NCBI GenBank assembly: GCA_947499145.1
Contig: CANMNB010000005.1
Span: 310,001-374,000, forward strand
Length of the DNA stretch: 64,000 nt
From: an uncultured Arachnia sp.
GTDB taxonomy: Bacteria > Actinomycetota > Actinomycetes > Propionibacteriales > Propionibacteriaceae
Direction of reading: 5' to 3'
Part shown: piece by piece, positions 1-64,000 of the stretch
How the letters are laid out: each line of letters starts with the position of its first letter
Position numbering within the stretch: position 1 is the first letter of the stretch
The notes under the pieces: model-generated
Databases searched by the model: none
The model's input: only the letters and a program-made list of their open reading frames with translations
What the model was told of the DNA's origin: nothing
Made by a program: the position numbers and the translations under genes

Positions 1-1221
1 GAGTGACTCCCACAGGCACGGTCCGCCGTCCGGCTCCCACCCGACTCCGAAGTCGAGGACCTCACGCCACATCGGGGGGAGGTAGCACAGGTGCCGTTGC
101 TGCCCCGTGTACTCCTGGGTGACCTGCAGCTCGACCGCGATGTTGGTGTCACGCAGCCGCGTGAGCAGTGGGGAGACCGGCTCCCGGGTCTGGAAGTCCA
201 TCGGGCCGTGCTTGACCTGCAGCACGACGTTCTGGGCGAACTGGCCATCGAGTGGTGCGAAGTGGTCGGCGGCGGCCCGCGCACGGTCGGTGCTGCGGTC
301 GCGCCAGTCCTGGAGGTGGTTGTAGACGAAGCAGCGCCAGAACACGCGGCCTCCGTGCGGCGCCAGCGCCTCCGCGAGCATGTTGGCGCCCTCGACGTGG
401 TTGCGGCCGTACTGGAACGGCCCCGGTCGGTTCTCGGAATCGGCCTTCACGACGAAACCCCCGAACCCGTCGATGGCGTCGAAGACCTCTGCAGTGGTCT
501 TCGCCCACCAGCGGCGCACATCCGGGTCCAGAGGATCCGCCGTCTCCGTCGCCCCCACGGTCAAGGGGGAAGCGAAGTTGACGGCCACGTACGGGGTGAT
601 CCCGTACTCCAGCAGGATCCCGGCCAGGCGTGCGAGGTCGTTGCGGCGGCTCATGATGAGGGTCGTCTCGACGTCGTCCACGTTGACGTTGTTGACGCAC
701 AGGGCGTTGATGCCGCAAGCGGCGACGAGGCGGACGTAGTCCCGGAACCGTGACAGGTCGCTGCGCACCTCACCATCGGCGAAGGCGACCGAGGCTCCGG
801 AATACCCGCGCTCCACCGGCCCCATCACGGGGTGGTGGCTCATGTTGTCCCAGTCGTTCAGCATCCGGATCTCGGTGGCGGGCTGCCAGTCGCCCACCCG
901 GATGTGATCCACCCCGTGGACCCACAGCGCGAGGAAGCCACGGACGACCGCCGCGTCGCTGCCGGCGCGCACGTGGAGGCTCTCCCCGTCACGCTCCACG
1001 ACGAAACCGTCGTCCGGCATCCCCCCGGCACGCTCCACCCGCACGGTTCGGACCGAGCCCTGGCGGGGGTTCCTGCTGGCTGCCTGCAGGGCACGATGAT
1101 CGCGAGCGACGACGGCGAGTCCGGCCCCCTCGCCCCGGGTCTCGAGGTGGCACGCGGCCAGCCGGTCGGCATGGGGCCCCCCGAGCCATGCCCAGTCGCC
1201 ATCGGTGAACAGCCCATCCAT
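1..1221 (-). CDS. GH67 alpha-glucuronidase, 3' end cut by window edge
   Basis: This enzyme removes 4-O-methyl-glucuronic acid side groups from xylo-oligosaccharides. The open frame runs off the left edge; 407 codons are visible, against about 680 aa for the family, so the C-terminal part is missing. Translating the strand directly gives the GH67 core: VKADSENRPGP with the likely catalytic acid E263, YGRNHVEGANML at 271-282, then VKHGPMDFQTREPVSP with D342 and VTQEYTGQ with E370. The 28-residue D-to-E spacing matches the known GH67 base pair. No signal peptide is seen, so it acts inside the cell. The start is the outer of two overlapping ATGs (1221), which is the one in frame. It diverges from a LacI regulator and sits near a CE7 esterase, which together point to glucuronoxylan use. 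Confidence 0.9.
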   Translation of the reverse strand, partial: MDGLFTDGDWAWLGGPHADRLAACHLETRGEGAGLAVVARDHRALQAASRNPRQGSVRTVRVERAGGMPDDGFVVERDGESLHVRAGSDAAVVRGFLALWVHGVDHIRVGDWQPATEIRMLNDWDNMSHHPVMGPVERGYSGASVAFADGEVRSDLSRFRDYVRLVAACGINALCVNNVNVDDVETTLIMSRRNDLARLAGILLEYGITPYVAVNFASPLTVGATETADPLDPDVRRWWAKTTAEVFDAIDGFGGFVVKADSENRPGPFQYGRNHVEGANMLAEALAPHGGRVFWRCFVYNHLQDWRDRSTDRARAAADHFAPLDGQFAQNVVLQVKHGPMDFQTREPVSPLLTRLRDTNIAVELQVTQEYTGQQRHLCYLPPMWREVLDFGVGWEPDGGPCLWESL

Positions 1222-1266
1222 CGCTCTCGAACCCCTCGTCGTCGGGAAAGTTTCTTCTCCACCCAA

Positions 1267-1296
1267 AACCTAGGCCGCGCCGTCGGGGTCCTTCAA
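1267..1296 (-). promoter_or_regulatory. Candidate promoter of the alpha-glucuronidase gene
   Basis: On the minus strand, TTGAAG (1296-1291) and TAGGTT (1272-1267) are separated by 18 nt, a plausible sigma-70 pair about 45 nt upstream of the start. A small palindrome, GAAAGTTTC (1247-1255), lies between the box and the gene and could be an operator half-match. This is inferred from pattern only. Confidence 0.4.
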
Positions 1297-1317
1297 CCCC
1301 CACCGGTTGCCAACGCC

Positions 1318-1369
1318 TTGACAAGCACGGGCGCGGGTCCTACCTTCCGGACATGGCAAAGTTGCGCAA
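1318..1369 (+). promoter_or_regulatory. Promoter of the LacI gene with overlapping palindromic operator
   Basis: A perfect TTGACA (1318-1323), a 17-nt spacer and TACCTT (1341-1346) form a good sigma-70 promoter. The palindrome TTGCGCAA (1362-1369, extended as A-TTGCGCAA-T with one mismatched pair) sits just after the expected start of transcription. That is where an autoregulatory LacI operator would be expected. Confidence 0.5.
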
Positions 1370-1395
1370 GTCGACGCGACTGGTTGCCTGCTGAC

Positions 1396-2412
1396 ATGAG
1401 ACCGCCCTCCACCCGCGTCACCATCGTCGCCGTCGCCGACGCCGCCGGGGTCTCGGTCCCCACGGTCTCCAAGGTCCTCAACGGCCGCTCCGACGTCTCG
1501 GCCGACACCCGCGAGCGGGTGGAGGAGGTCATCCGACGACTGGGCTACCAGCGCCGGCCCCGGAAGCACGCCTCGGCCTCCCCCGTGATCGACCTGGTCT
1601 TCAGCCAGATCGAGAGCCTGTGGGCCGTCGAGCTCATCCGTGGTGTGCAGGACGAGGCGCAGCGACGCGGCGCAGGTGTGGTGATCAGCGAGTGCGGCGG
1701 ACAGCGACACCCACGGCAGGAGTGGCTCGAGTCCGTGCTGGAACGGAAGCCGCTCGGGGTCGTTCTCGTCTTCTCCGACCTGACGGGCGAGCAGCGAGCC
1801 CAGCTGGAATCCCGGTCCATCCCCCACGTGGTCGTCGATCCGGCGGGCGACCCCCACGGCTCCACGCCCTCGATCGGCAGCTCGCACTTCGTGGGCGGCC
1901 GACTGGCCACGCAGCACCTCATCGAGCTGGGGCATCGCCGCATCGCGGCGATCTCGGGACGCATGGACACCATTGCGGGGCGCTCCCGGCTGGCGGCCTT
2001 CCGCGACGCCATGACGGAGGCCGGCATCGGCGTGGATGAGGAACTCGTGCGCCACGGCGCGTTCACGACCGCGTCCGGATTGGAGCACGGCACGGCCCTG
2101 CTGAGCCTCCCCTCCCCACCGACAGCGATCGTTGCGGGATCCGACCTCCAGGCCATCGGCGTCTACCAGGCGGCTGCGCAGACGGGCGTGCGCATCCCGC
2201 GCGACCTGTCCGTCGTCGGGTACGACGGCCTCGAGTCCACGAAGTGGCTGACCCCCCAGCTCACAACGGTCCGCCAGCCCCTGCGACAGATGGGTGAGAT
2301 CGCAACCGCGATGGTGCTGCGGGCCGCCCGTGGCGAGACCTCCGATGCACCCGGCGTGGAGCTGGCCGTATCCTTCGTCGAGCGGGAATCCACCGCGCCA
2401 CCGAGTCATTGA
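1396..2412 (+). CDS. LacI family transcriptional regulator
   Basis: This is a 338-aa sugar-responsive repressor. The N-terminal helix-turn-helix (VTIVAVADAAGVSVPTVSKVLNG) is the LacI type, followed by the hinge helix region and a periplasmic-binding-protein-like sensor domain (about residues 65-338) ending in the usual PTTIVAGSD-like and VVGYDGLE segments. The ATG at 1396 is chosen because the frame is open far upstream but LacI homology starts here, and a good promoter ends just before it. It lies between the divergent GH67 gene and the downstream CE7 esterase, so xylan-derived or glucuronate sugars are the likely inducers. The exact ligand cannot be read from sequence. Confidence 0.92.
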   Translation: MRPPSTRVTIVAVADAAGVSVPTVSKVLNGRSDVSADTRERVEEVIRRLGYQRRPRKHASASPVIDLVFSQIESLWAVELIRGVQDEAQRRGAGVVISECGGQRHPRQEWLESVLERKPLGVVLVFSDLTGEQRAQLESRSIPHVVVDPAGDPHGSTPSIGSSHFVGGRLATQHLIELGHRRIAAISGRMDTIAGRSRLAAFRDAMTEAGIGVDEELVRHGAFTTASGLEHGTALLSLPSPPTAIVAGSDLQAIGVYQAAAQTGVRIPRDLSVVGYDGLESTKWLTPQLTTVRQPLRQMGEIATAMVLRAARGETSDAPGVELAVSFVERESTAPPSH

Positions 2413-2452
2413 CCGACCGGACCACCACAACCCCGAGGAGCACGAAAGCCCC

Positions 2453-3445
2453 ATGGCCTTCTTCGACATGTCCCCCCAGGCCCTGACCGAGTACCGGCCC
2501 GAATTGCCCGAACCCGCCGACTTGGACGATTTCTGGGCACGGACGTTCGCCGAGCACGCCGCCTCCGACGTCGACCTGCAGTGCGAGCAGGTCGAGACCT
2601 ACATGACACTGATCGACGTCTGGTCGATCTCCTGGAACGGTTACGACGACCACCGAGTCAACGGATGGCTGTTGCTGCCCAAGGGCGCGGAGGGTCCGCT
2701 GCCGACGGTGATCCAGTACACCGGCTACTCGATCGGGCGCGGCATGCCCTTCGACAAGACCAGCTACGCGCTGGGCGGCTGGGCCCACTTCGTCATCGAC
2801 GCCCGCGGCCAGGGCTGGGCGAGCCCCAGCCTGCACGAGACCACCGATGACACCCACGGGCGCACCGGAGGTGCCGTGCCGGGCGTCATGACGAGCGGCA
2901 TCCTCGACAAGGACGAGTACTACTACCGTCGCCTCTACGTCGATGCCACGCGCCTCGCTCAGGCAGCGGCCAGCCACGACGCCGTCGATGCGTCCCGGAT
3001 CGTGGTCGCGGGCGGCAGCCAGGGCGGCGCCATGGCGCTGGCCGCGGTGTCGTTGGCCGAGCACCTCGGGGTCAGCATCGCGGGGTGCAGCGCCGAGGTG
3101 CCGTTCCTGTGCGACTTCCCGCGCGCCATCGGGCTCACCGATGCCTACCCCTACAAGGAGGTGGCCGACTACCTCGCCGTCTTCCCGCAGCACCGCGACA
3201 AGGCGATGGAGACCCTGTCCTACTTCGACTGCGCGATCCTGGCCCGTCGGGCGCAGGCCCCGGCGTTGTTCTCGGTGGGCCTGATGGACACGATCACACC
3301 ACCCTCAACGGTCTACGCCGCCTACAACACCTACGCGGGGAGCCCGAAGGCCATCGAGGTCTACCCCTTCAACGGCCACGAGGGCGGCCGCGGCTACCAG
3401 GTCCAGCGCATCATGGAGTGGCTCCAGGAACTGTTCGCCGGCTAG
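2453..3445 (+). CDS. CE7 acetyl xylan esterase / cephalosporin-C deacetylase
   Basis: An alpha/beta hydrolase (330 aa, usual family length about 320) that removes acetyl groups from xylo-oligosaccharides; family members also deacetylate cephalosporin C. The CE7 hallmarks are present: RGQ at 118-120, the nucleophile elbow GGSQGG with S189, the acid D279 (LMDT) and H309 in NGHEGG. There is no signal peptide, as is normal for these cytoplasmic enzymes. The ATG at 2453 has GAGGAG about 13 nt upstream; the longer open frame overlaps the regulator and is not homologous. It lies 40 nt after the LacI gene in the same direction, so the two are probably co-transcribed. Its 3' end overlaps the convergent binding-protein gene by 4 nt. 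Confidence 0.92.
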   Translation: MAFFDMSPQALTEYRPELPEPADLDDFWARTFAEHAASDVDLQCEQVETYMTLIDVWSISWNGYDDHRVNGWLLLPKGAEGPLPTVIQYTGYSIGRGMPFDKTSYALGGWAHFVIDARGQGWASPSLHETTDDTHGRTGGAVPGVMTSGILDKDEYYYRRLYVDATRLAQAAASHDAVDASRIVVAGGSQGGAMALAAVSLAEHLGVSIAGCSAEVPFLCDFPRAIGLTDAYPYKEVADYLAVFPQHRDKAMETLSYFDCAILARRAQAPALFSVGLMDTITPPSTVYAAYNTYAGSPKAIEVYPFNGHEGGRGYQVQRIMEWLQELFAG

Positions 3446-4434
3446 GGCTGGATCACGGTCTCGTCAGCCGGCGGGCTGTCGATGATGCCCGCGTCAGCAA
3501 GGAACTGCCCCATCCGCTGGAAGGCATCCGGGTCGACGGCGACACTCACCTCGCCGTCGACCAGCCACAGCCGCGTCGTCGCCTCCAGCACGGCCTCAGC
3601 GGCGGCGCGCTGTTCCGGGTCCGCGAGCGTGGGGACCTCGCGTTCCGTGGCCTCGAGCGCCGCCTCGGGGTCCGCCACGACTCGCCGCTCGGCCTCCGCC
3701 ATGGCGTCGGCGAGCCGCCGCAACACGTCCTCCTCGTGGCGCCCGGCCACGGTGACAAGGCCGGGACCCACCAGGGAGGGCTCACCCTCGTCCTGCACGG
3801 GAAGTGCGACGACGTCGAAGCCCGCAGTGGCAAACTGCACCGCCTCGTTGTTGCTGTAGCCGACCACGGCGTCCACCTCGCCCGTGGTGAGCGCACTGAC
3901 CTGGGTGTAGCCGATGTCGACGAGGTCGATGTCGTCCTCCGAGAGTCCCGCATCGTCCAGGGCCGCGAGGATGCCGTAGTAGTTGGACCCGAAGTGCCCG
4001 GGCAGTCCCACGCTCAGGCCCTCCAGGTCGGGGACGGAGTCGATCCCGGAGTCGGCCGGGGCGAGGATCACGACGGGAAACTCCTGGTAGCTCGTCGCGA
4101 ACGTCCTGAGATCAGGCGCGCTCGTGGAGGCCACGACCGCCTCGTCGGAGGAGGCGAAGACCACGTCCTCCTCGCCCGACAGCAAAGCCCCGAACGCGTC
4201 CTCCTGCATGCCGTGGTGCCGAAGCGTCACGTCGAGCCCGTGCTCGGCGAAGATCCCCTCCTCCACCCCGACGTAGAACGGGCTGAACTGCACATTCGGG
4301 ATGAACGTCATCCCGACGGTCAGGGGAACCTGTTCCTCGGGGGCGGCCTCGCCCGTGGCGTCGGGTGAGCAACCGACGACGGCGAGCGCGCCGACGACGG
4401 CGAGGCCCAGGAAGGTGCGGCGGGACGGTGTCAT
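3442..4434 (-). CDS. ribY: NMT1/ThiY-like lipoprotein, flavin or precursor importer binding protein
   Basis: A 330-aa substrate-binding lipoprotein of the NMT1/THI5 fold. The N-terminus carries a twin-arginine motif (SRRTFLG) and a lipobox ending in VVGC, so the mature protein probably starts at C22 and is Tat-exported and lipid-anchored. VGMTFIPNVQFSPFYVGVEEG is the ThiY-type opening. ThiY relatives bind pyrimidine or flavin compounds. Its position behind an FMN riboswitch, together with a ThiX-like permease, argues for riboflavin rather than thiamine precursors, as proposed for RibXY systems. It overlaps the permease by 4 nt. No ATPase gene is adjacent. Confidence 0.75.
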   Translation of the reverse strand: MTPSRRTFLGLAVVGALAVVGCSPDATGEAAPEEQVPLTVGMTFIPNVQFSPFYVGVEEGIFAEHGLDVTLRHHGMQEDAFGALLSGEEDVVFASSDEAVVASTSAPDLRTFATSYQEFPVVILAPADSGIDSVPDLEGLSVGLPGHFGSNYYGILAALDDAGLSEDDIDLVDIGYTQVSALTTGEVDAVVGYSNNEAVQFATAGFDVVALPVQDEGEPSLVGPGLVTVAGRHEEDVLRRLADAMAEAERRVVADPEAALEATEREVPTLADPEQRAAAEAVLEATTRLWLVDGEVSVAVDPDAFQRMGQFLADAGIIDSPPADETVIQP

Positions 4435-5276
4435 GAGGTTTCTCCTTGGAGGCGGTGCACGCTGGCGCGTTCGGCCGCGTGGATGAGGGCCTGCAGGACC
4501 AGTGCGACCGCGACGATCCAGACGAGGACGGCGAAGACGCCGACGGTGTCGGCGGCCTCGCGGGAAATGGTGAGCAGGGTGCCGAGGCCGGCGCCGCCCA
4601 TGACGAACTCACCGACGATGGCGCCGGTCATCGACAGGACGAATCCGGCGCGGATGCCGGCGAGGATCGCGGGAGCCGCGATGGGGAGTTCGACGTGCCA
4701 GAGCCGCTGCCAGAACTGGGCCCCGTCGAGCCAGGCATGCTCAATGACGCGCATGTCCAGCGACCGGAGCCCGACCAGCGTCGTGGTGATCATCGGGAAG
4801 AAGGCGATGACGGCGCACAGCACGGCGATCGGTACGGTGCCGTAGCCGATCCACAGCACCAGCAGGGGCGCCACGGCCACCAGCGGGACGGTCTGGGAGA
4901 ACGCCACAAAGGGTTCGAACACGGCGGACAGCAGCCGGGAGTGGGCCATGCCGATCCCGAGCGGCAGGGCGACCGCGACCGCGAACGCGCTGCCGAGCAG
5001 CGCCGCACCGACGGTGGGCCACAGGTAGCGCCAGATGATCCCGTTGGCGGTCCAGTCCACCAGTCGCCGGACGACGGCGCCGGGCTCGGGCAGCAGGATC
5101 GGGGTGACTCCCCCGGCGGCGGTCACGGCCCACCAGAGCGCCAGGACGAGGAGCAGCGCCACGGTGGCGGGCACCCAGCGCTCTGGACCGCGCTCCGGTC
5201 GGGTGCGGCCCGGGTAGGCGGACCACACCCCGGCACGCGCGACGCGGCGGGCGGGACCATGCCCTGCGGGAGACAT
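4431..5276 (-). CDS. ribX: ABC transporter permease, RibX/ThiX-like
   Basis: A 281-aa inner-membrane permease of the BPD_transp_1 family with about six membrane segments (first at VALLLVLALWWAVTAAGGV) and the ATPase-contact EAA-like loop near EHAWLDGAQFWQRLWHVELPIAAP. The reading frame stays open back into the riboswitch. The ATG at 5276 is chosen because it follows the aptamer and has AAGGAG (5295-5290) 13 nt upstream, while upstream residues are the translated riboswitch. It forms an operon with the downstream binding protein. Regulation by FMN is inferred from the leader. A shared ATPase encoded elsewhere must power it. Confidence 0.8.
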   Translation of the reverse strand: MSPAGHGPARRVARAGVWSAYPGRTRPERGPERWVPATVALLLVLALWWAVTAAGGVTPILLPEPGAVVRRLVDWTANGIIWRYLWPTVGAALLGSAFAVAVALPLGIGMAHSRLLSAVFEPFVAFSQTVPLVAVAPLLVLWIGYGTVPIAVLCAVIAFFPMITTTLVGLRSLDMRVIEHAWLDGAQFWQRLWHVELPIAAPAILAGIRAGFVLSMTGAIVGEFVMGGAGLGTLLTISREAADTVGVFAVLVWIVAVALVLQALIHAAERASVHRLQGETS

Positions 5277-5283
5277 CAAAGAA

Positions 5284-5312
5284 CCCCGGCTCCTTCGACT
5301 CAGGTCCCGGGG
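5284..5312 (-). promoter_or_regulatory. Candidate ribosome-site sequestering hairpin of the FMN riboswitch
   Basis: On the minus strand CCCCGG (5312-5307) can pair with CCGGGG (5289-5284). The loop contains the AAGGAG ribosome site of the permease gene, directly next to the 3' arm. No U-tract follows, so translational rather than transcriptional control is the simpler reading. This is inference from base pairing alone. Confidence 0.4.
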
Positions 5313-5354
5313 TGCGCAACTGGACGCCGTGGGCGCATGCACACGTCGTCCACC

Positions 5355-5485
5355 GACGCGTTCCTCCCATCCAGACTTTGACTGTCGGCCCCGGAATTCC
5401 ACCGAGTCAACCTGTTGGCCCAAGGGCCGCGAGGGTCGCGGGCTGTCACCGCCGGTTCGGACTTTCACCGACCCCGGAACACGTT
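5355..5485 (-). promoter_or_regulatory. FMN riboswitch (RFN element)
   Basis: The minus strand has the conserved RFN blocks in order: GGTGAAAGTCCGAACCGGCGG, GTGACAGCCCGCGA, GGTTGACTCGGTGGAATTCC, then CCGACAGTCAAAGTCTGGATGG. The closing stem P1 can form between GTTCC (5480-5476) and GGAAC (5364-5360). This aptamer binds flavin mononucleotide and normally turns genes off when FMN is plentiful. It lies between glnE and the ABC permease gene and so controls the importer. Confidence 0.95.
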
Positions 5486-5497
5486 GTGTTGCCACAA

Positions 5498-5526
5498 ATC
5501 GTAGCACCGCCCCCGGAGGTGCTCAG
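5498..5526 (-). promoter_or_regulatory. Candidate promoter for the FMN riboswitch transcript
   Basis: CTGAGC (5526-5521) and TACGAT (5503-5498) on the minus strand are 17 nt apart. The -35-like box overlaps the glnE stop codon. Transcription would begin near 5491, just before the aptamer. The -10 is good and the -35 weak. Confidence 0.45.
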
Positions 5527-8447
5527 GACCCCCAGAACACCTGGTCGACGACCTGGTAGGCCCGGCGCATCACCCGACGGGTGTCCTCGACCAGTTGGGA
5601 GGACTGGGCGTGGGAGTACCCGAGGAGCTCCGCGACCGTCGCGAGCTCCCGGTAGTCATGGGGCAGGGCATCGGTGGCGCGGCCGCGGGCCAGCATGATC
5701 GCGTTGCGCAGCCGGCTGACGTGCGCCCAGGCCGTGCGGAGGTCCGTGGCCTGTCTCCGGGTGAGCAGTTCCGCCTCCTCGGCCGCGGCCAGCGCGGTCA
5801 GCGTCGAGGTGGTGCGCAACGCTCCGACGTCGTGGGCATGCCGCAGCTGGAGCAACTGGATGGTCCACTCGACGTCCGAGAGTCCTCCCTGTCCCAGCTT
5901 GAGGTGCCGTTCCTTGGGCACGCCCCGGGGGATGCGCTCGGTCTCCATCCGTGACTTGAGGCGACGGATCTCGACCACCTGGGCCGGGCGGAGGCCCGCC
6001 GTCGGGTAGCGCAGGGAGTCCAGGCCCTCGATGAGCCGAACAGCCAGCGCGCGGTCCCCTGCGGCGGCGCGGGCCCGGAGCATGGCCTGTGCCTCCCAGG
6101 TCGACGACCACTTCTCGTAGTAGGCGAGGTAGGAGGACAGGGTGCGCACCTGGGGCCCGCCCTTGCCCTCGGGCCTCAGATCCGTGTCGATGTCGAGGGC
6201 CGGGTCGGGGCCCGGCTTGCTGAGAATGTCCGAGGCCCGGCGCACGAGCGCGGTGGCGGCGGCGAGACCGTCACCATCCACGTCCTCGGGCACCACGAAC
6301 ATCGCGTCGGCGTCCGAGGAGTAGCTCATCTCCCGGCCTCCCCATCGGCCGAGGGCCACCACCCCCACCGCCGGAGCGTCGATGCTGCGCCGGGCGATCC
6401 GCAGGGCGGCGTCGACCGATGCCGACGCCAGGTCCGACAGCGCGGCGGATACCCCGTCGAGGGTCACGTTTCCGAGGACGTCCGCCAGGGCGATCCGGCA
6501 CAGCTCGGCTCTCCGCAGGGCACGCACCGAGGCGACGGCCCCATCCTCGTCGGCGTTGCGATCCACGGCGCGGCCGAGCGCCTCCGAGAGCATCTCCGCA
6601 CTGCGTGGCTGCAGTTCCTCCTGGCTGGCCAGCATCTGGATCATCTCGGGGGCACGCTTCAGCAGGTCGACGACGTACCGGCTGGACGCTGCGATTCGGG
6701 CCAGTCGCTGGGCCATGAAGCCCTCGTCCCGCAGGGCCCGCAGGTACCAGCTGCTGCTGCCCAGGGCCTCGGACAGCTGCCGGAACGCGAGCAGTCCGAA
6801 GTCCGGGTTGGGTCCCTCCGCGAACCAGCCGAGCATGGCCGGCATGAGCTGGCGCTGGATCTCAGCCCGTCGGCTGCTGCCCTGTGTCAGGGCCTGGATG
6901 TGGCCGAGCGCGGAGCGTGGATCGATGAAGCCCAAGGCACGCATTCGTTCCTCCGCGGCACGCGGCGTCAGGCGGAGGGTGTCCGCCGAGACGGTCGTCA
7001 CAGCGTCGAGGAGGGGCGAGAAGAAGATCCGCTGGTGGAGCCGTTCGACGGTGCGTCGGCTGGAGCGCCAGCGCCCCAGGAGCTCGTCGGTGGTCATCCC
7101 CAGGCTCCGCGCCACGTGGGTCAGGGCCACGGCATCGTCGGGGACGAGGTGCGTACGACGGAGGTGGCGAAGTTGGACACGATGCTCGAGCACTCGTTGG
7201 AAGCGGTACGCGGCCTCCAGTTCAGCACCATCGGTACGCCCGATGTAGCCGGTCAGCACGAGGGCCGCGAGACCCTCGAAGGTGCCGCGGACGCGGATGC
7301 GCTCGTCGCCACGCCCGTGGACCAACTGCAGGAGTTGGGCGGAGAATTCGGTGTCGCGCAGGCCACCGGAGGAGAGTTTGATGTCCCGGTCGGTCTGCTT
7401 GGGTGGGATCAACGAGATCACCCGCTGCCGCATGGCTCGCACCTGTGGCAGGAATCCCTCCCGCTGGCCCGCCTCCCACACGAGCGGGGCGACCATGTCG
7501 CAGAACTCCTGCCCCAGTGACAGGTCGCCGGCAGCCGGACGTGCCTTGAGGAGCGCCTGGAACTCCCAGTTGGCGGCCCATTTGGTGTAGTAGGCGCGAC
7601 AGGACTCGACCGTCCGGACGAGCGGGCCGGCCTTGCCCTCGGGGCGCAGGGCGGCATCGATCGGCCAGATGGTTCCCTCAGCGGTGTGGGCTGAGCAGAT
7701 CCGGGCCAGCGCCCCCGCGAGCCGGGTCCCCACCAGCATCGCCTCGTCCGTGGTGACGCCCTCGGCGGGCTCGGCCACGTGGATCACGTCCACGTCGGAG
7801 ACGTAGTTCAGTTCGCGGGCGCCCGTCTTCCCCATCGCCACGACTGCGAGTCGAACCGACTCCCACCCGCGCACCTCCGAGCGCGCGATCGCCAGGGCGG
7901 AGTCGAGGACGGCATCAGCGACGTCCGAGAGCTCGGCGCCCGTGCGGTGCACGATCTCCACCGGATCGGTCGAGCCGAGGTCCCGGGCCGCGATCTCGCA
8001 GATGGCGCGATGGTAGGCCACTCGCAGGACATCCGCGTCGGCGAGGGCCACCCCCTGGTCGTCACGGGGAATGCGTTCGCGGAAGAACTCTGTCCAGCCG
8101 GCCGCACCCCGCCCCTGCTCAGGTAGTTGCTGGAGTCCACGCACCTCCGCCGGGTGGCGGGCGAGGAACCGGGCGAGGAGGTCGGAGGCCCCGGCGACCA
8201 GGACCACCCGACGGAGCCACCCGGGGTCGGCGCGCAGGTCGTGCCACACCTCAGGCGCCTCCTCCGCGATGCGGGCCAGCGCCTCGAGGGCCTGGTCGCG
8301 GTTGGCCGCCGGTTCCAGCGCCTCCAGCGCGAGCCCGGTCTCTCCCCCGGAACGCTCGGTCCAGCGCTCCCAGAGCGTGGCCGCCGTCCCCGGGGAGTCG
8401 AAGCCGCGCCGGGCGAAGTCCCCTGAGGCGCTGCGGAGCCTGCTCAT
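5523..8447 (-). CDS. glnE: Bifunctional glutamine synthetase adenylyltransferase/adenylyl-removing enzyme
   Basis: A 974-aa enzyme that adenylylates and deadenylylates glutamine synthetase according to nitrogen status. It has two nucleotidyltransferase domains: the N-terminal adenylyl-removing domain with GKTGARELNYVSDVDV (about 206-221) and the C-terminal adenylylating domain with GRWGGREMSYSSDADA (about 695-710); both keep the paired acidic metal ligands (DVD, DAD). The PII-responsive linker regions and full length are intact. It diverges from the SCP2-like gene with short spacing, and glnA2 lies about 1.2 kb upstream on the same strand. The nearby GlnA2 lacks an obvious adenylylation tyrosine, so its target is probably a GlnA1 outside this window. 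Confidence 0.95.
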   Translation of the reverse strand: MSRLRSASGDFARRGFDSPGTAATLWERWTERSGGETGLALEALEPAANRDQALEALARIAEEAPEVWHDLRADPGWLRRVVLVAGASDLLARFLARHPAEVRGLQQLPEQGRGAAGWTEFFRERIPRDDQGVALADADVLRVAYHRAICEIAARDLGSTDPVEIVHRTGAELSDVADAVLDSALAIARSEVRGWESVRLAVVAMGKTGARELNYVSDVDVIHVAEPAEGVTTDEAMLVGTRLAGALARICSAHTAEGTIWPIDAALRPEGKAGPLVRTVESCRAYYTKWAANWEFQALLKARPAAGDLSLGQEFCDMVAPLVWEAGQREGFLPQVRAMRQRVISLIPPKQTDRDIKLSSGGLRDTEFSAQLLQLVHGRGDERIRVRGTFEGLAALVLTGYIGRTDGAELEAAYRFQRVLEHRVQLRHLRRTHLVPDDAVALTHVARSLGMTTDELLGRWRSSRRTVERLHQRIFFSPLLDAVTTVSADTLRLTPRAAEERMRALGFIDPRSALGHIQALTQGSSRRAEIQRQLMPAMLGWFAEGPNPDFGLLAFRQLSEALGSSSWYLRALRDEGFMAQRLARIAASSRYVVDLLKRAPEMIQMLASQEELQPRSAEMLSEALGRAVDRNADEDGAVASVRALRRAELCRIALADVLGNVTLDGVSAALSDLASASVDAALRIARRSIDAPAVGVVALGRWGGREMSYSSDADAMFVVPEDVDGDGLAAATALVRRASDILSKPGPDPALDIDTDLRPEGKGGPQVRTLSSYLAYYEKWSSTWEAQAMLRARAAAGDRALAVRLIEGLDSLRYPTAGLRPAQVVEIRRLKSRMETERIPRGVPKERHLKLGQGGLSDVEWTIQLLQLRHAHDVGALRTTSTLTALAAAEEAELLTRRQATDLRTAWAHVSRLRNAIMLARGRATDALPHDYRELATVAELLGYSHAQSSQLVEDTRRVMRRAYQVVDQVFWGS

Positions 8448-8472
8448 GCGGCCAGCCTAGTCTCGCGTGGGC

Positions 8473-8478
8473 TAGCCT
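8473..8478 (+). promoter_or_regulatory. -10 box, leaderless start of the SCP2-like gene
   Basis: TAGCCT ends exactly 7 nt before the GTG at 8486, the spacing expected when transcription begins at the start codon. No ribosome-binding sequence is seen. Confidence 0.5.
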
Positions 8479-8485
8479 GTGCTGC

Positions 8486-8956
8486 GTGTTCGCCCCCAAC
8501 CCGCGTGTCGTCTCCGGTCTCGATGACTGGCTCGGCTCGCGCACCGACAGTGCGGACGCGCTGCGGGAGGAGTTCGCGCGGGTACGTCAGGAACGGCGGG
8601 GCGACCTCACACCCGTGCTGCTCCGGGCAGCGGCCCTCGCCATCGACCTGGGCGACGACCTGCCGGCCGTGGTTCAGGCAGCAGCCGTGCGCGCGGGCTG
8701 CGCGGCGTTGGGGGCACGCTTCCCCGGCCACACCGTCGAGGTGCGGGTTCCCCCGTACGCGGCGGTGCAGCTCGGGTTCGGCGCGGGGCCACGCCACACA
8801 CGCGGCACCCCTCCGAACGTCGTGGAGCTCACTCCCGCGGCGTTCCTGCGCCTCGCCACCGGGCGCGCAGCGTTCGAGTCGGAACGCGCGACGGCAACGG
8901 TCTCCGGCGCCCAGGCCGCCCAGGTGGCGGCAGCCTTCCCCCTAGCGTCGGTGTGA
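8486..8956 (+). CDS. SCP2 sterol-carrier-like family protein
   Basis: A 156-aa cytoplasmic protein. The segment from about residue 70 on (FPGHTVEVRVPPYAAVQ, GPRHTRGTPPNVVE, FLRLATGRAAF) matches the small actinobacterial sterol-carrier/MDMPI C-terminal-like family, whose members offer a hydrophobic pocket. No enzyme function is known with confidence. The GTG start is supported by the -10 box 7 nt upstream. It diverges from glnE and its 3' end overlaps the convergent EcsC gene by 15 nt. Confidence 0.75.
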   Translation: MFAPNPRVVSGLDDWLGSRTDSADALREEFARVRQERRGDLTPVLLRAAALAIDLGDDLPAVVQAAAVRAGCAALGARFPGHTVEVRVPPYAAVQLGFGAGPRHTRGTPPNVVELTPAAFLRLATGRAAFESERATATVSGAQAAQVAAAFPLASV

Positions 8957-9628
8957 CCGACGGCCCCCGCGGGCCGGGAACTCGCGCTGCGCCGCCTCCC
9001 CGATCCGCTTGGCCATCGTCATGTCCACCGCGCCGCCGACGAGGCCGCCCAGGACGGGCACGGCACGGCCCAGTCGCCCCAGGAGCTTGGTGCTCAAGCC
9101 GGTCAGCATCCTGAACCCGATGGCCTTGTTCACGACCATCAACACCGACTTCGGCAGGCGGGACGCGAGGACGCCCAGCCCGATGCCGGGGCTTGTGGAG
9201 ACGCCCACCTTGTTCAGCACCTTGTCCGCCTCGGATCCCGCGAGCGTGAGCAGAACGGCGGTGCGGATCCGGGGTTCCTTGGTGTCGTAGCCGCGCAACT
9301 CGGCGATGGCGGCGACCATGCGCGTCGCCAGGACATGGAAGCCGACGACGTTGGCCGGGAGCGCGATGGGGAGCGTGATGAAGCCGCCCAGCCCCGTGAG
9401 GAAGCCGGCGCCGCCGGCCAACCGGGAGTGCCGCGTGATGACGTGTGCGATGGCGTCATCCTCACCGCGGGCGCGCTCGGCGATCGTGCGTGCCGACTTG
9501 AACCCGGCCTTCCCGTCGACGCCGATGGCCAACACGCGTCCGACGAGCGCCGAGGCCTTGTCCTGGACAGCGCTCGATGCCTCCAGCACCGGGGTGGGTT
9601 CCTGCTTGCGGCGGCCGAAGAGTCCCAT
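8942..9628 (-). CDS. EcsC family protein
   Basis: A 228-aa protein of the EcsC family, rich in glycine and hydrophobic stretches (GGAGFLTGLGGFITLPIALPANVVGFHVLATRMVAAIAELRGYD). The role of this family is poorly defined; in Bacillus EcsC is linked to an ABC transporter locus. There is a short basic N-terminus (MGLFGRRKQ). Two ATGs are adjacent (9631 and 9628); 9628 is preferred because AAGGA then sits 6 nt upstream, though 9631 is possible. It lies 63 nt downstream of glnA2 on the same strand and may be co-transcribed with it. A 6-bp hairpin (9647-9662) lies in the gap. Confidence 0.75.
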   Translation of the reverse strand: MGLFGRRKQEPTPVLEASSAVQDKASALVGRVLAIGVDGKAGFKSARTIAERARGEDDAIAHVITRHSRLAGGAGFLTGLGGFITLPIALPANVVGFHVLATRMVAAIAELRGYDTKEPRIRTAVLLTLAGSEADKVLNKVGVSTSPGIGLGVLASRLPKSVLMVVNKAIGFRMLTGLSTKLLGRLGRAVPVLGGLVGGAVDMTMAKRIGEAAQREFPARGGRRSHRR

Positions 9629-9691
9629 CATGAATCCTTCCCTCTGTCGGCCGTCCGGCCGAGAGGAGTCCATGATGCCGTCAGTGCGGGC

Positions 9692-11017
9692 TCACATCAC
9701 CCGGATGTGGCGCCCCAGCTCCCACGGGGTGACCTGCTGCCGGTAGGTCTCGAACTCCTCGCGCTTGTTGCGCATGAAGTACTCGAACACGTGCTCGCCC
9801 AGCGTTTCGGCGGCCAGTTCGCTGTTCTCCATGATGCGCAGCGCCTCGTCGAGGTTGCGCGGCAGCGCCTGGATGCCGATGGCTTTCCGCTCGCGTTCGC
9901 TGAGCCGCCAGACCTCGTCCTCGGTCTCCTCCTGGAGCGGGTACTCCCCCTCCACACCGGCCAGCCCGGCATTGAGCATCAGGGCGTAGGCGAGGTAGGG
10001 GTTCGCTGCTGAGTCCGGCAGTCGGTACTCGATCCGGGCGGAGGACGACTTGCCCGGCGAGAACTGCGGGATTCGGATCAGCGCGGAGCGGTTGGCGCGA
10101 CCCCAGCACCCGAACGTCGGGGCCTCGCTCGCTCCGCTCAGACGCTTGTACGAGTTCACGTACTGGTTGGTCACGGCCATGATCTCCGGGGTGTGGCGGA
10201 GGAGGCCGGCGATGAAGTGCTTCGCGACCTTCGACATCCGGTACTCGTCGGCCCCGTCGTAGAACGCGTTGGTGTCCCCCTCGAAGAGGGACATGTGAGT
10301 GTGCATCCCGGAGCCCGGGTGCTCCGTGAACGGCTTCGGCATGAACGTCGCGTGGATGCCCTGCGAGACGGCGACCTCACGGATGACGACACGAAACGTC
10401 ATGACGTTGTCCGCCATCGTCAGGGCGTCGGCGTAGCGGAGGTCGATCTCGTGCTGGCCGGGGGCGGCCTCGTGGTGCGAGAACTCCACCGAGATGCCCA
10501 TCTGCTCCAGCATCGTGATGGCGTCACGGCGGAAGTCAGTGCCGTCACCCAGCGTGGTGTGGTCGAAGTACCCGCCGTCGTCGAGAGGCACGGGGGGCAG
10601 CTGCTCGCGGAGCAGGAAGAACTCGATCTCCGGGTGGATGTAGAAGGTGAACCCCAGGTCCGCGGCCTTCTGGAGGGCCCGCTTGAGCACGTAGCGCGGG
10701 TCGGCGAAGCTGGGCGAACCGTCGGGCAGGCGGATGTCGCAGAACATGCGAGCGGTGCCGCGCTCCATCTGGCGCCATGGGAGGGCCTGGAAGGTCGATG
10801 GGTCGGGGAAGGCGACCATGTCCGATTCGAAGACCCGCGCGAACCCCTCGATCGCCGAGCCGTCGAAGCCGACGCCCTCCGTGATCGCACCCTCCACCTC
10901 GGCCGGGGCGATCGCCACCGACTTCAGCGAGCCCAGGACGTCGGTGAACCAGAGCCTCACGAACCGGATGTCGCGCTCCTCCATCGAGCGCAGGACATAC
11001 TCCGTCTGCCTATCCAT
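9692..11017 (-). CDS. glnA2: Glutamine synthetase, GlnA2-type
   Basis: Makes glutamine from glutamate, ammonia and ATP. The 441-aa sequence has the full GSI domain layout: beta-grasp N-terminus (RFVRLWFTDVLGSLKS), the ATP/metal site (FYIHPEIEFFLL), the HHEAAPGQHEIDLR loop, FMPKP and the C-terminal RIEYRLPDSAANPYLA. It closely resembles mycobacterial GlnA2. The adenylylation loop tyrosine of GlnA1 (LYxLP) is absent; the matching stretch is IGIQALPRN, so GlnE control of this enzyme is unlikely. The ATG at 11017 (MDRQTEYVLR) is preferred over an upstream TTG at 11038. CAGACT ends 6 nt upstream, so the mRNA may be leaderless. Confidence 0.93.
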   Translation of the reverse strand: MDRQTEYVLRSMEERDIRFVRLWFTDVLGSLKSVAIAPAEVEGAITEGVGFDGSAIEGFARVFESDMVAFPDPSTFQALPWRQMERGTARMFCDIRLPDGSPSFADPRYVLKRALQKAADLGFTFYIHPEIEFFLLREQLPPVPLDDGGYFDHTTLGDGTDFRRDAITMLEQMGISVEFSHHEAAPGQHEIDLRYADALTMADNVMTFRVVIREVAVSQGIHATFMPKPFTEHPGSGMHTHMSLFEGDTNAFYDGADEYRMSKVAKHFIAGLLRHTPEIMAVTNQYVNSYKRLSGASEAPTFGCWGRANRSALIRIPQFSPGKSSSARIEYRLPDSAANPYLAYALMLNAGLAGVEGEYPLQEETEDEVWRLSERERKAIGIQALPRNLDEALRIMENSELAAETLGEHVFEYFMRNKREEFETYRQQVTPWELGRHIRVM

Positions 11018-11034
11018 GGGGACAGTCTGCCCGG

Positions 11035-12132
11035 TCAATGTGACGACTGCGTGACATCCCGCCGCGAAACGGACTCCCGGACGTTGAGTTCGGGGCTGAC
11101 CACCACCCGGTGGATGGGCCGGTCGGGATCCCGGAGGCGGTCCGCCAGGAGCTGGACCGCTGCCCGTCCGATCGAGGTCCGCGGCGGCCGCACCGCGGTC
11201 AACGGAGGAGTGAAGAGTCCCGCCACCTCGTCGTCGTAGGCGATGATCGACAGGTCCGCAGGCACGCTCCGCCCCGCCTCCTGGGAGCGTTGGACGATGG
11301 CGATGGCCTCGCGATCGGCGTGCACCAACAGCCCTGTCACGCCCTGCTCACGGCATCCCGCGAGCAACGTGTCCACCTGCCCGGCCGTCTGTGGCTCCCT
11401 CGCGTTGTCGAGCGCCTCGACGAGGTGGCCCACGACGTCGACCTCCGCCAGGGCCATCTCCCAAGCAGCACGGATCTCGTCGGAGTGCGGGCTCTTGCGG
11501 CTCACGACGAGTCCGAGGTCACGGTGCCCCTGCTCGGCGAAGAAGCGGACGGCCGAGCCGACGCCGCTGCCGTGGTCCGTGTTGACGGAGTCGAGCCAGG
11601 CGTGGCTGGACTCCGACCGGGCATCGCGCTCGACGAGGGCGACCGGCACGCGCGCGGCCTCCAGCCACTGGAGCATGGCCGCGGTCTCCGGGAGTCCGGT
11701 GTCGGGCGCCAGCAGCAGTCCGTCCACGCCCGAGTTGAGGAGGTGGGTGACCTGGGCGCGATCATCGGAGGACTCGTAGGACGTGCCGCGCAGCACCAGC
11801 CTCAGGCCACGCCGACGAGCCTCGTCGCGCGCACCCTGCACCACGTCGGGCCAGTAGTAGTCGAGGGAGGGCACCAGCATGCCCACCGTCCCCGCACCGT
11901 CAACCCGTGATTCCTCCCGGTCGTCCTCACGGGTGTCGGCGTCGGAGGCGAGAACGGCTCCTCCGTGGACCCGGCGGATCACACCATCCCGGGCCAACTG
12001 GTTGACGTCCCGCCGTGCCGTGACCGGGGACACGCCGAGGAGCCGCGCGAGGTCGGTGACCCGCAGCGTCCCTTGTGACCGCAGCGCCTCCAGGATCTGG
12101 TGGCGACGGCTCTCCGGCAGCATCTGGCTCAC
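11035..12132 (-). CDS. Hybrid regulator: DeoR-type HTH fused to LacI-type sensor
   Basis: A 365-aa regulator. Residues 7-62 (RRHQILEALRSQGTLRVTDLARLLGVSPVTARRDVNQLARDGVIRRVHGG) form a DeoR winged helix; from about residue 80 (GTVGMLVPSLDYYWPDVVQGARDEARRRG) a periplasmic-binding LacI/GalR sensor follows. Such hybrids usually respond to free sugars. It begins with GTG that shares GTGA with the stop of the upstream heparinase-like gene, so translation is coupled. It is the only regulator in the uronate island and is the likely reader of the TGATCATGT repeats at 14018-14077. Whether it acts as repressor or activator cannot be told. Confidence 0.88.
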   Translation of the reverse strand: MSQMLPESRRHQILEALRSQGTLRVTDLARLLGVSPVTARRDVNQLARDGVIRRVHGGAVLASDADTREDDREESRVDGAGTVGMLVPSLDYYWPDVVQGARDEARRRGLRLVLRGTSYESSDDRAQVTHLLNSGVDGLLLAPDTGLPETAAMLQWLEAARVPVALVERDARSESSHAWLDSVNTDHGSGVGSAVRFFAEQGHRDLGLVVSRKSPHSDEIRAAWEMALAEVDVVGHLVEALDNAREPQTAGQVDTLLAGCREQGVTGLLVHADREAIAIVQRSQEAGRSVPADLSIIAYDDEVAGLFTPPLTAVRPPRTSIGRAAVQLLADRLRDPDRPIHRVVVSPELNVRESVSRRDVTQSSH

Positions 12133-13991
12133 GGACCGACCTCCCCGTCGACCGTGAACACCACGGCGGACTCACCGACATTCTCGCACCCGAGATCGAT
12201 CGTGATGCGGTGGACCTCGCTTCCCCATACGTCCGTCAGCATCGGGTCGTCAAGGACTTTGCGCTCCACCTGGAAGGGGTGGTCCAGGTCGATGCGCAGG
12301 CGCGCGCCCCCGCCCAGCGGTGTCACCACGATGCCCTCGTCGACAGGCCGCACGGCGCCCGCGACCACGAGGGTGGCCCTGTTGGCGAGCGAGGAGCGGT
12401 CCGCGAACTCCCACCGGTCGTGCAACCGGACCGCAACCTCGGTCTTGTCGAGCAGCACCCGGCGGCGCCAGGACAGGAGCCCGGGACAGGGGTACGCCTG
12501 CTGCAGGTCCAGCTCCAGAGCCACGTGCGCATCCGTCGTGTCCGCCCGGACATCCCGGGCGCGACGGTCCGCGCCGGGGCTCTGCTGCTCGCCGCGCACC
12601 ACCGGGACGTTGTGCCAGGCGCTCTGCATGGTCCAGATGTCGTAGCGCCCCGGGCCGAAGGTGCGGGCGTCGTACGTGGGGCGCCCGACGTCGATGACCA
12701 CCGGCACCCCGTCGAGGGCGACGATGAAGCTCCCGACGTCGTTGTGGTTGTGGTTCTCGTCGTTGTGTCCGCCCTTGGCCACCAGGGTCATCCGGGGAGC
12801 CACCCCGCTCTCCGCATGCCCCACCAGGAGTTGGATGGACGGGAGCCACTCGTCCCGCCAGTCCCCGGCCTCGGGGCTGGGCGCTCCCCACCAGCCGTCG
12901 TCGGTCAGTTCCGTGAGCAGGCGGCCCAGTCTCCGGTACTCGGACACCGCCGTGTGGGGGTCCCGGTGGGAGAGCGCCAGCGCCCGGGCCGCTCCGTCAC
13001 CGAAACGCTCCGCGGCACGGAAGAGTGAGGGCCAGGCCAGATCGCTGTCGGGCCGCGCGCTGCTGTCCGCGACGTTGACGAACCAGTCCCGGCCGAGGTG
13101 CACCAAGGCGGGGAACGCCGTCGTGGCCCGGAGCCGGGGGTCGTTCGTCCACGCGGGCAGGGCCCCGTCGACGGCACGATCCAGGACCTCGAGCGCCTCC
13201 AGGGTCCGGCCCGCGCCGTTCCACCAGTACCCGAACCCCTCGTCGATCGCGCCGTCCGGCGGAAGCGCCTCGACGAACCGTCCGAGTCCGTCGACAGCCC
13301 GCACCACGACGCCAGCCCGGGTCTCCACGTCGTCCTCCAGCGCGAGAGCGGCCACGAGGACGTTGGAGCAGATCCACGGGAGCCAGTTGTGCACGCGCGC
13401 GCCCGCGCGCCACCAGTGCCAGTCGTCCCGGTCCACGAACGGCTCGGTCACCCGCCGTCGGACCTCCTGCCGGATACGGCGACGCAGGCCGGGCGCTCGG
13501 GAGTCGAGCAGGTCCCCCACCACGTGGTCGGTCCAGGCCAACTGGGCGGCCACCTCCCCGGCACCGAGGTCGAGGAAGGGACGATCGGGATCCGGCAAGG
13601 GGCTGCCCGACGCGGCCTTGGCGTCGTCGTGCGCCGGCCAGCACCACGAGCTCAGTTCGCACCAGCCCCACACACCCTCGACGACCGCGTCGACGAACCC
13701 CTGCTCACGGGTGATCGCGGCGGCAACCACGTCCAGGCTGAGCCGGGCATGGCGCTCGGCGACGATGCCCTCGTGGTGCGTCCTGTCCCCGGTGCGATGA
13801 AAGCGGAGCCAGTCCTCGGCTGACAGGCGGCGGGGATCGGACGCAGCACGAGCCGCGTCGACGACGGCGCGGGCCGCCGGACGTTCGGCGACCAGCGCCC
13901 ATGTCCGGCGATCCGTCGCGGGCGGCACGCCCAGAGCGCGATGTGGTGGCACCAGGCGCTGCCACCACACGGCGGGCGCTGCTGACGTCAT
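12129..13991 (-). CDS. Heparinase II/III-like polysaccharide lyase
   Basis: A 620-aa protein with an N-terminal alpha-helical toroid and a C-terminal heparinase II/III beta-sandwich. The toroid carries HNWLPWICSNVLVAAL; the junction has GGHNDENHNHNDVGSF, the histidine/asparagine motif of PL12/15/21-type lyases; GVPVVIDVGRPTY follows. These enzymes cleave uronic-acid glycosides by beta-elimination, leaving a 4,5-unsaturated uronate, the substrate of the GH88 enzyme in the same island. No signal peptide is seen, so it probably works on imported oligosaccharides. The ATG at 13991 has GGAGG 8 nt upstream. The exact substrate (glycosaminoglycan, alginate or another uronate glycan) is not readable from sequence. 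Confidence 0.82.
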   Translation of the reverse strand: MTSAAPAVWWQRLVPPHRALGVPPATDRRTWALVAERPAARAVVDAARAASDPRRLSAEDWLRFHRTGDRTHHEGIVAERHARLSLDVVAAAITREQGFVDAVVEGVWGWCELSSWCWPAHDDAKAASGSPLPDPDRPFLDLGAGEVAAQLAWTDHVVGDLLDSRAPGLRRRIRQEVRRRVTEPFVDRDDWHWWRAGARVHNWLPWICSNVLVAALALEDDVETRAGVVVRAVDGLGRFVEALPPDGAIDEGFGYWWNGAGRTLEALEVLDRAVDGALPAWTNDPRLRATTAFPALVHLGRDWFVNVADSSARPDSDLAWPSLFRAAERFGDGAARALALSHRDPHTAVSEYRRLGRLLTELTDDGWWGAPSPEAGDWRDEWLPSIQLLVGHAESGVAPRMTLVAKGGHNDENHNHNDVGSFIVALDGVPVVIDVGRPTYDARTFGPGRYDIWTMQSAWHNVPVVRGEQQSPGADRRARDVRADTTDAHVALELDLQQAYPCPGLLSWRRRVLLDKTEVAVRLHDRWEFADRSSLANRATLVVAGAVRPVDEGIVVTPLGGGARLRIDLDHPFQVERKVLDDPMLTDVWGSEVHRITIDLGCENVGESAVVFTVDGEVGP

Positions 13992-14017
13992 GTCCTCATC
14001 CTCCCGGAAAACCCTCG

Positions 14018-14077
14018 ACACACAGTGATCATGTGTGATTCAATTCAGTCGTTGTCGATCAGCCTAACTGATCATGT
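14018..14077. promoter_or_regulatory. Twin TGATCATGT operator candidate in a divergent promoter region
   Basis: The 110-bp gap between the lyase and DUF2264 genes holds TGATCATGT twice (14026-14034 and 14069-14077), 43 bp apart or about four helical turns. The first copy lies in a larger palindrome, ACACA-G-TGATCA-T-GTGT. The placement between the two divergent arms fits control of both by the hybrid DeoR/LacI protein. No convincing -35/-10 pair could be assigned. Confidence 0.5.
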
Positions 14078-14101
14078 TCGTTCACAACGTCGAAGGCAGA
14101 G

Positions 14102-16033
14102 ATGAGCACCGAACTCTCCCGCTCCTGGGAGCGCGATGACTGGGCCCGCGCGGCGGACGCCCTGCTGCGCAGTCTCATGTCCCGGGCCACCGAGGGTCAC
14201 GCGCGCTTCAACTTCCCCGAGCCCGAGGGACCGCTGGGAGCCGCTGTGGATTCCCTTGAGGCTTTCGCCAGATCCTTCCTGCTCGCCGGGTTCCGACTGG
14301 CGGGTGAGGGGGGCGAGGACCCGAACTCGCTCGCGGAGTGGTACGCACGTGGCCTGGTGGAGGGAACCAGCCCGGGTTCGCCCGATCGTTGGCCTCGTCC
14401 GGACGAGCACGGCCAGGCCAAGGTCGAGGCCGCCTCTCTCGCCCTCATCCTCGACCTGACGCGGCCCTGGATCTGGGACCGGCTCTCGTCCGCCGAGCAG
14501 CGCAACGTGGTCGACTACCTCAGCCCCGTCGTCGGCGACGACACGTATCCGCGCATCAACTGGGTCTGGTTCCGGTTGGTGGTGCAGACCTTCCTGCGGT
14601 CGGTCGACGGACCACACTCGCTGGCCGAGATGCGCGCCGATTTGGCCGCCCACGACAGCTTCGCCCGGGCGGACGGCTGGCTTGCCGACGGCGACACACG
14701 GGCCTACGACCACTACACGGGTTGGGCCCTGCACCTCTACCCGACGCTGTGGAGCCGCATGCTCGGGGCTGCCGACCTCGCCGCCGACCGCGCCGCCGCG
14801 GACCGCGCGGCCCTCTCCCGCTACCTCCAAGACGCCGTGCGCCTTGTCGGGGCGGACGGGTCGCCCCTCATCCAGGGCCGCAGCCTCGTCTATCGTTTCG
14901 CCGCAGCCGCACCGTTCTGGGTCGGGGCCATCGCCGAGGTCGACACGGTCCCCCTCGGCCAGTTGAGGCGTGCCGCCGGCCTCATCGTGCAGCACTTCCA
15001 CGACCGCGGCGTCCCGGGCCGCGATGGGCTCCTGGACTTGGGGTGGTTCGAGGCCTGGCCATCCCTCGCCCAGTCCTACAGCGGTCCAGGCTCCCCCTAC
15101 TGGGCGGCCAAGGGCATGCTCGGACTCGCGCTGCCCGCGGACCACCCTGCCTGGACCGAGGCCGAGGTGCCACTGCCCTCCGAGACGGAGGACTCCGTCG
15201 TCGCTCTGCGCGCGCCCGGCTGGCTGGCCAGCACGACGGCCAGCGATGGCATCGTCAGGATCGTCAACCACGGCACGGACCACGCTCGCGCGGGCGAGGC
15301 GGGCGGCGACAGTCCGCTCTACGCCAGGCTCGGTTACTCGACCGCCACCTTCCCCCTGCTCGACGACTCGAGCTGGACGAGTCCCCTGGACAACGCCGTC
15401 GTCCTCCTCGATGCCGACGAGAACGCCACGCATCGATCCGGCATGGAGACGCTGGCCGTCGCTGCCGACGGCCGCTCCGGGACCGCCGCCTCACAGGGTC
15501 GGGTCCACTGGCTGGCGGCCGACGAGGTGCAGCAGCACCACGGCTACGGCCGCACCGGACGGACCACGGTTGCCGGCCACCTCGAGGTCGTCTCCCTCGC
15601 CCACGGCGCCTGGGAGGTCCGACTGGCCAGGGCCGGGGCGCTGCATCCCGACGTGACCGCGCTCCGGATGGGCGGGTGGCCGACCACCGGTGGCCTCTCG
15701 AGCAGGATCACACCGCTGACACCCTGCACGGCAACCGGCCGGGAGGATCACGACGACGCTGGCCCCCTGGGCTCGGCGAGCACCCCCTGGGCCACGTTCC
15801 CGGCCGCTCCCGACGCGTGGCACGCGGCCTGGCTGGAACTGGCGACCCACCCGACCGAGGGCTCCGTGGCCCTGCGGCTGGGCGAGACGAGCGCCACGGC
15901 CACCGTCACATGGCCGGATGGCCTGGTCACGACCCATCCCCTCAGCTTCGCCCGGACCGACACCGGATCCGGCGCGGAAACCACAGCCGATCCAATGCCG
16001 GACCGGCAGTATCCCGAAGGAGAAACCAGATGA
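14102..16033 (+). CDS. DUF2264 protein, GH154-like, possible beta-glucuronidase
   Basis: A 643-aa cytoplasmic protein with the DUF2264 layout: an N-terminal alpha/alpha barrel (EGHARFNFPEPEGP, LEAFARSFLLAG, PRINWVWFRLVVQTFLR, YDHYTGWALHLYPTLW, GRSLVYRFAAAAPF) and a C-terminal beta domain. To my knowledge members of this family were placed in GH154 with beta-glucuronidase activity, which would suit a uronate operon; that assignment is from memory and the activity here is inferred. It is the first gene of the plus-strand operon and shares ATGA with the next gene. The ATG at 14102 is the first in the frame after the operator region; no strong ribosome site is seen. Confidence 0.78.
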   Translation: MSTELSRSWERDDWARAADALLRSLMSRATEGHARFNFPEPEGPLGAAVDSLEAFARSFLLAGFRLAGEGGEDPNSLAEWYARGLVEGTSPGSPDRWPRPDEHGQAKVEAASLALILDLTRPWIWDRLSSAEQRNVVDYLSPVVGDDTYPRINWVWFRLVVQTFLRSVDGPHSLAEMRADLAAHDSFARADGWLADGDTRAYDHYTGWALHLYPTLWSRMLGAADLAADRAAADRAALSRYLQDAVRLVGADGSPLIQGRSLVYRFAAAAPFWVGAIAEVDTVPLGQLRRAAGLIVQHFHDRGVPGRDGLLDLGWFEAWPSLAQSYSGPGSPYWAAKGMLGLALPADHPAWTEAEVPLPSETEDSVVALRAPGWLASTTASDGIVRIVNHGTDHARAGEAGGDSPLYARLGYSTATFPLLDDSSWTSPLDNAVVLLDADENATHRSGMETLAVAADGRSGTAASQGRVHWLAADEVQQHHGYGRTGRTTVAGHLEVVSLAHGAWEVRLARAGALHPDVTALRMGGWPTTGGLSSRITPLTPCTATGREDHDDAGPLGSASTPWATFPAAPDAWHAAWLELATHPTEGSVALRLGETSATATVTWPDGLVTTHPLSFARTDTGSGAETTADPMPDRQYPEGETR

Positions 16034-17385
16034 ATCGCCGTTTCGCTGCCGCGACCGCAGCCCTGGCGTCCGCCGCACTCCTGTTGTCAGCGTGCGGTGA
16101 CGACGCCCCCGAGACAGCCCCCGGGGCCACGACCGAGGAGTCGACAGGCGCCACCGACACAGCCTCAACCGGGACAGAACCCCAGGGCGAACTGACGCTG
16201 GCGGGATGGAGCCTCTCGAGCACCCCCGAGTTCCAGACTCTGGCCGACGGCTTCAACGCCACCAACCCCGACTACACGGTGACGGTCAAGGAGTACGACG
16301 CCCAGAACTACGACACCCAGATGATCGCCGATCTGGCCGCGGGCACGGCACCCGACCTCTACATTCTCAAGAACCTCCTGCACTTCCACACCTACGCCTC
16401 CGGCGAACAGTTGCTGGACGTCTCGGACGTGGCTGGGGACCTCGGCGACAACCCGTCGGTGTCCTTCTATGAGTACGAGGGCGCCACGTACGCCGTGCCG
16501 TATCGACAGGACGGCTGGCTCCTGTACTACAACAAGGACCTCTTCGCCGCCGCAGGAGTGGACGAACCCGACGCCACCTGGACCTGGGACGACTACGCGG
16601 AGACGGCGAAGGAACTCACCACCGCCCTGGAGGGATCCGACAGCCCCGCCAAGGGCGCCTACCACCACAGCTGGCAGTCGATCATCCAAGGCTTCGCGAA
16701 CGGTCAGTCTCCCGATGCCGACATCCTGACCGGGGAGTTCGACCACCTGAAGCCCTACTACCAGCGCGCACTGGACCTCCAGGAGGCCGGCGCCATCCAA
16801 GACTTCGGGGCCGTGAGCACCAACCAGCTGACGTACCAGTCCCAGTTCGGGACGCAGGAGGCCGCCATGCTGCCGATGGGCTCGTGGTACATCGCCACGC
16901 TCCTCGCGCAGCAGGAGTCGGGCGACGCCGAGGATTTCGAGTGGGGCATCGCTCCGGCACCGCAGTTCGACGAGTCCACGACGGGAATGGACAACGTGCC
17001 CGTGACCTTCGGTGACCCCACGGGGATCGGCATCAACCCCGCGATCGAGGAGGGCAAGCTCGACGCCGCCAAGGACTTCCTGCGCTACGTGGCCTCGGAG
17101 GACGGCTCCAAGGCCCTCGCCGAGATCGGGATCACCCCGTCGGTGATGAGTGACTCCGTCACGTCCACGTTCTTCGGGCTCGACGGCATGCCGACGGACG
17201 AGCTCTCCCAGTGGGCGTTCCAGACCCGGGAGATCCGGCCCGAGAACCCCGTCTCGGAGCACACTGCGCCCATCCAGACCGTCCTGAACGAGACGCACTC
17301 GGCAGTCCTCTCCGGCAGCGTCGGCGCGGAGGAGGGCTTCGACCAGGCGGAGGAGCGAGTCAAGGGCGAGATCCTCGGCCAGTGA
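16030..17385 (+). CDS. Sugar ABC transporter substrate-binding lipoprotein
   Basis: A 451-aa extracellular solute-binding protein of the carbohydrate (CUT1, family 1) type. Signal peptide MNRRFAAATAALASAALLLSAC ends in the lipobox LSAC, giving a lipid-anchored C22 followed by a T/E-rich linker. The binding domain starts at GELTLAGWSLSS and contains the typical YAVPYRQDGWLLYYNKDLFAAAG and MGSWYIATLL segments. AAGGAG lies 8 nt before the ATG, which overlaps the DUF2264 stop. A much longer open frame exists upstream but is only the shadow of DUF2264. It probably captures uronate-containing oligosaccharides for the two permeases that follow. Confidence 0.92.
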   Translation: MNRRFAAATAALASAALLLSACGDDAPETAPGATTEESTGATDTASTGTEPQGELTLAGWSLSSTPEFQTLADGFNATNPDYTVTVKEYDAQNYDTQMIADLAAGTAPDLYILKNLLHFHTYASGEQLLDVSDVAGDLGDNPSVSFYEYEGATYAVPYRQDGWLLYYNKDLFAAAGVDEPDATWTWDDYAETAKELTTALEGSDSPAKGAYHHSWQSIIQGFANGQSPDADILTGEFDHLKPYYQRALDLQEAGAIQDFGAVSTNQLTYQSQFGTQEAAMLPMGSWYIATLLAQQESGDAEDFEWGIAPAPQFDESTTGMDNVPVTFGDPTGIGINPAIEEGKLDAAKDFLRYVASEDGSKALAEIGITPSVMSDSVTSTFFGLDGMPTDELSQWAFQTREIRPENPVSEHTAPIQTVLNETHSAVLSGSVGAEEGFDQAEERVKGEILGQ

Positions 17386-17392
17386 CCACCGC

Positions 17393-17418
17393 GGTGGGCG
17401 CCCTCAGGGGCGCCCACC
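17393..17418 (+). repeat. Strong intercistronic hairpin after the binding-protein gene
   Basis: GGTGGGCGCC (17393-17402) pairs perfectly with GGCGCCCACC (17409-17418) around a 6-nt loop. There is no U-tract. Hairpins in this position often protect the binding-protein mRNA end and lower expression of the permeases. Confidence 0.6.
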
Positions 17419-17440
17419 CCAGCACCACCAGAGAGTGACC

Positions 17441-18355
17441 ATGTCCGCACCTCCGCGCGCAGCCGTCCCCCGCACACCCGCGCTGAACCTCAAGACCCGC
17501 AACGCCATCCAAGGCTGGACGTTCATCCTGCCCAACTTCCTGGGCTTCGGCCTCCTCACCCTGGTCCCGGTCCTGACCCTCTTCTACTACTCGCTGACCT
17601 CCTGGAACGCCTTCGGCAAGGCCAACTTCGTCGGCCTGGAGAACTTCGCCCGCATGGGAAGGGACTCCAGCTTCTGGACCGCCCTCACCAACACCCTCTA
17701 CTACAGCGTCCTGCACATCCCGCTGACCCTCGTCGTGGCCCTCGGCCTGGCGCTCCTGCTGAACACACAGATCCGTGGCCGGGCGTTTTTCCGGACGGCT
17801 GCGTTCTTTCCCTACATCACCTCCATCGTCGCCATCGCGGTCGTGTGGAACATGCTCTTCAGCCCCGACTTCGGGCCCATCAACCAGGTGCTCCGCTTCC
17901 TCGGCGTCGACAACCCACCCGGCTGGACGGCGTCGGCGGACTGGTCCATGCCGGCAGTCATCATCGTGGGCGTCTGGCGGGACATGGGCTACTACATGAT
18001 CCTGCTGCTGGCTGGGCTGCAGACGATCCCGGGGCAGCTCTACGAAGCAGCCAAGGTGGACGGCGCCGACACCTGGCGACGCTTCTGGAACATCACCATT
18101 CCCGGGCTGCGCCCGACGCTCTTCTTCGTGACCGTCATGCTCACGATCAGCAGCCTGAAGGTCTTCGACCTCATTCTGGTGATGACCAACGGCGGTCCGG
18201 GTCAGTCGACGCTGGTGCTGAGCCAGTTCATCTACCAGCGAGGATTCGTCGAGAACAACTTCGGGTACGCGTCGGCCGCTGCGGTGGTCCTGTTCTTCAT
18301 CTGCATCTCCGTCACGATCTTCCAGTACGTCTGGAACCAGCGGAAGGAAGGCTGA
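17441..18355 (+). CDS. Sugar ABC transporter permease, MalF/UgpA-like
   Basis: A 304-aa permease of the CUT1 group with six membrane segments (first: GWTFILPNFLGFGLLTLVPVLTLFYYSL) and the EAA loop YEAAKVDGADTWRRFWNITIPGLRPTLFF that docks onto the ATPase. It works with the preceding binding protein and the following permease. The ATG at 17441 is preferred to a GTG at 17435; both leave the protein unchanged but for two residues. It shares TGATG with the next gene. Confidence 0.93.
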   Translation: MSAPPRAAVPRTPALNLKTRNAIQGWTFILPNFLGFGLLTLVPVLTLFYYSLTSWNAFGKANFVGLENFARMGRDSSFWTALTNTLYYSVLHIPLTLVVALGLALLLNTQIRGRAFFRTAAFFPYITSIVAIAVVWNMLFSPDFGPINQVLRFLGVDNPPGWTASADWSMPAVIIVGVWRDMGYYMILLLAGLQTIPGQLYEAAKVDGADTWRRFWNITIPGLRPTLFFVTVMLTISSLKVFDLILVMTNGGPGQSTLVLSQFIYQRGFVENNFGYASAAAVVLFFICISVTIFQYVWNQRKEG

Positions 18356-19248
18356 TGTCCACCGACCTCGTGACGACTCCGGATGCCCACCGCGCGATTC
18401 CGGCGACACGGCCCGACCGACGTTCCACGGCTTCTCGTGTGGGGATGGCGGTCGTCTACTCACTGCTCGTCGTCGCGGCGGCGGGCATCCTGCTGCCGTT
18501 CTACTGGATGGTGGTCTCGTCCCTCAAGACCAACAACGAGGTCTTCACGGTGCCGATCAAGTGGTTGCCCAGTGAGGCGCAGTGGCAGAACTACGTCGAG
18601 ATCTGGACCAGGTCGAACATGGTGACCTGGCTGAAGAACACGATGATCCTCTCCGTGGTCGTGACCTTCCTCCAGGTCTTCACCGGCAGCTTCGCCGCCT
18701 ACGGGTTCTCGCGCTCACGGTTCCCCGGCAGGAACCTGCTGTTCCTGCTCTACATCGGCACCATCGCCGTTCCGTGGCAGTCCTACATGATCCCTCAGTT
18801 CGTGTTGTTGTCCGACTTGGGCCTGTCCAACACCCTGTGGTCAATCATCGCCCTGCAGGCCTTCGGCGCCTTCGGCGTCTTCCTGATGAAGCAGTTCTTC
18901 GACACCGTCCCGGAGGAGCTCAGTGAGGCGGCGCGGCTCGACGGGCTGAGCGAGTACGGGATCTACGCGCGCATCATGCTGCCCCTGTCGCTCCCCGCCA
19001 TCGCCAGTCTGACGCTGCTCACCTTCGTGAACACCTGGAACGACTACCTGGGTCCCCTGATCTACCTCAGGGACCCAAGCCTCTGGACGATCCAGATCGG
19101 CCTTCGATCGTTCATCTCGCAGTACAACGCGGAGCATGCGCTGATCATGACCGGCGCCGTGCTCTCGGTCCTGCCCATCATCATCGTTTTCCTCCTCGGA
19201 CAGCGCTACTTCATCGAGGGCCTGGCAAGCACGGGGGTGAAGGGATGA
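18355..19248 (+). CDS. Sugar ABC transporter permease, MalG/UgpE-like
   Basis: A 297-aa second permease of the CUT1 importer, with segments such as AVVYSLLVVAAAGILLPFYWMVVSSLK and the EAA loop SEAARLDGLSEYGIYARIMLPLSLPAIASL. The start codon overlaps the stop of the first permease (TGATG), and the stop overlaps the next gene (ATGA). No ATPase gene accompanies the pair, so a general MsmK-type ATPase from elsewhere is presumably shared, as is common for actinobacterial CUT1 systems. Confidence 0.93.
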   Translation: MSTDLVTTPDAHRAIPATRPDRRSTASRVGMAVVYSLLVVAAAGILLPFYWMVVSSLKTNNEVFTVPIKWLPSEAQWQNYVEIWTRSNMVTWLKNTMILSVVVTFLQVFTGSFAAYGFSRSRFPGRNLLFLLYIGTIAVPWQSYMIPQFVLLSDLGLSNTLWSIIALQAFGAFGVFLMKQFFDTVPEELSEAARLDGLSEYGIYARIMLPLSLPAIASLTLLTFVNTWNDYLGPLIYLRDPSLWTIQIGLRSFISQYNAEHALIMTGAVLSVLPIIIVFLLGQRYFIEGLASTGVKG

Positions 19249-19919
19249 GCACCACGGTGATGGAACACCCGTTCCTCGAGGTGAGCGGCCTCGCGTACCT
19301 GGGCCTGATGACCAACGTGCTGCTGGCCGCGTCATGGGCGCCGCTGGTCCTCCTGTCCCTCACCACGGACCCTGCCGCGTCGTGGCTGCTCCTGGCTGGG
19401 GCGACGGTCCTCGCGGCCCCGGGTGCACTCGGCGCGTTCGCCGTGTTCCGCCACCAGGTGGAGACCGGCGGCCGTGAGGTGGTGCGACCGTTCGTGCAGG
19501 GCTGGAGGGCAGGACTGGGACGCGGCATCGGTGTCGCTGCCGTCGTCGCCAGCATGCTGGTCGTCCTCACTGTCGACATCGCTTGGGCGTGGGGCCGCCC
19601 GGTCGGCGCGGTGGCCATCCCCGTGCTCGTGGTCCTGCTGGGTCTCACGGCCAGCGTCGGCCTGGGCTGGTTGGTGGCGGTCGCGGAGAGGCCGGAGGTC
19701 CCGGTGTGGCGCCTGGCCAGGGCCGTCACCTACCTCATGGTCCGGCGGTGGTACCTCTCTGCCATGTCCCTCGTGGCGCTCGGCCTCCTGGCGGTCTTCG
19801 CCACCCGCGCCCCGGCCCTCGGGCTGGGGGTTGCCGCCAGTCCCCTGCTGTACCTCGTGTGGGCCAATACCCGACGCAGCCTCCACCCGATCCTCGTGAA
19901 CAGGAACCCAACCCCATGA
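19245..19919 (+). CDS. YesL/DUF624 family membrane protein
   Basis: A 224-aa integral membrane protein with four to five hydrophobic segments, for example YLGLMTNVLLAASWAPLVLLSL and AVAIPVLVVLLGLTASVGLGWLVAV. It fits the YesL/DUF624 family, which is repeatedly found inside polysaccharide-use operons next to CUT1 importers but has no settled function. Both ends overlap neighbours by 4 nt (ATGA), so it is part of the same translationally coupled chain. Confidence 0.7.
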   Translation: MSTTVMEHPFLEVSGLAYLGLMTNVLLAASWAPLVLLSLTTDPAASWLLLAGATVLAAPGALGAFAVFRHQVETGGREVVRPFVQGWRAGLGRGIGVAAVVASMLVVLTVDIAWAWGRPVGAVAIPVLVVLLGLTASVGLGWLVAVAERPEVPVWRLARAVTYLMVRRWYLSAMSLVALGLLAVFATRAPALGLGVAASPLLYLVWANTRRSLHPILVNRNPTP

Positions 19920-21118
19920 CAAGCAGCCCAGCCTCCGCGGTGGGGTCCAGCAACGGATCCGTCGACGCCGCCCTGGCCCTCGTCGCCCGGCTCGCGAACC
20001 GGTTCGGCACGCTCTTCCCAGCGGATGTCACCACAGATGGCCACTATCCCCCTCGTCCCGCCCGCCACGGCGAGCCCGAGGGAGGCAACACCGACTGGAC
20101 CACCGGCTTCGTCCCCGGCATGTACTGGGTGGCCTCGGAGCTCAGCGGGAACCAGTCCTTCCTGGATGCCGCCCGGTCCCACGTCCCGGGTTTCGTCCGG
20201 CGCATCGACCAGCGGATCGACGTCGACCACCACGACCTCGGATTCCTCTACACGTTGTCCTGCGCCCCTGCCTGGCGGCACGACGGCGACCGGACGGCGA
20301 GGAGTGCCACCATCGCCGCTGCCGACCACCTGCTCGGCCGGTACCACGAGAAGGCCGGCGTCATCCAGGCCTGGGGCGACCTCACGGATCCCCTCGAGCA
20401 GGGCCGGGCCATCATCGATTCGCTCATGAACATGCCCCTGCTCCACTGGGCGTCGCGTGAGACCGGCGATCCCCGCTATGCGGACGCCGCGCGACGCCAC
20501 GCCCACCAGCTGCGCGCCCAGATGATCCGGCCGGACGACACCACCTTCCACACGTTCGTGTGGGACCCGGCCACCGGGGATCCCATGGCCGGGTCCACCA
20601 ATCAGGGGTTCGCGGATGACTCCGCGTGGGCCCGGGGCCAGGCCTGGGGCATCTACGGCTTCGCCCTCAACGCCCAACTGACCGGTGACGACGAGCTGCT
20701 CGACGCGGCAGTGAGGTGCGCCCGGCTGTTCATCAGCCGACTGCCGGCCGACGGCGTCCCGTACTGGGACCTCGTCTTCGGCGAGGGCAGCGAGGAGGAG
20801 CGCGACAGCTCGGCGGGCTCGATCGCCGTCTGCGGTCTGCTGGAGGTCGCCCGCCTGACCGGTGACCCCGAGTTCGAGTCAGTCGCACGGCACATCCTGG
20901 ACTCCCTGACGCGCAGCTACGCCACGCGGCCGGACTCGGGGCTGGACTGCCTGCTGCAACATGGCGTCTACGACAAGAACCGCGGCAAGGGCGTCGACGA
21001 GGGCAACCTCTGGGGCGACTACTTCTATCTCGAGGCGCTCCTACGGGTCGAAAGACCGGACTGGGTCCCCTACTGGCTGCCGGCGCCGACCACAACCGAT
21101 GGGAGGGTGGAGGCATGA
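19916..21118 (+). CDS. GH88 unsaturated glucuronyl hydrolase
   Basis: A 400-aa cytoplasmic enzyme that removes the 4,5-unsaturated uronic acid left by lyases on oligosaccharides, using hydration of the double bond. Key segments: NTDWTTGFVPGMYW, DHHDLGFLYTLSC with D107, IIDSLMNMPLLHWAS with D168, and DDSAWARGQAWGIYGF. The 61-residue spacing between D107 and D168 equals that of the two catalytic aspartates of the Bacillus enzyme. GH88 favours glucuronate-containing glycans; GH105 is the closest alternative. Coupled by ATGA overlaps to the YesL-like gene and to kduD. Its product flows to KduI. Confidence 0.9.
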   Translation: MTSSPASAVGSSNGSVDAALALVARLANRFGTLFPADVTTDGHYPPRPARHGEPEGGNTDWTTGFVPGMYWVASELSGNQSFLDAARSHVPGFVRRIDQRIDVDHHDLGFLYTLSCAPAWRHDGDRTARSATIAAADHLLGRYHEKAGVIQAWGDLTDPLEQGRAIIDSLMNMPLLHWASRETGDPRYADAARRHAHQLRAQMIRPDDTTFHTFVWDPATGDPMAGSTNQGFADDSAWARGQAWGIYGFALNAQLTGDDELLDAAVRCARLFISRLPADGVPYWDLVFGEGSEEERDSSAGSIAVCGLLEVARLTGDPEFESVARHILDSLTRSYATRPDSGLDCLLQHGVYDKNRGKGVDEGNLWGDYFYLEALLRVERPDWVPYWLPAPTTTDGRVEA

Positions 21119-21882
21119 TCCTGGATTCGTTCTCACTGGAGGGCAGGGTGGCACTCGTCACGGGGGCAACTCGTGGCCTCGGACGCGCGATGGCCGTCGC
21201 GCTGGCGGAAGCGGGCGGCGACGTGGCCCTCCTGGGCAGCTCCGCCCCACCTGAGGAGACCGCCGCGCAGGTCCGCGGACTCGGCCGCCGCGCGCTGCCC
21301 CTCGCAGTGGACCTGCTGCACGCAACCCCCGACGACCTCGCCGGTCTGGTCAACGACGTGGTGACCGGCCTCGGGCGTCTGGACATCCTCGTCAACAACG
21401 CGGGCATCATCAGGCGCACCCCCGCCATCGACTTCTCCGAGCGCGACTGGGACGACGTGGTGCAGGTCAACCAGAAGTCCGTGTTCTTCCTGGCCCAGGC
21501 AGCCGCCCGCCCCATGGTCGCCCAGGGATCGGGACGGATCATCAACGTCGCCTCCCTGCTCAGTCACCAGGGCGGCATCCTCGTTCCCTCCTACACTGCC
21601 TCGAAGAGCGCAGTGGCGGGACTGACACGGGCCATGGCCAACGAGTGGGCGCCGCTCGGCGTCAACGTCAACGCCCTCGTCCCCGGCTACTTCGCCACCG
21701 ACAACACGGCGCAGCTGCGCGCCGACGAAGACCGCAGCCGCTCCATCCTCGAGCGCATCCCCGCCGGACGGTGGGGCAGACCGGAGGACCTGGCCGGGGC
21801 CGTGGTCTTCCTCGCCTCCGACGCCGCAGCCTACGTCCACGGCACACTGCTCGCCGTCGACGGCGGCTGGCTCGCCCGCTGA
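21115..21882 (+). CDS. kduD: 2-deoxy-D-gluconate 3-dehydrogenase / DKII reductase
   Basis: A 255-aa short-chain dehydrogenase that reduces 3-deoxy-D-glycero-2,5-hexodiulosonate to 2-keto-3-deoxygluconate. The nucleotide site is TGATRGLG (16-23), followed by NNAG (about 93-96) and the catalytic YTASK with Y160 and K164. The opening MILDSFSLEGRVALVTGA and the segment NAGIIRRTPAIDFSERDWDDVVQVNQKSVFFLAQA are typical of KduD. It starts inside the GH88 stop and is followed by kduI 29 nt later, which supports the assignment. Confidence 0.92.
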   Translation: MILDSFSLEGRVALVTGATRGLGRAMAVALAEAGGDVALLGSSAPPEETAAQVRGLGRRALPLAVDLLHATPDDLAGLVNDVVTGLGRLDILVNNAGIIRRTPAIDFSERDWDDVVQVNQKSVFFLAQAAARPMVAQGSGRIINVASLLSHQGGILVPSYTASKSAVAGLTRAMANEWAPLGVNVNALVPGYFATDNTAQLRADEDRSRSILERIPAGRWGRPEDLAGAVVFLASDAAAYVHGTLLAVDGGWLAR

Positions 21883-21911
21883 ACCGACACACCCAACCAA
21901 GGAGACACACC

Positions 21912-22727
21912 ATGGACAACCGATACGCCGCCGCACCCGAACATGTGGCCACCATGCGCACCACGGAGCTGCGGGACCGATTCTTGGTCACCGATCTCTT
22001 CACGCCGGGCGAGGTGAGCTTCACGTACAGCCACTACGACCGCGTCATTCTCGCCGGCGCCGTCCCGACCGATGGGCCGTTGGCGATGCCCACGCCCGAG
22101 GCACTCCACACGGAGCACTTCTTCGACCACCGTGAGGCGGGGATCATCAACATCGGCGAGGACGCCGAGGTCCATGTGGATGGGGAGACGTTCCTCGTCC
22201 CCCGCAAGGGGCTCCTGTACGTCAGGCGGGGCACGAGGGAGGTCACCTTCGACTCCCCGGGCCGGTTCTACCTCTACAGCGCCCCGGCGCACACCGCGTA
22301 CCCCACCACCCTCGTCGGCCCGGGGGACGGCAACGTCCTGGAGCTCGGCGACCAGGAGACCTCCAACAGGCGCACGCTGCGGCAGCTCCTCCACAACGGT
22401 GACGTGAAGTCCTGCCAGGTGATGATGGGCGTGACCACCCTCGCCCCCGGCTCGATGTGGAACACGATGCCCGCCCACACCCATGACCGGCGCATGGAGG
22501 CCTACCTCTACTTCGACGTGGAGGACGACGCCCGCGTCATCCACCTGATGGGCGAGCCCAGCGAGACCCGCCACCTCGTCGTCGCGAACGAGCAGGCAGT
22601 GATCTCCCCCAGCTGGTCCATCCACAGCGGGGTCGGCACCAAGGCCTACTCGTTCATCTGGGCGATGGCCGGTGAGAACCAGGAGTTCACGGACATGGAC
22701 CCCGCCCCCGTCACCGAACTCGCCTGA
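21912..22727 (+). CDS. kduI: 4-deoxy-L-threo-5-hexosulose-uronate ketol-isomerase
   Basis: A 271-aa zinc cupin enzyme that isomerises the ring-opened unsaturated uronate (DKI) to DKII. Zinc ligands are visible as H189, H191, E196 (MPAHTHDRRMEAYLY) and H238 (SWSIHSGVG), each exactly 7 positions before the E. coli numbering. AAGGAG lies 8 nt before the ATG at 21912. The longer open frame upstream is a shadow of kduD. Last gene before a small intergenic region with its own promoter and palindrome. Confidence 0.95.
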   Translation: MDNRYAAAPEHVATMRTTELRDRFLVTDLFTPGEVSFTYSHYDRVILAGAVPTDGPLAMPTPEALHTEHFFDHREAGIINIGEDAEVHVDGETFLVPRKGLLYVRRGTREVTFDSPGRFYLYSAPAHTAYPTTLVGPGDGNVLELGDQETSNRRTLRQLLHNGDVKSCQVMMGVTTLAPGSMWNTMPAHTHDRRMEAYLYFDVEDDARVIHLMGEPSETRHLVVANEQAVISPSWSIHSGVGTKAYSFIWAMAGENQEFTDMDPAPVTELA

Positions 22728-22730
22728 GCA

Positions 22731-22748
22731 CGGGAAAGCGATTGCCCG
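22731..22748. promoter_or_regulatory. LacI-type palindrome between kduI and kdgA
   Basis: An 18-bp imperfect palindrome with outer CGGG/CCCG arms and a core of the form AA-n-CG-n-TT; 14 of 18 positions pair. This is the shape of LacI/GalR operators. It sits about 40 bp upstream of the kdgA -10 box. Confidence 0.4.
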
Positions 22749-22786
22749 GATGTCGGGTGGGTGGTTTCGGCAACTCACCCAGGCCC

Positions 22787-22792
22787 TAGAGT
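22787..22792 (+). promoter_or_regulatory. -10 box, leaderless start of kdgA
   Basis: TAGAGT ends 7 nt before the ATG at 22800. This suggests that kdgA and kdgK also have their own promoter inside the operon. Confidence 0.45.
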
Positions 22793-22799
22793 GAGGGTC

Positions 22800-23423
22800 A
22801 TGGCGAACCTTGTGAAGCAGATCACCGCCACCCGGCTGGTCCCGGTGGTGGTCCTCGACGACGCTGCAGACGCGCACGGCCTCGCGGACGCCCTCGTGTC
22901 CGGGGGACTGCCGGTGGCCGAGGTGACGTTCCGGACGGCCGCGGCGAGTGAGGCCATCCGGGAGATCAGCTCCCGCAGGGACATCCTCGTCGGCGCGGGC
23001 ACGGTGCTGAACGTCGAGCAGGTGGACCAGGCCCTCGACGCGGGTGCGCGTTTCGTCGTCTCCCCCGGACTCTCCGAGGCCGTGGTCCGTCGCTGCCAGG
23101 ACGCGGGCGTGCCGGTCTTTCCCGGTGCCGTGACGGCCACCGAGGTGCAGCAGGCCATCGAGCTGGGTCTGGAGGTCGTGAAGTTCTTCCCGGCCGAGAC
23201 GTCCGGCGGCGCCAAGGCCATCAAGGCCCTCTCCGCGCCGTTCGCGGCGATGCGCTTCATCCCCACCGGAGGGATCGGCACCTCGAACCTGGCCGAGTAC
23301 CTCGCCCTGGACTGCGTCGCGGCTGTCGGTGGTTCGTGGATGGTGCCGAGGCAGGCCATCCGGGACCACGACTTCTCCGCGATCGAGAAGCTCACGCGCG
23401 ACGCCGTCGCGATGACCCGCTGA
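22800..23423 (+). CDS. kdgA: 2-keto-3-deoxy-6-phosphogluconate aldolase
   Basis: A 207-aa class I aldolase that splits KDPG into pyruvate and glyceraldehyde-3-phosphate. The Schiff-base lysine is K128 in EVVKFFPAE, and the proton-transfer glutamate is E41 in AEVTFRT; GAGTV and the phosphate loop PTGGI are also present. The start at 22800 gives the family length and follows a -10 box by 7 nt. kdgK follows at 27 nt. It completes the pathway begun by the GH88 enzyme. Confidence 0.93.
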   Translation: MANLVKQITATRLVPVVVLDDAADAHGLADALVSGGLPVAEVTFRTAAASEAIREISSRRDILVGAGTVLNVEQVDQALDAGARFVVSPGLSEAVVRRCQDAGVPVFPGAVTATEVQQAIELGLEVVKFFPAETSGGAKAIKALSAPFAAMRFIPTGGIGTSNLAEYLALDCVAAVGGSWMVPRQAIRDHDFSAIEKLTRDAVAMTR

Positions 23424-23450
23424 CCCGCCGAGTTCGCCAGAGGAGACACC

Positions 23451-24548
23451 ATGCTCGAGCTACGCCCCGCCGACCAGTGCCGCTACGACGCCGTCGCACT
23501 CGGGGAGGTGATGCTGCGGCTCGATCCGGGGCCGGGACGCATCCGCACGGCACGGAGCTTCGACGTCTGGGAGGGCGGCGGTGAGTACAACGTCGTGCGC
23601 GGGCTGCGTCGGTGTTTCGGGCTTCGCACCGCAGTGGTGACCGCTCTCGTCGACAACGCGGTCGGCCGTCTGGCGGAGGACTTCATCCTCACCGGCGGGG
23701 TCGACACCAGCCTCATCCGCTGGGTGCCGTTCGACGGCGTGGGAGCGGCCGCCCGCAACGGGCTGAACTTCACCGAGCGTGGGTTCGGGGTCCGGGGCGC
23801 CGTCGGGGTCTCCGACCGCGGCCACACGGCCGTCAGTCAGTTGAAGCCCGGCGACGTCGACTTCGATGACCTCTTCGGCCGGCAGGGCGTGCGGTGGTTC
23901 CACACGGGCGGGATCTTCGCCGCGCTGTCCGACTCCACCGCCGACGTCGTCCTCGACGCCGTCGCCGCGGCGAAGCGGCACGGGACGATCGTCTCCTACG
24001 ACCTCAACTATCGGCCCAGCCTGTGGAAGAGCATCGGCGGCAAGGAGCGCGCCCAGGAGGTCAACAAGGAGATCGCCAAGGGCATCGACGTCATGATCGG
24101 CAACGAGGAGGACTTCACCGCCAGCCTCGGCTTCGAGATCGAGGGCGCCGACGAGAACCTCACCGACCTTGAGGTCGACCACTTCGCCGACATGATCGCC
24201 CGGGCCGTCGAGACCTACCCGAACTTCCAGGTGGTCGGCACCACGATGCGCGGCGTGAAGTCCGCCACCGTCAACGGCTGGGGGGCCATCGCCTGGTCCC
24301 GCGAGACCGGGGTCGTGCAGGCCACCCACCGTCCGGGGATGGAGATCTTCGATCGGGTCGGCGGCGGCGACTCGTTCGCCTCCGGCCTCGTCTACGGCCT
24401 CATGACCGGCGAGAGCCTCCAGATGGCGGTCGACCTCGGCGCCGCCCACGGCGCCCTGGCGATGACCACCCCCGGAGACACCACCATGGCCACGAGGGAC
24501 GAGGTCTACAAGCTCGCCACCGGCGGAGGCGCCCGCGTCGACCGCTGA
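23451..24548 (+). CDS. kdgK: 2-keto-3-deoxygluconate kinase (PfkB family)
   Basis: A 365-aa PfkB sugar kinase phosphorylating KDG to KDPG with ATP. The N-terminal signature is ALGEVMLRLDPG with GGGEYNVVRGLRR, and the C-terminal active-site loop DRVGGGDSFASGL carries the catalytic base aspartate. It is somewhat longer than typical KdgK (about 310-340 aa). AGGAG lies 5-6 nt before the ATG. It is the last gene of the uronate island. Confidence 0.88.
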   Translation: MLELRPADQCRYDAVALGEVMLRLDPGPGRIRTARSFDVWEGGGEYNVVRGLRRCFGLRTAVVTALVDNAVGRLAEDFILTGGVDTSLIRWVPFDGVGAAARNGLNFTERGFGVRGAVGVSDRGHTAVSQLKPGDVDFDDLFGRQGVRWFHTGGIFAALSDSTADVVLDAVAAAKRHGTIVSYDLNYRPSLWKSIGGKERAQEVNKEIAKGIDVMIGNEEDFTASLGFEIEGADENLTDLEVDHFADMIARAVETYPNFQVVGTTMRGVKSATVNGWGAIAWSRETGVVQATHRPGMEIFDRVGGGDSFASGLVYGLMTGESLQMAVDLGAAHGALAMTTPGDTTMATRDEVYKLATGGGARVDR

Positions 24549-24563
24549 CTCCGGCACTCAGGG

Positions 24564-24569
24564 GATAAT
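24564..24569 (+). promoter_or_regulatory. -10 box, leaderless start of first DUF2510 gene
   Basis: GATAAT ends 7 nt before the ATG at 24577; no ribosome site is present. Confidence 0.5.
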
Positions 24570-24576
24570 CGCTGGC

Positions 24577-25422
24577 ATGGCACAACCCGGCTGGTATCCC
24601 GACCCCGGCGGCTCCGGTCGTCCCCGCTACTGGGACGGCCGAGCCTGGGCTCCGATGCCCGAGGAGCAGCAGTCCGGGCGCGATCCCCGGCGTACCGCGC
24701 TGGTTACCGTCGTGGCCGGGTCGCTGGCCATCATGCTCGTCGTGGCTCTTCTGGTGTGGCAGCCGTGGCGGAGCGCCCCGTGGGTGACGGTGGCCGAGGA
24801 CACGAACTCGGCACGGCCCACGGGCAGACAGTGGGACGAACTCCCTCCCCCGCAGACGCCGCCCTCCGAGATGCCGACGGACGACGCCGGCCGCCCCGTG
24901 GCGTGCCCTCTGGTGGACGAGGGCGACCAACCCCCGGTCGGGGAGTGGTACGTCTCCGGCGGCGTGGCGTACCGCGGGGTTCCCGGGTGGAGTGACGGTG
25001 GCGGCTGGACCATCGACTTCACCTCCGAGCGCTCCGGCCAACTGCAGTCCGTCGCCAGCGGCTGGGTGGCGATCACCGCCATCGGCAAGGTGTCCCGCGA
25101 GGACTTCAGCGACGACCCGCGAGGGGCAGCCACGCAGCTCGTGGACTGCATGTCCACGTCGTACTACTACAGCACCCTCGACACCCGCGAGCGCCTGCAG
25201 GACGAGGCCTTCGCCACCCAGGACGGGGTCCGGGGCTGGATCATCCGTGAGAACTTCTGGAACGTCCCGGACACCGCGGTGAGCGGGGACGAGGTCGTGG
25301 TCGTCGTCCTGGATGCCGGCGACCCGGAGCACCTCGTGCTCTTCCACACCCAGGCTCCCATCGAACAGGAGGACCGCAAGGCCGAGGTGGCTCGCGCACT
25401 GGAATCGCTGCGCCGCTACTGA
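24577..25422 (+). CDS. DUF2510 membrane-anchored protein, copy 1
   Basis: A 281-aa protein. Residues 5-26 (GWYPDPGGSGRPRYWDGRAW) form a DUF2510 domain, a short tryptophan-rich module of actinobacterial membrane proteins. A single membrane segment follows at about 41-61 (ALVTVVAGSLAIMLVVALLVW), and the remaining 220 residues should lie outside the cell. No enzyme motif is visible and the function is unknown. The next gene is a diverged copy with the same architecture. Confidence 0.8.
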   Translation: MAQPGWYPDPGGSGRPRYWDGRAWAPMPEEQQSGRDPRRTALVTVVAGSLAIMLVVALLVWQPWRSAPWVTVAEDTNSARPTGRQWDELPPPQTPPSEMPTDDAGRPVACPLVDEGDQPPVGEWYVSGGVAYRGVPGWSDGGGWTIDFTSERSGQLQSVASGWVAITAIGKVSREDFSDDPRGAATQLVDCMSTSYYYSTLDTRERLQDEAFATQDGVRGWIIRENFWNVPDTAVSGDEVVVVVLDAGDPEHLVLFHTQAPIEQEDRKAEVARALESLRRY

Positions 25423-25434
25423 CCGTCGGGTGCC

Positions 25435-25440
25435 TACACT
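25435..25440 (+). promoter_or_regulatory. -10 box, leaderless start of second DUF2510 gene
   Basis: TACACT ends 7 nt before the GTG at 25448, just after the stop of copy 1, so the second copy probably has its own promoter. Confidence 0.5.
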
Positions 25441-25447
25441 GGCCTGC

Positions 25448-26281
25448 GTGTCAGCACCCGGTTGGTACCCCGATCCCGCGTCCAGTGACGGTCAGTACCG
25501 CTACTGGGACGGTTCGGCCTGGACCAACGAGGTCTACGGCGGAGGCCAACGCACCCGCGGCACCAGGACCTGGGTCTGGTTCGCGGTCGGTCTCGCCGTC
25601 GTGGCAGTGGTCGTCGCCATTCTGGTCATGCGCCCCGGGGTGATTCCGGGCACGGCCGTGCCGGAGGACAGGAATTCCGCACGCCCCACGGGCAGCCAAT
25701 GGAACGAGCTGCCCCCGACGGAGACTCCCTCGAACCCGGACGATCCCGGGGACGGACAGCTCGTGGAGTGTCCCTCGAACAGCGACGAGATGCGCTCAGA
25801 CGTGGACTGGGGCCGCATCTCGGGCGGAGGGCTGTCCTTCGAAGCCAGGGACTGGGACGGCGGTTATGTCTACATCCCGTGGCTCTACGACCACAACTCG
25901 CAGACCCGCAGCATCGCTCCGGGATGGATGAGCAACATCAGCGTCGGGGTCGCCCGCTACGACGAGGGATTCGTGGACCCCCGGGTGACGGCCCAGCAGA
26001 TGATGGACTGCCTCGCCTCCTCCGACCTCTACTGGGGGTTCACGGGGCGCGAGGACCTCCGCGACGAGGCCTTCCAGCTCGACGGACGCCAGGGGTGGCG
26101 GATCACGGCCGACGTGTTCGTCGACAACCAGGGCGACATCAAGGGCGACGTCGTGGACGTCGTCGTCCTCGACACCGGCCGGGACGACGGCCTGTCGGTC
26201 TACATCTCCTGCGCCACGATCGACCACGAGGAGAATCTGGCGGAGGTGGCGGAGGCCTTCGAGTCGCTGCGCGTGGAGTAG
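25448..26281 (+). CDS. DUF2510 membrane-anchored protein, copy 2
   Basis: A 277-aa paralogue of the preceding gene: DUF2510 ([21 protein letters not shown]), a membrane segment ([19 protein letters not shown]) and an extracytoplasmic domain. Both copies share the motif DxNSARPTGxQWxELPP after the membrane segment, the phrase DEAF near the middle of the outer domain, and E-x-AxALESLR-like ends, showing tandem duplication followed by divergence. Function unknown. The GTG start is chosen from the -10 box spacing and because it places DUF2510 at the N-terminus. Confidence 0.8.
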
Positions 26282-26300
26282 CCGGCATGAACGACCCGAT

Positions 26301-26306
26301 TAGACT
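26301..26306 (+). promoter_or_regulatory. -10 box, leaderless start of map
   Basis: TAGACT ends 7 nt before the GTG at 26314. It decides the start among several in-frame options. Confidence 0.5.
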
Positions 26307-26313
26307 GGCCGCC

Positions 26314-27168
26314 GTGACCCGAATCGCCCCGCATCCCCTGACCCCGCGTCGAGACGTGCCCCGCTCCATCACGCGTCCGGAGTATGTCGATCGCCCCGCC
26401 CCCGCCCCCTACACCGGCTCCGACGTGCAGACCCCGGACGTCATCGAGCGCATGAGGGAGGCCGGTCGAATCGCCGCGGATGCGATGCACGAGGCCGGCA
26501 AGGCCATCGCGCCGGGCGTCACGACCGACGAACTGGACCGCATCGCCCACGACTACATGCTCGACCACGGTGCCTACCCCTCGGCATTGGGGTACCGCGG
26601 ATTCCCGAAGTCGGTGTGCACCTCGGTCAACGAGGTGATCTGCCACGGCATCCCGGACACCCGGCCCCTGGAGGACGGCGACCTCGTCAAGATCGACGTC
26701 ACGGCGTACAAGAACGGCGTCCACGGTGACAACTGCCACACCTTCTTCTGCGGCGACGTCGACGAGGAGTCTCGCCTCCTGACCGAGCGCACCCAGGAGG
26801 CACTGAACCGCGCGATCAAGGCTGTGCGACCCGGGCGACCCATCTCCGTCATCGGCCGAGTGATCGAGAGCTACGCCAAGCGCTTCGGATACGGCGTGGT
26901 CCGCGACTACACGGGCCACGGCGTCCACACCGCCTTCCACTCGGGCCTGGTGATCCTGCACTACGACGAGCCGCGCCTCGACACCGTGATGAAGCCCGGC
27001 ATGACGTTCACCATCGAGCCGATGCTCGCGCTGGGCGAGCCGGACTCCGAGGTGTGGGACGACGACTGGACCGTGGTCACGCTCGACGGCTCGCGCGTCG
27101 CCCAGTTCGAGCACAGCCTCGTCGTGACCGAGACCGGGGCGGAGATCCTCACGCTGCCCAGCAGCTGA
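26314..27168 (+). CDS. map: Type I methionine aminopeptidase
   Basis: A 284-aa dinuclear-metal enzyme that trims the initiator methionine from new proteins. The pita-bread fold begins at [19 protein letters not shown]. Metal-site segments are [39 protein letters not shown] and FEHSLVVTE. The approximately 40-residue N-terminal extension with a PxP-rich stretch resembles the SH3-binding extension of mycobacterial MetAP1c. The rnpB gene lies tail to tail 6 nt away. Confidence 0.95.
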
Positions 27169-27174
27169 GGAGGG

Positions 27175-27546
27175 GGACGAGCCGGCCTGTAAGCCGGATT
27201 CTGTAGTCGATGACCATCCATCTGAGGCCCGCCGTTACCGACGGGCTCCTGCAACCTACCCGGACACCTCGCGCGAGCAACGCTCAAACGGTGTCCGCGG
27301 CCGGCGGACCGACCTTCTTGGTCTTGCTCCGGGTGGGGTTTGCCGAGCCGCACCGGTCACCCGGTGCGCTGGTGGTCTCTTACACCGCCGTTTCACCCTT
27401 ACCCGGCCTGCGCCGGGCGGTCTGTTCTCTGTGGCACTGTCCCGCGGGTCACCCCGGGTGGGCGTTACCCACCACCCTGCTCTTCGGAGTCCGGACTTTC
27501 CTCAGCGCCCGTGGGTGCCGCGGTCATCCGGCCGACTCGTCCGACC
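27175..27546 (-). ncRNA. rnpB: RNase P RNA (type A)
   Basis: The catalytic RNA that matures tRNA 5' ends. The minus strand shows the universal cores: GAGGAAAGTCCGGACTCC near the 5' end, ACAGTGCCACAGAGAACA, GGTAAGGGTGAAACGGCGG and, near the 3' end, ACAGAATCCGGCTTACAGG. The ends GGACGAG-T-CGGCC and GGCCG-G-CTCGTCC pair to form P1, which sets the limits given. It lies between map and the RNB gene, with no protein-coding content in either strand. Confidence 0.97.
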
Positions 27547-27550
27547 TACG

Positions 27551-27556
27551 AGTATA
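27551..27556 (-). promoter_or_regulatory. -10 box of rnpB
   Basis: TATACT on the minus strand lies about 7 nt upstream of the folded 5' end of the RNA. The -35 region overlaps the end of the RNB gene and is weak. Confidence 0.6.
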
Positions 27557-27560
27557 GGCC

Positions 27561-29000
27561 TCAGTTGGGGAAGTTGAACGTGAGCTTCCCCGTGACGAGG
27601 TCGACCTTGTCCAGCCGCACGCGCACGTGGCTGCCGACATCGCGCTTGTCGGCCGTGAGCTCCGCCTCGACGGCCGGGTCCGCGATCTGGAAGGTTCCCG
27701 CTCCGGTCTTGGGATAGACGTCGATCAGGACCGCCTCGAAGATCTCCCCCACCCGGTCCTTCAGGACCAGCGCCTCTGCCAGGTCCACGACGCCGCGCTC
27801 GTAGGATCCCGCCCGGCGGCCGGACTGCACCATCTGCTCCGGAAGCTCCGGCAGCGCCTCGCGCACCCAGTCCGGCACCGGCGTGCCGTGCGACAGGGAA
27901 AGGCAGACCTCGAGCACGAAACGGTCCACGAGCCGTCGCAGCGGTGCCGTCGTGTGTGCATAGGGCGTGGCGAGCGCGGCGTGCTCCAGGTTCTCGTCCG
28001 GCACGTGGCCGTCGAATGCCAGGTAGCCCGCCCCGCGGAAAAGCATCGTGCACTTGACCATGGCGGCGAGCTGCTCCGGTTCGCTGGGGTCGAGGCCGCG
28101 GACGAACTCCGGATAGGGCATCCCCTTCGGCCATTCGACACCGAGCGTCCTGACGGCGCGTCGGAGCCGGTTGATGGCGTGCTCGTCAGCCGGCGGCAGC
28201 GTCCGCACGACTCCCACCTCGCCCTCGAGCATCAGGTGGGCGGCCGCGATGCCGGTCATCAACGAGATCTGGGCGTTGAAGTCCTCCACGGGCTTCAACT
28301 CGCGGAACACCGGCAGCCACGTGTTGCCGTCCGTGACGATCTCCTGGTCCGGCAGGTTGAGGCTGATGCCACCACGCTCGGCCTCGATCGCCTGGCGCAG
28401 CGGACCCACCTCGGCCAGCAGCGAGATGGTCTCCCCTGCGGTGCCCGCGTCCAGCTCGGCCTGCACCCCCTCGTAGTTCAGCTTGGCCCGGTTCACGACC
28501 ATGGCCCGTTCGAGCGTGGTCTCCTGCACCACGCCGCGAGCGTCGAGGTGGTGTGCCCACACGACGGCCGGCCGGGGCTGCCCGTCGGCGAGCAGCGAGG
28601 CGGCATGCTCGCTGAGGTCGGATGGGTGCAGGGGAATGCGGGCGCTGGGCGCGTAGAGGGTCTGTCCGCGCTCGTGCGCCTCGCGGTCGATGGGCGACCC
28701 CGGCTCGACCCAGGCACCGACGTCGGCGATGCCGTAGCGCACCAGGTAGCCGTCGCCCTCCCGCTCGATGTGGAGGACCTGGTCGAGATCCATGGCCGAC
28801 GGTGGGTCGATCGCGACGAACTCGACGTGGGTCAGGTCGGCGTGCTGGGGGAAGTCGGGCGGGTTCTCACGCAGTCGACGGGCCTGCTCGCGGACGTCGT
28901 CGGGAAAGTGTTCGGGAAGCTCCAGCGACTTCTGCAGGCGCAGGATGCCGCGATGGAGGTCCTCCGGGATGGACGCGATCTCGATGTGTCGCCGGGGCAT
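27561..29000 (-). CDS. RNB-domain exoribonuclease (RNase II-like)
   Basis: A 479-aa 3'-to-5' exoribonuclease. The RNB core is clear: VEFVAIDPPSAMDLDQVLHIE holds the magnesium-binding aspartates, then YGIADVGAWV, LYAPSARIPLHPSDLSEHAASLLADGQPRPAV, and the C-terminal YAHTTAPLRRLVDRFV. It is shorter than E. coli RNase II (644 aa) and RNase R and seems to lack the N-terminal cold-shock domains, as in the actinobacterial short form. The start at 29000 is preferred because residues upstream translate the neighbouring gene. It follows the zinc-ribbon gene by 1 nt, so the two form an operon. Confidence 0.85.
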   Translation of the reverse strand: MPRRHIEIASIPEDLHRGILRLQKSLELPEHFPDDVREQARRLRENPPDFPQHADLTHVEFVAIDPPSAMDLDQVLHIEREGDGYLVRYGIADVGAWVEPGSPIDREAHERGQTLYAPSARIPLHPSDLSEHAASLLADGQPRPAVVWAHHLDARGVVQETTLERAMVVNRAKLNYEGVQAELDAGTAGETISLLAEVGPLRQAIEAERGGISLNLPDQEIVTDGNTWLPVFRELKPVEDFNAQISLMTGIAAAHLMLEGEVGVVRTLPPADEHAINRLRRAVRTLGVEWPKGMPYPEFVRGLDPSEPEQLAAMVKCTMLFRGAGYLAFDGHVPDENLEHAALATPYAHTTAPLRRLVDRFVLEVCLSLSHGTPVPDWVREALPELPEQMVQSGRRAGSYERGVVDLAEALVLKDRVGEIFEAVLIDVYPKTGAGTFQIADPAVEAELTADKRDVGSHVRVRLDKVDLVTGKLTFNFPN

Positions 29001-29001
29001 G

Positions 29002-29742
29002 TCAGAGCCCCGAGTCCTCGGTGCGCACCAGGATGCGCTCGCACTCCACGCAACGCAGTACCTGGTCGGCGGGGGCCTTCCGGTAACTGTCGAGGTCCGA
29101 GACCGTCGCCTCGAGCTGGCAGCCCGTGCAGCGACCACGGTGGAGCTTGGCGGCCCCGACGCCGCTGTGCTCCCGGATCCGCTCGTACAGCTTCGTCAGG
29201 TCGGCCGGGAGGTCCTTCGCGACCCCCTGCCGTGCTGCGATGAGGTCCTTGGCCTCGGCGGTGAGCTTGGCCACGGCCGCGTCTCGCTCAGCGACCTGCT
29301 CCCGGAGCTCCGCCTCCACGTCGGCCTTCCGTCCGGCGAGTCGCTGCACACGACCCTCCGCGTCCTCCACCCGTCCCATCACGTCGAGCTCCGCGTCCTC
29401 GAGGTCGGAGATGCGGCGCTTCAGCCGCTCCACCTCCTCGGTGAGACCCCTCAGGGTCTTGCCGTCGCTGATGGATCCGTCGTTGACGCGCACGGATTCT
29501 CTCTCCAGCCGCGCCCGGACCGGGACGAGGTCCGCCTCGGCGCGACGCACGGCGACCTGGAGGTCGTCCAGCTCGGTGGTGGCGACGATGAGGTCATCGG
29601 TGATCTCCTGCCGCACCGACATCAGCTCCGCGATCCTCTTGTGCTGCGGCAGCGCACGGGCGGCGTGCTGGACCCGCGCCACTTCCTGGTCCAGGTCGGC
29701 GAGGTTGAGCAGACGTTGCTGGTGGGCGGGCTCGGCGCGCAT
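29002..29742 (-). CDS. Coiled-coil protein with C-terminal C4 zinc ribbon (CT398-like)
   Basis: A 246-aa protein. Residues about 5-175 are long charged heptad helices (DLDQEVARVQHAARALPQHKRIAEL and onward). The C-terminus holds a C4 zinc ribbon built from CTGC and CVEC pairs, in the arrangement of the CT398/DUF164 family. The family is thought to act as a nucleic-acid or protein chaperone, but no defined role is established. The start at 29742 has GGGAG 5 nt upstream. It sits directly upstream of the RNB nuclease, a common actinobacterial pairing that hints at RNA metabolism. Confidence 0.82.
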   Translation of the reverse strand: MRAEPAHQQRLLNLADLDQEVARVQHAARALPQHKRIAELMSVRQEITDDLIVATTELDDLQVAVRRAEADLVPVRARLERESVRVNDGSISDGKTLRGLTEEVERLKRRISDLEDAELDVMGRVEDAEGRVQRLAGRKADVEAELREQVAERDAAVAKLTAEAKDLIAARQGVAKDLPADLTKLYERIREHSGVGAAKLHRGRCTGCQLEATVSDLDSYRKAPADQVLRCVECERILVRTEDSGL

Positions 29743-29809
29743 GTGACTCCCGTGACGTGGTCGGACCTTGTTGGGGGCCCAATCTACTAGGCCGTCGGGG
29801 ACCCCCGGA

Positions 29810-29815
29810 TACAAT
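29810..29815 (+). promoter_or_regulatory. -10 box, leaderless start of aminopeptidase P
   Basis: TACAAT ends 7 nt before the ATG at 29823. A separate minus-strand TAGATT (29787-29782) may serve the zinc-ribbon gene. Confidence 0.5.
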
Positions 29816-29822
29816 CGCCCCC

Positions 29823-31292
29823 ATGACGGCAGAGGTTGAGGACAAGGTGGCGGACGAGGCCGAGGGGAAGGCACCGGACAACCGCAAGCCCCCGTACTCG
29901 GAGGCCTTCAAGAAGTTCATCGTCTCGGGTTGGGCGCCCTACCCCGGCGAGCCTCCGGCTCGGCTGGCCGCAGCCGACCACACCGCCGCACGGCACGCCC
30001 GGCTCCGCGAGGTGTTCCCCGACGCCACCCTCGTGGTGCCGGCGGGCCCCTTCAAGGTGCGGTCCAATGACACGGACTACCGCTTCCGGCCCCACACCGC
30101 CTTCGCCTACCTCAGCGGACTCGGAGAGGACCGGGAACCCGACGCCGTGCTGGTGCTGGAGCCCGCGACGGGGGCCACGTTGTACTTCCGTCCCCGCTGC
30201 CCCCGCACCGACGAGGAGTTCTACGCGTCCTCCCGTTACGGCGAGATGTGGGTCGGAACCCGCGACTCGCTCGAGGAGATGTCGCACCGCATCGGTCTGC
30301 CCACCCGGGACATCCGGGAACTCGAGGAGGCCCTCACCGGTGCGGACAACCTCGTGGTCCTGCGCGAAGCGGACCCGGACGTCACCGCGATGGTGGACCG
30401 GCTGCGGGAGGGCGACAGCGACGTTGATGACCGACTGGCCGTCGAGGTGTCGGAGATGCGCTTCACCAAGGACGAGTTCGAGGTCGGCGAGCTGCGTCGG
30501 GCCTGTGACGCCACCCGCGTCGGCTTCGAGGCCGTGGCACGGGAACTGCCCAACGCCGTCGCGAACGGCAGGGGCGAGCGCTGGGTCGAGGGCGTCTTCG
30601 CCCTGCACGCCCGCCACCTGGGAAACGCCGTCGGCTACGACACGATCGCCGCCGGCGGTGACCACGCGAACACGCTGCACTGGATCCGCAACGACGGCAA
30701 CCTCATCGACGGCGACCTGCTCCTGCTGGACGCCGGCGTCGAGGTGGATTCGCTCTACACGGCGGACGTGACGCGCACCCTTCCGGTGAACGGCCGGTTC
30801 ACCGAGGCGCAGCGCCGGGTCTACGACGTCGTCCTCGCCGCGCAGCAGGCGGGTATCGACGCCTGCCGACCGGGCGCGCTGTTCACCGATCCCCACATGG
30901 CCGCCATCCGCGTCATCGCGGAGTTCTTCGAGGAGTTGGGCATCCTCCCCGGCACGGCAGAGGAGTCGTTGGCCGAGGATGGTGGCTACCACCGCCGCTG
31001 GATGGTGCACGGCACCTCGCACCACCTCGGTCTGGACGTCCACGACTGCGCGCAGGCTCGGCGGGAGACCTACCGTGAGGGGGAGCTCAAGCCCGGCATG
31101 GTGATCACGGTGGAGCCCGGGATCTACTTCAAGTCAACCGACCAGCTCGTCCCGGAGGAATTCCGCGGCATCGGCATCCGGATCGAGGACGACATCCTCA
31201 TCACCCATGATGGGGCGGAGAACCTGTCGGCTGCGCTGCCCCGCGAGGCGAACGAGGTCGAGGCGTGGCTGCGGAAGCTCGCGGGCAGCTGA
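29823..31292 (+). CDS. pepP: Xaa-Pro aminopeptidase (aminopeptidase P, M24B)
   Basis: A 489-aa dimanganese peptidase removing N-terminal residues in front of proline. The N-terminal AMP_N domain includes FKVRSNDTDYRFRPHTAFAYLSGL. The catalytic pita-bread domain has LLLDAGVEVDSLYTADVTRT (two metal aspartates), GTSHHLGLDVHD (metal histidine and catalytic histidine), TVEPGIYF and GIRIEDDIL (metal glutamates). The start at 29823 is supported by the TACAAT box 7 nt before it. It diverges from the zinc-ribbon gene and converges with the alpha/beta hydrolase. Confidence 0.94.
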   Translation: MTAEVEDKVADEAEGKAPDNRKPPYSEAFKKFIVSGWAPYPGEPPARLAAADHTAARHARLREVFPDATLVVPAGPFKVRSNDTDYRFRPHTAFAYLSGLGEDREPDAVLVLEPATGATLYFRPRCPRTDEEFYASSRYGEMWVGTRDSLEEMSHRIGLPTRDIRELEEALTGADNLVVLREADPDVTAMVDRLREGDSDVDDRLAVEVSEMRFTKDEFEVGELRRACDATRVGFEAVARELPNAVANGRGERWVEGVFALHARHLGNAVGYDTIAAGGDHANTLHWIRNDGNLIDGDLLLLDAGVEVDSLYTADVTRTLPVNGRFTEAQRRVYDVVLAAQQAGIDACRPGALFTDPHMAAIRVIAEFFEELGILPGTAEESLAEDGGYHRRWMVHGTSHHLGLDVHDCAQARRETYREGELKPGMVITVEPGIYFKSTDQLVPEEFRGIGIRIEDDILITHDGAENLSAALPREANEVEAWLRKLAGS

Positions 31293-31301
31293 GGGCGCGG
31301 C

Positions 31302-32123
31302 TCAGTCGTCGGCTTGGGCCCTGATCACGGGGCGGTCCTGGCGCTCCATGAAGTTGAGGAGCAGCGTGGCCACATCACCCGGTGCCGCCACGGTGACCTG
31401 GTGGGCCACGTCCGGGATCACGTGCAGCTCTGCGCCCGGTACCTCCGTCCCCACGTCCTCGATCGCGGCCATCGGGGTGGAGGCGTCGCGCTCGCCGGCG
31501 ACCACCAGGAGCGGGCACCGGATGTCGGCCAGGTCCCCGGTGACGTCATGGGCCGCGAGGGAGCGGCACAGCTGGGCGTAGGAGTGGTCGTCGGCCACGG
31601 CCACTCCCTCCATCACGACGTCGACGATGCCCGGGTGCTGTGCACGGAAACCCGGCGTGAACCACCGCTTGGTGGTCTCCTCCACGAGTTGCTGCGTGCC
31701 GTTGGCCTCGACGCTGTCGGCGCGGTCCAACCAGCGCTGCGGTTCGCCGAGCTTGGCTGCGGAACACAGGACGGCCACCCCTGCCAGCTTGTCGGCGTGG
31801 TCCCGCGCGAGGTGGAGCCCCGTCGCACCTCCGATGGAAAGACCCGCGTAGAAGACTGGCCTGTCGGGGTGGCGGCGCTGCAGCTCCTCCACGACGTCCG
31901 CGACGGCCGACGCCACCACGTCGAGCGTGGGCTCGTCGCTGTCGTCCCAGGCCGGCGTCAGCGCGTGACCCGGGTAGTCGACGAAGACGACCATCGCATG
32001 GTCGTCCAGGCGCTGGGCGATGGGCGTCCACTGGTGCTGGGCGTTGCCACCGAGGGAGGGGGCGACCACCAGGATGCGCTCGGCCGTCGTCTCGGGGTTG
32101 AACGTGTCCCAGGTGAGTTCCAT
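31302..32123 (-). CDS. Alpha/beta hydrolase
   Basis: A 273-aa serine hydrolase with the full triad: nucleophile elbow GLSIGG, acid in AGERDAST, and histidine in DVAHQVTVAAPGD. Overall it resembles 3-oxoadipate enol-lactonases (PcaD-like), including VFYAGLSIGGATGLHLARDHADKLAGVAVLCSAAKLG, but no protocatechuate genes lie nearby, so the substrate is open. GGAAGG precedes the ATG. Its upstream neighbour on the same strand is the methyltransferase gene. Confidence 0.82.
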   Translation of the reverse strand: MELTWDTFNPETTAERILVVAPSLGGNAQHQWTPIAQRLDDHAMVVFVDYPGHALTPAWDDSDEPTLDVVASAVADVVEELQRRHPDRPVFYAGLSIGGATGLHLARDHADKLAGVAVLCSAAKLGEPQRWLDRADSVEANGTQQLVEETTKRWFTPGFRAQHPGIVDVVMEGVAVADDHSYAQLCRSLAAHDVTGDLADIRCPLLVVAGERDASTPMAAIEDVGTEVPGAELHVIPDVAHQVTVAAPGDVATLLLNFMERQDRPVIRAQADD

Positions 32124-32192
32124 GTGCTGGCCTTCCGTGAAGCGTGTTCACAGGTCAGCCAACCACATCGCGCGCTCACCCGTGGCGTGGGG

Positions 32193-32807
32193 TCACCCGT
32201 GCCGATGGCCCAGCGCCTGCACGACGCTGGCCAACCCCTGGTGGGCCATCCCCTCGAAGACCCGGCGCTCGTCGAGCCGCACATCCAGGCGCCAGCCCTG
32301 CCAGTCCTGTTCGACGTCGCGGCGCGTCATGAGACGCTCCGGGTCTGACGGCCCGCCGCTGCCCAGCGAGAGTTGCGCCGGCGTGAATGCCTCCAGCAGG
32401 AGCATCCCTCCGGGACGGGTCTGTTCGGTCGCCACGGCCGCCACCCGTCGACGGAGCTCTGGCGCCAGGTGCACCGAGATGCTCACGACGGCGTCCCACG
32501 GCTGGTCCGGGCCGGGCTGCTCGACCCAGTCGGCGAGGTCCACGAGCCAGGTGTCCACGGCCACACCGCGGTCCGAGGCCAGTGCTCGCGCCTTGGCCTG
32601 CGCGACCTCCGAGAAGTCGAGGCTGACGACGTCGTGGCCGCGGCTGGCCAGGAAGACGGCGTTGCGGCCCTCACCGTCGCCCAGGCACAGCACCCGAGAT
32701 CCCGGCCGCAAGAGCTTGGCCTGCGACTTCAGGAAGTCGTTGGGCTTGTAGCCATAGAGGTAGTTGGGGTGGGAGTAGCGGTCGTTCCAGTGGGCAGCGT
32801 CGGTCAT
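32193..32807 (-). CDS. SAM-dependent methyltransferase, class I
   Basis: A 204-aa small methyltransferase. The nucleotide-binding motif I reads GSRVLCLGDGEGRNAVFLASRGHDVVSLDFSE, with the acidic loop D for the ribose. The N-terminus WNDRYSHPNYLYGYKPNDFL resembles thiopurine- or tellurite-type methyltransferases; the true substrate is unknown. The ATG overlaps the stop of the upstream membrane gene (ATGA), so they are translationally coupled. The much longer open frame upstream in the same frame is not coding. Confidence 0.85.
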   Translation of the reverse strand: MTDAAHWNDRYSHPNYLYGYKPNDFLKSQAKLLRPGSRVLCLGDGEGRNAVFLASRGHDVVSLDFSEVAQAKARALASDRGVAVDTWLVDLADWVEQPGPDQPWDAVVSISVHLAPELRRRVAAVATEQTRPGGMLLLEAFTPAQLSLGSGGPSDPERLMTRRDVEQDWQGWRLDVRLDERRVFEGMAHQGLASVVQALGHRHG

Positions 32808-33301
32808 GCGATCTGGGAGGCACCGGGCCGCCGCGCGAGGACCTGGCGGGCCTCCTCGGCGCGCTTGTGCTCGCAGAGGAGTTCGTACGAGCTGGCGACG
32901 GTCTGGCGCATGGAGTCGAAGTCGCGCTTGCCACCGCTCAGCGAGTAGGCCAGGACAGCGCTCAGCACGCCGATGATGGCGCCCATCAGGAGACCGACGA
33001 GCAGCATCACCCAGGGGCTCGCCAGACCACCCGAGAAGAGGAACAGCATCAGCCCGACGAAGAGACCCATACCGAGCCCCGAGATGGCCCCGCCCGCGAT
33101 GACGCTGCCCCAGGTCTTGCGACCGATGACGCGCTCGACGGACCGAAGACCGGTGCCGACGATCATCAGGTTCTCGACGGGGAACTTCTCGTCGGCCAGG
33201 AAGTCGACGGCGGCCTGGGCGTCCTCGTAGCGGGTGAAGTCGGCGACCTTCTGCGGATACTCCAACTCGAAGGGACGCCCGGATGCGGGGATGGTGGTCA
33301 T
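32804..33301 (-). CDS. General-stress-type (GSP17M-like) membrane protein
   Basis: A 165-aa protein. Residues about 20-65 (VADFTRYEDAQAAVDFLADEKFPVENLMIVG) form the small ferredoxin-like domain found in general stress protein 17M relatives. Two membrane segments follow (GGAISGLGMGLFVGLMLFLFSGG and PWVMLLVGLLMGAIIGVLSAVLAY), then a charged tail. Function unknown. The ATG at 33301 has GAGGAG 9 nt upstream. It forms an operon with the methyltransferase and diverges from the MgtE-like gene. Confidence 0.78.
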   Translation of the reverse strand: MTTIPASGRPFELEYPQKVADFTRYEDAQAAVDFLADEKFPVENLMIVGTGLRSVERVIGRKTWGSVIAGGAISGLGMGLFVGLMLFLFSGGLASPWVMLLVGLLMGAIIGVLSAVLAYSLSGGKRDFDSMRQTVASSYELLCEHKRAEEARQVLARRPGASQIA

Positions 33302-33392
33302 GGTGCTCAGTGCTCCTCGGGCATGCACGCGGACAGGTGTGACGCAATCTAGCGCGCGATCGGGCCTCGGGCCGGATTCCGGGTCCGGCGTG

Positions 33393-33398
33393 TAGATT
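33393..33398 (+). promoter_or_regulatory. -10 box, leaderless start of the MgtE-like gene
   Basis: TAGATT ends 7 nt before the ATG at 33406. Confidence 0.5.
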
Positions 33399-33405
33399 TC
33401 GCCCC

Positions 33406-34686
33406 ATGGGCGCCAAGAACTCGCAGATCTTCATCTCGCGCGTGATCGGGCTTCCCCTCGTCGACGCTGCCGGTGACCAGGTGGGGCGCGTCAAGGACGT
33501 GGTGTTCCACCTTCGCACCGGGAACCTCGCCCCGCGCGTCCGCGGCCTCCTGGTGGAGCTGTTCGCCCGCCAGCGGATCTTCGTCCCCATGATCCGCGTC
33601 CACGACATCACGCCCAACCACGTCGCCATCCTCGGCCAGGTGGACACGCGTCGCTTCCTGAAGCGGGACGCCGAGCTGCTCGTGGACGCCGACCTGTTCG
33701 ACCGCACGGTCCCCCGCGAGACGCCGACGAAGATCTACGACGTCTCGATGGTCCAGGTCCGCAACCGCGAGTGGGAACTGCGGTCGGTGGCCCTGCGCAG
33801 CCGCGACCGCGTCAGCCGATTCGGATTCGGCGGGCGCAGCACGACGGAAGTCGTCGACTGGTCCGAGGTGCCGGACCTCGTCCTGGCCAAGGGACGCACG
33901 GCCGCCCATTTCGTCGCCGAGTTCTCCGACATGAAGGCCGCCGACGTCGCCAAGGAGCTGCACGACCTGGATCCGGAGCGGCTGGAGGAGGTGCTGGAGG
34001 CGCTCGATGACGAAACCCTGGCCGAGGCCCTGGAGGAGTTGCCGTCCAACGAGCAGGTGGAGCTGATCTCGACGCTGGACACCGAGCGCGCAGCCGACAT
34101 CCTCGGCGAGATGGACCCGGACGACGCCGCCGACCTCATCGCCGACCTGCCCGTCGACGTCGCGGAGGACCTGCTCCAACGCATGGAGCCCGAGGACGCC
34201 TCCGACGTCCGGCGTCTCATGACCTACGAGGAGTCGACCGCTGGCGGCATGATGACCCCGGAACCGATCATCCTCGACACCGACGCCACGGTCGCCCTGG
34301 CGCTGGCCCACTGCCGGGACGAGTCGCTGACGCCCGCCCTCGCGTCCATGGTGTTCATCACCCGGCCGCCCCTGGAGACCCCGTCCGGGCGGTACGTGGG
34401 CGCCGCCCACATCCAGCAGCTGCTGCGCTCCGCTCCCACCCTGCTGGTGGCGACGATGCTGGACACCAACCTGGAGCCCCTGCGACCCTCGAGCCCCCTG
34501 GCGGAGGTCAGCCGTTTCTTCGCCACCTACAACCTCGTCGTGGCTCCAGTCGTCAACGAGCAGGGGCAGCTCGTCGGTGCGGTCACCGTCGACGACGTCC
34601 TGGACCACATGCTGCCCGACGACTGGCGCGGCGACCACATGGACCAGCAGCCGGTGGCGGAGGAGGTGACCGATGGCACGCACTGA
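33406..34686 (+). CDS. Soluble MgtE-N/CBS protein with PRC-barrel start, no channel domain
   Basis: A 426-aa protein built from an N-terminal PRC-barrel-like region (VSRVIGLPLVDAAGDQVGRVKDVV-like, about 8-60), an MgtE_N superhelix with repeating L-E-LP/D-DDAADLI units (about 185-280), and two CBS domains (about 285-415; EESTAGGMMTPEP, LVVAPVVNEQGQLVGAVTVDDVLDHM). In MgtE these parts sense magnesium and gate the channel, but the membrane channel is missing here and no hydrophobic segments are seen. It probably senses magnesium or nucleotides and partners with the DUF1003 membrane protein whose gene overlaps it by 14 nt. Confidence 0.85.
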   Translation: MGAKNSQIFISRVIGLPLVDAAGDQVGRVKDVVFHLRTGNLAPRVRGLLVELFARQRIFVPMIRVHDITPNHVAILGQVDTRRFLKRDAELLVDADLFDRTVPRETPTKIYDVSMVQVRNREWELRSVALRSRDRVSRFGFGGRSTTEVVDWSEVPDLVLAKGRTAAHFVAEFSDMKAADVAKELHDLDPERLEEVLEALDDETLAEALEELPSNEQVELISTLDTERAADILGEMDPDDAADLIADLPVDVAEDLLQRMEPEDASDVRRLMTYEESTAGGMMTPEPIILDTDATVALALAHCRDESLTPALASMVFITRPPLETPSGRYVGAAHIQQLLRSAPTLLVATMLDTNLEPLRPSSPLAEVSRFFATYNLVVAPVVNEQGQLVGAVTVDDVLDHMLPDDWRGDHMDQQPVAEEVTDGTH

Positions 34687-35182
34687 CCGCGACACACTGT
34701 CGGAGCCGGGCCGCCCCAAGCGCAATTGGCGGCCGAAGGTCCAACTCGACTCCGAGGCCTTCGGCGCGTTCGCCGAAGCGGCGGCCCGGTTCATGGGCAC
34801 CGGCAAGTTCATCGTCTACATGACGGTCTTCGTCATCGCTTGGATCTCGCTCAACGTCATCGGCATCTACGGGTTCCGGTGGGACGAGTACCCGTTCATC
34901 CTGCTCAATCTCTTCTTCTCCACGCAGGCCTCCTACGCCGCCCCCCTCATCCTGCTCGCCCAGAACCGCCAGGAGGTCCGCGACAAGCTGAGCCTCGACG
35001 AGGACCGACGCATGGCTGCCCAGTCCCGGGCCGACATGGACTTCCTCGCCCGCGAGATCGCCGCGATCCGGATGCACATCGGTGAGCTCGCCACCCGCGA
35101 CTTCGTCCGTGGCGAGCTGCGCAACGAACTCCGTGAGCTCGCGGAACGTCTGGAGCGCACCGACAGGGGCTCCGATGAGTGA
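34673..35182 (+). CDS. DUF1003 membrane protein
   Basis: A 169-aa membrane protein with two segments (FIVYMTVFVIAWISLNVIGIY and FILLNLFFSTQASYAAPLILLA) joined by the conserved WDEYPF loop, then a long charged coiled-coil tail (NRQEVRDKLSLDEDRRMAAQSRADMDFLAREIA). This is the DUF1003 family, often located beside MgtE-like CBS proteins; a role in ion transport is suspected but unproven. It overlaps both neighbours, implying translational coupling. Confidence 0.88.
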   Translation: MARTDRDTLSEPGRPKRNWRPKVQLDSEAFGAFAEAAARFMGTGKFIVYMTVFVIAWISLNVIGIYGFRWDEYPFILLNLFFSTQASYAAPLILLAQNRQEVRDKLSLDEDRRMAAQSRADMDFLAREIAAIRMHIGELATRDFVRGELRNELRELAERLERTDRGSDE

Positions 35183-35555
35183 CTCGGGCGTGATCGAGCT
35201 GCAGGACCCCAGCGAGCGACCGTCGACGATCCGCTGGTTCGGCGTCGTCTTCCTCATCGGCCACGTCGCCCTCCTGCTGCTGGGCGGCTTATCGCTGTGG
35301 CAGATCGCGGGCGGCTGGTGGCTGGGTGCGGTCGCGGCCGCCTCCCTCGCCGTGCTGTACATCGCCGTGTGGCGGTTCTGGTTGGCTCCCGGTTCGCGGT
35401 ACCGCCTGGGCTACCGCGAGCGGCTGACGATGCACCTGGTCCTCGGCCCCGGCGTGGTCGTCCTCACCGCGCTGACCCAGCTGTGGCTCGCGGCCCTCGT
35501 CGCCCTCAGCGTGATCCTGCTCGGCGACGCCCTCGACGAGCGCAGCAGGCGCTGA
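35175..35555 (+). CDS. Small membrane protein, unknown
   Basis: A 126-aa protein with about three hydrophobic segments (VVFLIGHVALLLLGGLSLWQIAG, WWLGAVAAASLAVLYIAVW, LWLAALVALSVILLGDAL). I do not recognise a family. It starts 8 nt inside the DUF1003 gene, so it is probably the third member of the MgtE-like operon. The 116 nt that follow before mrp hold no clear terminator; a TTGACA-like sequence lies about 35 nt before mrp. Confidence 0.65.
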   Translation: MSDSGVIELQDPSERPSTIRWFGVVFLIGHVALLLLGGLSLWQIAGGWWLGAVAAASLAVLYIAVWRFWLAPGSRYRLGYRERLTMHLVLGPGVVVLTALTQLWLAALVALSVILLGDALDERSRR

Positions 35556-35671
35556 CGGGACTCGCCTCGACACGGCCGCCCCGCGGCCTCCTCGGCAACC
35601 GTCCCCCCTACCCGGCGAGCGTAGGAGGGGGCCAACTTGATTTGACACCACCCACCACCAAGGATGGAGGG

Positions 35672-36826
35672 GTGACTGAGCACCCCCTGATCCCGCACGT
35701 CCGCGCCGCACTCCACGAGGTGGAGGACCCAGAGATCCGGCGGCCCATCACCGATCTCGGCATGGTCGACGACCTGCGGGTCGACGACGCCGGCAACGTC
35801 CACGTCCGCGTGCTCCTCACCGTCGCGGGTTGTCCGATGCGCTCCGAGATCACAACCCGGGTCACCAACGCGGTTTCCGCCGTCGACGGTGTGTCCGGCG
35901 TCTCCGTGGAGCTGGGCGTGATGAGCGACGAGCAGCGTGACGCGATGCGCCAGATGCTCAGGGGCGGCCAGATGGAGCGGGTGATCCCGTTCGCCCAGCC
36001 CGGGAACCTCACCAAGGTCATCGCCGTCGCCTCCGGCAAGGGCGGCGTGGGCAAGTCGTCGGTCACCGTGAACCTGGCCGTGGCACTGGCCAAGCAGGGT
36101 CGCACCGTCGGCATCCTCGACGCCGACATCTACGGCCACTCGATCCCGGACATGCTGGCGCTCGGCGACGCCCGCCCGACTCTCGTCGACGACATGATCA
36201 TGCCCGTCCCCGCACTGGAGGGACTCAAGGTCATCAGCATCGGCATGCTGAAGCCCAGCCGCGACCAGGTCGTCGCCTGGCGCGGACCCATCCTCGACCG
36301 CGCCCTCACCCAGCTGCTGGCCGACGTCTACTGGGGCGATTTGGACTACCTGCTGCTCGACCTGCCGCCCGGCACCGGTGACGTCGCCATGAGTCTCGGG
36401 CAGAAGATCCCCGGCAGCGAGGTCATCGTCGTGACCACCCCCCAGCAGGCGGCGTCGGAGGTCTCCGAGCGGGCCGGCACCATGGCCCACATCATGGAGC
36501 AGCGGGTGCTCGGTGTCGTCGAGAACATGAGCTGGCTCGAGACCACCTGCCCGAAGTGCGACGACGTGCACCGGGTGGAGCTCTTCGGCTCCGGCGGGGG
36601 GGTCCAGGTGGCCGAGGCCCTCACGGACCGCGTGAACTATGACGTCCCGCTGCTGGCCCAGGTCCCGTTCGACGAGGCCCTGCTCTCGGGTGGGGATCGC
36701 GGCATGCCCATCGTGCACTCGGCTCCCGAACACCCGGCCGCCGTGGCCCTCACGGAACTGGCCACCACGATCGCGCAGCGTGGCCGGAGCCTCGTCGGCG
36801 CCCGTCTGCCGCTGGCCACCAGCTGA
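35672..36826 (+). CDS. mrp: Mrp/ApbC family P-loop ATPase, iron-sulfur cluster carrier
   Basis: A 384-aa cytosolic protein that carries Fe-S clusters to target proteins. It begins with an MIP18/DUF59 domain (about 5-80; VEDPEIRRPITDLGMVDDLRV). The deviant Walker A motif GKGGVGKSS (about 123-131) and DADIYGHSIP follow, then LLLDLPPGTGDVAMS (Walker B) and the cluster-binding CPKC pair. The GTG start has GGAGG immediately upstream. It lies near tatB, sigE and the anti-sigma gene, as in mycobacteria. Confidence 0.94.
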   Translation: MTEHPLIPHVRAALHEVEDPEIRRPITDLGMVDDLRVDDAGNVHVRVLLTVAGCPMRSEITTRVTNAVSAVDGVSGVSVELGVMSDEQRDAMRQMLRGGQMERVIPFAQPGNLTKVIAVASGKGGVGKSSVTVNLAVALAKQGRTVGILDADIYGHSIPDMLALGDARPTLVDDMIMPVPALEGLKVISIGMLKPSRDQVVAWRGPILDRALTQLLADVYWGDLDYLLLDLPPGTGDVAMSLGQKIPGSEVIVVTTPQQAASEVSERAGTMAHIMEQRVLGVVENMSWLETTCPKCDDVHRVELFGSGGGVQVAEALTDRVNYDVPLLAQVPFDEALLSGGDRGMPIVHSAPEHPAAVALTELATTIAQRGRSLVGARLPLATS

Positions 36827-36828
36827 GG

Positions 36829-37251
36829 ATGAGCGCCCCGCGCATCCACCGGTCGCGCTTCTCGGACCTGGACCTGCGGACCCTCCACGACCTCCTGCGC
36901 CTGCGCGTCGACGTGTTCGTCGTCGAACAGGAATGCGCCTATCCGGAGGTCGACGGCCTCGACACCGCGCCCGACACGTGGCACCTGTGGATCGGCGACG
37001 ATGAGGTGGTGGCCTACCTCCGGATCCTCGCTGGACCGCGGATCGGGCGGGTGGCGACGTCCCGGCCCCATCGCGGGCGCGGGCTCGCCAGCGCTCTCGT
37101 CGAGGAAGCTCTCCGGCTGGTGGGTGACTCGCCCGTCACGCTGGAGGCACAGAGCCCCCTGACGAGGTGGTACGAGCGCTTCGGGTTCCGACAGGTCGGA
37201 CCGGAGTACGTGGAGGACGGGATCCCGCACGTACCGATGCGCCGGGGCTGA
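36829..37251 (+). CDS. GNAT family N-acetyltransferase, ElaA-like
   Basis: A 140-aa acetyl-CoA-dependent acetyltransferase. The ElaA signature LLRLRVDVFVVEQECAYPEVDGLDTAPDTWHLW is present, followed by the acetyl-CoA loop RPHRGRGLASALVEEAL and the C-terminal YERFGFRQVGPEYVEDGIPHVPM. Substrate unknown. It starts 2 nt after the mrp stop (TGAGGATG), so they are co-transcribed. It converges with tatB. Confidence 0.88.
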   Translation: MSAPRIHRSRFSDLDLRTLHDLLRLRVDVFVVEQECAYPEVDGLDTAPDTWHLWIGDDEVVAYLRILAGPRIGRVATSRPHRGRGLASALVEEALRLVGDSPVTLEAQSPLTRWYERFGFRQVGPEYVEDGIPHVPMRRG

Positions 37252-37254
37252 GTC

Positions 37255-37692
37255 TCAGGTCGCCTCGACGTCGAACGGCACGGCGACCGGCTGCGCCGTC
37301 GCGGAGCCTCCTCCGAGCGCCTGAGCGTCCGTGGCCTGCTTGGCCTTGGCGGCCTTGCTGGCGTCCTTGGCCTCGGCCGCGGCCTCGTCGACGGTGGTCT
37401 TGACCGACTGCCCCGCGGCGGTCACGTCGCGCCTGGCCTCTTCGATCGCGGCGATCTCAGCGCTCATGTGCTTCGCGACGAAGGACTTGGGATTGAGGTC
37501 CTTCAGTTCGAGGTCGCCGAACTCGGGACCGAGCTCGTCCCGCAGCTGTGTCTGCGCGTTGTTGGCGATGTCGCGGACGTAGACGACCACCCGGGCCGCC
37601 TTCCTGGCGAACACCGGCAGCTTCTCGGGTCCGAAGAGGATGACGCCGAGCACGAGGAGCAGGACGAACTCCACCGCATCGATGCCGAACAC
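37255..37692 (-). CDS. tatB: Sec-independent protein translocase TatB
   Basis: A 145-aa membrane protein of the twin-arginine translocase that receives folded proteins with RR signals. The short N-terminal membrane helix (MFGIDAVEFVLLLVLGVILFGPEKLP) with the FGPEKLP hinge is diagnostic, followed by an amphipathic helix (VFARKAARVVVYVRD) and an alanine/lysine-rich tail. The GTG start is 7 nt after TAGCCT (37705-37700). It lies 30 nt downstream of the anti-sigma fusion gene but probably has its own promoter. A Tat-type client (the RibY-like lipoprotein) is encoded in this window. Confidence 0.93.
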   Translation of the reverse strand: MFGIDAVEFVLLLVLGVILFGPEKLPVFARKAARVVVYVRDIANNAQTQLRDELGPEFGDLELKDLNPKSFVAKHMSAEIAAIEEARRDVTAAGQSVKTTVDEAAAEAKDASKAAKAKQATDAQALGGGSATAQPVAVPFDVEAT

Positions 37693-37699
37693 GTCGAAC

Positions 37700-37705
37700 A
37701 GGCTA
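37700..37705 (-). promoter_or_regulatory. -10 box, leaderless start of tatB
   Basis: TAGCCT on the minus strand ends 7 nt before the GTG at 37692. Confidence 0.45.
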
Positions 37706-37722
37706 CCCGGTGCGCAGGAGGT

Positions 37723-39165
37723 TCAGTGAACCCCGGCCACCCGGAGCAGGCCGTCCTGCAGTCGCTCCAGGACCGAGGGCTCCCACGGGGACTCCGACGG
37801 CAGCTCGAGGCGCGCCTGGGCGAGGAGGCCGGCGCCACCGTTGGTGGCCACGGAGACCACCCCTTCGCCCGCCTGCCAGACGGCGACGCTGGGCTTGCCC
37901 CGGGACTCCCCCAGCACGAGGGTGTTGCCGTCGGCGTCCAGGACTCCGGGGGTCCAGCTGACGCTCAGCGAACGGAGACCGTCGGAGTACACCAGCCGCT
38001 GGGTCGCCCGGCCGTCGGCGCCCGATGAGGCCCGCGCCACCAGCGGGAGCCCGGCGAGCGACTCACGGCACACGGCGAGCCCCTCGCACCAAGCGGCGTC
38101 CTGGTCGGTGTGGACCATGTCCATGGAGACGGTCTGGGCACGGTCGGCGTCCAGCTCGGCGTGTCCGAGGTCGACGTCGATGAAGCCGCTGATCAGGGTG
38201 GGTCGACCGAACGTGTCGTAGCGCTCGCTCCACAGGAGGAGTCCAGTGGTCTGGTCCACCCACCAGCGGGCGACGGGGTAGTCCTCCGCGTCTCGCGCCT
38301 CGAGGACGCTCGCCCATCTCCCTGCCACCTGGTCCATGCCGCGGAAGCGGTGGAACGTCCATCCCACCGGCGCAGTGGTGGCGCAGCATCCGCTGGAGGG
38401 CACGAACCACGACATGAAGCGCTCGCCACGTCGATCGAGGACGACGAGGCTGGCACCCTCCCCCGCCACCTCGTCGACCTCCACGTCACTGGCGTGGAAG
38501 CGACCCTGACCGTCGCTGATCCACACGCGCTGGATGCCGGTGTGGGTCTGGTCCCCGCGCAGTGCCGTGTCGAGGATGCCGATCGCCGCACGTTCGCTGA
38601 CCCGCTCGGGATCGCTGACGATACTGGCTCGCGCGTTGCGCTCGACGGGAGGGCCGAAGTCCGCTCCGCGTTCGTAGGCCAGCAGCACCGCTCCCACGGC
38701 CTCGTTGACGCTGACAGCGGTCACCGACAGCGAGTACTGCTCGCGGGCCTCCCGGACCGGATCGGTCACGCGGACCGGCTCGGGGGCGAGCAGCAGAGCC
38801 AGGAACACGACGGACACGACGGCGACGGTGGCGACGATCCCGCCACGCACCATTCGTCGTCGCCGCACGTCCGCGCGTGTGGGCAGGGGGCAGGCGTCCC
38901 CGCCGCTGAGGTACAGGGGTGCGTCGGCGTGCTCGCCGGCGATGCGCTGGAGTCGCAGCGCCAGGTCGTTGGGGGCTGCCGTGCTCCTGGACCCCGCGCT
39001 CAGCGTGGAACAGACACGCTTGATCTCGGCCACCTCGTTGCGGCAGGAGTCGCAGCCGGCGACGTGGTAGCCCACCTGTTCCCAGCGCCGCGGAGGAAGG
39101 GTGTGGTCCGCGAACCCTGACAGGTCATCGCGGAAGCGGGCGCAGGAACGGTGGGTGGCTGCCAT
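37723..39165 (-). CDS. Anti-sigma factor with fused MucB/RseB-like outer domain
   Basis: A 480-aa membrane protein probably holding SigE inactive. Residues 1-45 form a zinc-binding anti-sigma domain with the HxxxCxxC motif (H34, C38, C41) and an upstream cysteine C8. A single membrane segment follows at about 107-126 (RGGIVATVAVVSVVFLALLL). The outer part (about 150-480) has MucB/RseB-like features: VSVNEAVGAVLLAYERG, WTFHRFRGMDQVAGRWASVLE, ARWWVDQTTGLLLWSERYDTFGRPTLISGF. In proteobacteria RseA and RseB are separate. It lies 6 nt downstream of sigE. No htrA-type protease follows, unlike in mycobacteria. Confidence 0.8.
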   Translation of the reverse strand: MAATHRSCARFRDDLSGFADHTLPPRRWEQVGYHVAGCDSCRNEVAEIKRVCSTLSAGSRSTAAPNDLALRLQRIAGEHADAPLYLSGGDACPLPTRADVRRRRMVRGGIVATVAVVSVVFLALLLAPEPVRVTDPVREAREQYSLSVTAVSVNEAVGAVLLAYERGADFGPPVERNARASIVSDPERVSERAAIGILDTALRGDQTHTGIQRVWISDGQGRFHASDVEVDEVAGEGASLVVLDRRGERFMSWFVPSSGCCATTAPVGWTFHRFRGMDQVAGRWASVLEARDAEDYPVARWWVDQTTGLLLWSERYDTFGRPTLISGFIDVDLGHAELDADRAQTVSMDMVHTDQDAAWCEGLAVCRESLAGLPLVARASSGADGRATQRLVYSDGLRSLSVSWTPGVLDADGNTLVLGESRGKPSVAVWQAGEGVVSVATNGGAGLLAQARLELPSESPWEPSVLERLQDGLLRVAGVH

Positions 39166-39171
39166 GGCGGC

Positions 39172-39753
39172 TCAGGAGACCCCGAGGAACCGTTCGTGGC
39201 CCTCCACGGGGGCCCGATGGGCCAGAGCCTCGCGCAGCTGGGCACGGCCTCGCGCGATGCGGCTGCGCACCGTCCCGAGCTTGACGTCCAGCACCGAGGC
39301 GATCTCCTCGTAGCTCAGGCCCTCGATGTCGCACAGAACTACGGCCACGCGCTGTTCCGGGGACAGCGCGGAGAGGGCCTCGGCGACGTCGCCGTCGAGT
39401 TCGGCATCGGCATGCAGCTCACCCGGGCCATCAGCCGCACCCCAGACGTGGTCGGGCGCGACGCTGAGCGCGTCCATCCGGATGCGCTGGCGGCGGCGGG
39501 CGCCGTCCAGGAAGAGATTGGTGGTGATGCGGTGCAACCAGCCCTCGAGGGTTCCCGGCTTGAACGTGTGGATCGACTTGAACACACGCACGAACACGTC
39601 CTGTGTGAGGTCCTCCGCGTCATGGGGGTTGCCGGTGAGGCGGTAGGCGAGGCGGTAAACCTGGGCGGAGTGGTCCTGGACCAGCTCGGCCCACGTGGGC
39701 GCAGTCCAGCCGGGCGCCTGCGCACCCTGGGTGGTCCTGCCCCTGAGCTTCAC
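39172..39753 (-). CDS. sigE: ECF sigma factor, SigE-like
   Basis: A 193-aa sigma-70 family factor with region 2 (DHSAQVYRLAYRLTGNPHDAEDLTQDVFVRVFKSIHTF) and region 4 (ALSPEQRVAVVLCDIEGLSYEEIASVLDVKLGTVRSRIARGR). It should direct an envelope-stress regulon. The start is the GTG at 39753, preceded by a G-rich ribosome site; the long upstream frame is non-coding. TAGACT (39805-39800, minus strand) is a candidate -10 box. The following gene encodes its anti-sigma factor. The surrounding O-methyltransferase, tatB and mrp match the mycobacterial sigE region. Confidence 0.92.
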   Translation of the reverse strand: MKLRGRTTQGAQAPGWTAPTWAELVQDHSAQVYRLAYRLTGNPHDAEDLTQDVFVRVFKSIHTFKPGTLEGWLHRITTNLFLDGARRRQRIRMDALSVAPDHVWGAADGPGELHADAELDGDVAEALSALSPEQRVAVVLCDIEGLSYEEIASVLDVKLGTVRSRIARGRAQLREALAHRAPVEGHERFLGVS

Positions 39754-39844
39754 GCCGATCCCCCCGATTCCCCCACGCCCGTCGGCGCGAGAACTCTCCA
39801 GTCTACACCTGGTCCAACGCTTCGGACGACGGGTTTGTTCCCGC

Positions 39845-40756
39845 TCAGGCGAGGCAGCGGTCCAGGAGCCCGAGGAACTCGTCCACGAGGTCGGTCGGTA
39901 CCTCCCCCATCGGTGGACGGCACGACCCCACCTCGATCCCACGAGCGTTCAGGGCCGCTTTCACCATCATGCAGCCCTGGGTGCGGAAGACGCCCCGGAA
40001 GACCGGCAGGACCGCCCGGTGCGCCGCCACGGCGCCGTCCACGTCGCCGGACAGGTGCGCGTCGACGATGGCGTGTGCCTCCCGCGCCGTGAAGTGCGTG
40101 GAAGTTCCCACGAGCCCGACGCCGCCGACGGACAGCAGCGGCAGCAGGTAACCGTCGTCACCGGCGTAGTAGTCGAGATTCGTCTCCGCCATGACGTGCG
40201 ACGACGAGACGGCATCGCCCTTGGCGTCCTTCACCGCCGCGATGCGCGGGTGCTGGCCCAGGCGCACCAGCGATGCCTCCGGGATGGGGGTGCCCGTCCG
40301 GTGCGGGATGTCGTAGAGCATCAGGGGCAGGTCGCTCGCGTCGGCGACGGTCAGGAAGTGCGCCTCGAGCGCATCGACGGGCGGTCGCGAGTAGTACGGG
40401 GTGACGACCAGCAGGCCGTCCACGCCGACCTCGGCCGCCTGGCGGGACAGTTCCAACGTGTGGTGGGTGGAGAACGTTCCGACACCCGCAAGGACGCTGG
40501 CCCGGTCCCCCACTGCGTCGACGACGGCGCGCAGCACCTGCTGCTTCTCCTCGTCCGACGTGGTCGGGGACTCGCCCGTGGTCCCGTTGATGACCAGGCC
40601 GTCGTTGCCGAGGTCGTCGACGAGGTGGCGTGCGAGCACCGCCGTCTGCTGCAGGTCCACCGCGCCCGATGCGTCGAAGGGGGTGACCATCGCGGTCAGC
40701 ACGCGGCCGAACAGGGGCAGGGTGGCGGCGTCCGGTTCGCTGGCCGCATGATTCAT
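39845..40756 (-). CDS. dapA: 4-hydroxy-tetrahydrodipicolinate synthase
   Basis: A 303-aa class I aldolase that condenses pyruvate with aspartate semialdehyde in lysine and diaminopimelate synthesis. The family signatures are GLVINGTTGESPTTSDEEK, VVTPYYSRPP with the proton-relay tyrosine, YDIPHRTG, and the Schiff-base lysine in IAAVKDAKGD. The ATG at 40756 is chosen because TAGGAT ends exactly 7 nt upstream; an in-frame ATG two codons earlier lies inside that spacer. It diverges from the O-methyltransferase gene with 36 nt between the start codons. Confidence 0.94.
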   Translation of the reverse strand: MNHAASEPDAATLPLFGRVLTAMVTPFDASGAVDLQQTAVLARHLVDDLGNDGLVINGTTGESPTTSDEEKQQVLRAVVDAVGDRASVLAGVGTFSTHHTLELSRQAAEVGVDGLLVVTPYYSRPPVDALEAHFLTVADASDLPLMLYDIPHRTGTPIPEASLVRLGQHPRIAAVKDAKGDAVSSSHVMAETNLDYYAGDDGYLLPLLSVGGVGLVGTSTHFTAREAHAIVDAHLSGDVDGAVAAHRAVLPVFRGVFRTQGCMMVKAALNARGIEVGSCRPPMGEVPTDLVDEFLGLLDRCLA

Positions 40757-40763
40757 GGCCATA

Positions 40764-40785
40764 ATCCTAGGCCACTCGGTAGTCT
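40764..40785. promoter_or_regulatory. Back-to-back leaderless promoters of dapA and the O-methyltransferase
   Basis: TAGGAT (40769-40764, minus) ends 7 nt before the dapA ATG and TAGTCT (40780-40785, plus) ends 7 nt before the methyltransferase GTG. Only 10 bp separate the two -10 boxes, so each promoter's -35 region overlaps the other's -10 box or start site. Confidence 0.5.
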
Positions 40786-40792
40786 GTGCACC

Positions 40793-41449
40793 GTGAACAC
40801 CACACCTGCCGGAAGCAACGACGCCCCCACCGCCCTCAGCTGGGGATTCGCCGAGGACCATGCCCCCCTGCCCGACGCCGTCCGCGAGGCCAGGGACGAG
40901 TCCATCGTCGCCGGCGTGGCGCCCGTCAGCCCGGGGGTGGCAGCGACGCTCCGCGTCCTGGCCGCCACGACCCAGGCCCGCGCGGTCGTCGAGATCGGGA
41001 CGGACCTGGGAGCCTCCGCGCTGTCCTTCCTCTCGGGCATGGCCCGCGACGGCATCCTCACCAGCATCGACCCGGAGCCGCAGAACCAAAACGCGGCCCG
41101 GCGGCTCATCACCCAGGCCGGCTACCCGTCCTCGCGGTTCCGGCTCATCGCCGGGAACGCCCTCGAGGTCCTGCCGAAGCTGCGCGACGGCGCCTACGAC
41201 ATCGTGTTCGTCAACGGCAACGAGCTGGAGTACGTGGAGTACGTGGCCGGTTCGCTGCGCCTCCTGCGCCACGGTGGGCTACTCGTCGTCCACGACGTGC
41301 TGTGGCACAACGAGGTCGCCGACGCCGGGGTCGAGAGCGACGAGGCCATCATCATCCGTGAGGCCCTCGAGGCAGTGACGGAGTCGGAGTCCTACACCCA
41401 GACCCTGCTGCCCGTCGGCAACGGCCTCCTGGTGGCCGTCAAGGAGTGA
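40793..41449 (+). CDS. O-methyltransferase, family 3
   Basis: A 218-aa SAM-dependent methyltransferase of the catechol-O-methyltransferase-like family. Motif I is AVVEIGTDLGASALSFLSGM, followed by ILTSIDPEPQNQNAARRL, RLIAGNALEVLPKLRDGAYDIVFVNG and the LRHGGLLVVHDVLWHNEVAD segment. The family uses a divalent metal; the substrate here is unknown. The orthologous position in mycobacteria, next to sigE, also carries such a methyltransferase. Start chosen at the GTG 7 nt after TAGTCT. It converges with glgC. Confidence 0.88.
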   Translation: MNTTPAGSNDAPTALSWGFAEDHAPLPDAVREARDESIVAGVAPVSPGVAATLRVLAATTQARAVVEIGTDLGASALSFLSGMARDGILTSIDPEPQNQNAARRLITQAGYPSSRFRLIAGNALEVLPKLRDGAYDIVFVNGNELEYVEYVAGSLRLLRHGGLLVVHDVLWHNEVADAGVESDEAIIIREALEAVTESESYTQTLLPVGNGLLVAVKE

Positions 41450-41454
41450 CCGAC

Positions 41455-41475
41455 CCCGGAGCTCAGTGCTCCGGG
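41455..41475. terminator. Bidirectional hairpin between the O-methyltransferase and glgC
   Basis: CCCGGAGC (41455-41462) and GCTCCGGG (41468-41475) form an 8-bp stem with a 5-nt loop between two convergent genes, overlapping the glgC stop region. No U-tract is present, as is usual in very GC-rich actinobacteria. Confidence 0.5.
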
Positions 41476-42689
41476 ACCTTGACGTCCTTCCCGATCACCA
41501 CGACGCCCTCGTCGGAGACGTGGAAGCCTCGTGCCCGGTCGTGCTCGTGGTCCACGCCGATCTGGACGCCGTCGGGGACGACGACGTGCTTGTCCAGAAT
41601 GGCGCGGCGTACCACGCAGTCCCGGCCGATCCGGACGTTCTCCATGAGGACGGAGTCCGCCACCTGGGACCACTTGTCGACGCGCACGTTGGGGGCTAGC
41701 ACGGTGCGCTCGACCTCCCCGCCGGAGATGATGCAGCCCGGGTTCACGATGGAGTCCTCCGCCTTGCCTCGGATGACAAACTTGGCCCCGGGCGACTGGG
41801 ACTGGTTGGTGAGGATGGGCCACTCGGAGTTGTAGAGGTTGAACTCGGGCTCGATCGAGACGAGGTCCATGTGGGCCTCGTGGTAGGCGTCGATGGTCCC
41901 CACGTCCCGCCAGTAGTTCAGGTCCTTGCTGGTGGCGCCGGGCACGACGTTGGAGCTGAAGTCGTAGACCTGGGCCTCCCCCTGGTCCGTGAACCAGGGC
42001 ACGATGTCGCCGCCCATGTCGTGCTTGGCGGTGGGGTTCTCGGCGTCGGCACGCAACGCCTCGACGAGGGCCTGTCGGCTGAAGACGTAGTTGCCCATGG
42101 AGGCGAAGGACTCGTCCGGGGAATCGGGCAGTCCCGGCGGGTCCGCGGGCTTCTCCAGGAACTTCTTGATCCGGTGGTCCTCGGCTGCGTCGATGATGCC
42201 GAAGGCGCTCGCCTCCCGGCGGGGCACCCGGATGCCGGCGACGGTGGCCCCCAGACCTGAGTCGATGTGCGCGTCGACCATCTGGGAAACGTCCATGCGG
42301 TAGATGTTGTCCGCGCCGAAGACGACGACGTAGTCGGGGTCCTCGTCCCGGATGAGGTTGAGCGACTGGTAGATGGCATCCGCCGAGCCCTGGTACCACC
42401 GGGGTCCCAAGCGCTGCTGGGCGGGCACCGGGGTCACGTAGGCGCCCAACAGGGTGGAGAAGCGCCAGGTCATCGAGATGTGGCGGTCCAGAGAGTGCGA
42501 CTTGTACTGCGTGAGGACGGCGACCCGGGTCAGACCGGAGTTGGCCAGGTTGGACAGTACGAAGTCGATCAGTCGGTAGCTGCCCCCGAAGGGCACCGCG
42601 GGCTTCGCTCGGTCGGCGGTCAGCGGCATCAACCGCTTGCCCTCTCCGCCGGCGAGGACGATGGACAGAATCTTCGGGCGGCTTGCCAT
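41463..42689 (-). CDS. glgC: Glucose-1-phosphate adenylyltransferase
   Basis: A 408-aa enzyme making ADP-glucose for glycogen and trehalose-related polymers. The pyrophosphorylase signature [26 protein letters not shown], the [13 protein letters not shown] loop, [15 protein letters not shown] and [10 protein letters not shown] are present, followed by a left-handed beta-helix C-terminus ([16 protein letters not shown]). TAGGTT (42701-42696) ends 6 nt before the ATG. It diverges from the GT4 glycogen synthase with which it shares a pathway, as in mycobacteria. Confidence 0.96.
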
Positions 42690-42765
42690 GAGGCGAACCT
42701 ATTGCATGGCGGTGTCGTCTACAAGGAAACCGCGGGATTCGGGGCCGGGCGCGCACGTGGTGTGC

Positions 42766-42771
42766 CACGAT
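42766..42771 (+). promoter_or_regulatory. -10-like box of the GT4 glycogen synthase gene
   Basis: CACGAT ends 7 nt before the ATG at 42779. It keeps the A at position 2 and T at position 6 of the TANNNT pattern but not the first T. Confidence 0.35.
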
Positions 42772-42778
42772 CGTCGGC

Positions 42779-43981
42779 ATGAGCCTCAAGCTGTCACTGC
42801 TGACCCGTGAGTACCCCCCGAGCATCTATGGAGGGGCGGGTGTCCACGTCGCCCAGCTGGTGCCGCAGCTGGCCCGGCACATCGAGGTCGAGGTGCACTG
42901 CATGGGTGAGCCACGCGAGGGGGCGACCGCGCACCGGGAGGACTTCCCGCCGAACGCGAACGCCGCCCTGCGGGTGCTGGGTGCCGACCTGTCGATGGCC
43001 GCAGCCATCGGCGAGGACGTCGACGTCATCCACTCCCACACGTGGTACGCCAACATGGCCGGACACCTCGGTGGCCTGCTGCATGACGTCGCGCACGTCG
43101 TCACCTCGCACTCACTGGAGCCGCATCGCCCGTGGAAGGCCGAACAGCTCGGCGGCGGCTACGCCATCAGCTCCTGGGCCGAGAAGACGGCCTACGAGGC
43201 CGCGGACGCCGTGATCTCGGTGAGTGAGGGCATGCGTCGTGACGTGCTGGAGAGCTACCCCGGCCTCGACCCCGACCGCGTCTTCGTCGTCAAGAACGGC
43301 ATCGACACCGCCGAGTTCGCCCCCGACCCCGGGCGCGACGTCGTCGACTCCCTCGGCATGGATCCCGACCGGCCCTCGGTCGTGTTCGTCGGCCGGATCA
43401 CCCGCCAGAAGGGGTTGGTGCACCTGGTTCGCGCCGCGCGCGACTTCGACCCGGACACGCAGGTCGTCCTCCTGGCCGGAGCGCCCGACACCCCGGAGAT
43501 CGCCGCGGAGTTCCAGGAGGCCTTCGCCGACCTCCAGCAACAGCGCAGTGCCCCGGTGATCTGGGTGCAGGAAATGCTGCCCCGGGCCTCGGTCCGCCAG
43601 GTACTGACCCACGCCACGGTGTTCGCCTGCCCCAGCGTCTACGAGCCCCTGGGCATCGTGAACCTTGAGGCCATGGCCTGCGAGACGGCGGTGGTGGCGA
43701 GCGCCGTCGGGGGCATCCCGGAGGTGGTGGTCGACGGCGAGACCGGGCTCCTGGTCCCCTACGATCCCGCACGAGCCGGCGACTCCGGCGCCGTCGCCGA
43801 ATTCGAGCACACCTTCGCCGAGCGCGTGAACTCCCTCACGCGCGACCCGGCCCTGGCCGAGCGGTTTGGCAGGGCCGGCCGGCAGCGCTGCATCGACGAG
43901 TTCTCCTGGGAGAAGATCGCGGCCCAGACCATCGAGGTGTACCGCTTCGCCATCGAGCACCACCGGTCCGGTCGGGCGTAA
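42779..43981 (+). CDS. glgA: GT4 glycogen synthase / maltose-1-phosphate synthase
   Basis: A 400-aa retaining glycosyltransferase using ADP-glucose. N-terminal Rossmann domain: LLTREYPPSIYGGAGVHVAQL and VDVIHSHTWYANMAG; C-terminal domain: VVFVGRITRQKGLVHLVRAA and the donor-binding CPSVYEPLGIVNLEAMACETAVVASAVGGIPEVVVDGETGLLV (E-x7-E motif). The actinobacterial GT4 type equals mycobacterial GlgM, which makes alpha-maltose-1-phosphate from ADP-glucose and glucose-1-phosphate; that alternative name (glgM) may be more accurate. Divergent from glgC and closed by a strong terminator. Confidence 0.92.
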   Translation: MSLKLSLLTREYPPSIYGGAGVHVAQLVPQLARHIEVEVHCMGEPREGATAHREDFPPNANAALRVLGADLSMAAAIGEDVDVIHSHTWYANMAGHLGGLLHDVAHVVTSHSLEPHRPWKAEQLGGGYAISSWAEKTAYEAADAVISVSEGMRRDVLESYPGLDPDRVFVVKNGIDTAEFAPDPGRDVVDSLGMDPDRPSVVFVGRITRQKGLVHLVRAARDFDPDTQVVLLAGAPDTPEIAAEFQEAFADLQQQRSAPVIWVQEMLPRASVRQVLTHATVFACPSVYEPLGIVNLEAMACETAVVASAVGGIPEVVVDGETGLLVPYDPARAGDSGAVAEFEHTFAERVNSLTRDPALAERFGRAGRQRCIDEFSWEKIAAQTIEVYRFAIEHHRSGRA

Positions 43982-43994
43982 CGCCCCGACACGC

Positions 43995-44031
43995 AGAACC
44001 GCCCGGGACCAACGGGTTCCCGGGCGGTTCT
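43995..44031. terminator. Bidirectional terminator between glycogen synthase and DUF3117
   Basis: AGAACCGCCCGGGA (43995-44008) pairs perfectly over 14 bp with TCCCGGGCGGTTCT (44018-44031) around a 9-nt loop, 14 nt after the glycogen synthase stop and 14 nt before the DUF3117 stop. This is the strongest hairpin of its kind in the window. Confidence 0.85.
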
Positions 44032-44044
44032 CGTCGTATCGAGT

Positions 44045-44212
44045 TCAGCCCACGACGTCCTTGAGCGCGTTGAGGAGGTCGGTCGCCTCGGTGGCGTTCA
44101 TCTCCACGACGAGCCGTCCGCCGCCGTCGACCGGTACCCGCATGACAATGCCGCGACCCTCCTTCGTGACCTCCATGGGACCGTCACCCGTGCGGGGCTT
44201 CATCGCTGCCAT
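44045..44212 (-). CDS. DUF3117 small conserved protein
   Basis: A 55-aa protein read directly from the minus strand: it begins MAAMKPRTGDGPMEVTKEGR and continues through GIVMRVPVDGGGRLVVEM to end LLNALKDVVG. This is DUF3117, a very conserved actinobacterial family of unknown function. GAGG lies 8 nt before the ATG. It lies beside the glycogen genes, as in mycobacteria, and its start overlaps the end of the upstream DivIVA-like gene by 29 nt. Confidence 0.9.
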   Translation of the reverse strand: MAAMKPRTGDGPMEVTKEGRGIVMRVPVDGGGRLVVEMNATEATDLLNALKDVVG

Positions 44213-44609
44213 TTGCCGACCTCAATCCTTGAAATGTGTTCTCGGTTGACCCCATTATTCCGTATGGCGCCAAGCGGGGGCGCCGTTCGGCGCCTATTCG
44301 GTCCACGACGAGGTCGACGAGCTGCATGTCGTAGCCGCGACGTCGTACGTCGAAGCACGCCTCGCCGGGGGCCTGCGACGGGTCCCCCACCGCTGCGTCG
44401 AGCCAGGAGTCGACCTGTTCGGTGTCGTAGCCAACCGTCGCCAGCGGGATCCTGAGCCCGGCGAGGAACTCCCGGTCGACGGGCCCCTCGGGCACCCTCC
44501 CGCGTGGGCGGTCATCGACCGCCGGGGGCAACTCACCCAGTCGTCCGGTACCGGCCACGGCAGCCAGGCCGAGCACCAGCACGGCCACCACGACCACCGC
44601 CACGACCAC
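44184..44609 (-). CDS. Small membrane protein with DivIVA-like repeat
   Basis: A 141-aa protein with an N-terminal membrane helix (MVVAVVVVAVLVLGLAAVAG), then two short DivIVA-domain-like units (VPEGPVDREFLAGLRIPLATVGYDTEQVDSWL and ACFDVRRRGYDMQLVDLVVDRI). Such proteins may act in cell-pole or septum organisation; here that is inference. The GTG start lies 3 nt after the LOG-family stop, so it is co-transcribed with it and dapE. Its last 29 nt overlap DUF3117, and the final 25 or so residues look unconserved, so the true stop arrangement deserves a check. Confidence 0.65.
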   Translation of the reverse strand: MVVAVVVVAVLVLGLAAVAGTGRLGELPPAVDDRPRGRVPEGPVDREFLAGLRIPLATVGYDTEQVDSWLDAAVGDPSQAPGEACFDVRRRGYDMQLVDLVVDRIGAERRPRLAPYGIMGSTENTFQGLRSANGSDEAPHG

Positions 44610-44612
44610 GTC

Positions 44613-45341
44613 TCAAGCCCGCTTCGTCGGCTCGCCCATGGCTGCGACGGCCTCATCGATGTCGTCGGTCACGGTGACGAGTTCCAGGTCGTGCTCGGAG
44701 ATGTAGCCCCCGGCCTCGACGGTGCCGCGGATCCAGTCCATCAGCCCGCCCCAGTACTCCGTGCCGAACAGCACCACCGGGAAGTGTGTGACCTTCTTGG
44801 TCTGGATCAGGGTGAGCGCCTCGAACAGCTCATCGAAGGTGCCGAAGCCGCCCGGCATCGCGATGAAGCCCTGCGAGTACTTCAGGAACATGGTCTTTCG
44901 CGCGAAGAAGTAGCGGAAGTCGACGCCGAGCGAGACGTACTCGTTCAGGCCCTGCTCGAAGGGGAGTTCGATCCCGAGCCCGACGGAAGTGCCGCCGGCC
45001 TCCAGGGCGCCCTTGTTGCCCGCCTCCATGATCCCGGGTCCACCCCCGGTGATGACGGCGAACCCGCGCTCCACGAGGCGCCGGGCGAGGTCCTCGGTCT
45101 GCCGGTACATCGGGGCGCCGGGACGCACGCGCGCCGAGCCGAAGATGCTGACGGCGGGTTCCAGCTTGTGCAGGGCGTCGAAGCCCTCGACGAACTCCGA
45201 CTGGATGCGCAGCACCCGCCACGGGTCGTTGTGCACCCAGTCGACCTCCCGCTTGTCCAGCAGGGCCTGGTCGGCCGTCGGGGCGGACCGTTCCTTGCCC
45301 CGGAGCGTCACGTTGCCCTGGCGTCGCTTCTGGGTGGTCAT
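44613..45341 (-). CDS. LOG family protein, possible nucleoside monophosphate phosphoribohydrolase
   Basis: A 242-aa Rossmann-fold protein of the TIGR00730/LOG family. The signature PGGFGTFDELFEALT carries the catalytic arginine/glutamate-type site of cytokinin riboside 5'-monophosphate phosphoribohydrolases, with GGGPGIMEAGNKGA for phosphate binding. Related mycobacterial proteins release adenine-type bases. The N-terminal 40 residues (KRRQGNVTLRGKERSAPTADQALLDKREVDW) match the actinobacterial variant. ATGA overlap with dapE shows translational coupling. Confidence 0.88.
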   Translation of the reverse strand: MTTQKRRQGNVTLRGKERSAPTADQALLDKREVDWVHNDPWRVLRIQSEFVEGFDALHKLEPAVSIFGSARVRPGAPMYRQTEDLARRLVERGFAVITGGGPGIMEAGNKGALEAGGTSVGLGIELPFEQGLNEYVSLGVDFRYFFARKTMFLKYSQGFIAMPGGFGTFDELFEALTLIQTKKVTHFPVVLFGTEYWGGLMDWIRGTVEAGGYISEHDLELVTVTDDIDEAVAAMGEPTKRA

Positions 45342-46420
45342 GCGTTCTCCTCGTGGGTGAGCCAGCGCCGGAGGCCCGCAGCGCAGGCGTCCAGCTGGTG
45401 CGCCGGGCAGTACTCGTGGTCGGTGTGGGCGAGGGAGGGATCGCCGGGGCCGTAGTTGACCGCGGGGATGCCGAGCGCGGAGAAGCGGGCGACGTCCGTC
45501 CACCCGTACTTCGGCTTGGGTGTGGCCCCGACGCTCGTCACGAAGTCCTGAGCGATGGGACGGTCGAGACCCGGCCGGGCCGCCGGCGACATGTCGGTGA
45601 CGACGAAGTCATGGCCGTCGAACACCCGCTCCAGCTCGGCGAGCGCGTCATCGGGGGACTTGTCCGGCGCGAAGCGGTAGTTGATCTCGATACTGGCCGA
45701 CGGCGGGACGACGTTGCCGGCCACGCCGCCGGAGACGAAGACGGCGTTGAGGCCCTCCCGGTACGTCAGGCCATCGACGTCGATGTGGCGCGGCTCCCAG
45801 TCGCGCAGACGATCCAGGACGTCGGACAGGCCGTGGATCGCGTTGACGCCGAGCCAGGATCGCGCCGAGTGAGCTGCCTTGCCCTCGACCGTGATGAGGA
45901 TTCGGCAAGCCCCCTGACAGCCGCCCTCGACCTGGGCGTCGGTGGGCTCCATCAGGACCGCGAAATCGCCCTCGAGCAGCTCCGGCGAGTTGCGGGCCAG
46001 ACGTCCCAGGCCGTTGAGTTCCGCACCCACCTCCTCGTGGTCGTAGAAGACCCAAGTGATGTCGCGGTTGGGGGCATCGAGCTCTGCCGCGAGGGACAGC
46101 TGGACGGCAACACCGCCCTTCATGTCACAGGTGCCGCGGCCCACGACGTGCAGCCCGTCGGGCCCCTCCTCCAGGCTGCTGGGCAGGTTGTGCGCCACCG
46201 GGACGGTGTCCAGGTGACCCGCGATGACCACCCGGGACGGCCGCCCGAGGTGTGTCCGCGCCACCACGCAGTCGCCGTCGCGGTGGACGTCGAGATGCGG
46301 TAGCTGGCGCAGCGCGGCCTCGACGAGGTCCGCCAACTCACGCTCGTTTCCGGAGACGCTCTCGACGTCGGTGATCGCACGCAGCAGGGTCACGAGGTCG
46401 GCGGACAGGTCCAGGCTCAT
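45338..46420 (-). CDS. dapE: Succinyl-diaminopimelate desuccinylase
   Basis: A 360-aa dizinc M20 peptidase-like enzyme releasing succinate in the diaminopimelate pathway. Metal and catalytic segments: VVIAGHLDTVPVA, GRGTCDMKGGVAVQLSLAAE, FYDHEEVGAELNGLGRL with the catalytic EE pair, LMEPTDAQVEGGCQGACR, and the C-terminal SLAHTDHEYCPAHQL histidine. The ATG at 46420 is preferred (TAGGCT ends 8 nt upstream) to an in-frame GTG-type start at 46450. First gene of a three-gene operon with the LOG and DivIVA-like genes. Confidence 0.92.
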   Translation of the reverse strand: MSLDLSADLVTLLRAITDVESVSGNERELADLVEAALRQLPHLDVHRDGDCVVARTHLGRPSRVVIAGHLDTVPVAHNLPSSLEEGPDGLHVVGRGTCDMKGGVAVQLSLAAELDAPNRDITWVFYDHEEVGAELNGLGRLARNSPELLEGDFAVLMEPTDAQVEGGCQGACRILITVEGKAAHSARSWLGVNAIHGLSDVLDRLRDWEPRHIDVDGLTYREGLNAVFVSGGVAGNVVPPSASIEINYRFAPDKSPDDALAELERVFDGHDFVVTDMSPAARPGLDRPIAQDFVTSVGATPKPKYGWTDVARFSALGIPAVNYGPGDPSLAHTDHEYCPAHQLDACAAGLRRWLTHEENA

Positions 46421-46494
46421 GGCCCGTGAGCCTACCGCCCGGCCCGTCACCCCGCCCCGCCACGCGCATGGAGCGCCGAGGGTTGGCTCACAGT

Positions 46495-46536
46495 TGTGTG
46501 CGATCGTGGTTGGTCAGCCAACCAGAATCGCACACA
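46495..46536. repeat. 42-nt hairpin repeat, left copy
   Basis: TGTGTGCGAT (46495-46504) pairs perfectly with ATCGCACACA (46527-46536). Inside, a 3x3 internal loop is followed by GGTTGG (46508-46513) pairing with CCAACC (46518-46523) around a TCAG loop. A 41/42 identical copy lies at 47536-47577. This copy begins 5 nt past the DUF559 stop codon, so it could end that transcript, but there is no U-tract. Upstream GGTTGGCT (46481-46488) could pair alternatively with AGCCAACC (46516-46523). Confidence 0.9.
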
Positions 46537-46541
46537 GCCCA

Positions 46542-47468
46542 TCAGACTCGACGTCGACATCGGGGGCAGTTGCGCAGAGATCCCTCCCAACCCCGGGTGC
46601 GCAGCGCCCCAGCGACGAGAGCCGCCACCCGGCAGGGGTCGTCCACGATCGCAGGCCACGTGAACCGCAGGGTTCGGAAGCCCGCCACGACGTGCTGGTT
46701 GTCACGTTGCGCGTCGGCCCAGGCGGCCAGGCCTTGATGCCAGACCCGCCCGTCGAGCTCGATCAGGAGACCATGATCCGGGTAAGCGACGTCACTTCTG
46801 GTTCCGATACTGGCGGAGAACTGCCTCATAGAGGGCGGGAGGCGGTGGGCGCGTTCCACGTCATGGAAATAGCGCCGTTCGAGCGGACTCTCAACGCCGA
46901 CAACCACGTCCCCGAGCACTTCCAGCACCAGGCGACGGTTCCCGAGCGTGGGAAGCTGCTCGGCTTGGAGCCGCATTCGTTCAGCGGTGGTGCGCCGGGT
47001 CCCTACGGCGCCGGCCAGTATCCTCACCGCCTCCGCTTCGGGGACCATGCCGCACAGTTCGAGAGCGGCCCGCTCAATCTTCAGGCGTGGCGGACAGCCG
47101 GTGCCGAGCCGCTCACCCCGCCTGAATCTCCACGGTCCTGAGCCACGCCGCACCTGCGACGTGGACCACACGTCGATGGTGGTCGGTTGCGGACACAGTC
47201 CCCACAGGTGCGCCGCCGCCGCTCCCCCGAGGACACCACCTGTCGCCTGGAGCACGCCGGCCCAGGCCCACCCGAGCCACTCGGGAGCATCCGAGGTGGC
47301 GAGAACGCCGGGAGCGATCCCATGCCAGTGGCCGTCGCGGCGAAGGCGGCGAGTCGCCTGCCGCGTGACACCGTGCGCCGCGGCCTGACTCACGGAGAAC
47401 ACGCCACCCTGCCGGGCGGCGAGCTTTCTCAGCCGGTCGGGAATGGCGATGCTCGCATACACACCCAC
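46542..47468 (-). CDS. AbiEi-type winged-helix protein with C-terminal DUF559 nuclease-like domain
   Basis: A 308-aa protein. Residues about 10-60 (LAARQGGVFSVSQAAAHGVTRQATRRLRRDGHW) resemble the winged helix of AbiEi antitoxin-type proteins. Residues about 190-293 fit the DUF559/Vsr-like restriction-endonuclease fold: ESPLERRYFHD, then SDVAYPDHGLLIELDGRVWH with likely active-site D226, E237 and D239. The tail ends with a CPRC pair (301-304). It may bind and cut DNA; whether it is an antitoxin, defence nuclease or selfish element is unknown. No toxin gene is adjacent. It stands alone between two nearly identical hairpin repeats. The GTG start is tentative. Confidence 0.72.
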   Translation of the reverse strand: MGVYASIAIPDRLRKLAARQGGVFSVSQAAAHGVTRQATRRLRRDGHWHGIAPGVLATSDAPEWLGWAWAGVLQATGGVLGGAAAAHLWGLCPQPTTIDVWSTSQVRRGSGPWRFRRGERLGTGCPPRLKIERAALELCGMVPEAEAVRILAGAVGTRRTTAERMRLQAEQLPTLGNRRLVLEVLGDVVVGVESPLERRYFHDVERAHRLPPSMRQFSASIGTRSDVAYPDHGLLIELDGRVWHQGLAAWADAQRDNQHVVAGFRTLRFTWPAIVDDPCRVAALVAGALRTRGWEGSLRNCPRCRRRV

Positions 47469-47535
47469 ACTGTGTGTCTGCCGGACCCATGATCACCGCC
47501 CGTGGGTCGTCCCTGTGGAGAACCAGGACCGAGAG

Positions 47536-47577
47536 TGTGTGCGATCGTGGTTGGTCAGCCAACCAGAATCGCACACG
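47536..47577. repeat. 42-nt hairpin repeat, right copy
   Basis: Identical to the left copy at 46495-46536 except for the last base; the 9-bp outer stem GTGTGCGAT/ATCGCACAC and the GGTTGG/CCAACC inner stem are conserved. Weak similarity continues a further 12-14 nt on one side only (GCCC..GACTC), the side that contains the DUF559 stop codon in the left copy. It lies 22 nt past the acyl-CoA oxidase stop. Confidence 0.9.
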
Positions 47578-47599
47578 CCCTCCGACTCTGCGGTGTGCC

Positions 47600-49552
47600 T
47601 CAGGCCGAGAGCCGGTGTGGTTCCGCGTCGACCAGCGCCGCGGTGTCGCTCGGCTCGAGCATGGCCGAGTTCAGCCACTCCTCCGGGATGCCGAGGCCCT
47701 CGACGAGTTCGAGTGCCTTGTCGCGCAGCTCCAGACACAGCTGGTCGACGGCCTCGCGGACCGCCTTGCTCCGGGCGCTGTCCATCCGGTTGTGCTCCAG
47801 GTACCACGCCCTGTTCTCCTCGATGGTGGCCAGCGCGTAGAGGTCGCACACCTTGATCAGGATCGAGCGGATGTAGTCGTCCTGCGTCTCGGAGATGCCC
47901 TCGACGAAGGCCTCGAGCACAATGCGATCGGTGTGGGCCCTGGCTGCCTCGAGCATGTGCTCCTGGAGCGGGTTGACGGCGGCGAACGCCTCGTCCTTCG
48001 GGACCTTCGCGACCGCCCGCATCCGACGGGCGAGGCCCTCGACGACGTGGCGCTCACGCTCCTCCAGCATCTCGATGTGCCAGCCACGGGCGCGCAGCTT
48101 CTCGGACTCGGGCTTCAGCTTGGCGCCGGCGACGAGACGCTTGATGGTTGCCCCCGCCGCGGTGCGCTCCATGAACTGGCCACCGAGCATCTTGGCGGTG
48201 GCCTGGGCGGTGCCCCGCAGGTCCATGTCCCCCCACGTCTTCTTGTAGTCCAGCAGCAACGCCTTGGCCACGAGCTGCATCAGCACGGTGTTGTCGCCCT
48301 CGAACGTGGCGAAGACGTCGGCGTCCTGGCGTAGCAGGGTGATCCCGTTCTCGCTCATGTAGCCCGCGCCGCCGCAGGACTCGCGCGCCACCTGGATGGT
48401 GTCGTTGGCCCAGCGGGTCAGCAGGACCTTGAGGCCGGCCGCACGCGTCTCCAGTTCGCGCGCCGCCGCAGGCTCGGAGCCCTGGGCGTCGTGGACGCGC
48501 TGCAGGTGCCGCGTGACTTCGTTGATGGCGAAGCCGTAGGCGTACGCGCGGGCCACGTTCGGCATCAGCTTGCGCTGGTGGGTCTGGTAGTCCAGCAGCG
48601 TGACCTCCTCCCCCAGCCCGGGCTTGCGGAACTGGGTGCGCTGCAGCCCGTAGCGCACGGCGATGCTGAGCGCCTTGCGGGTGGCCATCGCGGCCCCACC
48701 GGCGACGCAGATGCGACCCCGCACGAGGGTGCCGAGCATGGTGAAGAAGCGGGCGTTCTTGCTCTCGATCGGCGAGCGGTAGCGGCCCTCGTCGTCGACG
48801 CCGCCGTAGCGGTCGAGCAGCATCCGCCGCGGCACCCGCACGTGCTCGAACGCAATCGTGCCGTTGTCCACGCCCAGCAGGCCGCCCTTGTGCCCGTGGT
48901 CGCCGGTCGTGATGCCCGGCAGGTCGTTCAGCTCCTCGTCACGGATCGGCACCAGGACCGCGTGCACGCCGTGGTTCTCCCCGTCCACGAGCAGTTGGCC
49001 GAAGACGACGGCCATCTTGCCGTGCTTCGCCGCGTTGCCGATGTAGGCCTTGCGAGCCTGCGGGTGCGGCGTGTGGACCTCGTACTCGTCGGTCTCGGCC
49101 ACGTAGGTGATCGTCGTTTCGACGGACTGCACGTCGGACCCGTGGCCGAGCTCGGTCATGGCGAAGCAACCGGTGAGTCGGCACGAGATGATGTCGTCGA
49201 TGAACGTGGTGTGGTGCCACCCGTTGCCCAGGTTGGAGACCGCTCCACCGAACAGGCCGTGCTGGACGCCGGACTTGATGTTGAGGGACAGGTCTCCCAT
49301 CGCGAGCATCTCGAAGTGGGCGACGGACTCCGCGACGGTGCCCTCGTGCCCCGGGAATCCGACGACGCCGAAGCCGCGGTCCGCGAGCGCCACGAGTCTG
49401 TCGAGCGCCCACTCGCGCGCCTCGTCCATGGCCATGGCCGGGTCGCGTACCAGGTCAGCAGCACCGAGTTCGTTGCGCAGCATCTCCTTGGTCTCGTGGT
49501 GCGGTCCGTCGAGCGCAGCCTTGAGGCCTTGTCCGGTGGGGGTGATCATCAT
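47600..49552 (-). CDS. Acyl-CoA oxidase/dehydrogenase family protein
   Basis: A 650-aa flavoenzyme for the first step of fatty-acid beta-oxidation. The middle domain has GCFAMTELGHGSDVQSVETTITY, and ESCGGAGYMSENGITLLRQDADVFATFEGDNTVLMQLVAKALL matches the acyl-CoA oxidase family; the C-terminal 150 residues form the extra ACOX helical domain, so it is longer than a plain acyl-CoA dehydrogenase (about 400 aa). Oxidase versus dehydrogenase activity cannot be told from sequence alone. GAAGGG lies about 5 nt before the ATG pair at 49552. Upstream on the same strand is the TetR gene, the likely regulator. Confidence 0.88.
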   Translation of the reverse strand: MMITPTGQGLKAALDGPHHETKEMLRNELGAADLVRDPAMAMDEAREWALDRLVALADRGFGVVGFPGHEGTVAESVAHFEMLAMGDLSLNIKSGVQHGLFGGAVSNLGNGWHHTTFIDDIISCRLTGCFAMTELGHGSDVQSVETTITYVAETDEYEVHTPHPQARKAYIGNAAKHGKMAVVFGQLLVDGENHGVHAVLVPIRDEELNDLPGITTGDHGHKGGLLGVDNGTIAFEHVRVPRRMLLDRYGGVDDEGRYRSPIESKNARFFTMLGTLVRGRICVAGGAAMATRKALSIAVRYGLQRTQFRKPGLGEEVTLLDYQTHQRKLMPNVARAYAYGFAINEVTRHLQRVHDAQGSEPAAARELETRAAGLKVLLTRWANDTIQVARESCGGAGYMSENGITLLRQDADVFATFEGDNTVLMQLVAKALLLDYKKTWGDMDLRGTAQATAKMLGGQFMERTAAGATIKRLVAGAKLKPESEKLRARGWHIEMLEERERHVVEGLARRMRAVAKVPKDEAFAAVNPLQEHMLEAARAHTDRIVLEAFVEGISETQDDYIRSILIKVCDLYALATIEENRAWYLEHNRMDSARSKAVREAVDQLCLELRDKALELVEGLGIPEEWLNSAMLEPSDTAALVDAEPHRLSA

Positions 49553-49578
49553 TGAATCCCTTCGCATGGTGTGTGGGG

Positions 49579-50214
49579 TCAGGTCGTTGTCTGGTGGTCG
49601 AACGCGGGGTCGAAGAGGCGTGCGGCGAACTCGACGATGTCCGCGCGGGGACGCTGGTGGCCGGTGGTGATCCACTTGTCCGCGATCGCCCACACGAAGC
49701 CCACGACGCCGTGTCCCCAGGTGTTGGCCGGGCGGGGGTCCATCCCCTGCGCCCGGAGCCAGGCCCGGAACGCCTCGGCCACCTCGTTGCCGATGCGGCC
49801 GGTGATCGAGGTGACGGGATCGGTGACCGGGTCGTCGCCCAGCGGGCGGGTGACGACGAACTGGTAGATCTCGGGATCCCGTTCGACCAGGGCCAGGTAA
49901 GTGTCGGTGAGGCGTCTCACGAGTTCCGCCGGCTCCAGCTCCCCCGGGGTGTGGAGCTTGTCGGCGAGGTTCGACCAGATGAACTCGTGGACCGATTCGA
50001 CGATGGCGGTGTAGAGGCCGGTCCGCCCGCCGAAGTGGCGGTAGATCACCGTCTTCGACGTGCCCGCCTCCGAGGCGAGCTCGTCCATGCCGATGCCGGG
50101 ACCGTGCTTGCGGATGGCGCGCAGCGCCGATTCCACCAGTTCCCGGCGCCGCTGGGCGTTGTGGTCGGCCCATCGGGTGGCACGGCCGTCGACCAGCTGC
50201 TCTGCTGCGTTCAC
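49579..50214 (-). CDS. TetR family regulator of the fatty-acid block
   Basis: A 211-aa TetR-type repressor. HTH: ELVESALRAIRKHGPGIGMDELASEAGTSKTVIYRHFGGRTGLYTAI; the C-terminal ligand domain (about 75-200) is helical. Given its place between an acyl-CoA oxidase gene and the divergent thiolase/reductase/dehydratase operon, acyl-CoA is the likely ligand. The GTG at 50214 is chosen because TACTGT (50227-50222) ends 7 nt before it. Confidence 0.88.
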   Translation of the reverse strand: MNAAEQLVDGRATRWADHNAQRRRELVESALRAIRKHGPGIGMDELASEAGTSKTVIYRHFGGRTGLYTAIVESVHEFIWSNLADKLHTPGELEPAELVRRLTDTYLALVERDPEIYQFVVTRPLGDDPVTDPVTSITGRIGNEVAEAFRAWLRAQGMDPRPANTWGHGVVGFVWAIADKWITTGHQRPRADIVEFAARLFDPAFDHQTTT

Positions 50215-50221
50215 GAAACCA

Positions 50222-50254
50222 ACAGTACCGCACACTTTCAGTACCTGCTACCGT
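50222..50254. promoter_or_regulatory. Divergent promoter region with CAGTACC direct repeats
   Basis: The minus-strand -10 TACTGT (50227-50222) gives a leaderless TetR transcript. CAGTACC occurs twice (50223-50229 and 50239-50245), 16 bp apart, one copy overlapping that -10 box, and TACCGT (50249-50254) may be the -10 for the thiolase gene. This is a likely TetR operator. Confidence 0.45.
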
Positions 50255-50291
50255 GGGTACCAACAATTTCTCTCCCGGGAGGTACAACGAC

Positions 50292-51533
50292 GTGGAACTC
50301 CGCAACGCCGTCATCGTCGGCGGCAACCGCACCCCCTTCACCAAGGCCGGTGGCAAGTTCGCCAACGCCAGCGCGCAGGACCTGCTGACCTCGGCCATCG
50401 ACGGGTTGGTCGCCCGCTACGGGCTGGCCGGCCAGACCGTCAACGAGGTGGCGGCGGGCGCGGTCCTCAAGCACAGCCGCGACTTCAACCTCACCCGTGA
50501 GGCAGTGCTCGGCTCGGCGCTGTCGGCGCACACCCCCGCCTGCGACCTGGCCCAGGCCTGCGGCACGGGACTGGAGACCGTCATCTACATCTCGAACAAG
50601 ATCCGCCTCGGACAGGCCACCGTCGGCATCGCGGGTGGCGCCGACAGTGCCTCCGACGCGCCCGTCGTCGTCAGCGAGCCGATGCGCGACGCGATGCTGA
50701 AGGCCAGCCGGGCGAAGACCCTGCCCGAGAAGCTCAAGGCCATCGCCAAACTGCGCCCCGCCCACCTGGCGCCCGTGCCGCCCGCGGTGGTCGAGCCACG
50801 TACCGGGCTGTCGATGGGCGAGTCCCAGGCACTCACCACCGCGAAGTGGGACGTGCCCCGCGAGGCACAGGACGAGATGGCCCTGGCCTCCCACCAGAAC
50901 CTGGCCAAGGCCTGGGACGAGGGCTTCTTCGACGACCTGGTCACCCCCTACCTCGGCGTCGCGAAGGACACGATCCTGCGCCCGGACACCACCGCCGAGA
51001 AACTGGCCCGCCTGAAGCCCGTCTTCGGTCGTGGCGAGAACGCCACGATGACCGCCGGCAACTCGACCGCGCTCAGCGACGGCGCGGCTGTCGTCCTCCT
51101 GGCAGAGGAGGGGCACGCCCGCGAGCAGGGCTGGCCGGTGCTGGCCCGCCTCGTTGACGCGCAGGTCGCCGCGGCGGACTACGTGACCGGCAAGGAGGAC
51201 CTTCTCCTCGCCCCCACCCGAGCGATCCCGGAACTCCTCGAGCGCAATTCCCTCACCATGGACGACTTCGACTACATCGAGATCCATGAGGCCTTCGCCG
51301 CGACGGTGCTCGCCACCCTCAAGGCGCTGGAGGAGAAGGGCATCACGGTGGATCGCTCGAAGCTCAACGTCCACGGCAGCTCGCTGGCGGCCGGTCACCC
51401 GTTCGCAGCGACAGGCGCCCGGATCGTCGCGTCGCTGGCGAAGCTGCTGTCCCAGAAGGGTCCCGGCAGCCGCGGCTTCATCTCCATCTGCGCCGCGGGC
51501 GGCCAGGGCGTCACTGCAATCCTGGAGGCCTGA
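50292..51533 (+). CDS. Acetyl-CoA acyltransferase (thiolase)
   Basis: A 413-aa thiolase for the last step of beta-oxidation, resembling FadA2/FadI. The acyl-enzyme cysteine lies in DLAQACGTGLETV; the second half has HEAFAATVLATLKA, NVHGSSLAAGHPFAATGARI (catalytic histidine) and ICAAGGQGVTAIL (second cysteine). The GTG at 50292 is preferred over one at 50253 because GGGAGG precedes it by about 9 nt. It begins a three-gene operon with the FabG4-like and MaoC genes, the same trio seen in mycobacteria. Confidence 0.92.
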   Translation: MELRNAVIVGGNRTPFTKAGGKFANASAQDLLTSAIDGLVARYGLAGQTVNEVAAGAVLKHSRDFNLTREAVLGSALSAHTPACDLAQACGTGLETVIYISNKIRLGQATVGIAGGADSASDAPVVVSEPMRDAMLKASRAKTLPEKLKAIAKLRPAHLAPVPPAVVEPRTGLSMGESQALTTAKWDVPREAQDEMALASHQNLAKAWDEGFFDDLVTPYLGVAKDTILRPDTTAEKLARLKPVFGRGENATMTAGNSTALSDGAAVVLLAEEGHAREQGWPVLARLVDAQVAAADYVTGKEDLLLAPTRAIPELLERNSLTMDDFDYIEIHEAFAATVLATLKALEEKGITVDRSKLNVHGSSLAAGHPFAATGARIVASLAKLLSQKGPGSRGFISICAAGGQGVTAILEA

Positions 51534-51536
51534 GAC

Positions 51537-52949
51537 ATGCCGAAGCCGAACATCCTCGAGACCATCTACAACACCGCCCCGGGGCGCGCCCTCGCACGAA
51601 AGGCCGGACTGGCCGATCCGCCGAAGCTGCGGCGCGGCCGTCATCTCCCGGCCGGCCCCGTCGCCCTGGCACCCCTGGACGACGCCGGCCCCGTGGCCGA
51701 GGCCCTGACCCTGCTGGGCGTCGAGAGCATCGATCCCGTTCGCGACCTGCCGGAGAACCGCACCCAGGACGAGAAGGGGCGCGACGTCCCACCGTCCTAC
51801 CCGGCGCGCCCCGGGGCCCTGGTCGTGGACGCCACCGGCCTGCGCCGGATCGACCAGCTCGAGCAGCTCCGTCAGGTCCTGCGTCCTGCCGTCAAGCAGT
51901 TGGAGCGCTCCGGGCGCATCATCATCGTCGCCACCGATGCCGGCGACGTCGAGGGCCTGGAGGCCAAGGCGGTCGCCCAGGGCATCGACGGCATCAACCG
52001 CACCGTCGGCAAGGAGCTCCGCGGGGGCTCCACCTCCAACTTGGTGTTCCTGCAGCACGGCGCCGGCGCCCCCGACCTGATGTCGACGCTGTGGTTCCTG
52101 TTGGAGGGCCGGTCGGCATTCGTCTCGGGCCAGACCTGGCGCATCCGGCCCACCAAGGGCGGCGACGCCGTCGCCGACGACTACGACCGGCACCGCCCGT
52201 TCGTGGGTCGCGTCGTGGTCGTCACCGGCGCGGCCCGAGGGATCGGCGCTGCCATTGCTCGCACCTTCGCCCGTGACGGCGCCGCCGTGGTGGCCGTCGA
52301 CATCCCCGCCGCCGGGGAGTCCCTCGCCAAGGTCGCCAACGAGATCGGCGGCTCTGCGCTGCAGTTGGACATCACCCAGCCCGATGCCGGTCGGCGCATC
52401 GCGGAGCACGTCGTGCGTGTCCACGGCAGCGAGGCCAGGATCCATGCGATCGTCCACAACGCCGGTATCACCCGGGACAAGCTGTTGGCCAACCTCGACG
52501 AGAAGCGCTGGGCACAGGTCCTCGACGTGAACCTGGCCGCAGAGATGCGGATGAACGAGATCCTGCTCGATCCCTCGCTCCCCGGGGGGCTCGCCGAACC
52601 GGGGCGCATCGTCGGCATCGCGTCGACCTCCGGCGTCGCGGGCAACAAGGGCCAGACCAACTACGCCGCCTCGAAAGCCGGCGTGATGGGGCTGGTGTGG
52701 GCCATGCGCGACGAGCTCGCCGGCCGGCCGCTCACCGTGAACGCGGTCGCTCCCGGCTTCATCGAGACCGACATGACGGCCGCCATCCCGTTCGTCTCCC
52801 GCGAGGTCTTCCGGCGCTCCAACTCCCTCCAGCAGGGCGGGCAGCCGGTGGACGTGGCCGAGACCATCGCCTACCTGTGCGACCCTGCATCCGGCGGCGT
52901 CGACGGACAGGTGATCCGCGTGTGCGGGCAGAACTTGGTGGGCCAGTGA
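51537..52949 (+). CDS. Long 3-oxoacyl reductase (FabG4/HMwFabG type)
   Basis: A 470-aa two-domain short-chain dehydrogenase. The N-terminal half (1-215) is a degenerate Rossmann domain without a nucleotide motif; the C-terminal half has TGAARGIG, HNAGITRD and the catalytic YAASK (about 380). This architecture equals mycobacterial FabG4, a hydroxyacyl-CoA/ketoacyl reductase. It begins 3 nt after the thiolase stop and shares TGATG with the MaoC gene. Confidence 0.92.
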   Translation: MPKPNILETIYNTAPGRALARKAGLADPPKLRRGRHLPAGPVALAPLDDAGPVAEALTLLGVESIDPVRDLPENRTQDEKGRDVPPSYPARPGALVVDATGLRRIDQLEQLRQVLRPAVKQLERSGRIIIVATDAGDVEGLEAKAVAQGIDGINRTVGKELRGGSTSNLVFLQHGAGAPDLMSTLWFLLEGRSAFVSGQTWRIRPTKGGDAVADDYDRHRPFVGRVVVVTGAARGIGAAIARTFARDGAAVVAVDIPAAGESLAKVANEIGGSALQLDITQPDAGRRIAEHVVRVHGSEARIHAIVHNAGITRDKLLANLDEKRWAQVLDVNLAAEMRMNEILLDPSLPGGLAEPGRIVGIASTSGVAGNKGQTNYAASKAGVMGLVWAMRDELAGRPLTVNAVAPGFIETDMTAAIPFVSREVFRRSNSLQQGGQPVDVAETIAYLCDPASGGVDGQVIRVCGQNLVGQ

Positions 52950-53815
52950 TGGCGCGCGATCTCAGGGTCCTCGGGACCCCACCCAGTGTGGCACTCAGCA
53001 TCGCCCGGGCGGCCGCGACGTCGTTCGGGCGGCCGGGCGCCGCGGCAGGGCTCCCGGATCGCAGCGCGCTCCTGCCGGACGTCCGCCAGGACGCGGAGCG
53101 GCTGGCCGCCTACAACCGGCTGACGGGCTACGCGCTGCGCAGCAGAGTCCCGGCCACCTGGCTCCACGTGCTGACCTTCCCGCTGCATGCCTACCTGATG
53201 GCGGAGAAGGACTTCCCCTTCCCGCTGGCCGGCGTGGTCCACGTCACCAACGACATGACCCTCCACCGGCCGGTGGAGGTCACGGACCGACTCCGCATCC
53301 GTGTCCACGCGGACAACCTGACCCCTCACAAGCGGGGGGTGGCATTCGACCTGCTGGGCGAGGTCCACGTCGACGACGAGCTGGCCTGGTCGGGCACCAG
53401 CAACTACCTGGCCCTCGGCGCCCGTCTGGACGGCGAGCCGGCAGAGCCTCCGTTCCGCCTGGAGCGCCCGGAGGTTCCCGCCAGCCAGCAATGGCGTCTC
53501 CCCGCCGACCTCGGTCGACGCTATGCGCACGTCTCCGGCGACACCAACCCGATCCACCTGCACCCGCTGACGGCGCGACCGTTCGGGTTCAAGCGCCCCA
53601 TCATCCACGGCATGTGGACGTACGCCCGCAGCATCGCCGCGATCGAGCCTCAGTTGCCGGAGGCCTACCGGGCCCGCGTCAGCTTCACCAAGCCCCTGTC
53701 CTTGCCGGGCCGGGCGAGGTTCGCCGTCGATCGCGAGGGGGATGCGTGGCGCTACGCGGTGCTCAACTCCGACGAGTCCAAGCCCTACCTGCTCGGGGAT
53801 GTCGCTCCCGCCTGA
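52949..53815 (+). CDS. MaoC-family (3R)-hydroxyacyl-thioester dehydratase
   Basis: A 288-aa double hot-dog protein. The hydratase motif YAHVSGDTNPIHLHPLTARPFGFKRPIIHGMW carries the catalytic D/H pair. The N-terminal half is the non-catalytic hot-dog (VTNDMTLHRPVEVTDRLRIRVHADN). It resembles HtdX of mycobacteria and completes the trio thiolase, reductase, dehydratase. Its start overlaps the stop of the reductase. Confidence 0.9.
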   Translation: MARDLRVLGTPPSVALSIARAAATSFGRPGAAAGLPDRSALLPDVRQDAERLAAYNRLTGYALRSRVPATWLHVLTFPLHAYLMAEKDFPFPLAGVVHVTNDMTLHRPVEVTDRLRIRVHADNLTPHKRGVAFDLLGEVHVDDELAWSGTSNYLALGARLDGEPAEPPFRLERPEVPASQQWRLPADLGRRYAHVSGDTNPIHLHPLTARPFGFKRPIIHGMWTYARSIAAIEPQLPEAYRARVSFTKPLSLPGRARFAVDREGDAWRYAVLNSDESKPYLLGDVAPA

Positions 53816-53819
53816 CCCG

Positions 53820-53825
53820 TAGACT
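53820..53825 (+). promoter_or_regulatory. -10 box of dapD
   Basis: TAGACT ends 8 nt before the ATG at 53834, suggesting an own, nearly leaderless transcript for dapD. Confidence 0.4.
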
Positions 53826-53833
53826 GGGGCGCC

Positions 53834-54766
53834 ATGAGCACCGAGAACCGTCAGGCCTGGGGCTGGGGCCTCGCCACCGTCCACCGCACCGGCGACGTCC
53901 TGGACGCATGGTTCCCCCAGCCCCAGCTGGGCAGCTCGATCACCGACGACCCGCCGGCGATCCTGGCCGAGGCGCAGTTCGACGACGAGATCCGCCAGGT
54001 GGAGTCGAAGGTGGTCCGGGTCCAGGTCCAGCTCGATGAACCCCCGACCGGCGTCGAGGACGCCTACCTGCGACTCCACCTCCTCTCGGCCCGCCTGGTG
54101 CAGCCGCATGGGGTGAACCTGGAGGGCATCTTCGGCAAGCTCCCGAACAACGCCTGGACGAGCCGCGGTCCTGTCCGCATCGAGGACGTCAACCGCGTCC
54201 GCGCCATACTGCGGGCCCGCGGCGAGCACCTCGCCGTGCAGGGCGTCGACAAGTTCCCCCGCATGACGGACTACGTCACCCCCAGCGGGGTCCGGATCGC
54301 CGACGCCGACCGCGTGCGCCTCGGCGCCCATCTGGCGTCCGGTACCACGGTCATGCACGAGGGTTTCGTCAACTTCAACGCCGGCACCCTCGGCACGTCG
54401 ATGGTGGAGGGCCGGATCTCCGCGGGCGTCGTCGTGGGTGACGGCTCCGACATCGGTGGCGGCGCCTCGATTATGGGCACCCTCTCCGGCGGCGGTCAGG
54501 AGGTCATTCGGATCGGCGAGCGCTGCCTGCTCGGCGCCGAGTCCGGCATCGGCATCTCACTCGGTGACGACTGCGTCGTCGAGGCGGGCCTCTACGTGAC
54601 GGCGGGCACCAAGGTCACCCTCCCCGACGACCGCGTCGTCAAGGCCCGGGACCTCTCGAACGTCGCGGGCCTCCTGTTCTTCCGCGACTCCGTTTCCGGA
54701 GCGGTGAAGGCCAAGCCCCGACACGGCTCCCGAGTGGCTCTCAACGAAGCGCTGCACTCGAACTGA
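53834..54766 (+). CDS. dapD: Tetrahydrodipicolinate N-succinyltransferase, actinobacterial type
   Basis: A 310-aa left-handed beta-helix acyltransferase of the diaminopimelate pathway. The N-terminal domain begins with [21 protein letters not shown]; the helix contains [53 protein letters not shown], typical of the actinobacterial DapD group. It is coupled by TGATG to the next gene. dapC lies on the opposite strand about 830 nt downstream. Confidence 0.95.
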
Positions 54767-55599
54767 TGCGCGGGCTCGTGTGGAGCCTGGTGGTCCTGCT
54801 ACTGCTGGGAGTCGTCGGGTTCGGGGGATGGCGGCTCTACGACGCGGTGACCACCTCGCTGGTGCGCGAGCGCTGCCACGTCGTCCTCGACAACGGGAAC
54901 GACACGCTTGAGCTCACGGCGGAGCAGGCCCGCAACGCCTCGGTCATCGTCGCGGTCTCATTCCAGCGTGACCTCCCCGAGCAGGCGGCCGTCATCGCCC
55001 TGGCCACGGCGTGGCAGGAATCGGGACTGCGCAACATCGACTACGGCGACCGCGACTCCCTCGGGTTGTTCCAGCAGCGCCCCTCCTACGGCTGGGGAAG
55101 CGAGGAGGAGATCCTGGATCCGTGGTACTCCTCGGCGCGGTTCTACGAGGAACTCGTGAAGTTCCCCGGGTGGGAGTCCGGCGATGTCAATGACGTCGCG
55201 CAGCAGGTCCAACGCAGCGGCCACCCCGAGGCCTACCGGAAGCACGAGGGCAACGCCCGGGCGCTGGCGGGCGCCCTGCGCGGGAGCAGACCCGCCACGT
55301 TCTCCTGCGTCGACCGCGGCGAGCGCACCGGCGGCACCGACGTCGTCGCCGAGGTCGTCTCACAGGTGCCCGGCGTCAGCGCCGAGGCCACCTCCACCCA
55401 GTTGGTCCTCACCTCGGACGACGAGACGGCGCTCTGGGCCGCCACGCAACTCGCCCTGGCCCACACCCGCGACGCCGGCATCACCTCCGCCCGGCTCGCC
55501 GGCCACGAGTGGCGTGAGCGAGGGGCGCAGGGGTGGGAAGAGGTGGCCACCGACGTGCCCGCGGGGACGGCCGTGGTGGACTTCCGGGAGGCGGGTTAG
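54766..55599 (+). CDS. Membrane-anchored lysozyme-like protein, unknown
   Basis: A 277-aa protein with an N-terminal signal anchor (LVWSLVVLLLLGVVGFGGWRLY) and an extracytoplasmic domain. The stretch AVIALATAWQESGLRNIDYGDRDSLGLFQQRPSYGWGSEEEILDPWYSSARFYEEL resembles the lysozyme/transglycosylase fold: the glutamate in WQESGL is in the place of the catalytic acid and GDRDSLGLFQQRPS is the conserved loop. The C-terminal 80 residues have no recognised domain. Its position between dapD and dapC suggests peptidoglycan-related work. Related proteins are often annotated as heavy metal transporters, which I do not accept. Confidence 0.65.
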   Translation: MRGLVWSLVVLLLLGVVGFGGWRLYDAVTTSLVRERCHVVLDNGNDTLELTAEQARNASVIVAVSFQRDLPEQAAVIALATAWQESGLRNIDYGDRDSLGLFQQRPSYGWGSEEEILDPWYSSARFYEELVKFPGWESGDVNDVAQQVQRSGHPEAYRKHEGNARALAGALRGSRPATFSCVDRGERTGGTDVVAEVVSQVPGVSAEATSTQLVLTSDDETALWAATQLALAHTRDAGITSARLAGHEWRERGAQGWEEVATDVPAGTAVVDFREAG

Positions 55600-56693
55600 G
55601 CGAGCGCGCGCAGGCGCGACACTGCGGCGTGGACCCGCTCGTCCGTCGCCGTCAGTGCGAGGCGGACGTGGTGTCGGCAGTGCTCGCCGTAGAAGTCGCC
55701 GGGCGCGGCCAGGATCCCGTGTTCGGCCAGCCAGTCGACGGTCTCGCGGCAGTCCTCGTCACGGGTGGCCCAGAGGTAGAGCGAGCCCTCGGAGAAGTCG
55801 ATGCGGAAGCCGGCGTCCTCCAGAGCTCCTCGCAGCAGCTCACGTCGCGCCAGGTAGCGGTCGCGCTGCTCCTCCACGTGGTCGTGGTCGGCGAGCAGCG
55901 CTCGCAGCGCGGCCTGCACCGGATCCGGGACGATCATCCCGAGGTGCTTGCGCGTGGCGATCAGCTCCCCCACCACGTCCCGGCAGCCGGCGACGAAGCC
56001 GGCGCGATAGCCGGCCGCATTGGAGCGCTTGGAGACGGAGTGCACCGCGAGCAGGCCGGAGATGTCACCGTCGTTGACCCGGGGGTCGAGCACGGAGATG
56101 GCCTCGGCGTCCCAGGCGAACTCCCCGTAGCACTCGTCGCTCGCCAGCACGGCGCCCGCCGAGCGTGCCGCAGCGACCCAGGCGCGGAGCTCCTCCAGTC
56201 CCAGGATCCGACCCGACGGATTGGCGGGCGAGTTGATCCACACCAGGGCGGTGTCGGGCGGCAGCTGTGTGGGCTCGTCGATCGCGACGGCGCGGGCACC
56301 CGCCACCACCGCGCCGACGGCGTAAGTGGGATAGGCGCACTCCGGGTGCACGACGGCACCCAACGAGCCCAACCCGAGGAGGGTGGGGAGCCAGCCGACG
56401 AGTTCCTTGGTGCCGACGACGGGCATCACGTTCTCGTCGGTGAGGTCCACGCTCAGCCAGCGCTGCTCGAGGTAGTCGATGATGGACTGGCGGGTGGCCG
56501 GGGCGCCCCACACCGTCGGGTAGCTGTGGGCGTCGTACGCGCCGGCGAGGGCGTCGGCAACGAAGCCCGGCGTGGGGTCCACCGGCGTACCGACGGACAG
56601 GTCGACGATGCCGTCGGGGTGCTCGCACGCGCGCTGCTTCGCCGCCCGCAGGGTGTCCCAGGGGAAGTCGGGCAGGCTGCGTGCCAGCGACAT
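55596..56693 (-). CDS. dapC: Succinyldiaminopimelate transaminase
   Basis: A 365-aa PLP aminotransferase of fold type I. Visible are DGIVDLSVGTPVDPTP, VVGTKELVGWLPTLLGLG, ECAYPTYAVGA, INSPANPSGRILG, the ASDECYGEF segment and the PLP lysine in VHSVSKRSNAAGYRAGF. It belongs to the actinobacterial DapC group. The ATG at 56693 overlaps the fdxA stop (TGATG), so both genes are coupled, as is usual in actinobacteria. It converges on, and overlaps by 4 nt, the lysozyme-like gene. Confidence 0.92.
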   Translation of the reverse strand: MSLARSLPDFPWDTLRAAKQRACEHPDGIVDLSVGTPVDPTPGFVADALAGAYDAHSYPTVWGAPATRQSIIDYLEQRWLSVDLTDENVMPVVGTKELVGWLPTLLGLGSLGAVVHPECAYPTYAVGAVVAGARAVAIDEPTQLPPDTALVWINSPANPSGRILGLEELRAWVAAARSAGAVLASDECYGEFAWDAEAISVLDPRVNDGDISGLLAVHSVSKRSNAAGYRAGFVAGCRDVVGELIATRKHLGMIVPDPVQAALRALLADHDHVEEQRDRYLARRELLRGALEDAGFRIDFSEGSLYLWATRDEDCRETVDWLAEHGILAAPGDFYGEHCRHHVRLALTATDERVHAAVSRLRALA

Positions 56694-57013
56694 CACTCGC
56701 CCTGCGGCGGAAGCGCTGCCACCTTCGGATGATCGGCGTCGATGACGCCCAGCTTCGCTGCGCCCCCGGGCGATCCGATCTCGTCGAAGAACTGGACGTT
56801 CACGTCGTAGAACTCGGCCTGGTCGGCCGGGACGTCGTCCTCGTAGTAGATGGCCTCGACGGGGCAGACGGGCTCACACGCGCCACAGTCCACGCACTCC
56901 TCGGGGTGGATGTAGAGCATCCGGTTGCCCTCGTAGATGCAGTCGACGGGGCATTCCTCGACGCACGCACGGTCCTTCACGTCGACGCAGGGAAGACCGA
57001 TGATGTAGGTCAC
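56693..57013 (-). CDS. fdxA: 7Fe ferredoxin
   Basis: A 106-aa electron carrier with one 3Fe-4S and one 4Fe-4S cluster. [29 protein letters not shown] gives the first cysteine set and the following [17 protein letters not shown] the second. The C-terminal extension after [11 protein letters not shown] is typical of FdxA. It lies directly upstream of dapC with overlapping stop and start. Confidence 0.96.
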
Positions 57014-57054
57014 GGTGAACTCCTTCTCGAACTGGACTCACAGCTTAGCGTGAC

Positions 57055-58791
57055 TCACGCACACTCGATCTTGTCGCCCGCGGAGTAGCGCCACGTGTAG
57101 TCCTCCTTCTTCACGACGTCACCACCCTTGTAGAACAGCCGGCTCCAGTTGACGCGGAAGCCCTTGATGGGCGACTGGGGTTCGCACTCCGGATCCTCGA
57201 TCGTGCGCGTCTCACCCTCATAGAAGTCGGACTTCACGAGCTCCGTCGAGACGACCTTGTCGTAGGTCGGGATGGACCAGATCTTGAAGGTGATGCTGCC
57301 CCGCTTGCCCGGGGACGACGGTGAGATGTAGCCCTGGATGTAGGACGGGTAGGACGTGTCGTTGCGGAACCGCATGTCGATGGACCCGTAGTAGATCGTC
57401 GCCTCGCGGCCAGCCGGGTAGCGGTCGAAGTACAGCGAGTGCGGGCGGTGCTCGATGTCCTCGTAGCCGGCGAAGAACGCGGCGTTGTAGAGCGTGGTGG
57501 CGGACTGGGAGATGCCGCCGCCCGACTCCTTGACCAGGATCCCCTGGTTGATGACGTAGCCGTCGACGTAGCCGTTGGAGGCGTTCCGCTCGCCGAGCGT
57601 GTCGTTGAGGCTGAAGATGTCCCCCGGCATCAGGATGGTGCCGTTGACGCTCGACGCGGCGCGCCCGAGGTTGGTGTTCCGGTAGGCGGCGTGCGGGTAG
57701 TAGGTGGTGAACTCGCCGATGACCTCGCGAGGCTTGACCTTCTCCGCCTCCTCCGTGGTGAACTCGGCGACCTCGCGGGTGACCTCCGCGGCGGCGACCC
57801 GCTGGTCGCCGGTCTTGAGCGCCGCCTCCCTGACCGCGGCCGCGAGGGCGTCCGGCGCCAGCGTCTCCCCGTCCGTGGAGGGGACGACCACGATGGATCC
57901 GGACTCCATGGCATAGGTCGCGTTCCTGGCGCGGTTCCTCAGGTCCAGGTCGTCGCGGGCCTCGTCGGTCAGCTCCCACAGCGCTTCGGCGTCGATGTCG
58001 GCCTGGAACTCGCCGCCCTCGAACGACATGGTGGTCGCCTCCGCGATCTGCTCCGGCGTGACCTCCAGGGCGTCGTCGCCGACGTTGACCGTGACGGGAC
58101 CGGAGACGACGGGACCCGCGAAGGACTCGATCGCGGCATCGACCATGGCGGAGGTGACGGCCGGTTCGTCCTCGAGGAGGACCGCCTCGGCCTCGCTCTC
58201 CCCGGCCGCCACGGCCTCGAGGGCATTGGCGTGCGTGGCGTCGACGTCCAGCCGCGTGGCGTTGACCGATTCGGTCCGCACCACCTCGGCGCCCTCAAAG
58301 GCGAGCGTGGCCTCCACGGCCTCTGTCGCGAAGGCGTCGGCTCGCGATTCGATGGCCGAGCGCAGCTGGTCCTCGTCGACGCTGGTGCGAAGCTCGACAG
58401 CGCTTCCCCCGGTGAGGTTGTGGTAGATCACGGCCGGGTTCCAGCTGAAACCACCACCCGCGTCCGCGACGGTGCCCTCCCAGTCGATCTCGAAGCCGCT
58501 CTCCGCATGCGGGATGCTGACCTCGCGTCCCTGTGCGTCGCGCAGGGTGGTGGGATGCTCATAGGCCGGTGCGAGCTCGGTGCGGATCTTCTCCTCGGCC
58601 TGCGCCGGGCTGAGTCCACCGATGTGGACCCCCGCCACCTCGGCCTGGGCGGGGACACGATTGCCGGCGACGAAGTAGGCGGCAACGTAGACCCCCGCCA
58701 CGACGACCACGAGCGCCAGCAACGCGCTCCACAGCCACCGCGGCACTCGTCGCTTGTTGCCCGTTTCGATCTCGACGTCGCTCAAACCCAT
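57055..58791 (-). CDS. VanW family protein with YoaR-like domain
   Basis: A 578-aa membrane-anchored protein. One N-terminal membrane segment (WLWSALLALVVVVAGVYVAAYF) precedes YoaR/peptidoglycan-binding-4-like regions (VAGVHIGGLSPAQAEEKIRTELAPAYEHPTTL), and the C-terminal VanW domain has GRAASSVNGTILMPGDIFSLNDTLGERNASNGYVDGYVINQGILVKESGGGISQSATTLYNAAFFAGYEDIEHRPHSLYFDRYPAGREATI. The function of VanW is unsettled; it is linked to cell-wall work. The ATG at 58791 is selected because all upstream residues of the longer frame lack homology and the membrane segment then falls near the N-terminus. Confidence 0.88.
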   Translation of the reverse strand: MGLSDVEIETGNKRRVPRWLWSALLALVVVVAGVYVAAYFVAGNRVPAQAEVAGVHIGGLSPAQAEEKIRTELAPAYEHPTTLRDAQGREVSIPHAESGFEIDWEGTVADAGGGFSWNPAVIYHNLTGGSAVELRTSVDEDQLRSAIESRADAFATEAVEATLAFEGAEVVRTESVNATRLDVDATHANALEAVAAGESEAEAVLLEDEPAVTSAMVDAAIESFAGPVVSGPVTVNVGDDALEVTPEQIAEATTMSFEGGEFQADIDAEALWELTDEARDDLDLRNRARNATYAMESGSIVVVPSTDGETLAPDALAAAVREAALKTGDQRVAAAEVTREVAEFTTEEAEKVKPREVIGEFTTYYPHAAYRNTNLGRAASSVNGTILMPGDIFSLNDTLGERNASNGYVDGYVINQGILVKESGGGISQSATTLYNAAFFAGYEDIEHRPHSLYFDRYPAGREATIYYGSIDMRFRNDTSYPSYIQGYISPSSPGKRGSITFKIWSIPTYDKVVSTELVKSDFYEGETRTIEDPECEPQSPIKGFRVNWSRLFYKGGDVVKKEDYTWRYSAGDKIECA

Positions 58792-58935
58792 CCCCTTCGT
58801 CGGCGCCCGATTCGGGCGTCGTTGTCTGGTCCATGTTACGGGAGGCGTCCCGCTCCCCCCACATCCGCGCTCTTGAACCGGGGGTAGGGTGAGCGGTTGG
58901 GCGCAGCGGGCCCGCTGAGGAAGAAGGAGCGTCGC

Positions 58936-60141
58936 GTGGGCGTGAGGGACCGGATTCGGGCCACGGGGCTGCCCCGGACGACGTGGGTGCTCGCCATGGC
59001 TGGCCTGCTCGTCGCCGTCGGGTTCGGCGTGCTCATCCCCGTCCTCACCCCGTTCGCCCGCACCTTCGGCGCCACCACGTTCCAGCTGGGCCTGGTGGTG
59101 AGCATGTTCGCCGCGATGCGGCTGGTCACCAGCCCGTTCGCGGGGCGGATCGGTCGGTTGATCGGAGAACGCAACGCCATCACCATCGGCATGCTCATCG
59201 TGGCGGCTTCCTCCGTCGCCACGGCCCTGGCCCCCAACCTGGCAGCCATGCTCGCCGCCCGGAGCTTCGGGGGCATCGGCTCCGCCATCTTCACGATCTC
59301 CGCCATCAGCCTGCTCCTGGCCACCGCACCGGAACACCTGCGTGGCCGCGCTTCCGGTCTCTACCAGGGCGGCTTCCTGCTCGGCAACATGACCGGCCCG
59401 GCCCTCGGCGGCATCCTGGCCGGCATCTCAATCCAGGCACCGTTCTATTTCTACGCGGCGATGCTCGTGATCGCTGCGGGCTTCACGCTGTTCATGCTGC
59501 CGGCCCGAGTGCGTCCGGCTGCGACGACGGCCAAGCGCACTCCGCGTCCGTTCTCCGCCGTCATTCGCGACATCCGTTACCAGGCGGCACTCACGCTTGC
59601 GCTCGGTCAGGGCTGGCAGTCCTTCGGCGTGCGCAACGCGCTCGTGCCGGTGTTCGTGACGGAGGCGCTCCTGCTGGACACGTCGTGGACCGGTGTCGCC
59701 TTCGCCGTCGCGGCGGTGGCCCAGACCGCGGCCCTGATGCCCGCCGGCAACGCCACCGACCGCCTGGGCCGCAAGCCCGTCATGGTCGCCGCCGGGCTGC
59801 TCTGCGGCATCGCGACCATCGCCATGCCGTTCTCCCCCAACATCTGGGTCCTGATGATCGCCCTGAGCATCTTCGGGTTCGGCGCCGCCATGCAGGGGAC
59901 CGCCCCGACGGCGGCGGTCGGCGATGCGACGGGAGGGCGCGGCGGCACACCCGTGGCGGTGTTCTCGATGATGACCGACGTCGGCTCGATCGTCGGCCCG
60001 CTGGTGGCGGGCGCCATCGTCGACGTGTGGTCCTTCCAGTCGGCGTTCGCCGTCGGTGGCGTCATCCTGTTGCTGGGTGCCGCCCACGCGATGCTGATCC
60101 CCCGGTCGCTGGACCGGGAGTTCATCGACAAGAAGCGCTGA
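58936..60141 (+). CDS. MFS transporter
   Basis: A 401-aa major facilitator with about 12 membrane segments. Family signatures: the loop 2-3 motif GRIGRLIGERNAITIG, LLATAPEHLRGRASGLYQGGFLLGNMTGPALGGIL, and NATDRLGRKPVMVAAGLL between the second-half helices. It resembles multidrug/sugar-type proton antiporters; the substrate is open. The GTG start at 58936 is chosen because AAGGAG lies 6 nt upstream. It diverges from the VanW gene and nearly touches sppA (converging). Confidence 0.85.
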   Translation: MGVRDRIRATGLPRTTWVLAMAGLLVAVGFGVLIPVLTPFARTFGATTFQLGLVVSMFAAMRLVTSPFAGRIGRLIGERNAITIGMLIVAASSVATALAPNLAAMLAARSFGGIGSAIFTISAISLLLATAPEHLRGRASGLYQGGFLLGNMTGPALGGILAGISIQAPFYFYAAMLVIAAGFTLFMLPARVRPAATTAKRTPRPFSAVIRDIRYQAALTLALGQGWQSFGVRNALVPVFVTEALLLDTSWTGVAFAVAAVAQTAALMPAGNATDRLGRKPVMVAAGLLCGIATIAMPFSPNIWVLMIALSIFGFGAAMQGTAPTAAVGDATGGRGGTPVAVFSMMTDVGSIVGPLVAGAIVDVWSFQSAFAVGGVILLLGAAHAMLIPRSLDREFIDKKR

Positions 60142-60144
60142 GGA

Positions 60145-61830
60145 TCAGGAGACGTCGATCCGCCAGGGGAGGCTGACCGGGCCGAAGACCGGCACACCGA
60201 CGAGCGCACCCGCCCGCTGAAGCAGGTCGTCGACGCCGACCGGTCGGGTGGCACCCACGCTCGACTTCGACTCGCTGGAGGTGGCGGGCAGCAGCCTGTC
60301 CACCAAGCCCGAATGCCCCACCTTCGTCACCTCGACGTCGTCAACGTCCAGAGCCGCCAGGTCGCACACCCGCTCGAGGGCCTGCTTCCACCCGCCGAGG
60401 TGGTCGACCAGTCCTCGATCCTTCGCGTCGGCGCCGGTCCAGACACGGCCCCGCGCCAGCGGCTCCAGCTCCTCGATCGCCATGCCGCGGTCCTCGGCCG
60501 CGAGCCGGGTGAAGTCGGCGTAGATGCGATCGAGCGCCTCGTCGAGCTTGCGCCAGTCCTCCTCGCTGAAGTGCGTGGCGCTGGACAGCATGCCCGCGCG
60601 GGCACCAATGCGGATGCTCTCGCGCTTGAGGTCGAGCTTGTCGTAGAGGCGGGAGGTGACGAACTTGCCTGCGACGACGCCGATGGATCCCGTCAGGGTG
60701 GTGGGCTGCGCGACGATCTCGTCGGCCCCCATCGCGGCGTAGTACCCGCCGGATGCGGCGACCGAGCCCATGCGCGCCACGACCGGCCGCCCGCTCTCGC
60801 GGACCCGCAGCACGCTGCGCCGGATGAAGTCCGAGGCGACGGCGGACCCACCGGGGCTCTCGACGTCCAGGATGACAGCCTTGACCCGGTCGTCCCGCAT
60901 CGCCGCCCTGAGGTGCTCGTCCACCACGTCGGCGCCGGCGCTCTCCGCGCCATTCAGCGAGGGGGTGCCCCGCCCCGTCGTGATGGGACCCCGCAGGGAC
61001 ACCTGGGCGATGCGCGGCCGCTTCCGGCGGATGTCCGTGAGCGTCGGGCGTTGCTGCCAGCGCGAGACGAAGCGGAGGTGCTCGGGCGTCGTCTCCCACT
61101 TCTCGAGACAGGCCGCGTACACCTCGTCCCGGTAGCCGAGTTGGTCCACCAGCCCCAGCTCGAGGGCGCGCGCGGCGGGCAGCGGTGAGTCGTTGACGGC
61201 GTCCCAGACCTGCTGCACCTCGAGCCCCCGGCGGGAGGCGATGGTGGCGACGGCGTCGTCGACGATCGACTGGCCGATCCGGGTCATCATCTCCCGGTTG
61301 GCCTCCGTGACGTCCTCGGCGGCGAACTGGTCGCCGGCCGTCTTGTACTCCTTGCGCTGGCCGAACTCGGGCTCGACGCCCGCCTTGTTCAGCATGCCCT
61401 TCAGCAGGGTGATCGTAACCTCGACCCCGCCGATCCCCACCTCGCCCGTCGGCTGCAGCCAGATCTGGTCCGCGGCGGTGGCGAGCTTGTAGATCCCCAG
61501 CGAGTTCGCGAACTCACCGAACGACGCGCTCCACGCCACGACGGGCTTGTGCTGTGCGAACTCGCCGATGAGTTGGCCGATCTCGTCAAGGACCGCCATC
61601 GGCTGGCCCGACTCGGCGGCATGGACGATCATCCCGCGGACGTTCTCGTCGCCGGCGGCACGGTGCAGGTTCCGTCGGATGACGGCCATCGTCGTTGCGT
61701 TGATGGCCTGCAGCGCCTGGAGAGGGTTGCTGGGGCGGGTCTCCAGCACGCCCCGCGCCAGGTCCAGTTCAAGGACCACGGGGTGAGGGGCAGGGGACGG
61801 CAGTGAGCTCAGGATGTCGAGGATCCGCAT
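60145..61830 (-). CDS. sppA: Signal peptide peptidase SppA, 67K type
   Basis: A 561-aa serine protease with two tandem S49 domains, like E. coli SppA. The general-base lysine is in EFGQRKEYKTAGDQFAAE in the N-terminal half, and the nucleophile serine in ARMGSVAASGGYYAAMGADEIVAQP in the C-terminal half. Unlike E. coli, no N-terminal membrane anchor is seen (MRILDILSSLPSPAPHPVV), so membrane attachment is uncertain. TACGGT (61842-61837) ends 6 nt before the ATG. It converges with the MFS gene. Confidence 0.9.
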   Translation of the reverse strand: MRILDILSSLPSPAPHPVVLELDLARGVLETRPSNPLQALQAINATTMAVIRRNLHRAAGDENVRGMIVHAAESGQPMAVLDEIGQLIGEFAQHKPVVAWSASFGEFANSLGIYKLATAADQIWLQPTGEVGIGGVEVTITLLKGMLNKAGVEPEFGQRKEYKTAGDQFAAEDVTEANREMMTRIGQSIVDDAVATIASRRGLEVQQVWDAVNDSPLPAARALELGLVDQLGYRDEVYAACLEKWETTPEHLRFVSRWQQRPTLTDIRRKRPRIAQVSLRGPITTGRGTPSLNGAESAGADVVDEHLRAAMRDDRVKAVILDVESPGGSAVASDFIRRSVLRVRESGRPVVARMGSVAASGGYYAAMGADEIVAQPTTLTGSIGVVAGKFVTSRLYDKLDLKRESIRIGARAGMLSSATHFSEEDWRKLDEALDRIYADFTRLAAEDRGMAIEELEPLARGRVWTGADAKDRGLVDHLGGWKQALERVCDLAALDVDDVEVTKVGHSGLVDRLLPATSSESKSSVGATRPVGVDDLLQRAGALVGVPVFGPVSLPWRIDVS

Positions 61831-61870
61831 CCCACCACCGTACCCGCTGCCCCGTCACGGGCACGGGCGC

Positions 61871-63925
61871 TCAGAGCAGCGCAGCCGCCACCTTGGCGAC
61901 GTTCTCGCCCGTGAAGCCGAACTCCTCGAAGCACTTCTCACCGGAGGCGGAGGCACCGAAGTGCTCGATGGACACCGACGCGCCCCGGGCCCCGACGTAC
62001 TTCGACCAGCCCATCTCGATGCCGGCCTCGACGCTCACCCGAGCGGTGACACCGGACGGCAGCACGGACTCCTTGTAGTCGTCGTCCATGGCGTCGAACC
62101 ACTCCTGGCAGGGCATCGACACCACGCGGGTGGGGATGCCATCGGCCTCGAGCTTGTCCTGCGCGTCGAGCGCCACGGAGACCTCGGAGCCGGAGGCGAT
62201 GAGGATCACCTTGGCGTCCCCGGAGGCCTCGCTGAGCACGTAGGCGCCGTTGGCGACGCCGTCGGCGGAGGCGTAGCGGTCGCCGCGTGCGATGGTCGGC
62301 AGGTCCTGGCGCGAGAGCACCAACCCGGCGGGGTTGCTGGTCCGGCGCAGGATCTCGCCCCACGCCACTGACGTCTCGTTGGCGTCGGCCGGCCGGACGA
62401 CGTCGAGGTTCGGGATGGCCCGCAGCGCAGCCAGGTGCTCGATCGGCTGGTGGGTGGGTCCGTCCTCGCCGACACCGACGGAGTCGTGGGTCCAGACGAA
62501 CACGCTCGGGACGCCCATGATGGCGGCCAGGCGCACGGCCGGACGCATGTAGTCGGAGAAGACCATGAAGGTGCCGCCGTAGGGGCGGGTCAGGCCGGAC
62601 AGCGCGATGCCGTTGACGATGCCGCCCATGGCGTGCTCGCGGATGCCGAAGTGCAGGGTGCGGCCGTACTTGTGGCCCTGCCAGTCGTGGGTCTGGCGCG
62701 ATTCCGGCAGGAAGCTCGGCTCACCCTTCATCGTCGTGTTGTTGGAACCGGCCAGGTCGGCGGATCCACCCCACAGCTCGGGAAGCTGCGACGCGAGTGC
62801 GGAGAGCACCTCGCCGGAGGCCTTGCGGGTGGACATCTTGCCCTCGTCGAAGACGGGCAGGCTCAGGTCCTCGGGCAGCTTGTGGTCACGCACCCGCTGG
62901 AGCAGCGCTGCGCGCTCAGGGTTGGCGTCCTGCCATGCCTGGAACTTCTCGTCCCATGCCTGGCGTGCGGCCTTCCCGCGCTCCGCCGCGTTCCGGCGGG
63001 CGTGGGCGACGGCGTCCTCGTCGACCGCGAAGGGCTCCTGCGGGAAGCCGAGGCGCTCCTTGAGCGCGGCGATCTCGTCGCCGCCGATCTTGGAGCCGTG
63101 GACGGAGTGGTCGCCGGCCTTGTTCGGCAGCGGCCAGCCGATGACGGTGGTCAGCCTGATGAACGACGGCTTGTCGGTGACCTGCTTGGCCTCCTCGATG
63201 GCCGCGGCCAGCGCGTCGAGGTCCTCGTGGTACTCGGTGCCGCCGTTGGTCCAGTCGACGTGGACGACGTGCCAGCCGTAGGCCTCGTAGCGAGCGGAGA
63301 CGTCCTCGGTGAAGGAGATCTTGGTTTCGCCCTCGATGGTGATCCGGTTGTCGTCGTAGATGAGGACGAGGTTGCCGAGGTTCTGGGTGCCGGCCAGCGA
63401 CGAGGCCTCGCTCGAGATGCCCTCCTGCAAACAGCCATCGCCGGCGATGCAGTAGACGTAACGGTCGAACGGGGACTCGCCCGCGGGGGCGTCCGGGTCG
63501 AAGAGCCCACGCTCGCGGCGGGCGGCCATGGCCATGCCGACGGCGTTGGAGACGCCCGCGCCGAGGGGACCGGTGGTGCACTCGACGAACTTGGTGTGGT
63601 GGTACTCGGGGTGGCCGGGGGTTTTGGAGCCCCAGGTGCGCAGGGCCTTGAGGTCGTCGAGCCCGAGGTCGCAGCCGGCGAGGTAGAGCTGGGTGTACTG
63701 CGTCAGCGAGGCGTGGCCCGCGGAGAGCACGAAGCGGTCCCGGCCGAGCCACTGGTCGTCGGTCGGGTCGAGGTTCATGACCTTCTGGTAGAGCAGGTAC
63801 GCGGCGGGGGCCAGGGACACGGGCGTCCCGGGGTGGCCGTTGCCGACCTTCTCCACGGCGTCCACGGCCAGGATGCGGGCGGTGTCAACGGCGCGCGAAT
63901 CGAGTTCGTTCCACTCAACAGTCAC
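61871..63925 (-). CDS. tkt: Transketolase
   Basis: A 684-aa thiamine diphosphate enzyme of the pentose phosphate pathway. Signatures: AVEKVGNGHPGTPVSLAPAAYLLYQ, the TPP site segment CIAGDGCLQEGISSEASSLAGTQNLGNLVLIYDDNRITIEG (GDG-x-NN-type motif), the pyrimidine domain HDSVGVGEDGPTHQPIEHLAALRA, and a C-terminal transketolase domain. The start at 63925 (GTG) has AGAAGGA 8 nt upstream. Its promoter is probably TAGGCT (63981-63976). The glyceraldehyde-3-phosphate made by KdgA can feed into this pathway. Upstream sequence leaves the window. Confidence 0.96.
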   Translation of the reverse strand: MTVEWNELDSRAVDTARILAVDAVEKVGNGHPGTPVSLAPAAYLLYQKVMNLDPTDDQWLGRDRFVLSAGHASLTQYTQLYLAGCDLGLDDLKALRTWGSKTPGHPEYHHTKFVECTTGPLGAGVSNAVGMAMAARRERGLFDPDAPAGESPFDRYVYCIAGDGCLQEGISSEASSLAGTQNLGNLVLIYDDNRITIEGETKISFTEDVSARYEAYGWHVVHVDWTNGGTEYHEDLDALAAAIEEAKQVTDKPSFIRLTTVIGWPLPNKAGDHSVHGSKIGGDEIAALKERLGFPQEPFAVDEDAVAHARRNAAERGKAARQAWDEKFQAWQDANPERAALLQRVRDHKLPEDLSLPVFDEGKMSTRKASGEVLSALASQLPELWGGSADLAGSNNTTMKGEPSFLPESRQTHDWQGHKYGRTLHFGIREHAMGGIVNGIALSGLTRPYGGTFMVFSDYMRPAVRLAAIMGVPSVFVWTHDSVGVGEDGPTHQPIEHLAALRAIPNLDVVRPADANETSVAWGEILRRTSNPAGLVLSRQDLPTIARGDRYASADGVANGAYVLSEASGDAKVILIASGSEVSVALDAQDKLEADGIPTRVVSMPCQEWFDAMDDDYKESVLPSGVTARVSVEAGIEMGWSKYVGARGASVSIEHFGASASGEKCFEEFGFTGENVAKVAAALL

Positions 63926-63975
63926 GGTGCGATTCCTTCTCATCGGTTGGTGGGCGGCCACGCCCAGTTCTTGTC

Positions 63976-63981
63976 AGCCTA
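63976..63981 (-). promoter_or_regulatory. Candidate -10 box of transketolase
   Basis: TAGGCT on the minus strand about 50 nt before the GTG start. The gene has a true ribosome site, so this transcript would carry a leader. Confidence 0.35.
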
Positions 63982-64000
63982 TTGCAGGGGTGGTGCCGAC

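Follow-up and report, generated by a model that had tools for sequence, protein, structure and literature searches.

A nuclease gene flanked by its own dispersed palindrome: an apparently undescribed pairing of gene and repeat, with a possible role in palindrome spread

Among pairings between a nuclease gene on the chromosome and a family of dispersed palindromes, that of RAYT proteins and REP sequences is the best known. Hairpins in subterminal positions at both ends of a small gene cassette are also characteristic of IS200/IS605-type elements, and MITEs are known as short non-autonomous copies. In the passages cited here, REP sequences carry a GTAG or CGTC tag at one repeat end (PMC3733652), AbiEi binds its promoter at two inverted repeats of 23 bp with a 3-bp spacer, each half-site being proposed to take one monomer (PMC3985639), and the nuclease I-Bth0305I dimerises on nearly 60 bp (PMC3943268). 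The locus that we describe here brings together an AbiEi-like DNA-binding part, a nuclease domain of the I-Bth0305I and Vsr type, and a short palindrome that is also found elsewhere in the genome, and looks like an undescribed gene-plus-repeat system, which may spread short DNA palindromes.

The window, i.e. the whole stretch of 64,000 nucleotides that was analysed, harbors on its minus strand an ORF with a GTG start (46542..47468) that encodes a 308-aa putative AbiEi-EDxHD (Vsr/DUF559) nuclease. As the initial annotation had noted, it is a lone gene bracketed by two palindromes; its neighbors in the window are an M20 peptidase (dapE-like) gene and an acyl-CoA oxidase gene, and no AbiEii toxin gene was found beside it. 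The proposal that the protein joins an AbiEi-like winged helix to a Vsr/DUF559-type nuclease domain is backed by both Pfam and fold comparison. AbiEi_4 matched the window protein above its cut-off (E 1.6e-8), and DUF559 reached 17.5 bits, under its cut-off of 20.6; among 36 aligned homologues, AbiEi_4 was matched in 30 and DUF559 in 27 at E 0.1 or better, and the AbiEi model of the PADLOC defence library (PDLC02249) matched all 36. In the structure model (pLDDT 94.3), residues 5-189 (46902..47456, minus strand; winged helix about 10-58) match the fold of the AbiEi antitoxin 6y8q (Z 8.3, 176 residues aligned, rmsd 4.7), suggesting a DNA-binding module, and residues 193-294 (46587..46892, minus strand) match NGO0050 (3hrl, Z 12.8), the catalytic domain of I-Bth0305I (3r3p, Z 12.5) and Vsr (1cw0, Z 10.2), with lower-ranking Foldseek matches set aside as weak. 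The residues first picked out, D226, E237 and D239, are present and are conserved in 36, 36 and 35 of the 36 aligned homologues, and E197, D226, E237, H244, D252 and D256 are invariant in all of them. Since the putative active-site residues are invariant, the nuclease domain looks intact throughout the alignment, and we read E197, D226, H244 and D252 or D256 as the probable catalytic set. In Pfam, none of the 36 proteins matched a transposase family at an E of 0.1 or below; in NCBIfam, one of the 36 has a weak match (E 0.0064) to a model of ISNCY family transposases. Searches for spread by plasmids or viruses returned no plasmid record, and no relative could be confirmed among viral contigs; one unannotated phage record matches residues 194-304 only.

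The two palindromes lie at 46495..46536 and 47536..47577 and are identical at 41 of 42 positions, exactly as first annotated. Relative to the gene, the first is the downstream copy (minus strand), 5 nt past the stop codon, and the second the upstream copy, in the same orientation (minus strand), 67 nt ahead of the start codon. Both fold as single-stranded DNA with z about -6.5 to -6.7, and none of 200 shuffles was as good. The 10-bp outer stem that had been assigned to this hairpin was recovered by folding, together with a loop of 4 nt, but the proposed 3x3 internal loop and 6-bp inner stem were replaced by a 2x2 loop and an inner stem of 7 bp: of the three positions that face each other, one forms a T-A pair. 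A search of known RNA families (Rfam) gave a single match at chance level (E 0.27).

Homologues were collected from 41 genomes by retaining rows of at least 105 bits and leaving out those below; the partial match G022:C139 was dropped from the 42 rows, giving 41 homologues, five of which have a stop within the matched stretch and were excluded from the alignment of 36 sequences (A1). A flank-to-flank match with a score of at least 40 was found around 30 of the 41 homologues, vs. two of 125 control genes in the same loci (at least 200 aa, from a simple gene caller, none within 700 bp of a homologue), and the palindrome pair around the gene is far beyond chance, in a set whose members are not independent, some being close orthologues. 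In these 30 pairs the upstream piece ends 34-203 nt ahead of the gene; the downstream piece includes the stop codon in 15, begins 0-19 nt past that codon in 14, and begins 116 nt past it in one. The gene end touches or lies in the downstream piece in 29 of the 30 sister pairs, in line with the earlier suggestion that it is part of the unit; the accompanying claim, that similarity between the copies continues past the palindrome toward the stop codon, is weakly borne out in the window (about 4 nt more), and holds in the sister genes in another form.

The matched pieces are themselves mostly palindromic: with wider flanks, 27 of 31 score at least 9.75 as a palindrome (a count made without a shuffle control) and four score low, and in the 30 paired genes the median best palindrome is 15.1 upstream and 16.2 downstream, vs. 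a shuffled mean of 7.7. Ten of the 11 homologues without a scored pair still have a single palindrome that outscores the best of 20 shuffles, although in one case it is a G-run. The sequence of the flanking palindrome varies from gene to gene. A second set comprised 17 named genome contigs, from Tessaracoccus, Arachnia and related MAGs. Sixteen of its loci could be scored, and 14 of them have a pair scoring at least 44 with wider flanks; nine of the 16 repeat the first set, as judged by contig and identity. A thin sample of the phylum yielded a homologue at E 1e-20 in 7 of 198 genomes, own genome included, and three of the ten loci outside the own genome have a pair scoring at least 40. Together with the homologue sets, this indicates a strong pattern within the genus and the order to which it belongs, and a weaker one beyond them. 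Other repeat arrangements were also seen in these loci: doubled or long compound repeats (110-170 nt) stand at gene ends in L079, L084, L110 and L113, recalling REP doublets, and a 455-aa control gene in Tessaracoccus massiliensis (L121:2212-4179) has another repeat on either side, GGTTTCGACACTGCTCGC...GGCTCAACCA, which seems to be a hairpin repeat of a different kind. The genome of the window (G000) holds three more homologues, at C4:131-1075 (L080), C12:142827-143711 (L094) and C2:10706-11590 (L097), of which the first has an inverted pair, the second a weak pair and the third none that was scored; their pieces differ from the window palindrome.

Each palindrome family counted genome-wide, six of six, is dispersed. 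Genomes with the gene carry at least 4 to 23 full copies, and one relative carries fewer. In G000 (2.88 Mb), ten copies were found with at most three mismatches, two flanking the gene and eight elsewhere; in their alignment the inner GGTTGG....CCAACC is invariant, the outer arms read GTGTGC...GCACA, and a mismatch that persists lends the copies a direction. A complete genome of the genus (G001) carries one half copy and 23 full copies, the latter 95% identical over 52 nt, with an invariant GTCT in the centre and abrupt ends in unrelated flanks; among 36 genus genomes searched, this palindrome is found only in the one with its gene. The family of G016 has 15 sites in its own genome and one weak match elsewhere (in G032), and G010 and G018 carry 20 and four copies (at most three mismatches) of palindromes like those of their own genes. 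In a second genus, one common family occupies eight sites in G044, ten in G047, five in G041 and two in G056; it was found in these four of 11 genomes searched and is absent from the other seven, and three of the four are known to have the gene. The genome-wide counts and the flank matches agree that the palindromes are both dispersed and linked to the DUF559 gene, and instead of hundreds of copies unrelated to it, the genome holds ten, in a family that tracks the gene family.

By our own tally of the 21 solo copies in G001, 15 stand no more than 30 nt from a gene end, and 7 to 9 are located between convergent genes. The copies are mostly intergenic, although the simple gene caller puts an ORF over four of eight solo sites in G000 and three of 21 in G001; six of these seven are overlapped only by the first codons of the ORF, and one (L010) is covered by a 101-aa ORF. 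Orientation of the G001 copies is 12 vs. 11, with no bias seen against replication, for an assumed origin position. No target-site duplication was seen by eye in the 23 aligned copies, and none of 27 loci searched had gene remnants beside a solo copy. Solo copies also occur in clusters, with three in 5 kb at L204 and two in 0.7 kb at L213 (both G001), and two in 2.6 kb at L014 (G000). At intergenic loci L292, L269 and L294 of G047, the spots of the first family also hold palindromes of a second one, GTGAAG...GGTGGTTCCGGCCACC...CTTCAC, and a perfect palindrome of 18 bp, ATTCTTCCGCGGAAGAAT, so that palindromes of several kinds share sites.

How do these features compare with the systems introduced above? 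The initial annotation had been reminded of REP/RAYT units or selfish nuclease elements, and REP/RAYT is supported as an analogy, in that a gene is flanked by a short palindrome with further copies scattered in intergenic DNA and with a sequence that differs from gene to gene. Membership, on the other hand, is not supported, because the enzyme has another fold and the aligned repeats have no conserved 5' GTAG. RAYT is an HUH (Y1) transposase, whereas here a Vsr/EDxHD nuclease is joined to an AbiEi module; no GTAG or CGTC tag is conserved at the ends of aligned copies in three families; 2-23 full copies were counted per genome here, against the more than 100 often given for REP in the portions of the literature cited; and the palindromes here are 42-56 nt long with an oriented centre. 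We take the HUH enzyme and the end tag as defining features of REP/RAYT, and neither was found here. The AbiE type IV toxin-antitoxin systems share the AbiEi fold and, in the parts of the source cited, a similar layout of inverted half-sites (about 20-23 bp) around a short centre; the locus differs from them in the lack of an adjoining AbiEii toxin gene in the window, the fused nuclease, and a palindrome that also stands at the gene end and throughout the genome, and the AbiEi module is thus used without being part of an AbiE toxin-antitoxin locus. With I-Bth0305I and Vsr the protein has in common the nuclease fold and the conserved E, D, H and D residues; it differs in its AbiEi-like DNA-binding part and in palindrome flanks instead of an intron location. 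Hairpins at both cassette ends and short non-autonomous copies recall IS200/IS605-type elements and MITEs, but no Y1 transposase domain was matched and no target duplication was seen here. Among the matches listed from the open-access literature, which leaves subscription papers mostly outside the scope of the search, no description of an AbiEi/DUF559 nuclease-palindrome pairing was found, and we therefore call the pairing new and its mechanism hypothetical.

Comparison of related genomes reveals sites both with and without the gene and its palindromes. Five relatives have both neighbor genes of the window locus close together on one contig; in the others these are unlinked or only one was found, which is uninformative. 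In three of the five (G024, G025 and G026) the dapE-like and acyl-CoA oxidase genes are adjacent, with matched ends 38-123 bp apart, and neither the gene nor the palindromes are present, the DNA absent from them spanning approximately 46454..47590, with edges not resolved to the base. In the remaining two (G012 and G032) this position is occupied by other DNA and a gene that encodes about 600 aa, and the nuclease gene stands at another locus, common to both. Gene and repeats are accordingly not conserved at one site in all relatives, three of which have empty loci. At one solo site (C5:9824), comparable on one side only, no palindrome follows the same gene in G024, G012 and G032; at a second site (C6), the neighboring genes are unlinked in the relatives found. 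With palindromes lacking from relatives at the gene locus and at a solo site, the palindromes themselves seem to be gained or lost.

The second genus gives a view of turnover at a single position. G044, G047 and G041 carry the gene at one locus, where G044 and G047 are 88-92% identical; the flanks of G041 are 86-95% identical, and the cassette between its palindromes is inverted, 68% identical in DNA and frameshifted. At one end of this G041 cassette only half of the palindrome is present, breaking off within the centre, and the half-site of G001 ends after the GTCT of its centre. Two outer-arm variants exist, one flanking the G044 and G047 genes and the other the G041 gene, and the two have the inner GAGACTTACGGGG largely in common; solo copies of the G041-type variant occur in G044 and G047 as well. 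Comparable solo sites in this genus are common to species about 90% identical, and movement there thus seems slow or stopped. Elsewhere, L301:8190-10060 (G047) has about 1.8 kb between conserved flanks where L305 (G041) has 160 bp, each with a palindrome.

The two arms tend to change together. We counted 43 doubly changed cells, vs. 18.2 ± 2.9 in shuffles (0 of 500 as high), and the count fell to 0 to 9 cells when the partner was slid; on two of five measures the signal was weak, with 17 and 66 of 500 shuffles reaching the observed value, and relatedness is uncorrected in these counts. The effect is small in G001, with three cells vs. 1.0 in shuffles (36 of 500). Arms that change together indicate that dyad symmetry is required, either as a duplex (read by two protein modules) or as a hairpin.

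Recognition of the palindrome by its own protein, suggested in the initial annotation, is an idea made likelier by the layout of the AbiEi operator, an analogy with a described system. Across 38 genes, palindrome similarity did not correlate with protein similarity (Mantel rho 0.05, p 0.17), and the two go together in no more than some of the most closely related pairs. G012 and G032 have proteins 65% identical and largely different palindromes, and the palindrome of G032 is near that of the window (two differences within the pattern used) with proteins 57% identical; the G012 palindrome differs more from that of the window than the G032 palindrome does. The winged helix is 61.2% identical vs. 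58.6% overall in G000 and G032, which have a similar outer arm, and 59.2% vs. 66.3% overall in G012 and G032, which have different ones. A rule that a shared outer arm means a shared winged helix is weakly consistent with these values, in too few pairs, and was set aside.

Our best reading is that the protein would bind its own palindrome and promote its spread, which would make the locus a functional analogue of REP/RAYT with an unrelated nuclease. The dispersal, the gene specificity, the empty sites and the half-sites lead us to infer cleavage by the protein at the palindrome, which then spreads through repair. An AbiEi-type module would bind the oriented palindrome as two inverted half-sites of about 20 bp, which is what a dimer of the AbiEi-nuclease fusion could bind, to judge from AbiEi and I-Bth0305I. 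The EDxHD/Vsr-type nuclease domain would then cut DNA at the palindrome, probably at or near the non-palindromic centre, and repair of the break, via some copying route, would bring the short palindrome into further intergenic sites and from time to time move or swap the whole palindrome-gene-palindrome cassette. PD-(D/E)XK-type nucleases are known as hydrolases and not as strand-joining transposases, which counts against such a mechanism. On balance, we consider it somewhat probable that a widespread gene-and-repeat pair of this kind exists, in which the protein binds and cuts at the palindrome and repair spreads it and, occasionally, the cassette. We also put forward, more tentatively and with somewhat less than even confidence, a bolder version: an as yet undescribed class of selfish gene-repeat pairs within Actinomycetota, in which a hydrolytic AbiEi-EDxHD nuclease would spread short oriented palindromes and exchange its own cassette through a cut at the centre and host repair, with fast-changing outer arms read by the winged helix and inner arms changing more slowly.

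Several alternatives were weighed against nuclease-driven spread. An AbiEi-type repressor could control itself and a regulon through the palindromes, which would be conserved operators, with the nuclease domain in another role. In the passages cited (PMC3985639), a 23-3-23 layout is what AbiEi uses to repress the promoter of its own gene; the upstream piece of the 30 pairs ends 34-203 nt ahead of the gene, and the comparable second-genus sites are conserved, with paired changes. We nevertheless regard this reading as rather unlikely: the solo copies of G001 favor gene ends (15 of 21) and lie in 7 to 9 cases between convergent genes, where no promoter is expected, copies of that genome are 95% identical over 52 nt with the centre included, copies are missing from relatives at the places compared, and the copy at the stop codon is left unexplained. 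A homing endonuclease, whose cassette inserts in either orientation at pre-existing palindromes and duplicates them, would fit an EDxHD-type fold as in I-Bth0305I and the finding that G041 has, at the shared position, a cassette that is inverted and diverged; it seems distinctly unlikely, given that there is no pre-existing palindrome at the gene locus of G024, G025 and G026, nor at one solo site in three relatives, and that solo copies have no adjacent gene remnants. The match of all 36 aligned proteins to the AbiEi model of a defence library would suit a role in defence or addiction, in which the nuclease protects the cell and the palindromes are self-marks, decoys or controlled targets, but there is no AbiEii toxin adjoining the gene in the window and we know of no system that pairs a nuclease with dispersed self palindromes, which makes this reading improbable. 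That the palindromes are ordinary terminators or REP-type repeats standing beside the gene by coincidence is highly improbable, even for mostly intergenic hairpins near gene ends, with no terminator-like site found within 46350-47750, an association of 30 of 41 vs. two of 125 control genes, and a sequence that changes with the gene and is nearly confined to genomes having that gene.

As a pairing of a nuclease with its own repeat, this system is comparable to REP/RAYT but made from unrelated parts, and some genomes hold several sister genes, many with their own repeat. The pairing would give a testable function to solitary AbiEi/DUF559 proteins, would supply a source of matched protein-DNA specificities, and would offer a second example in which to study the colonisation of genomes by short palindromes.
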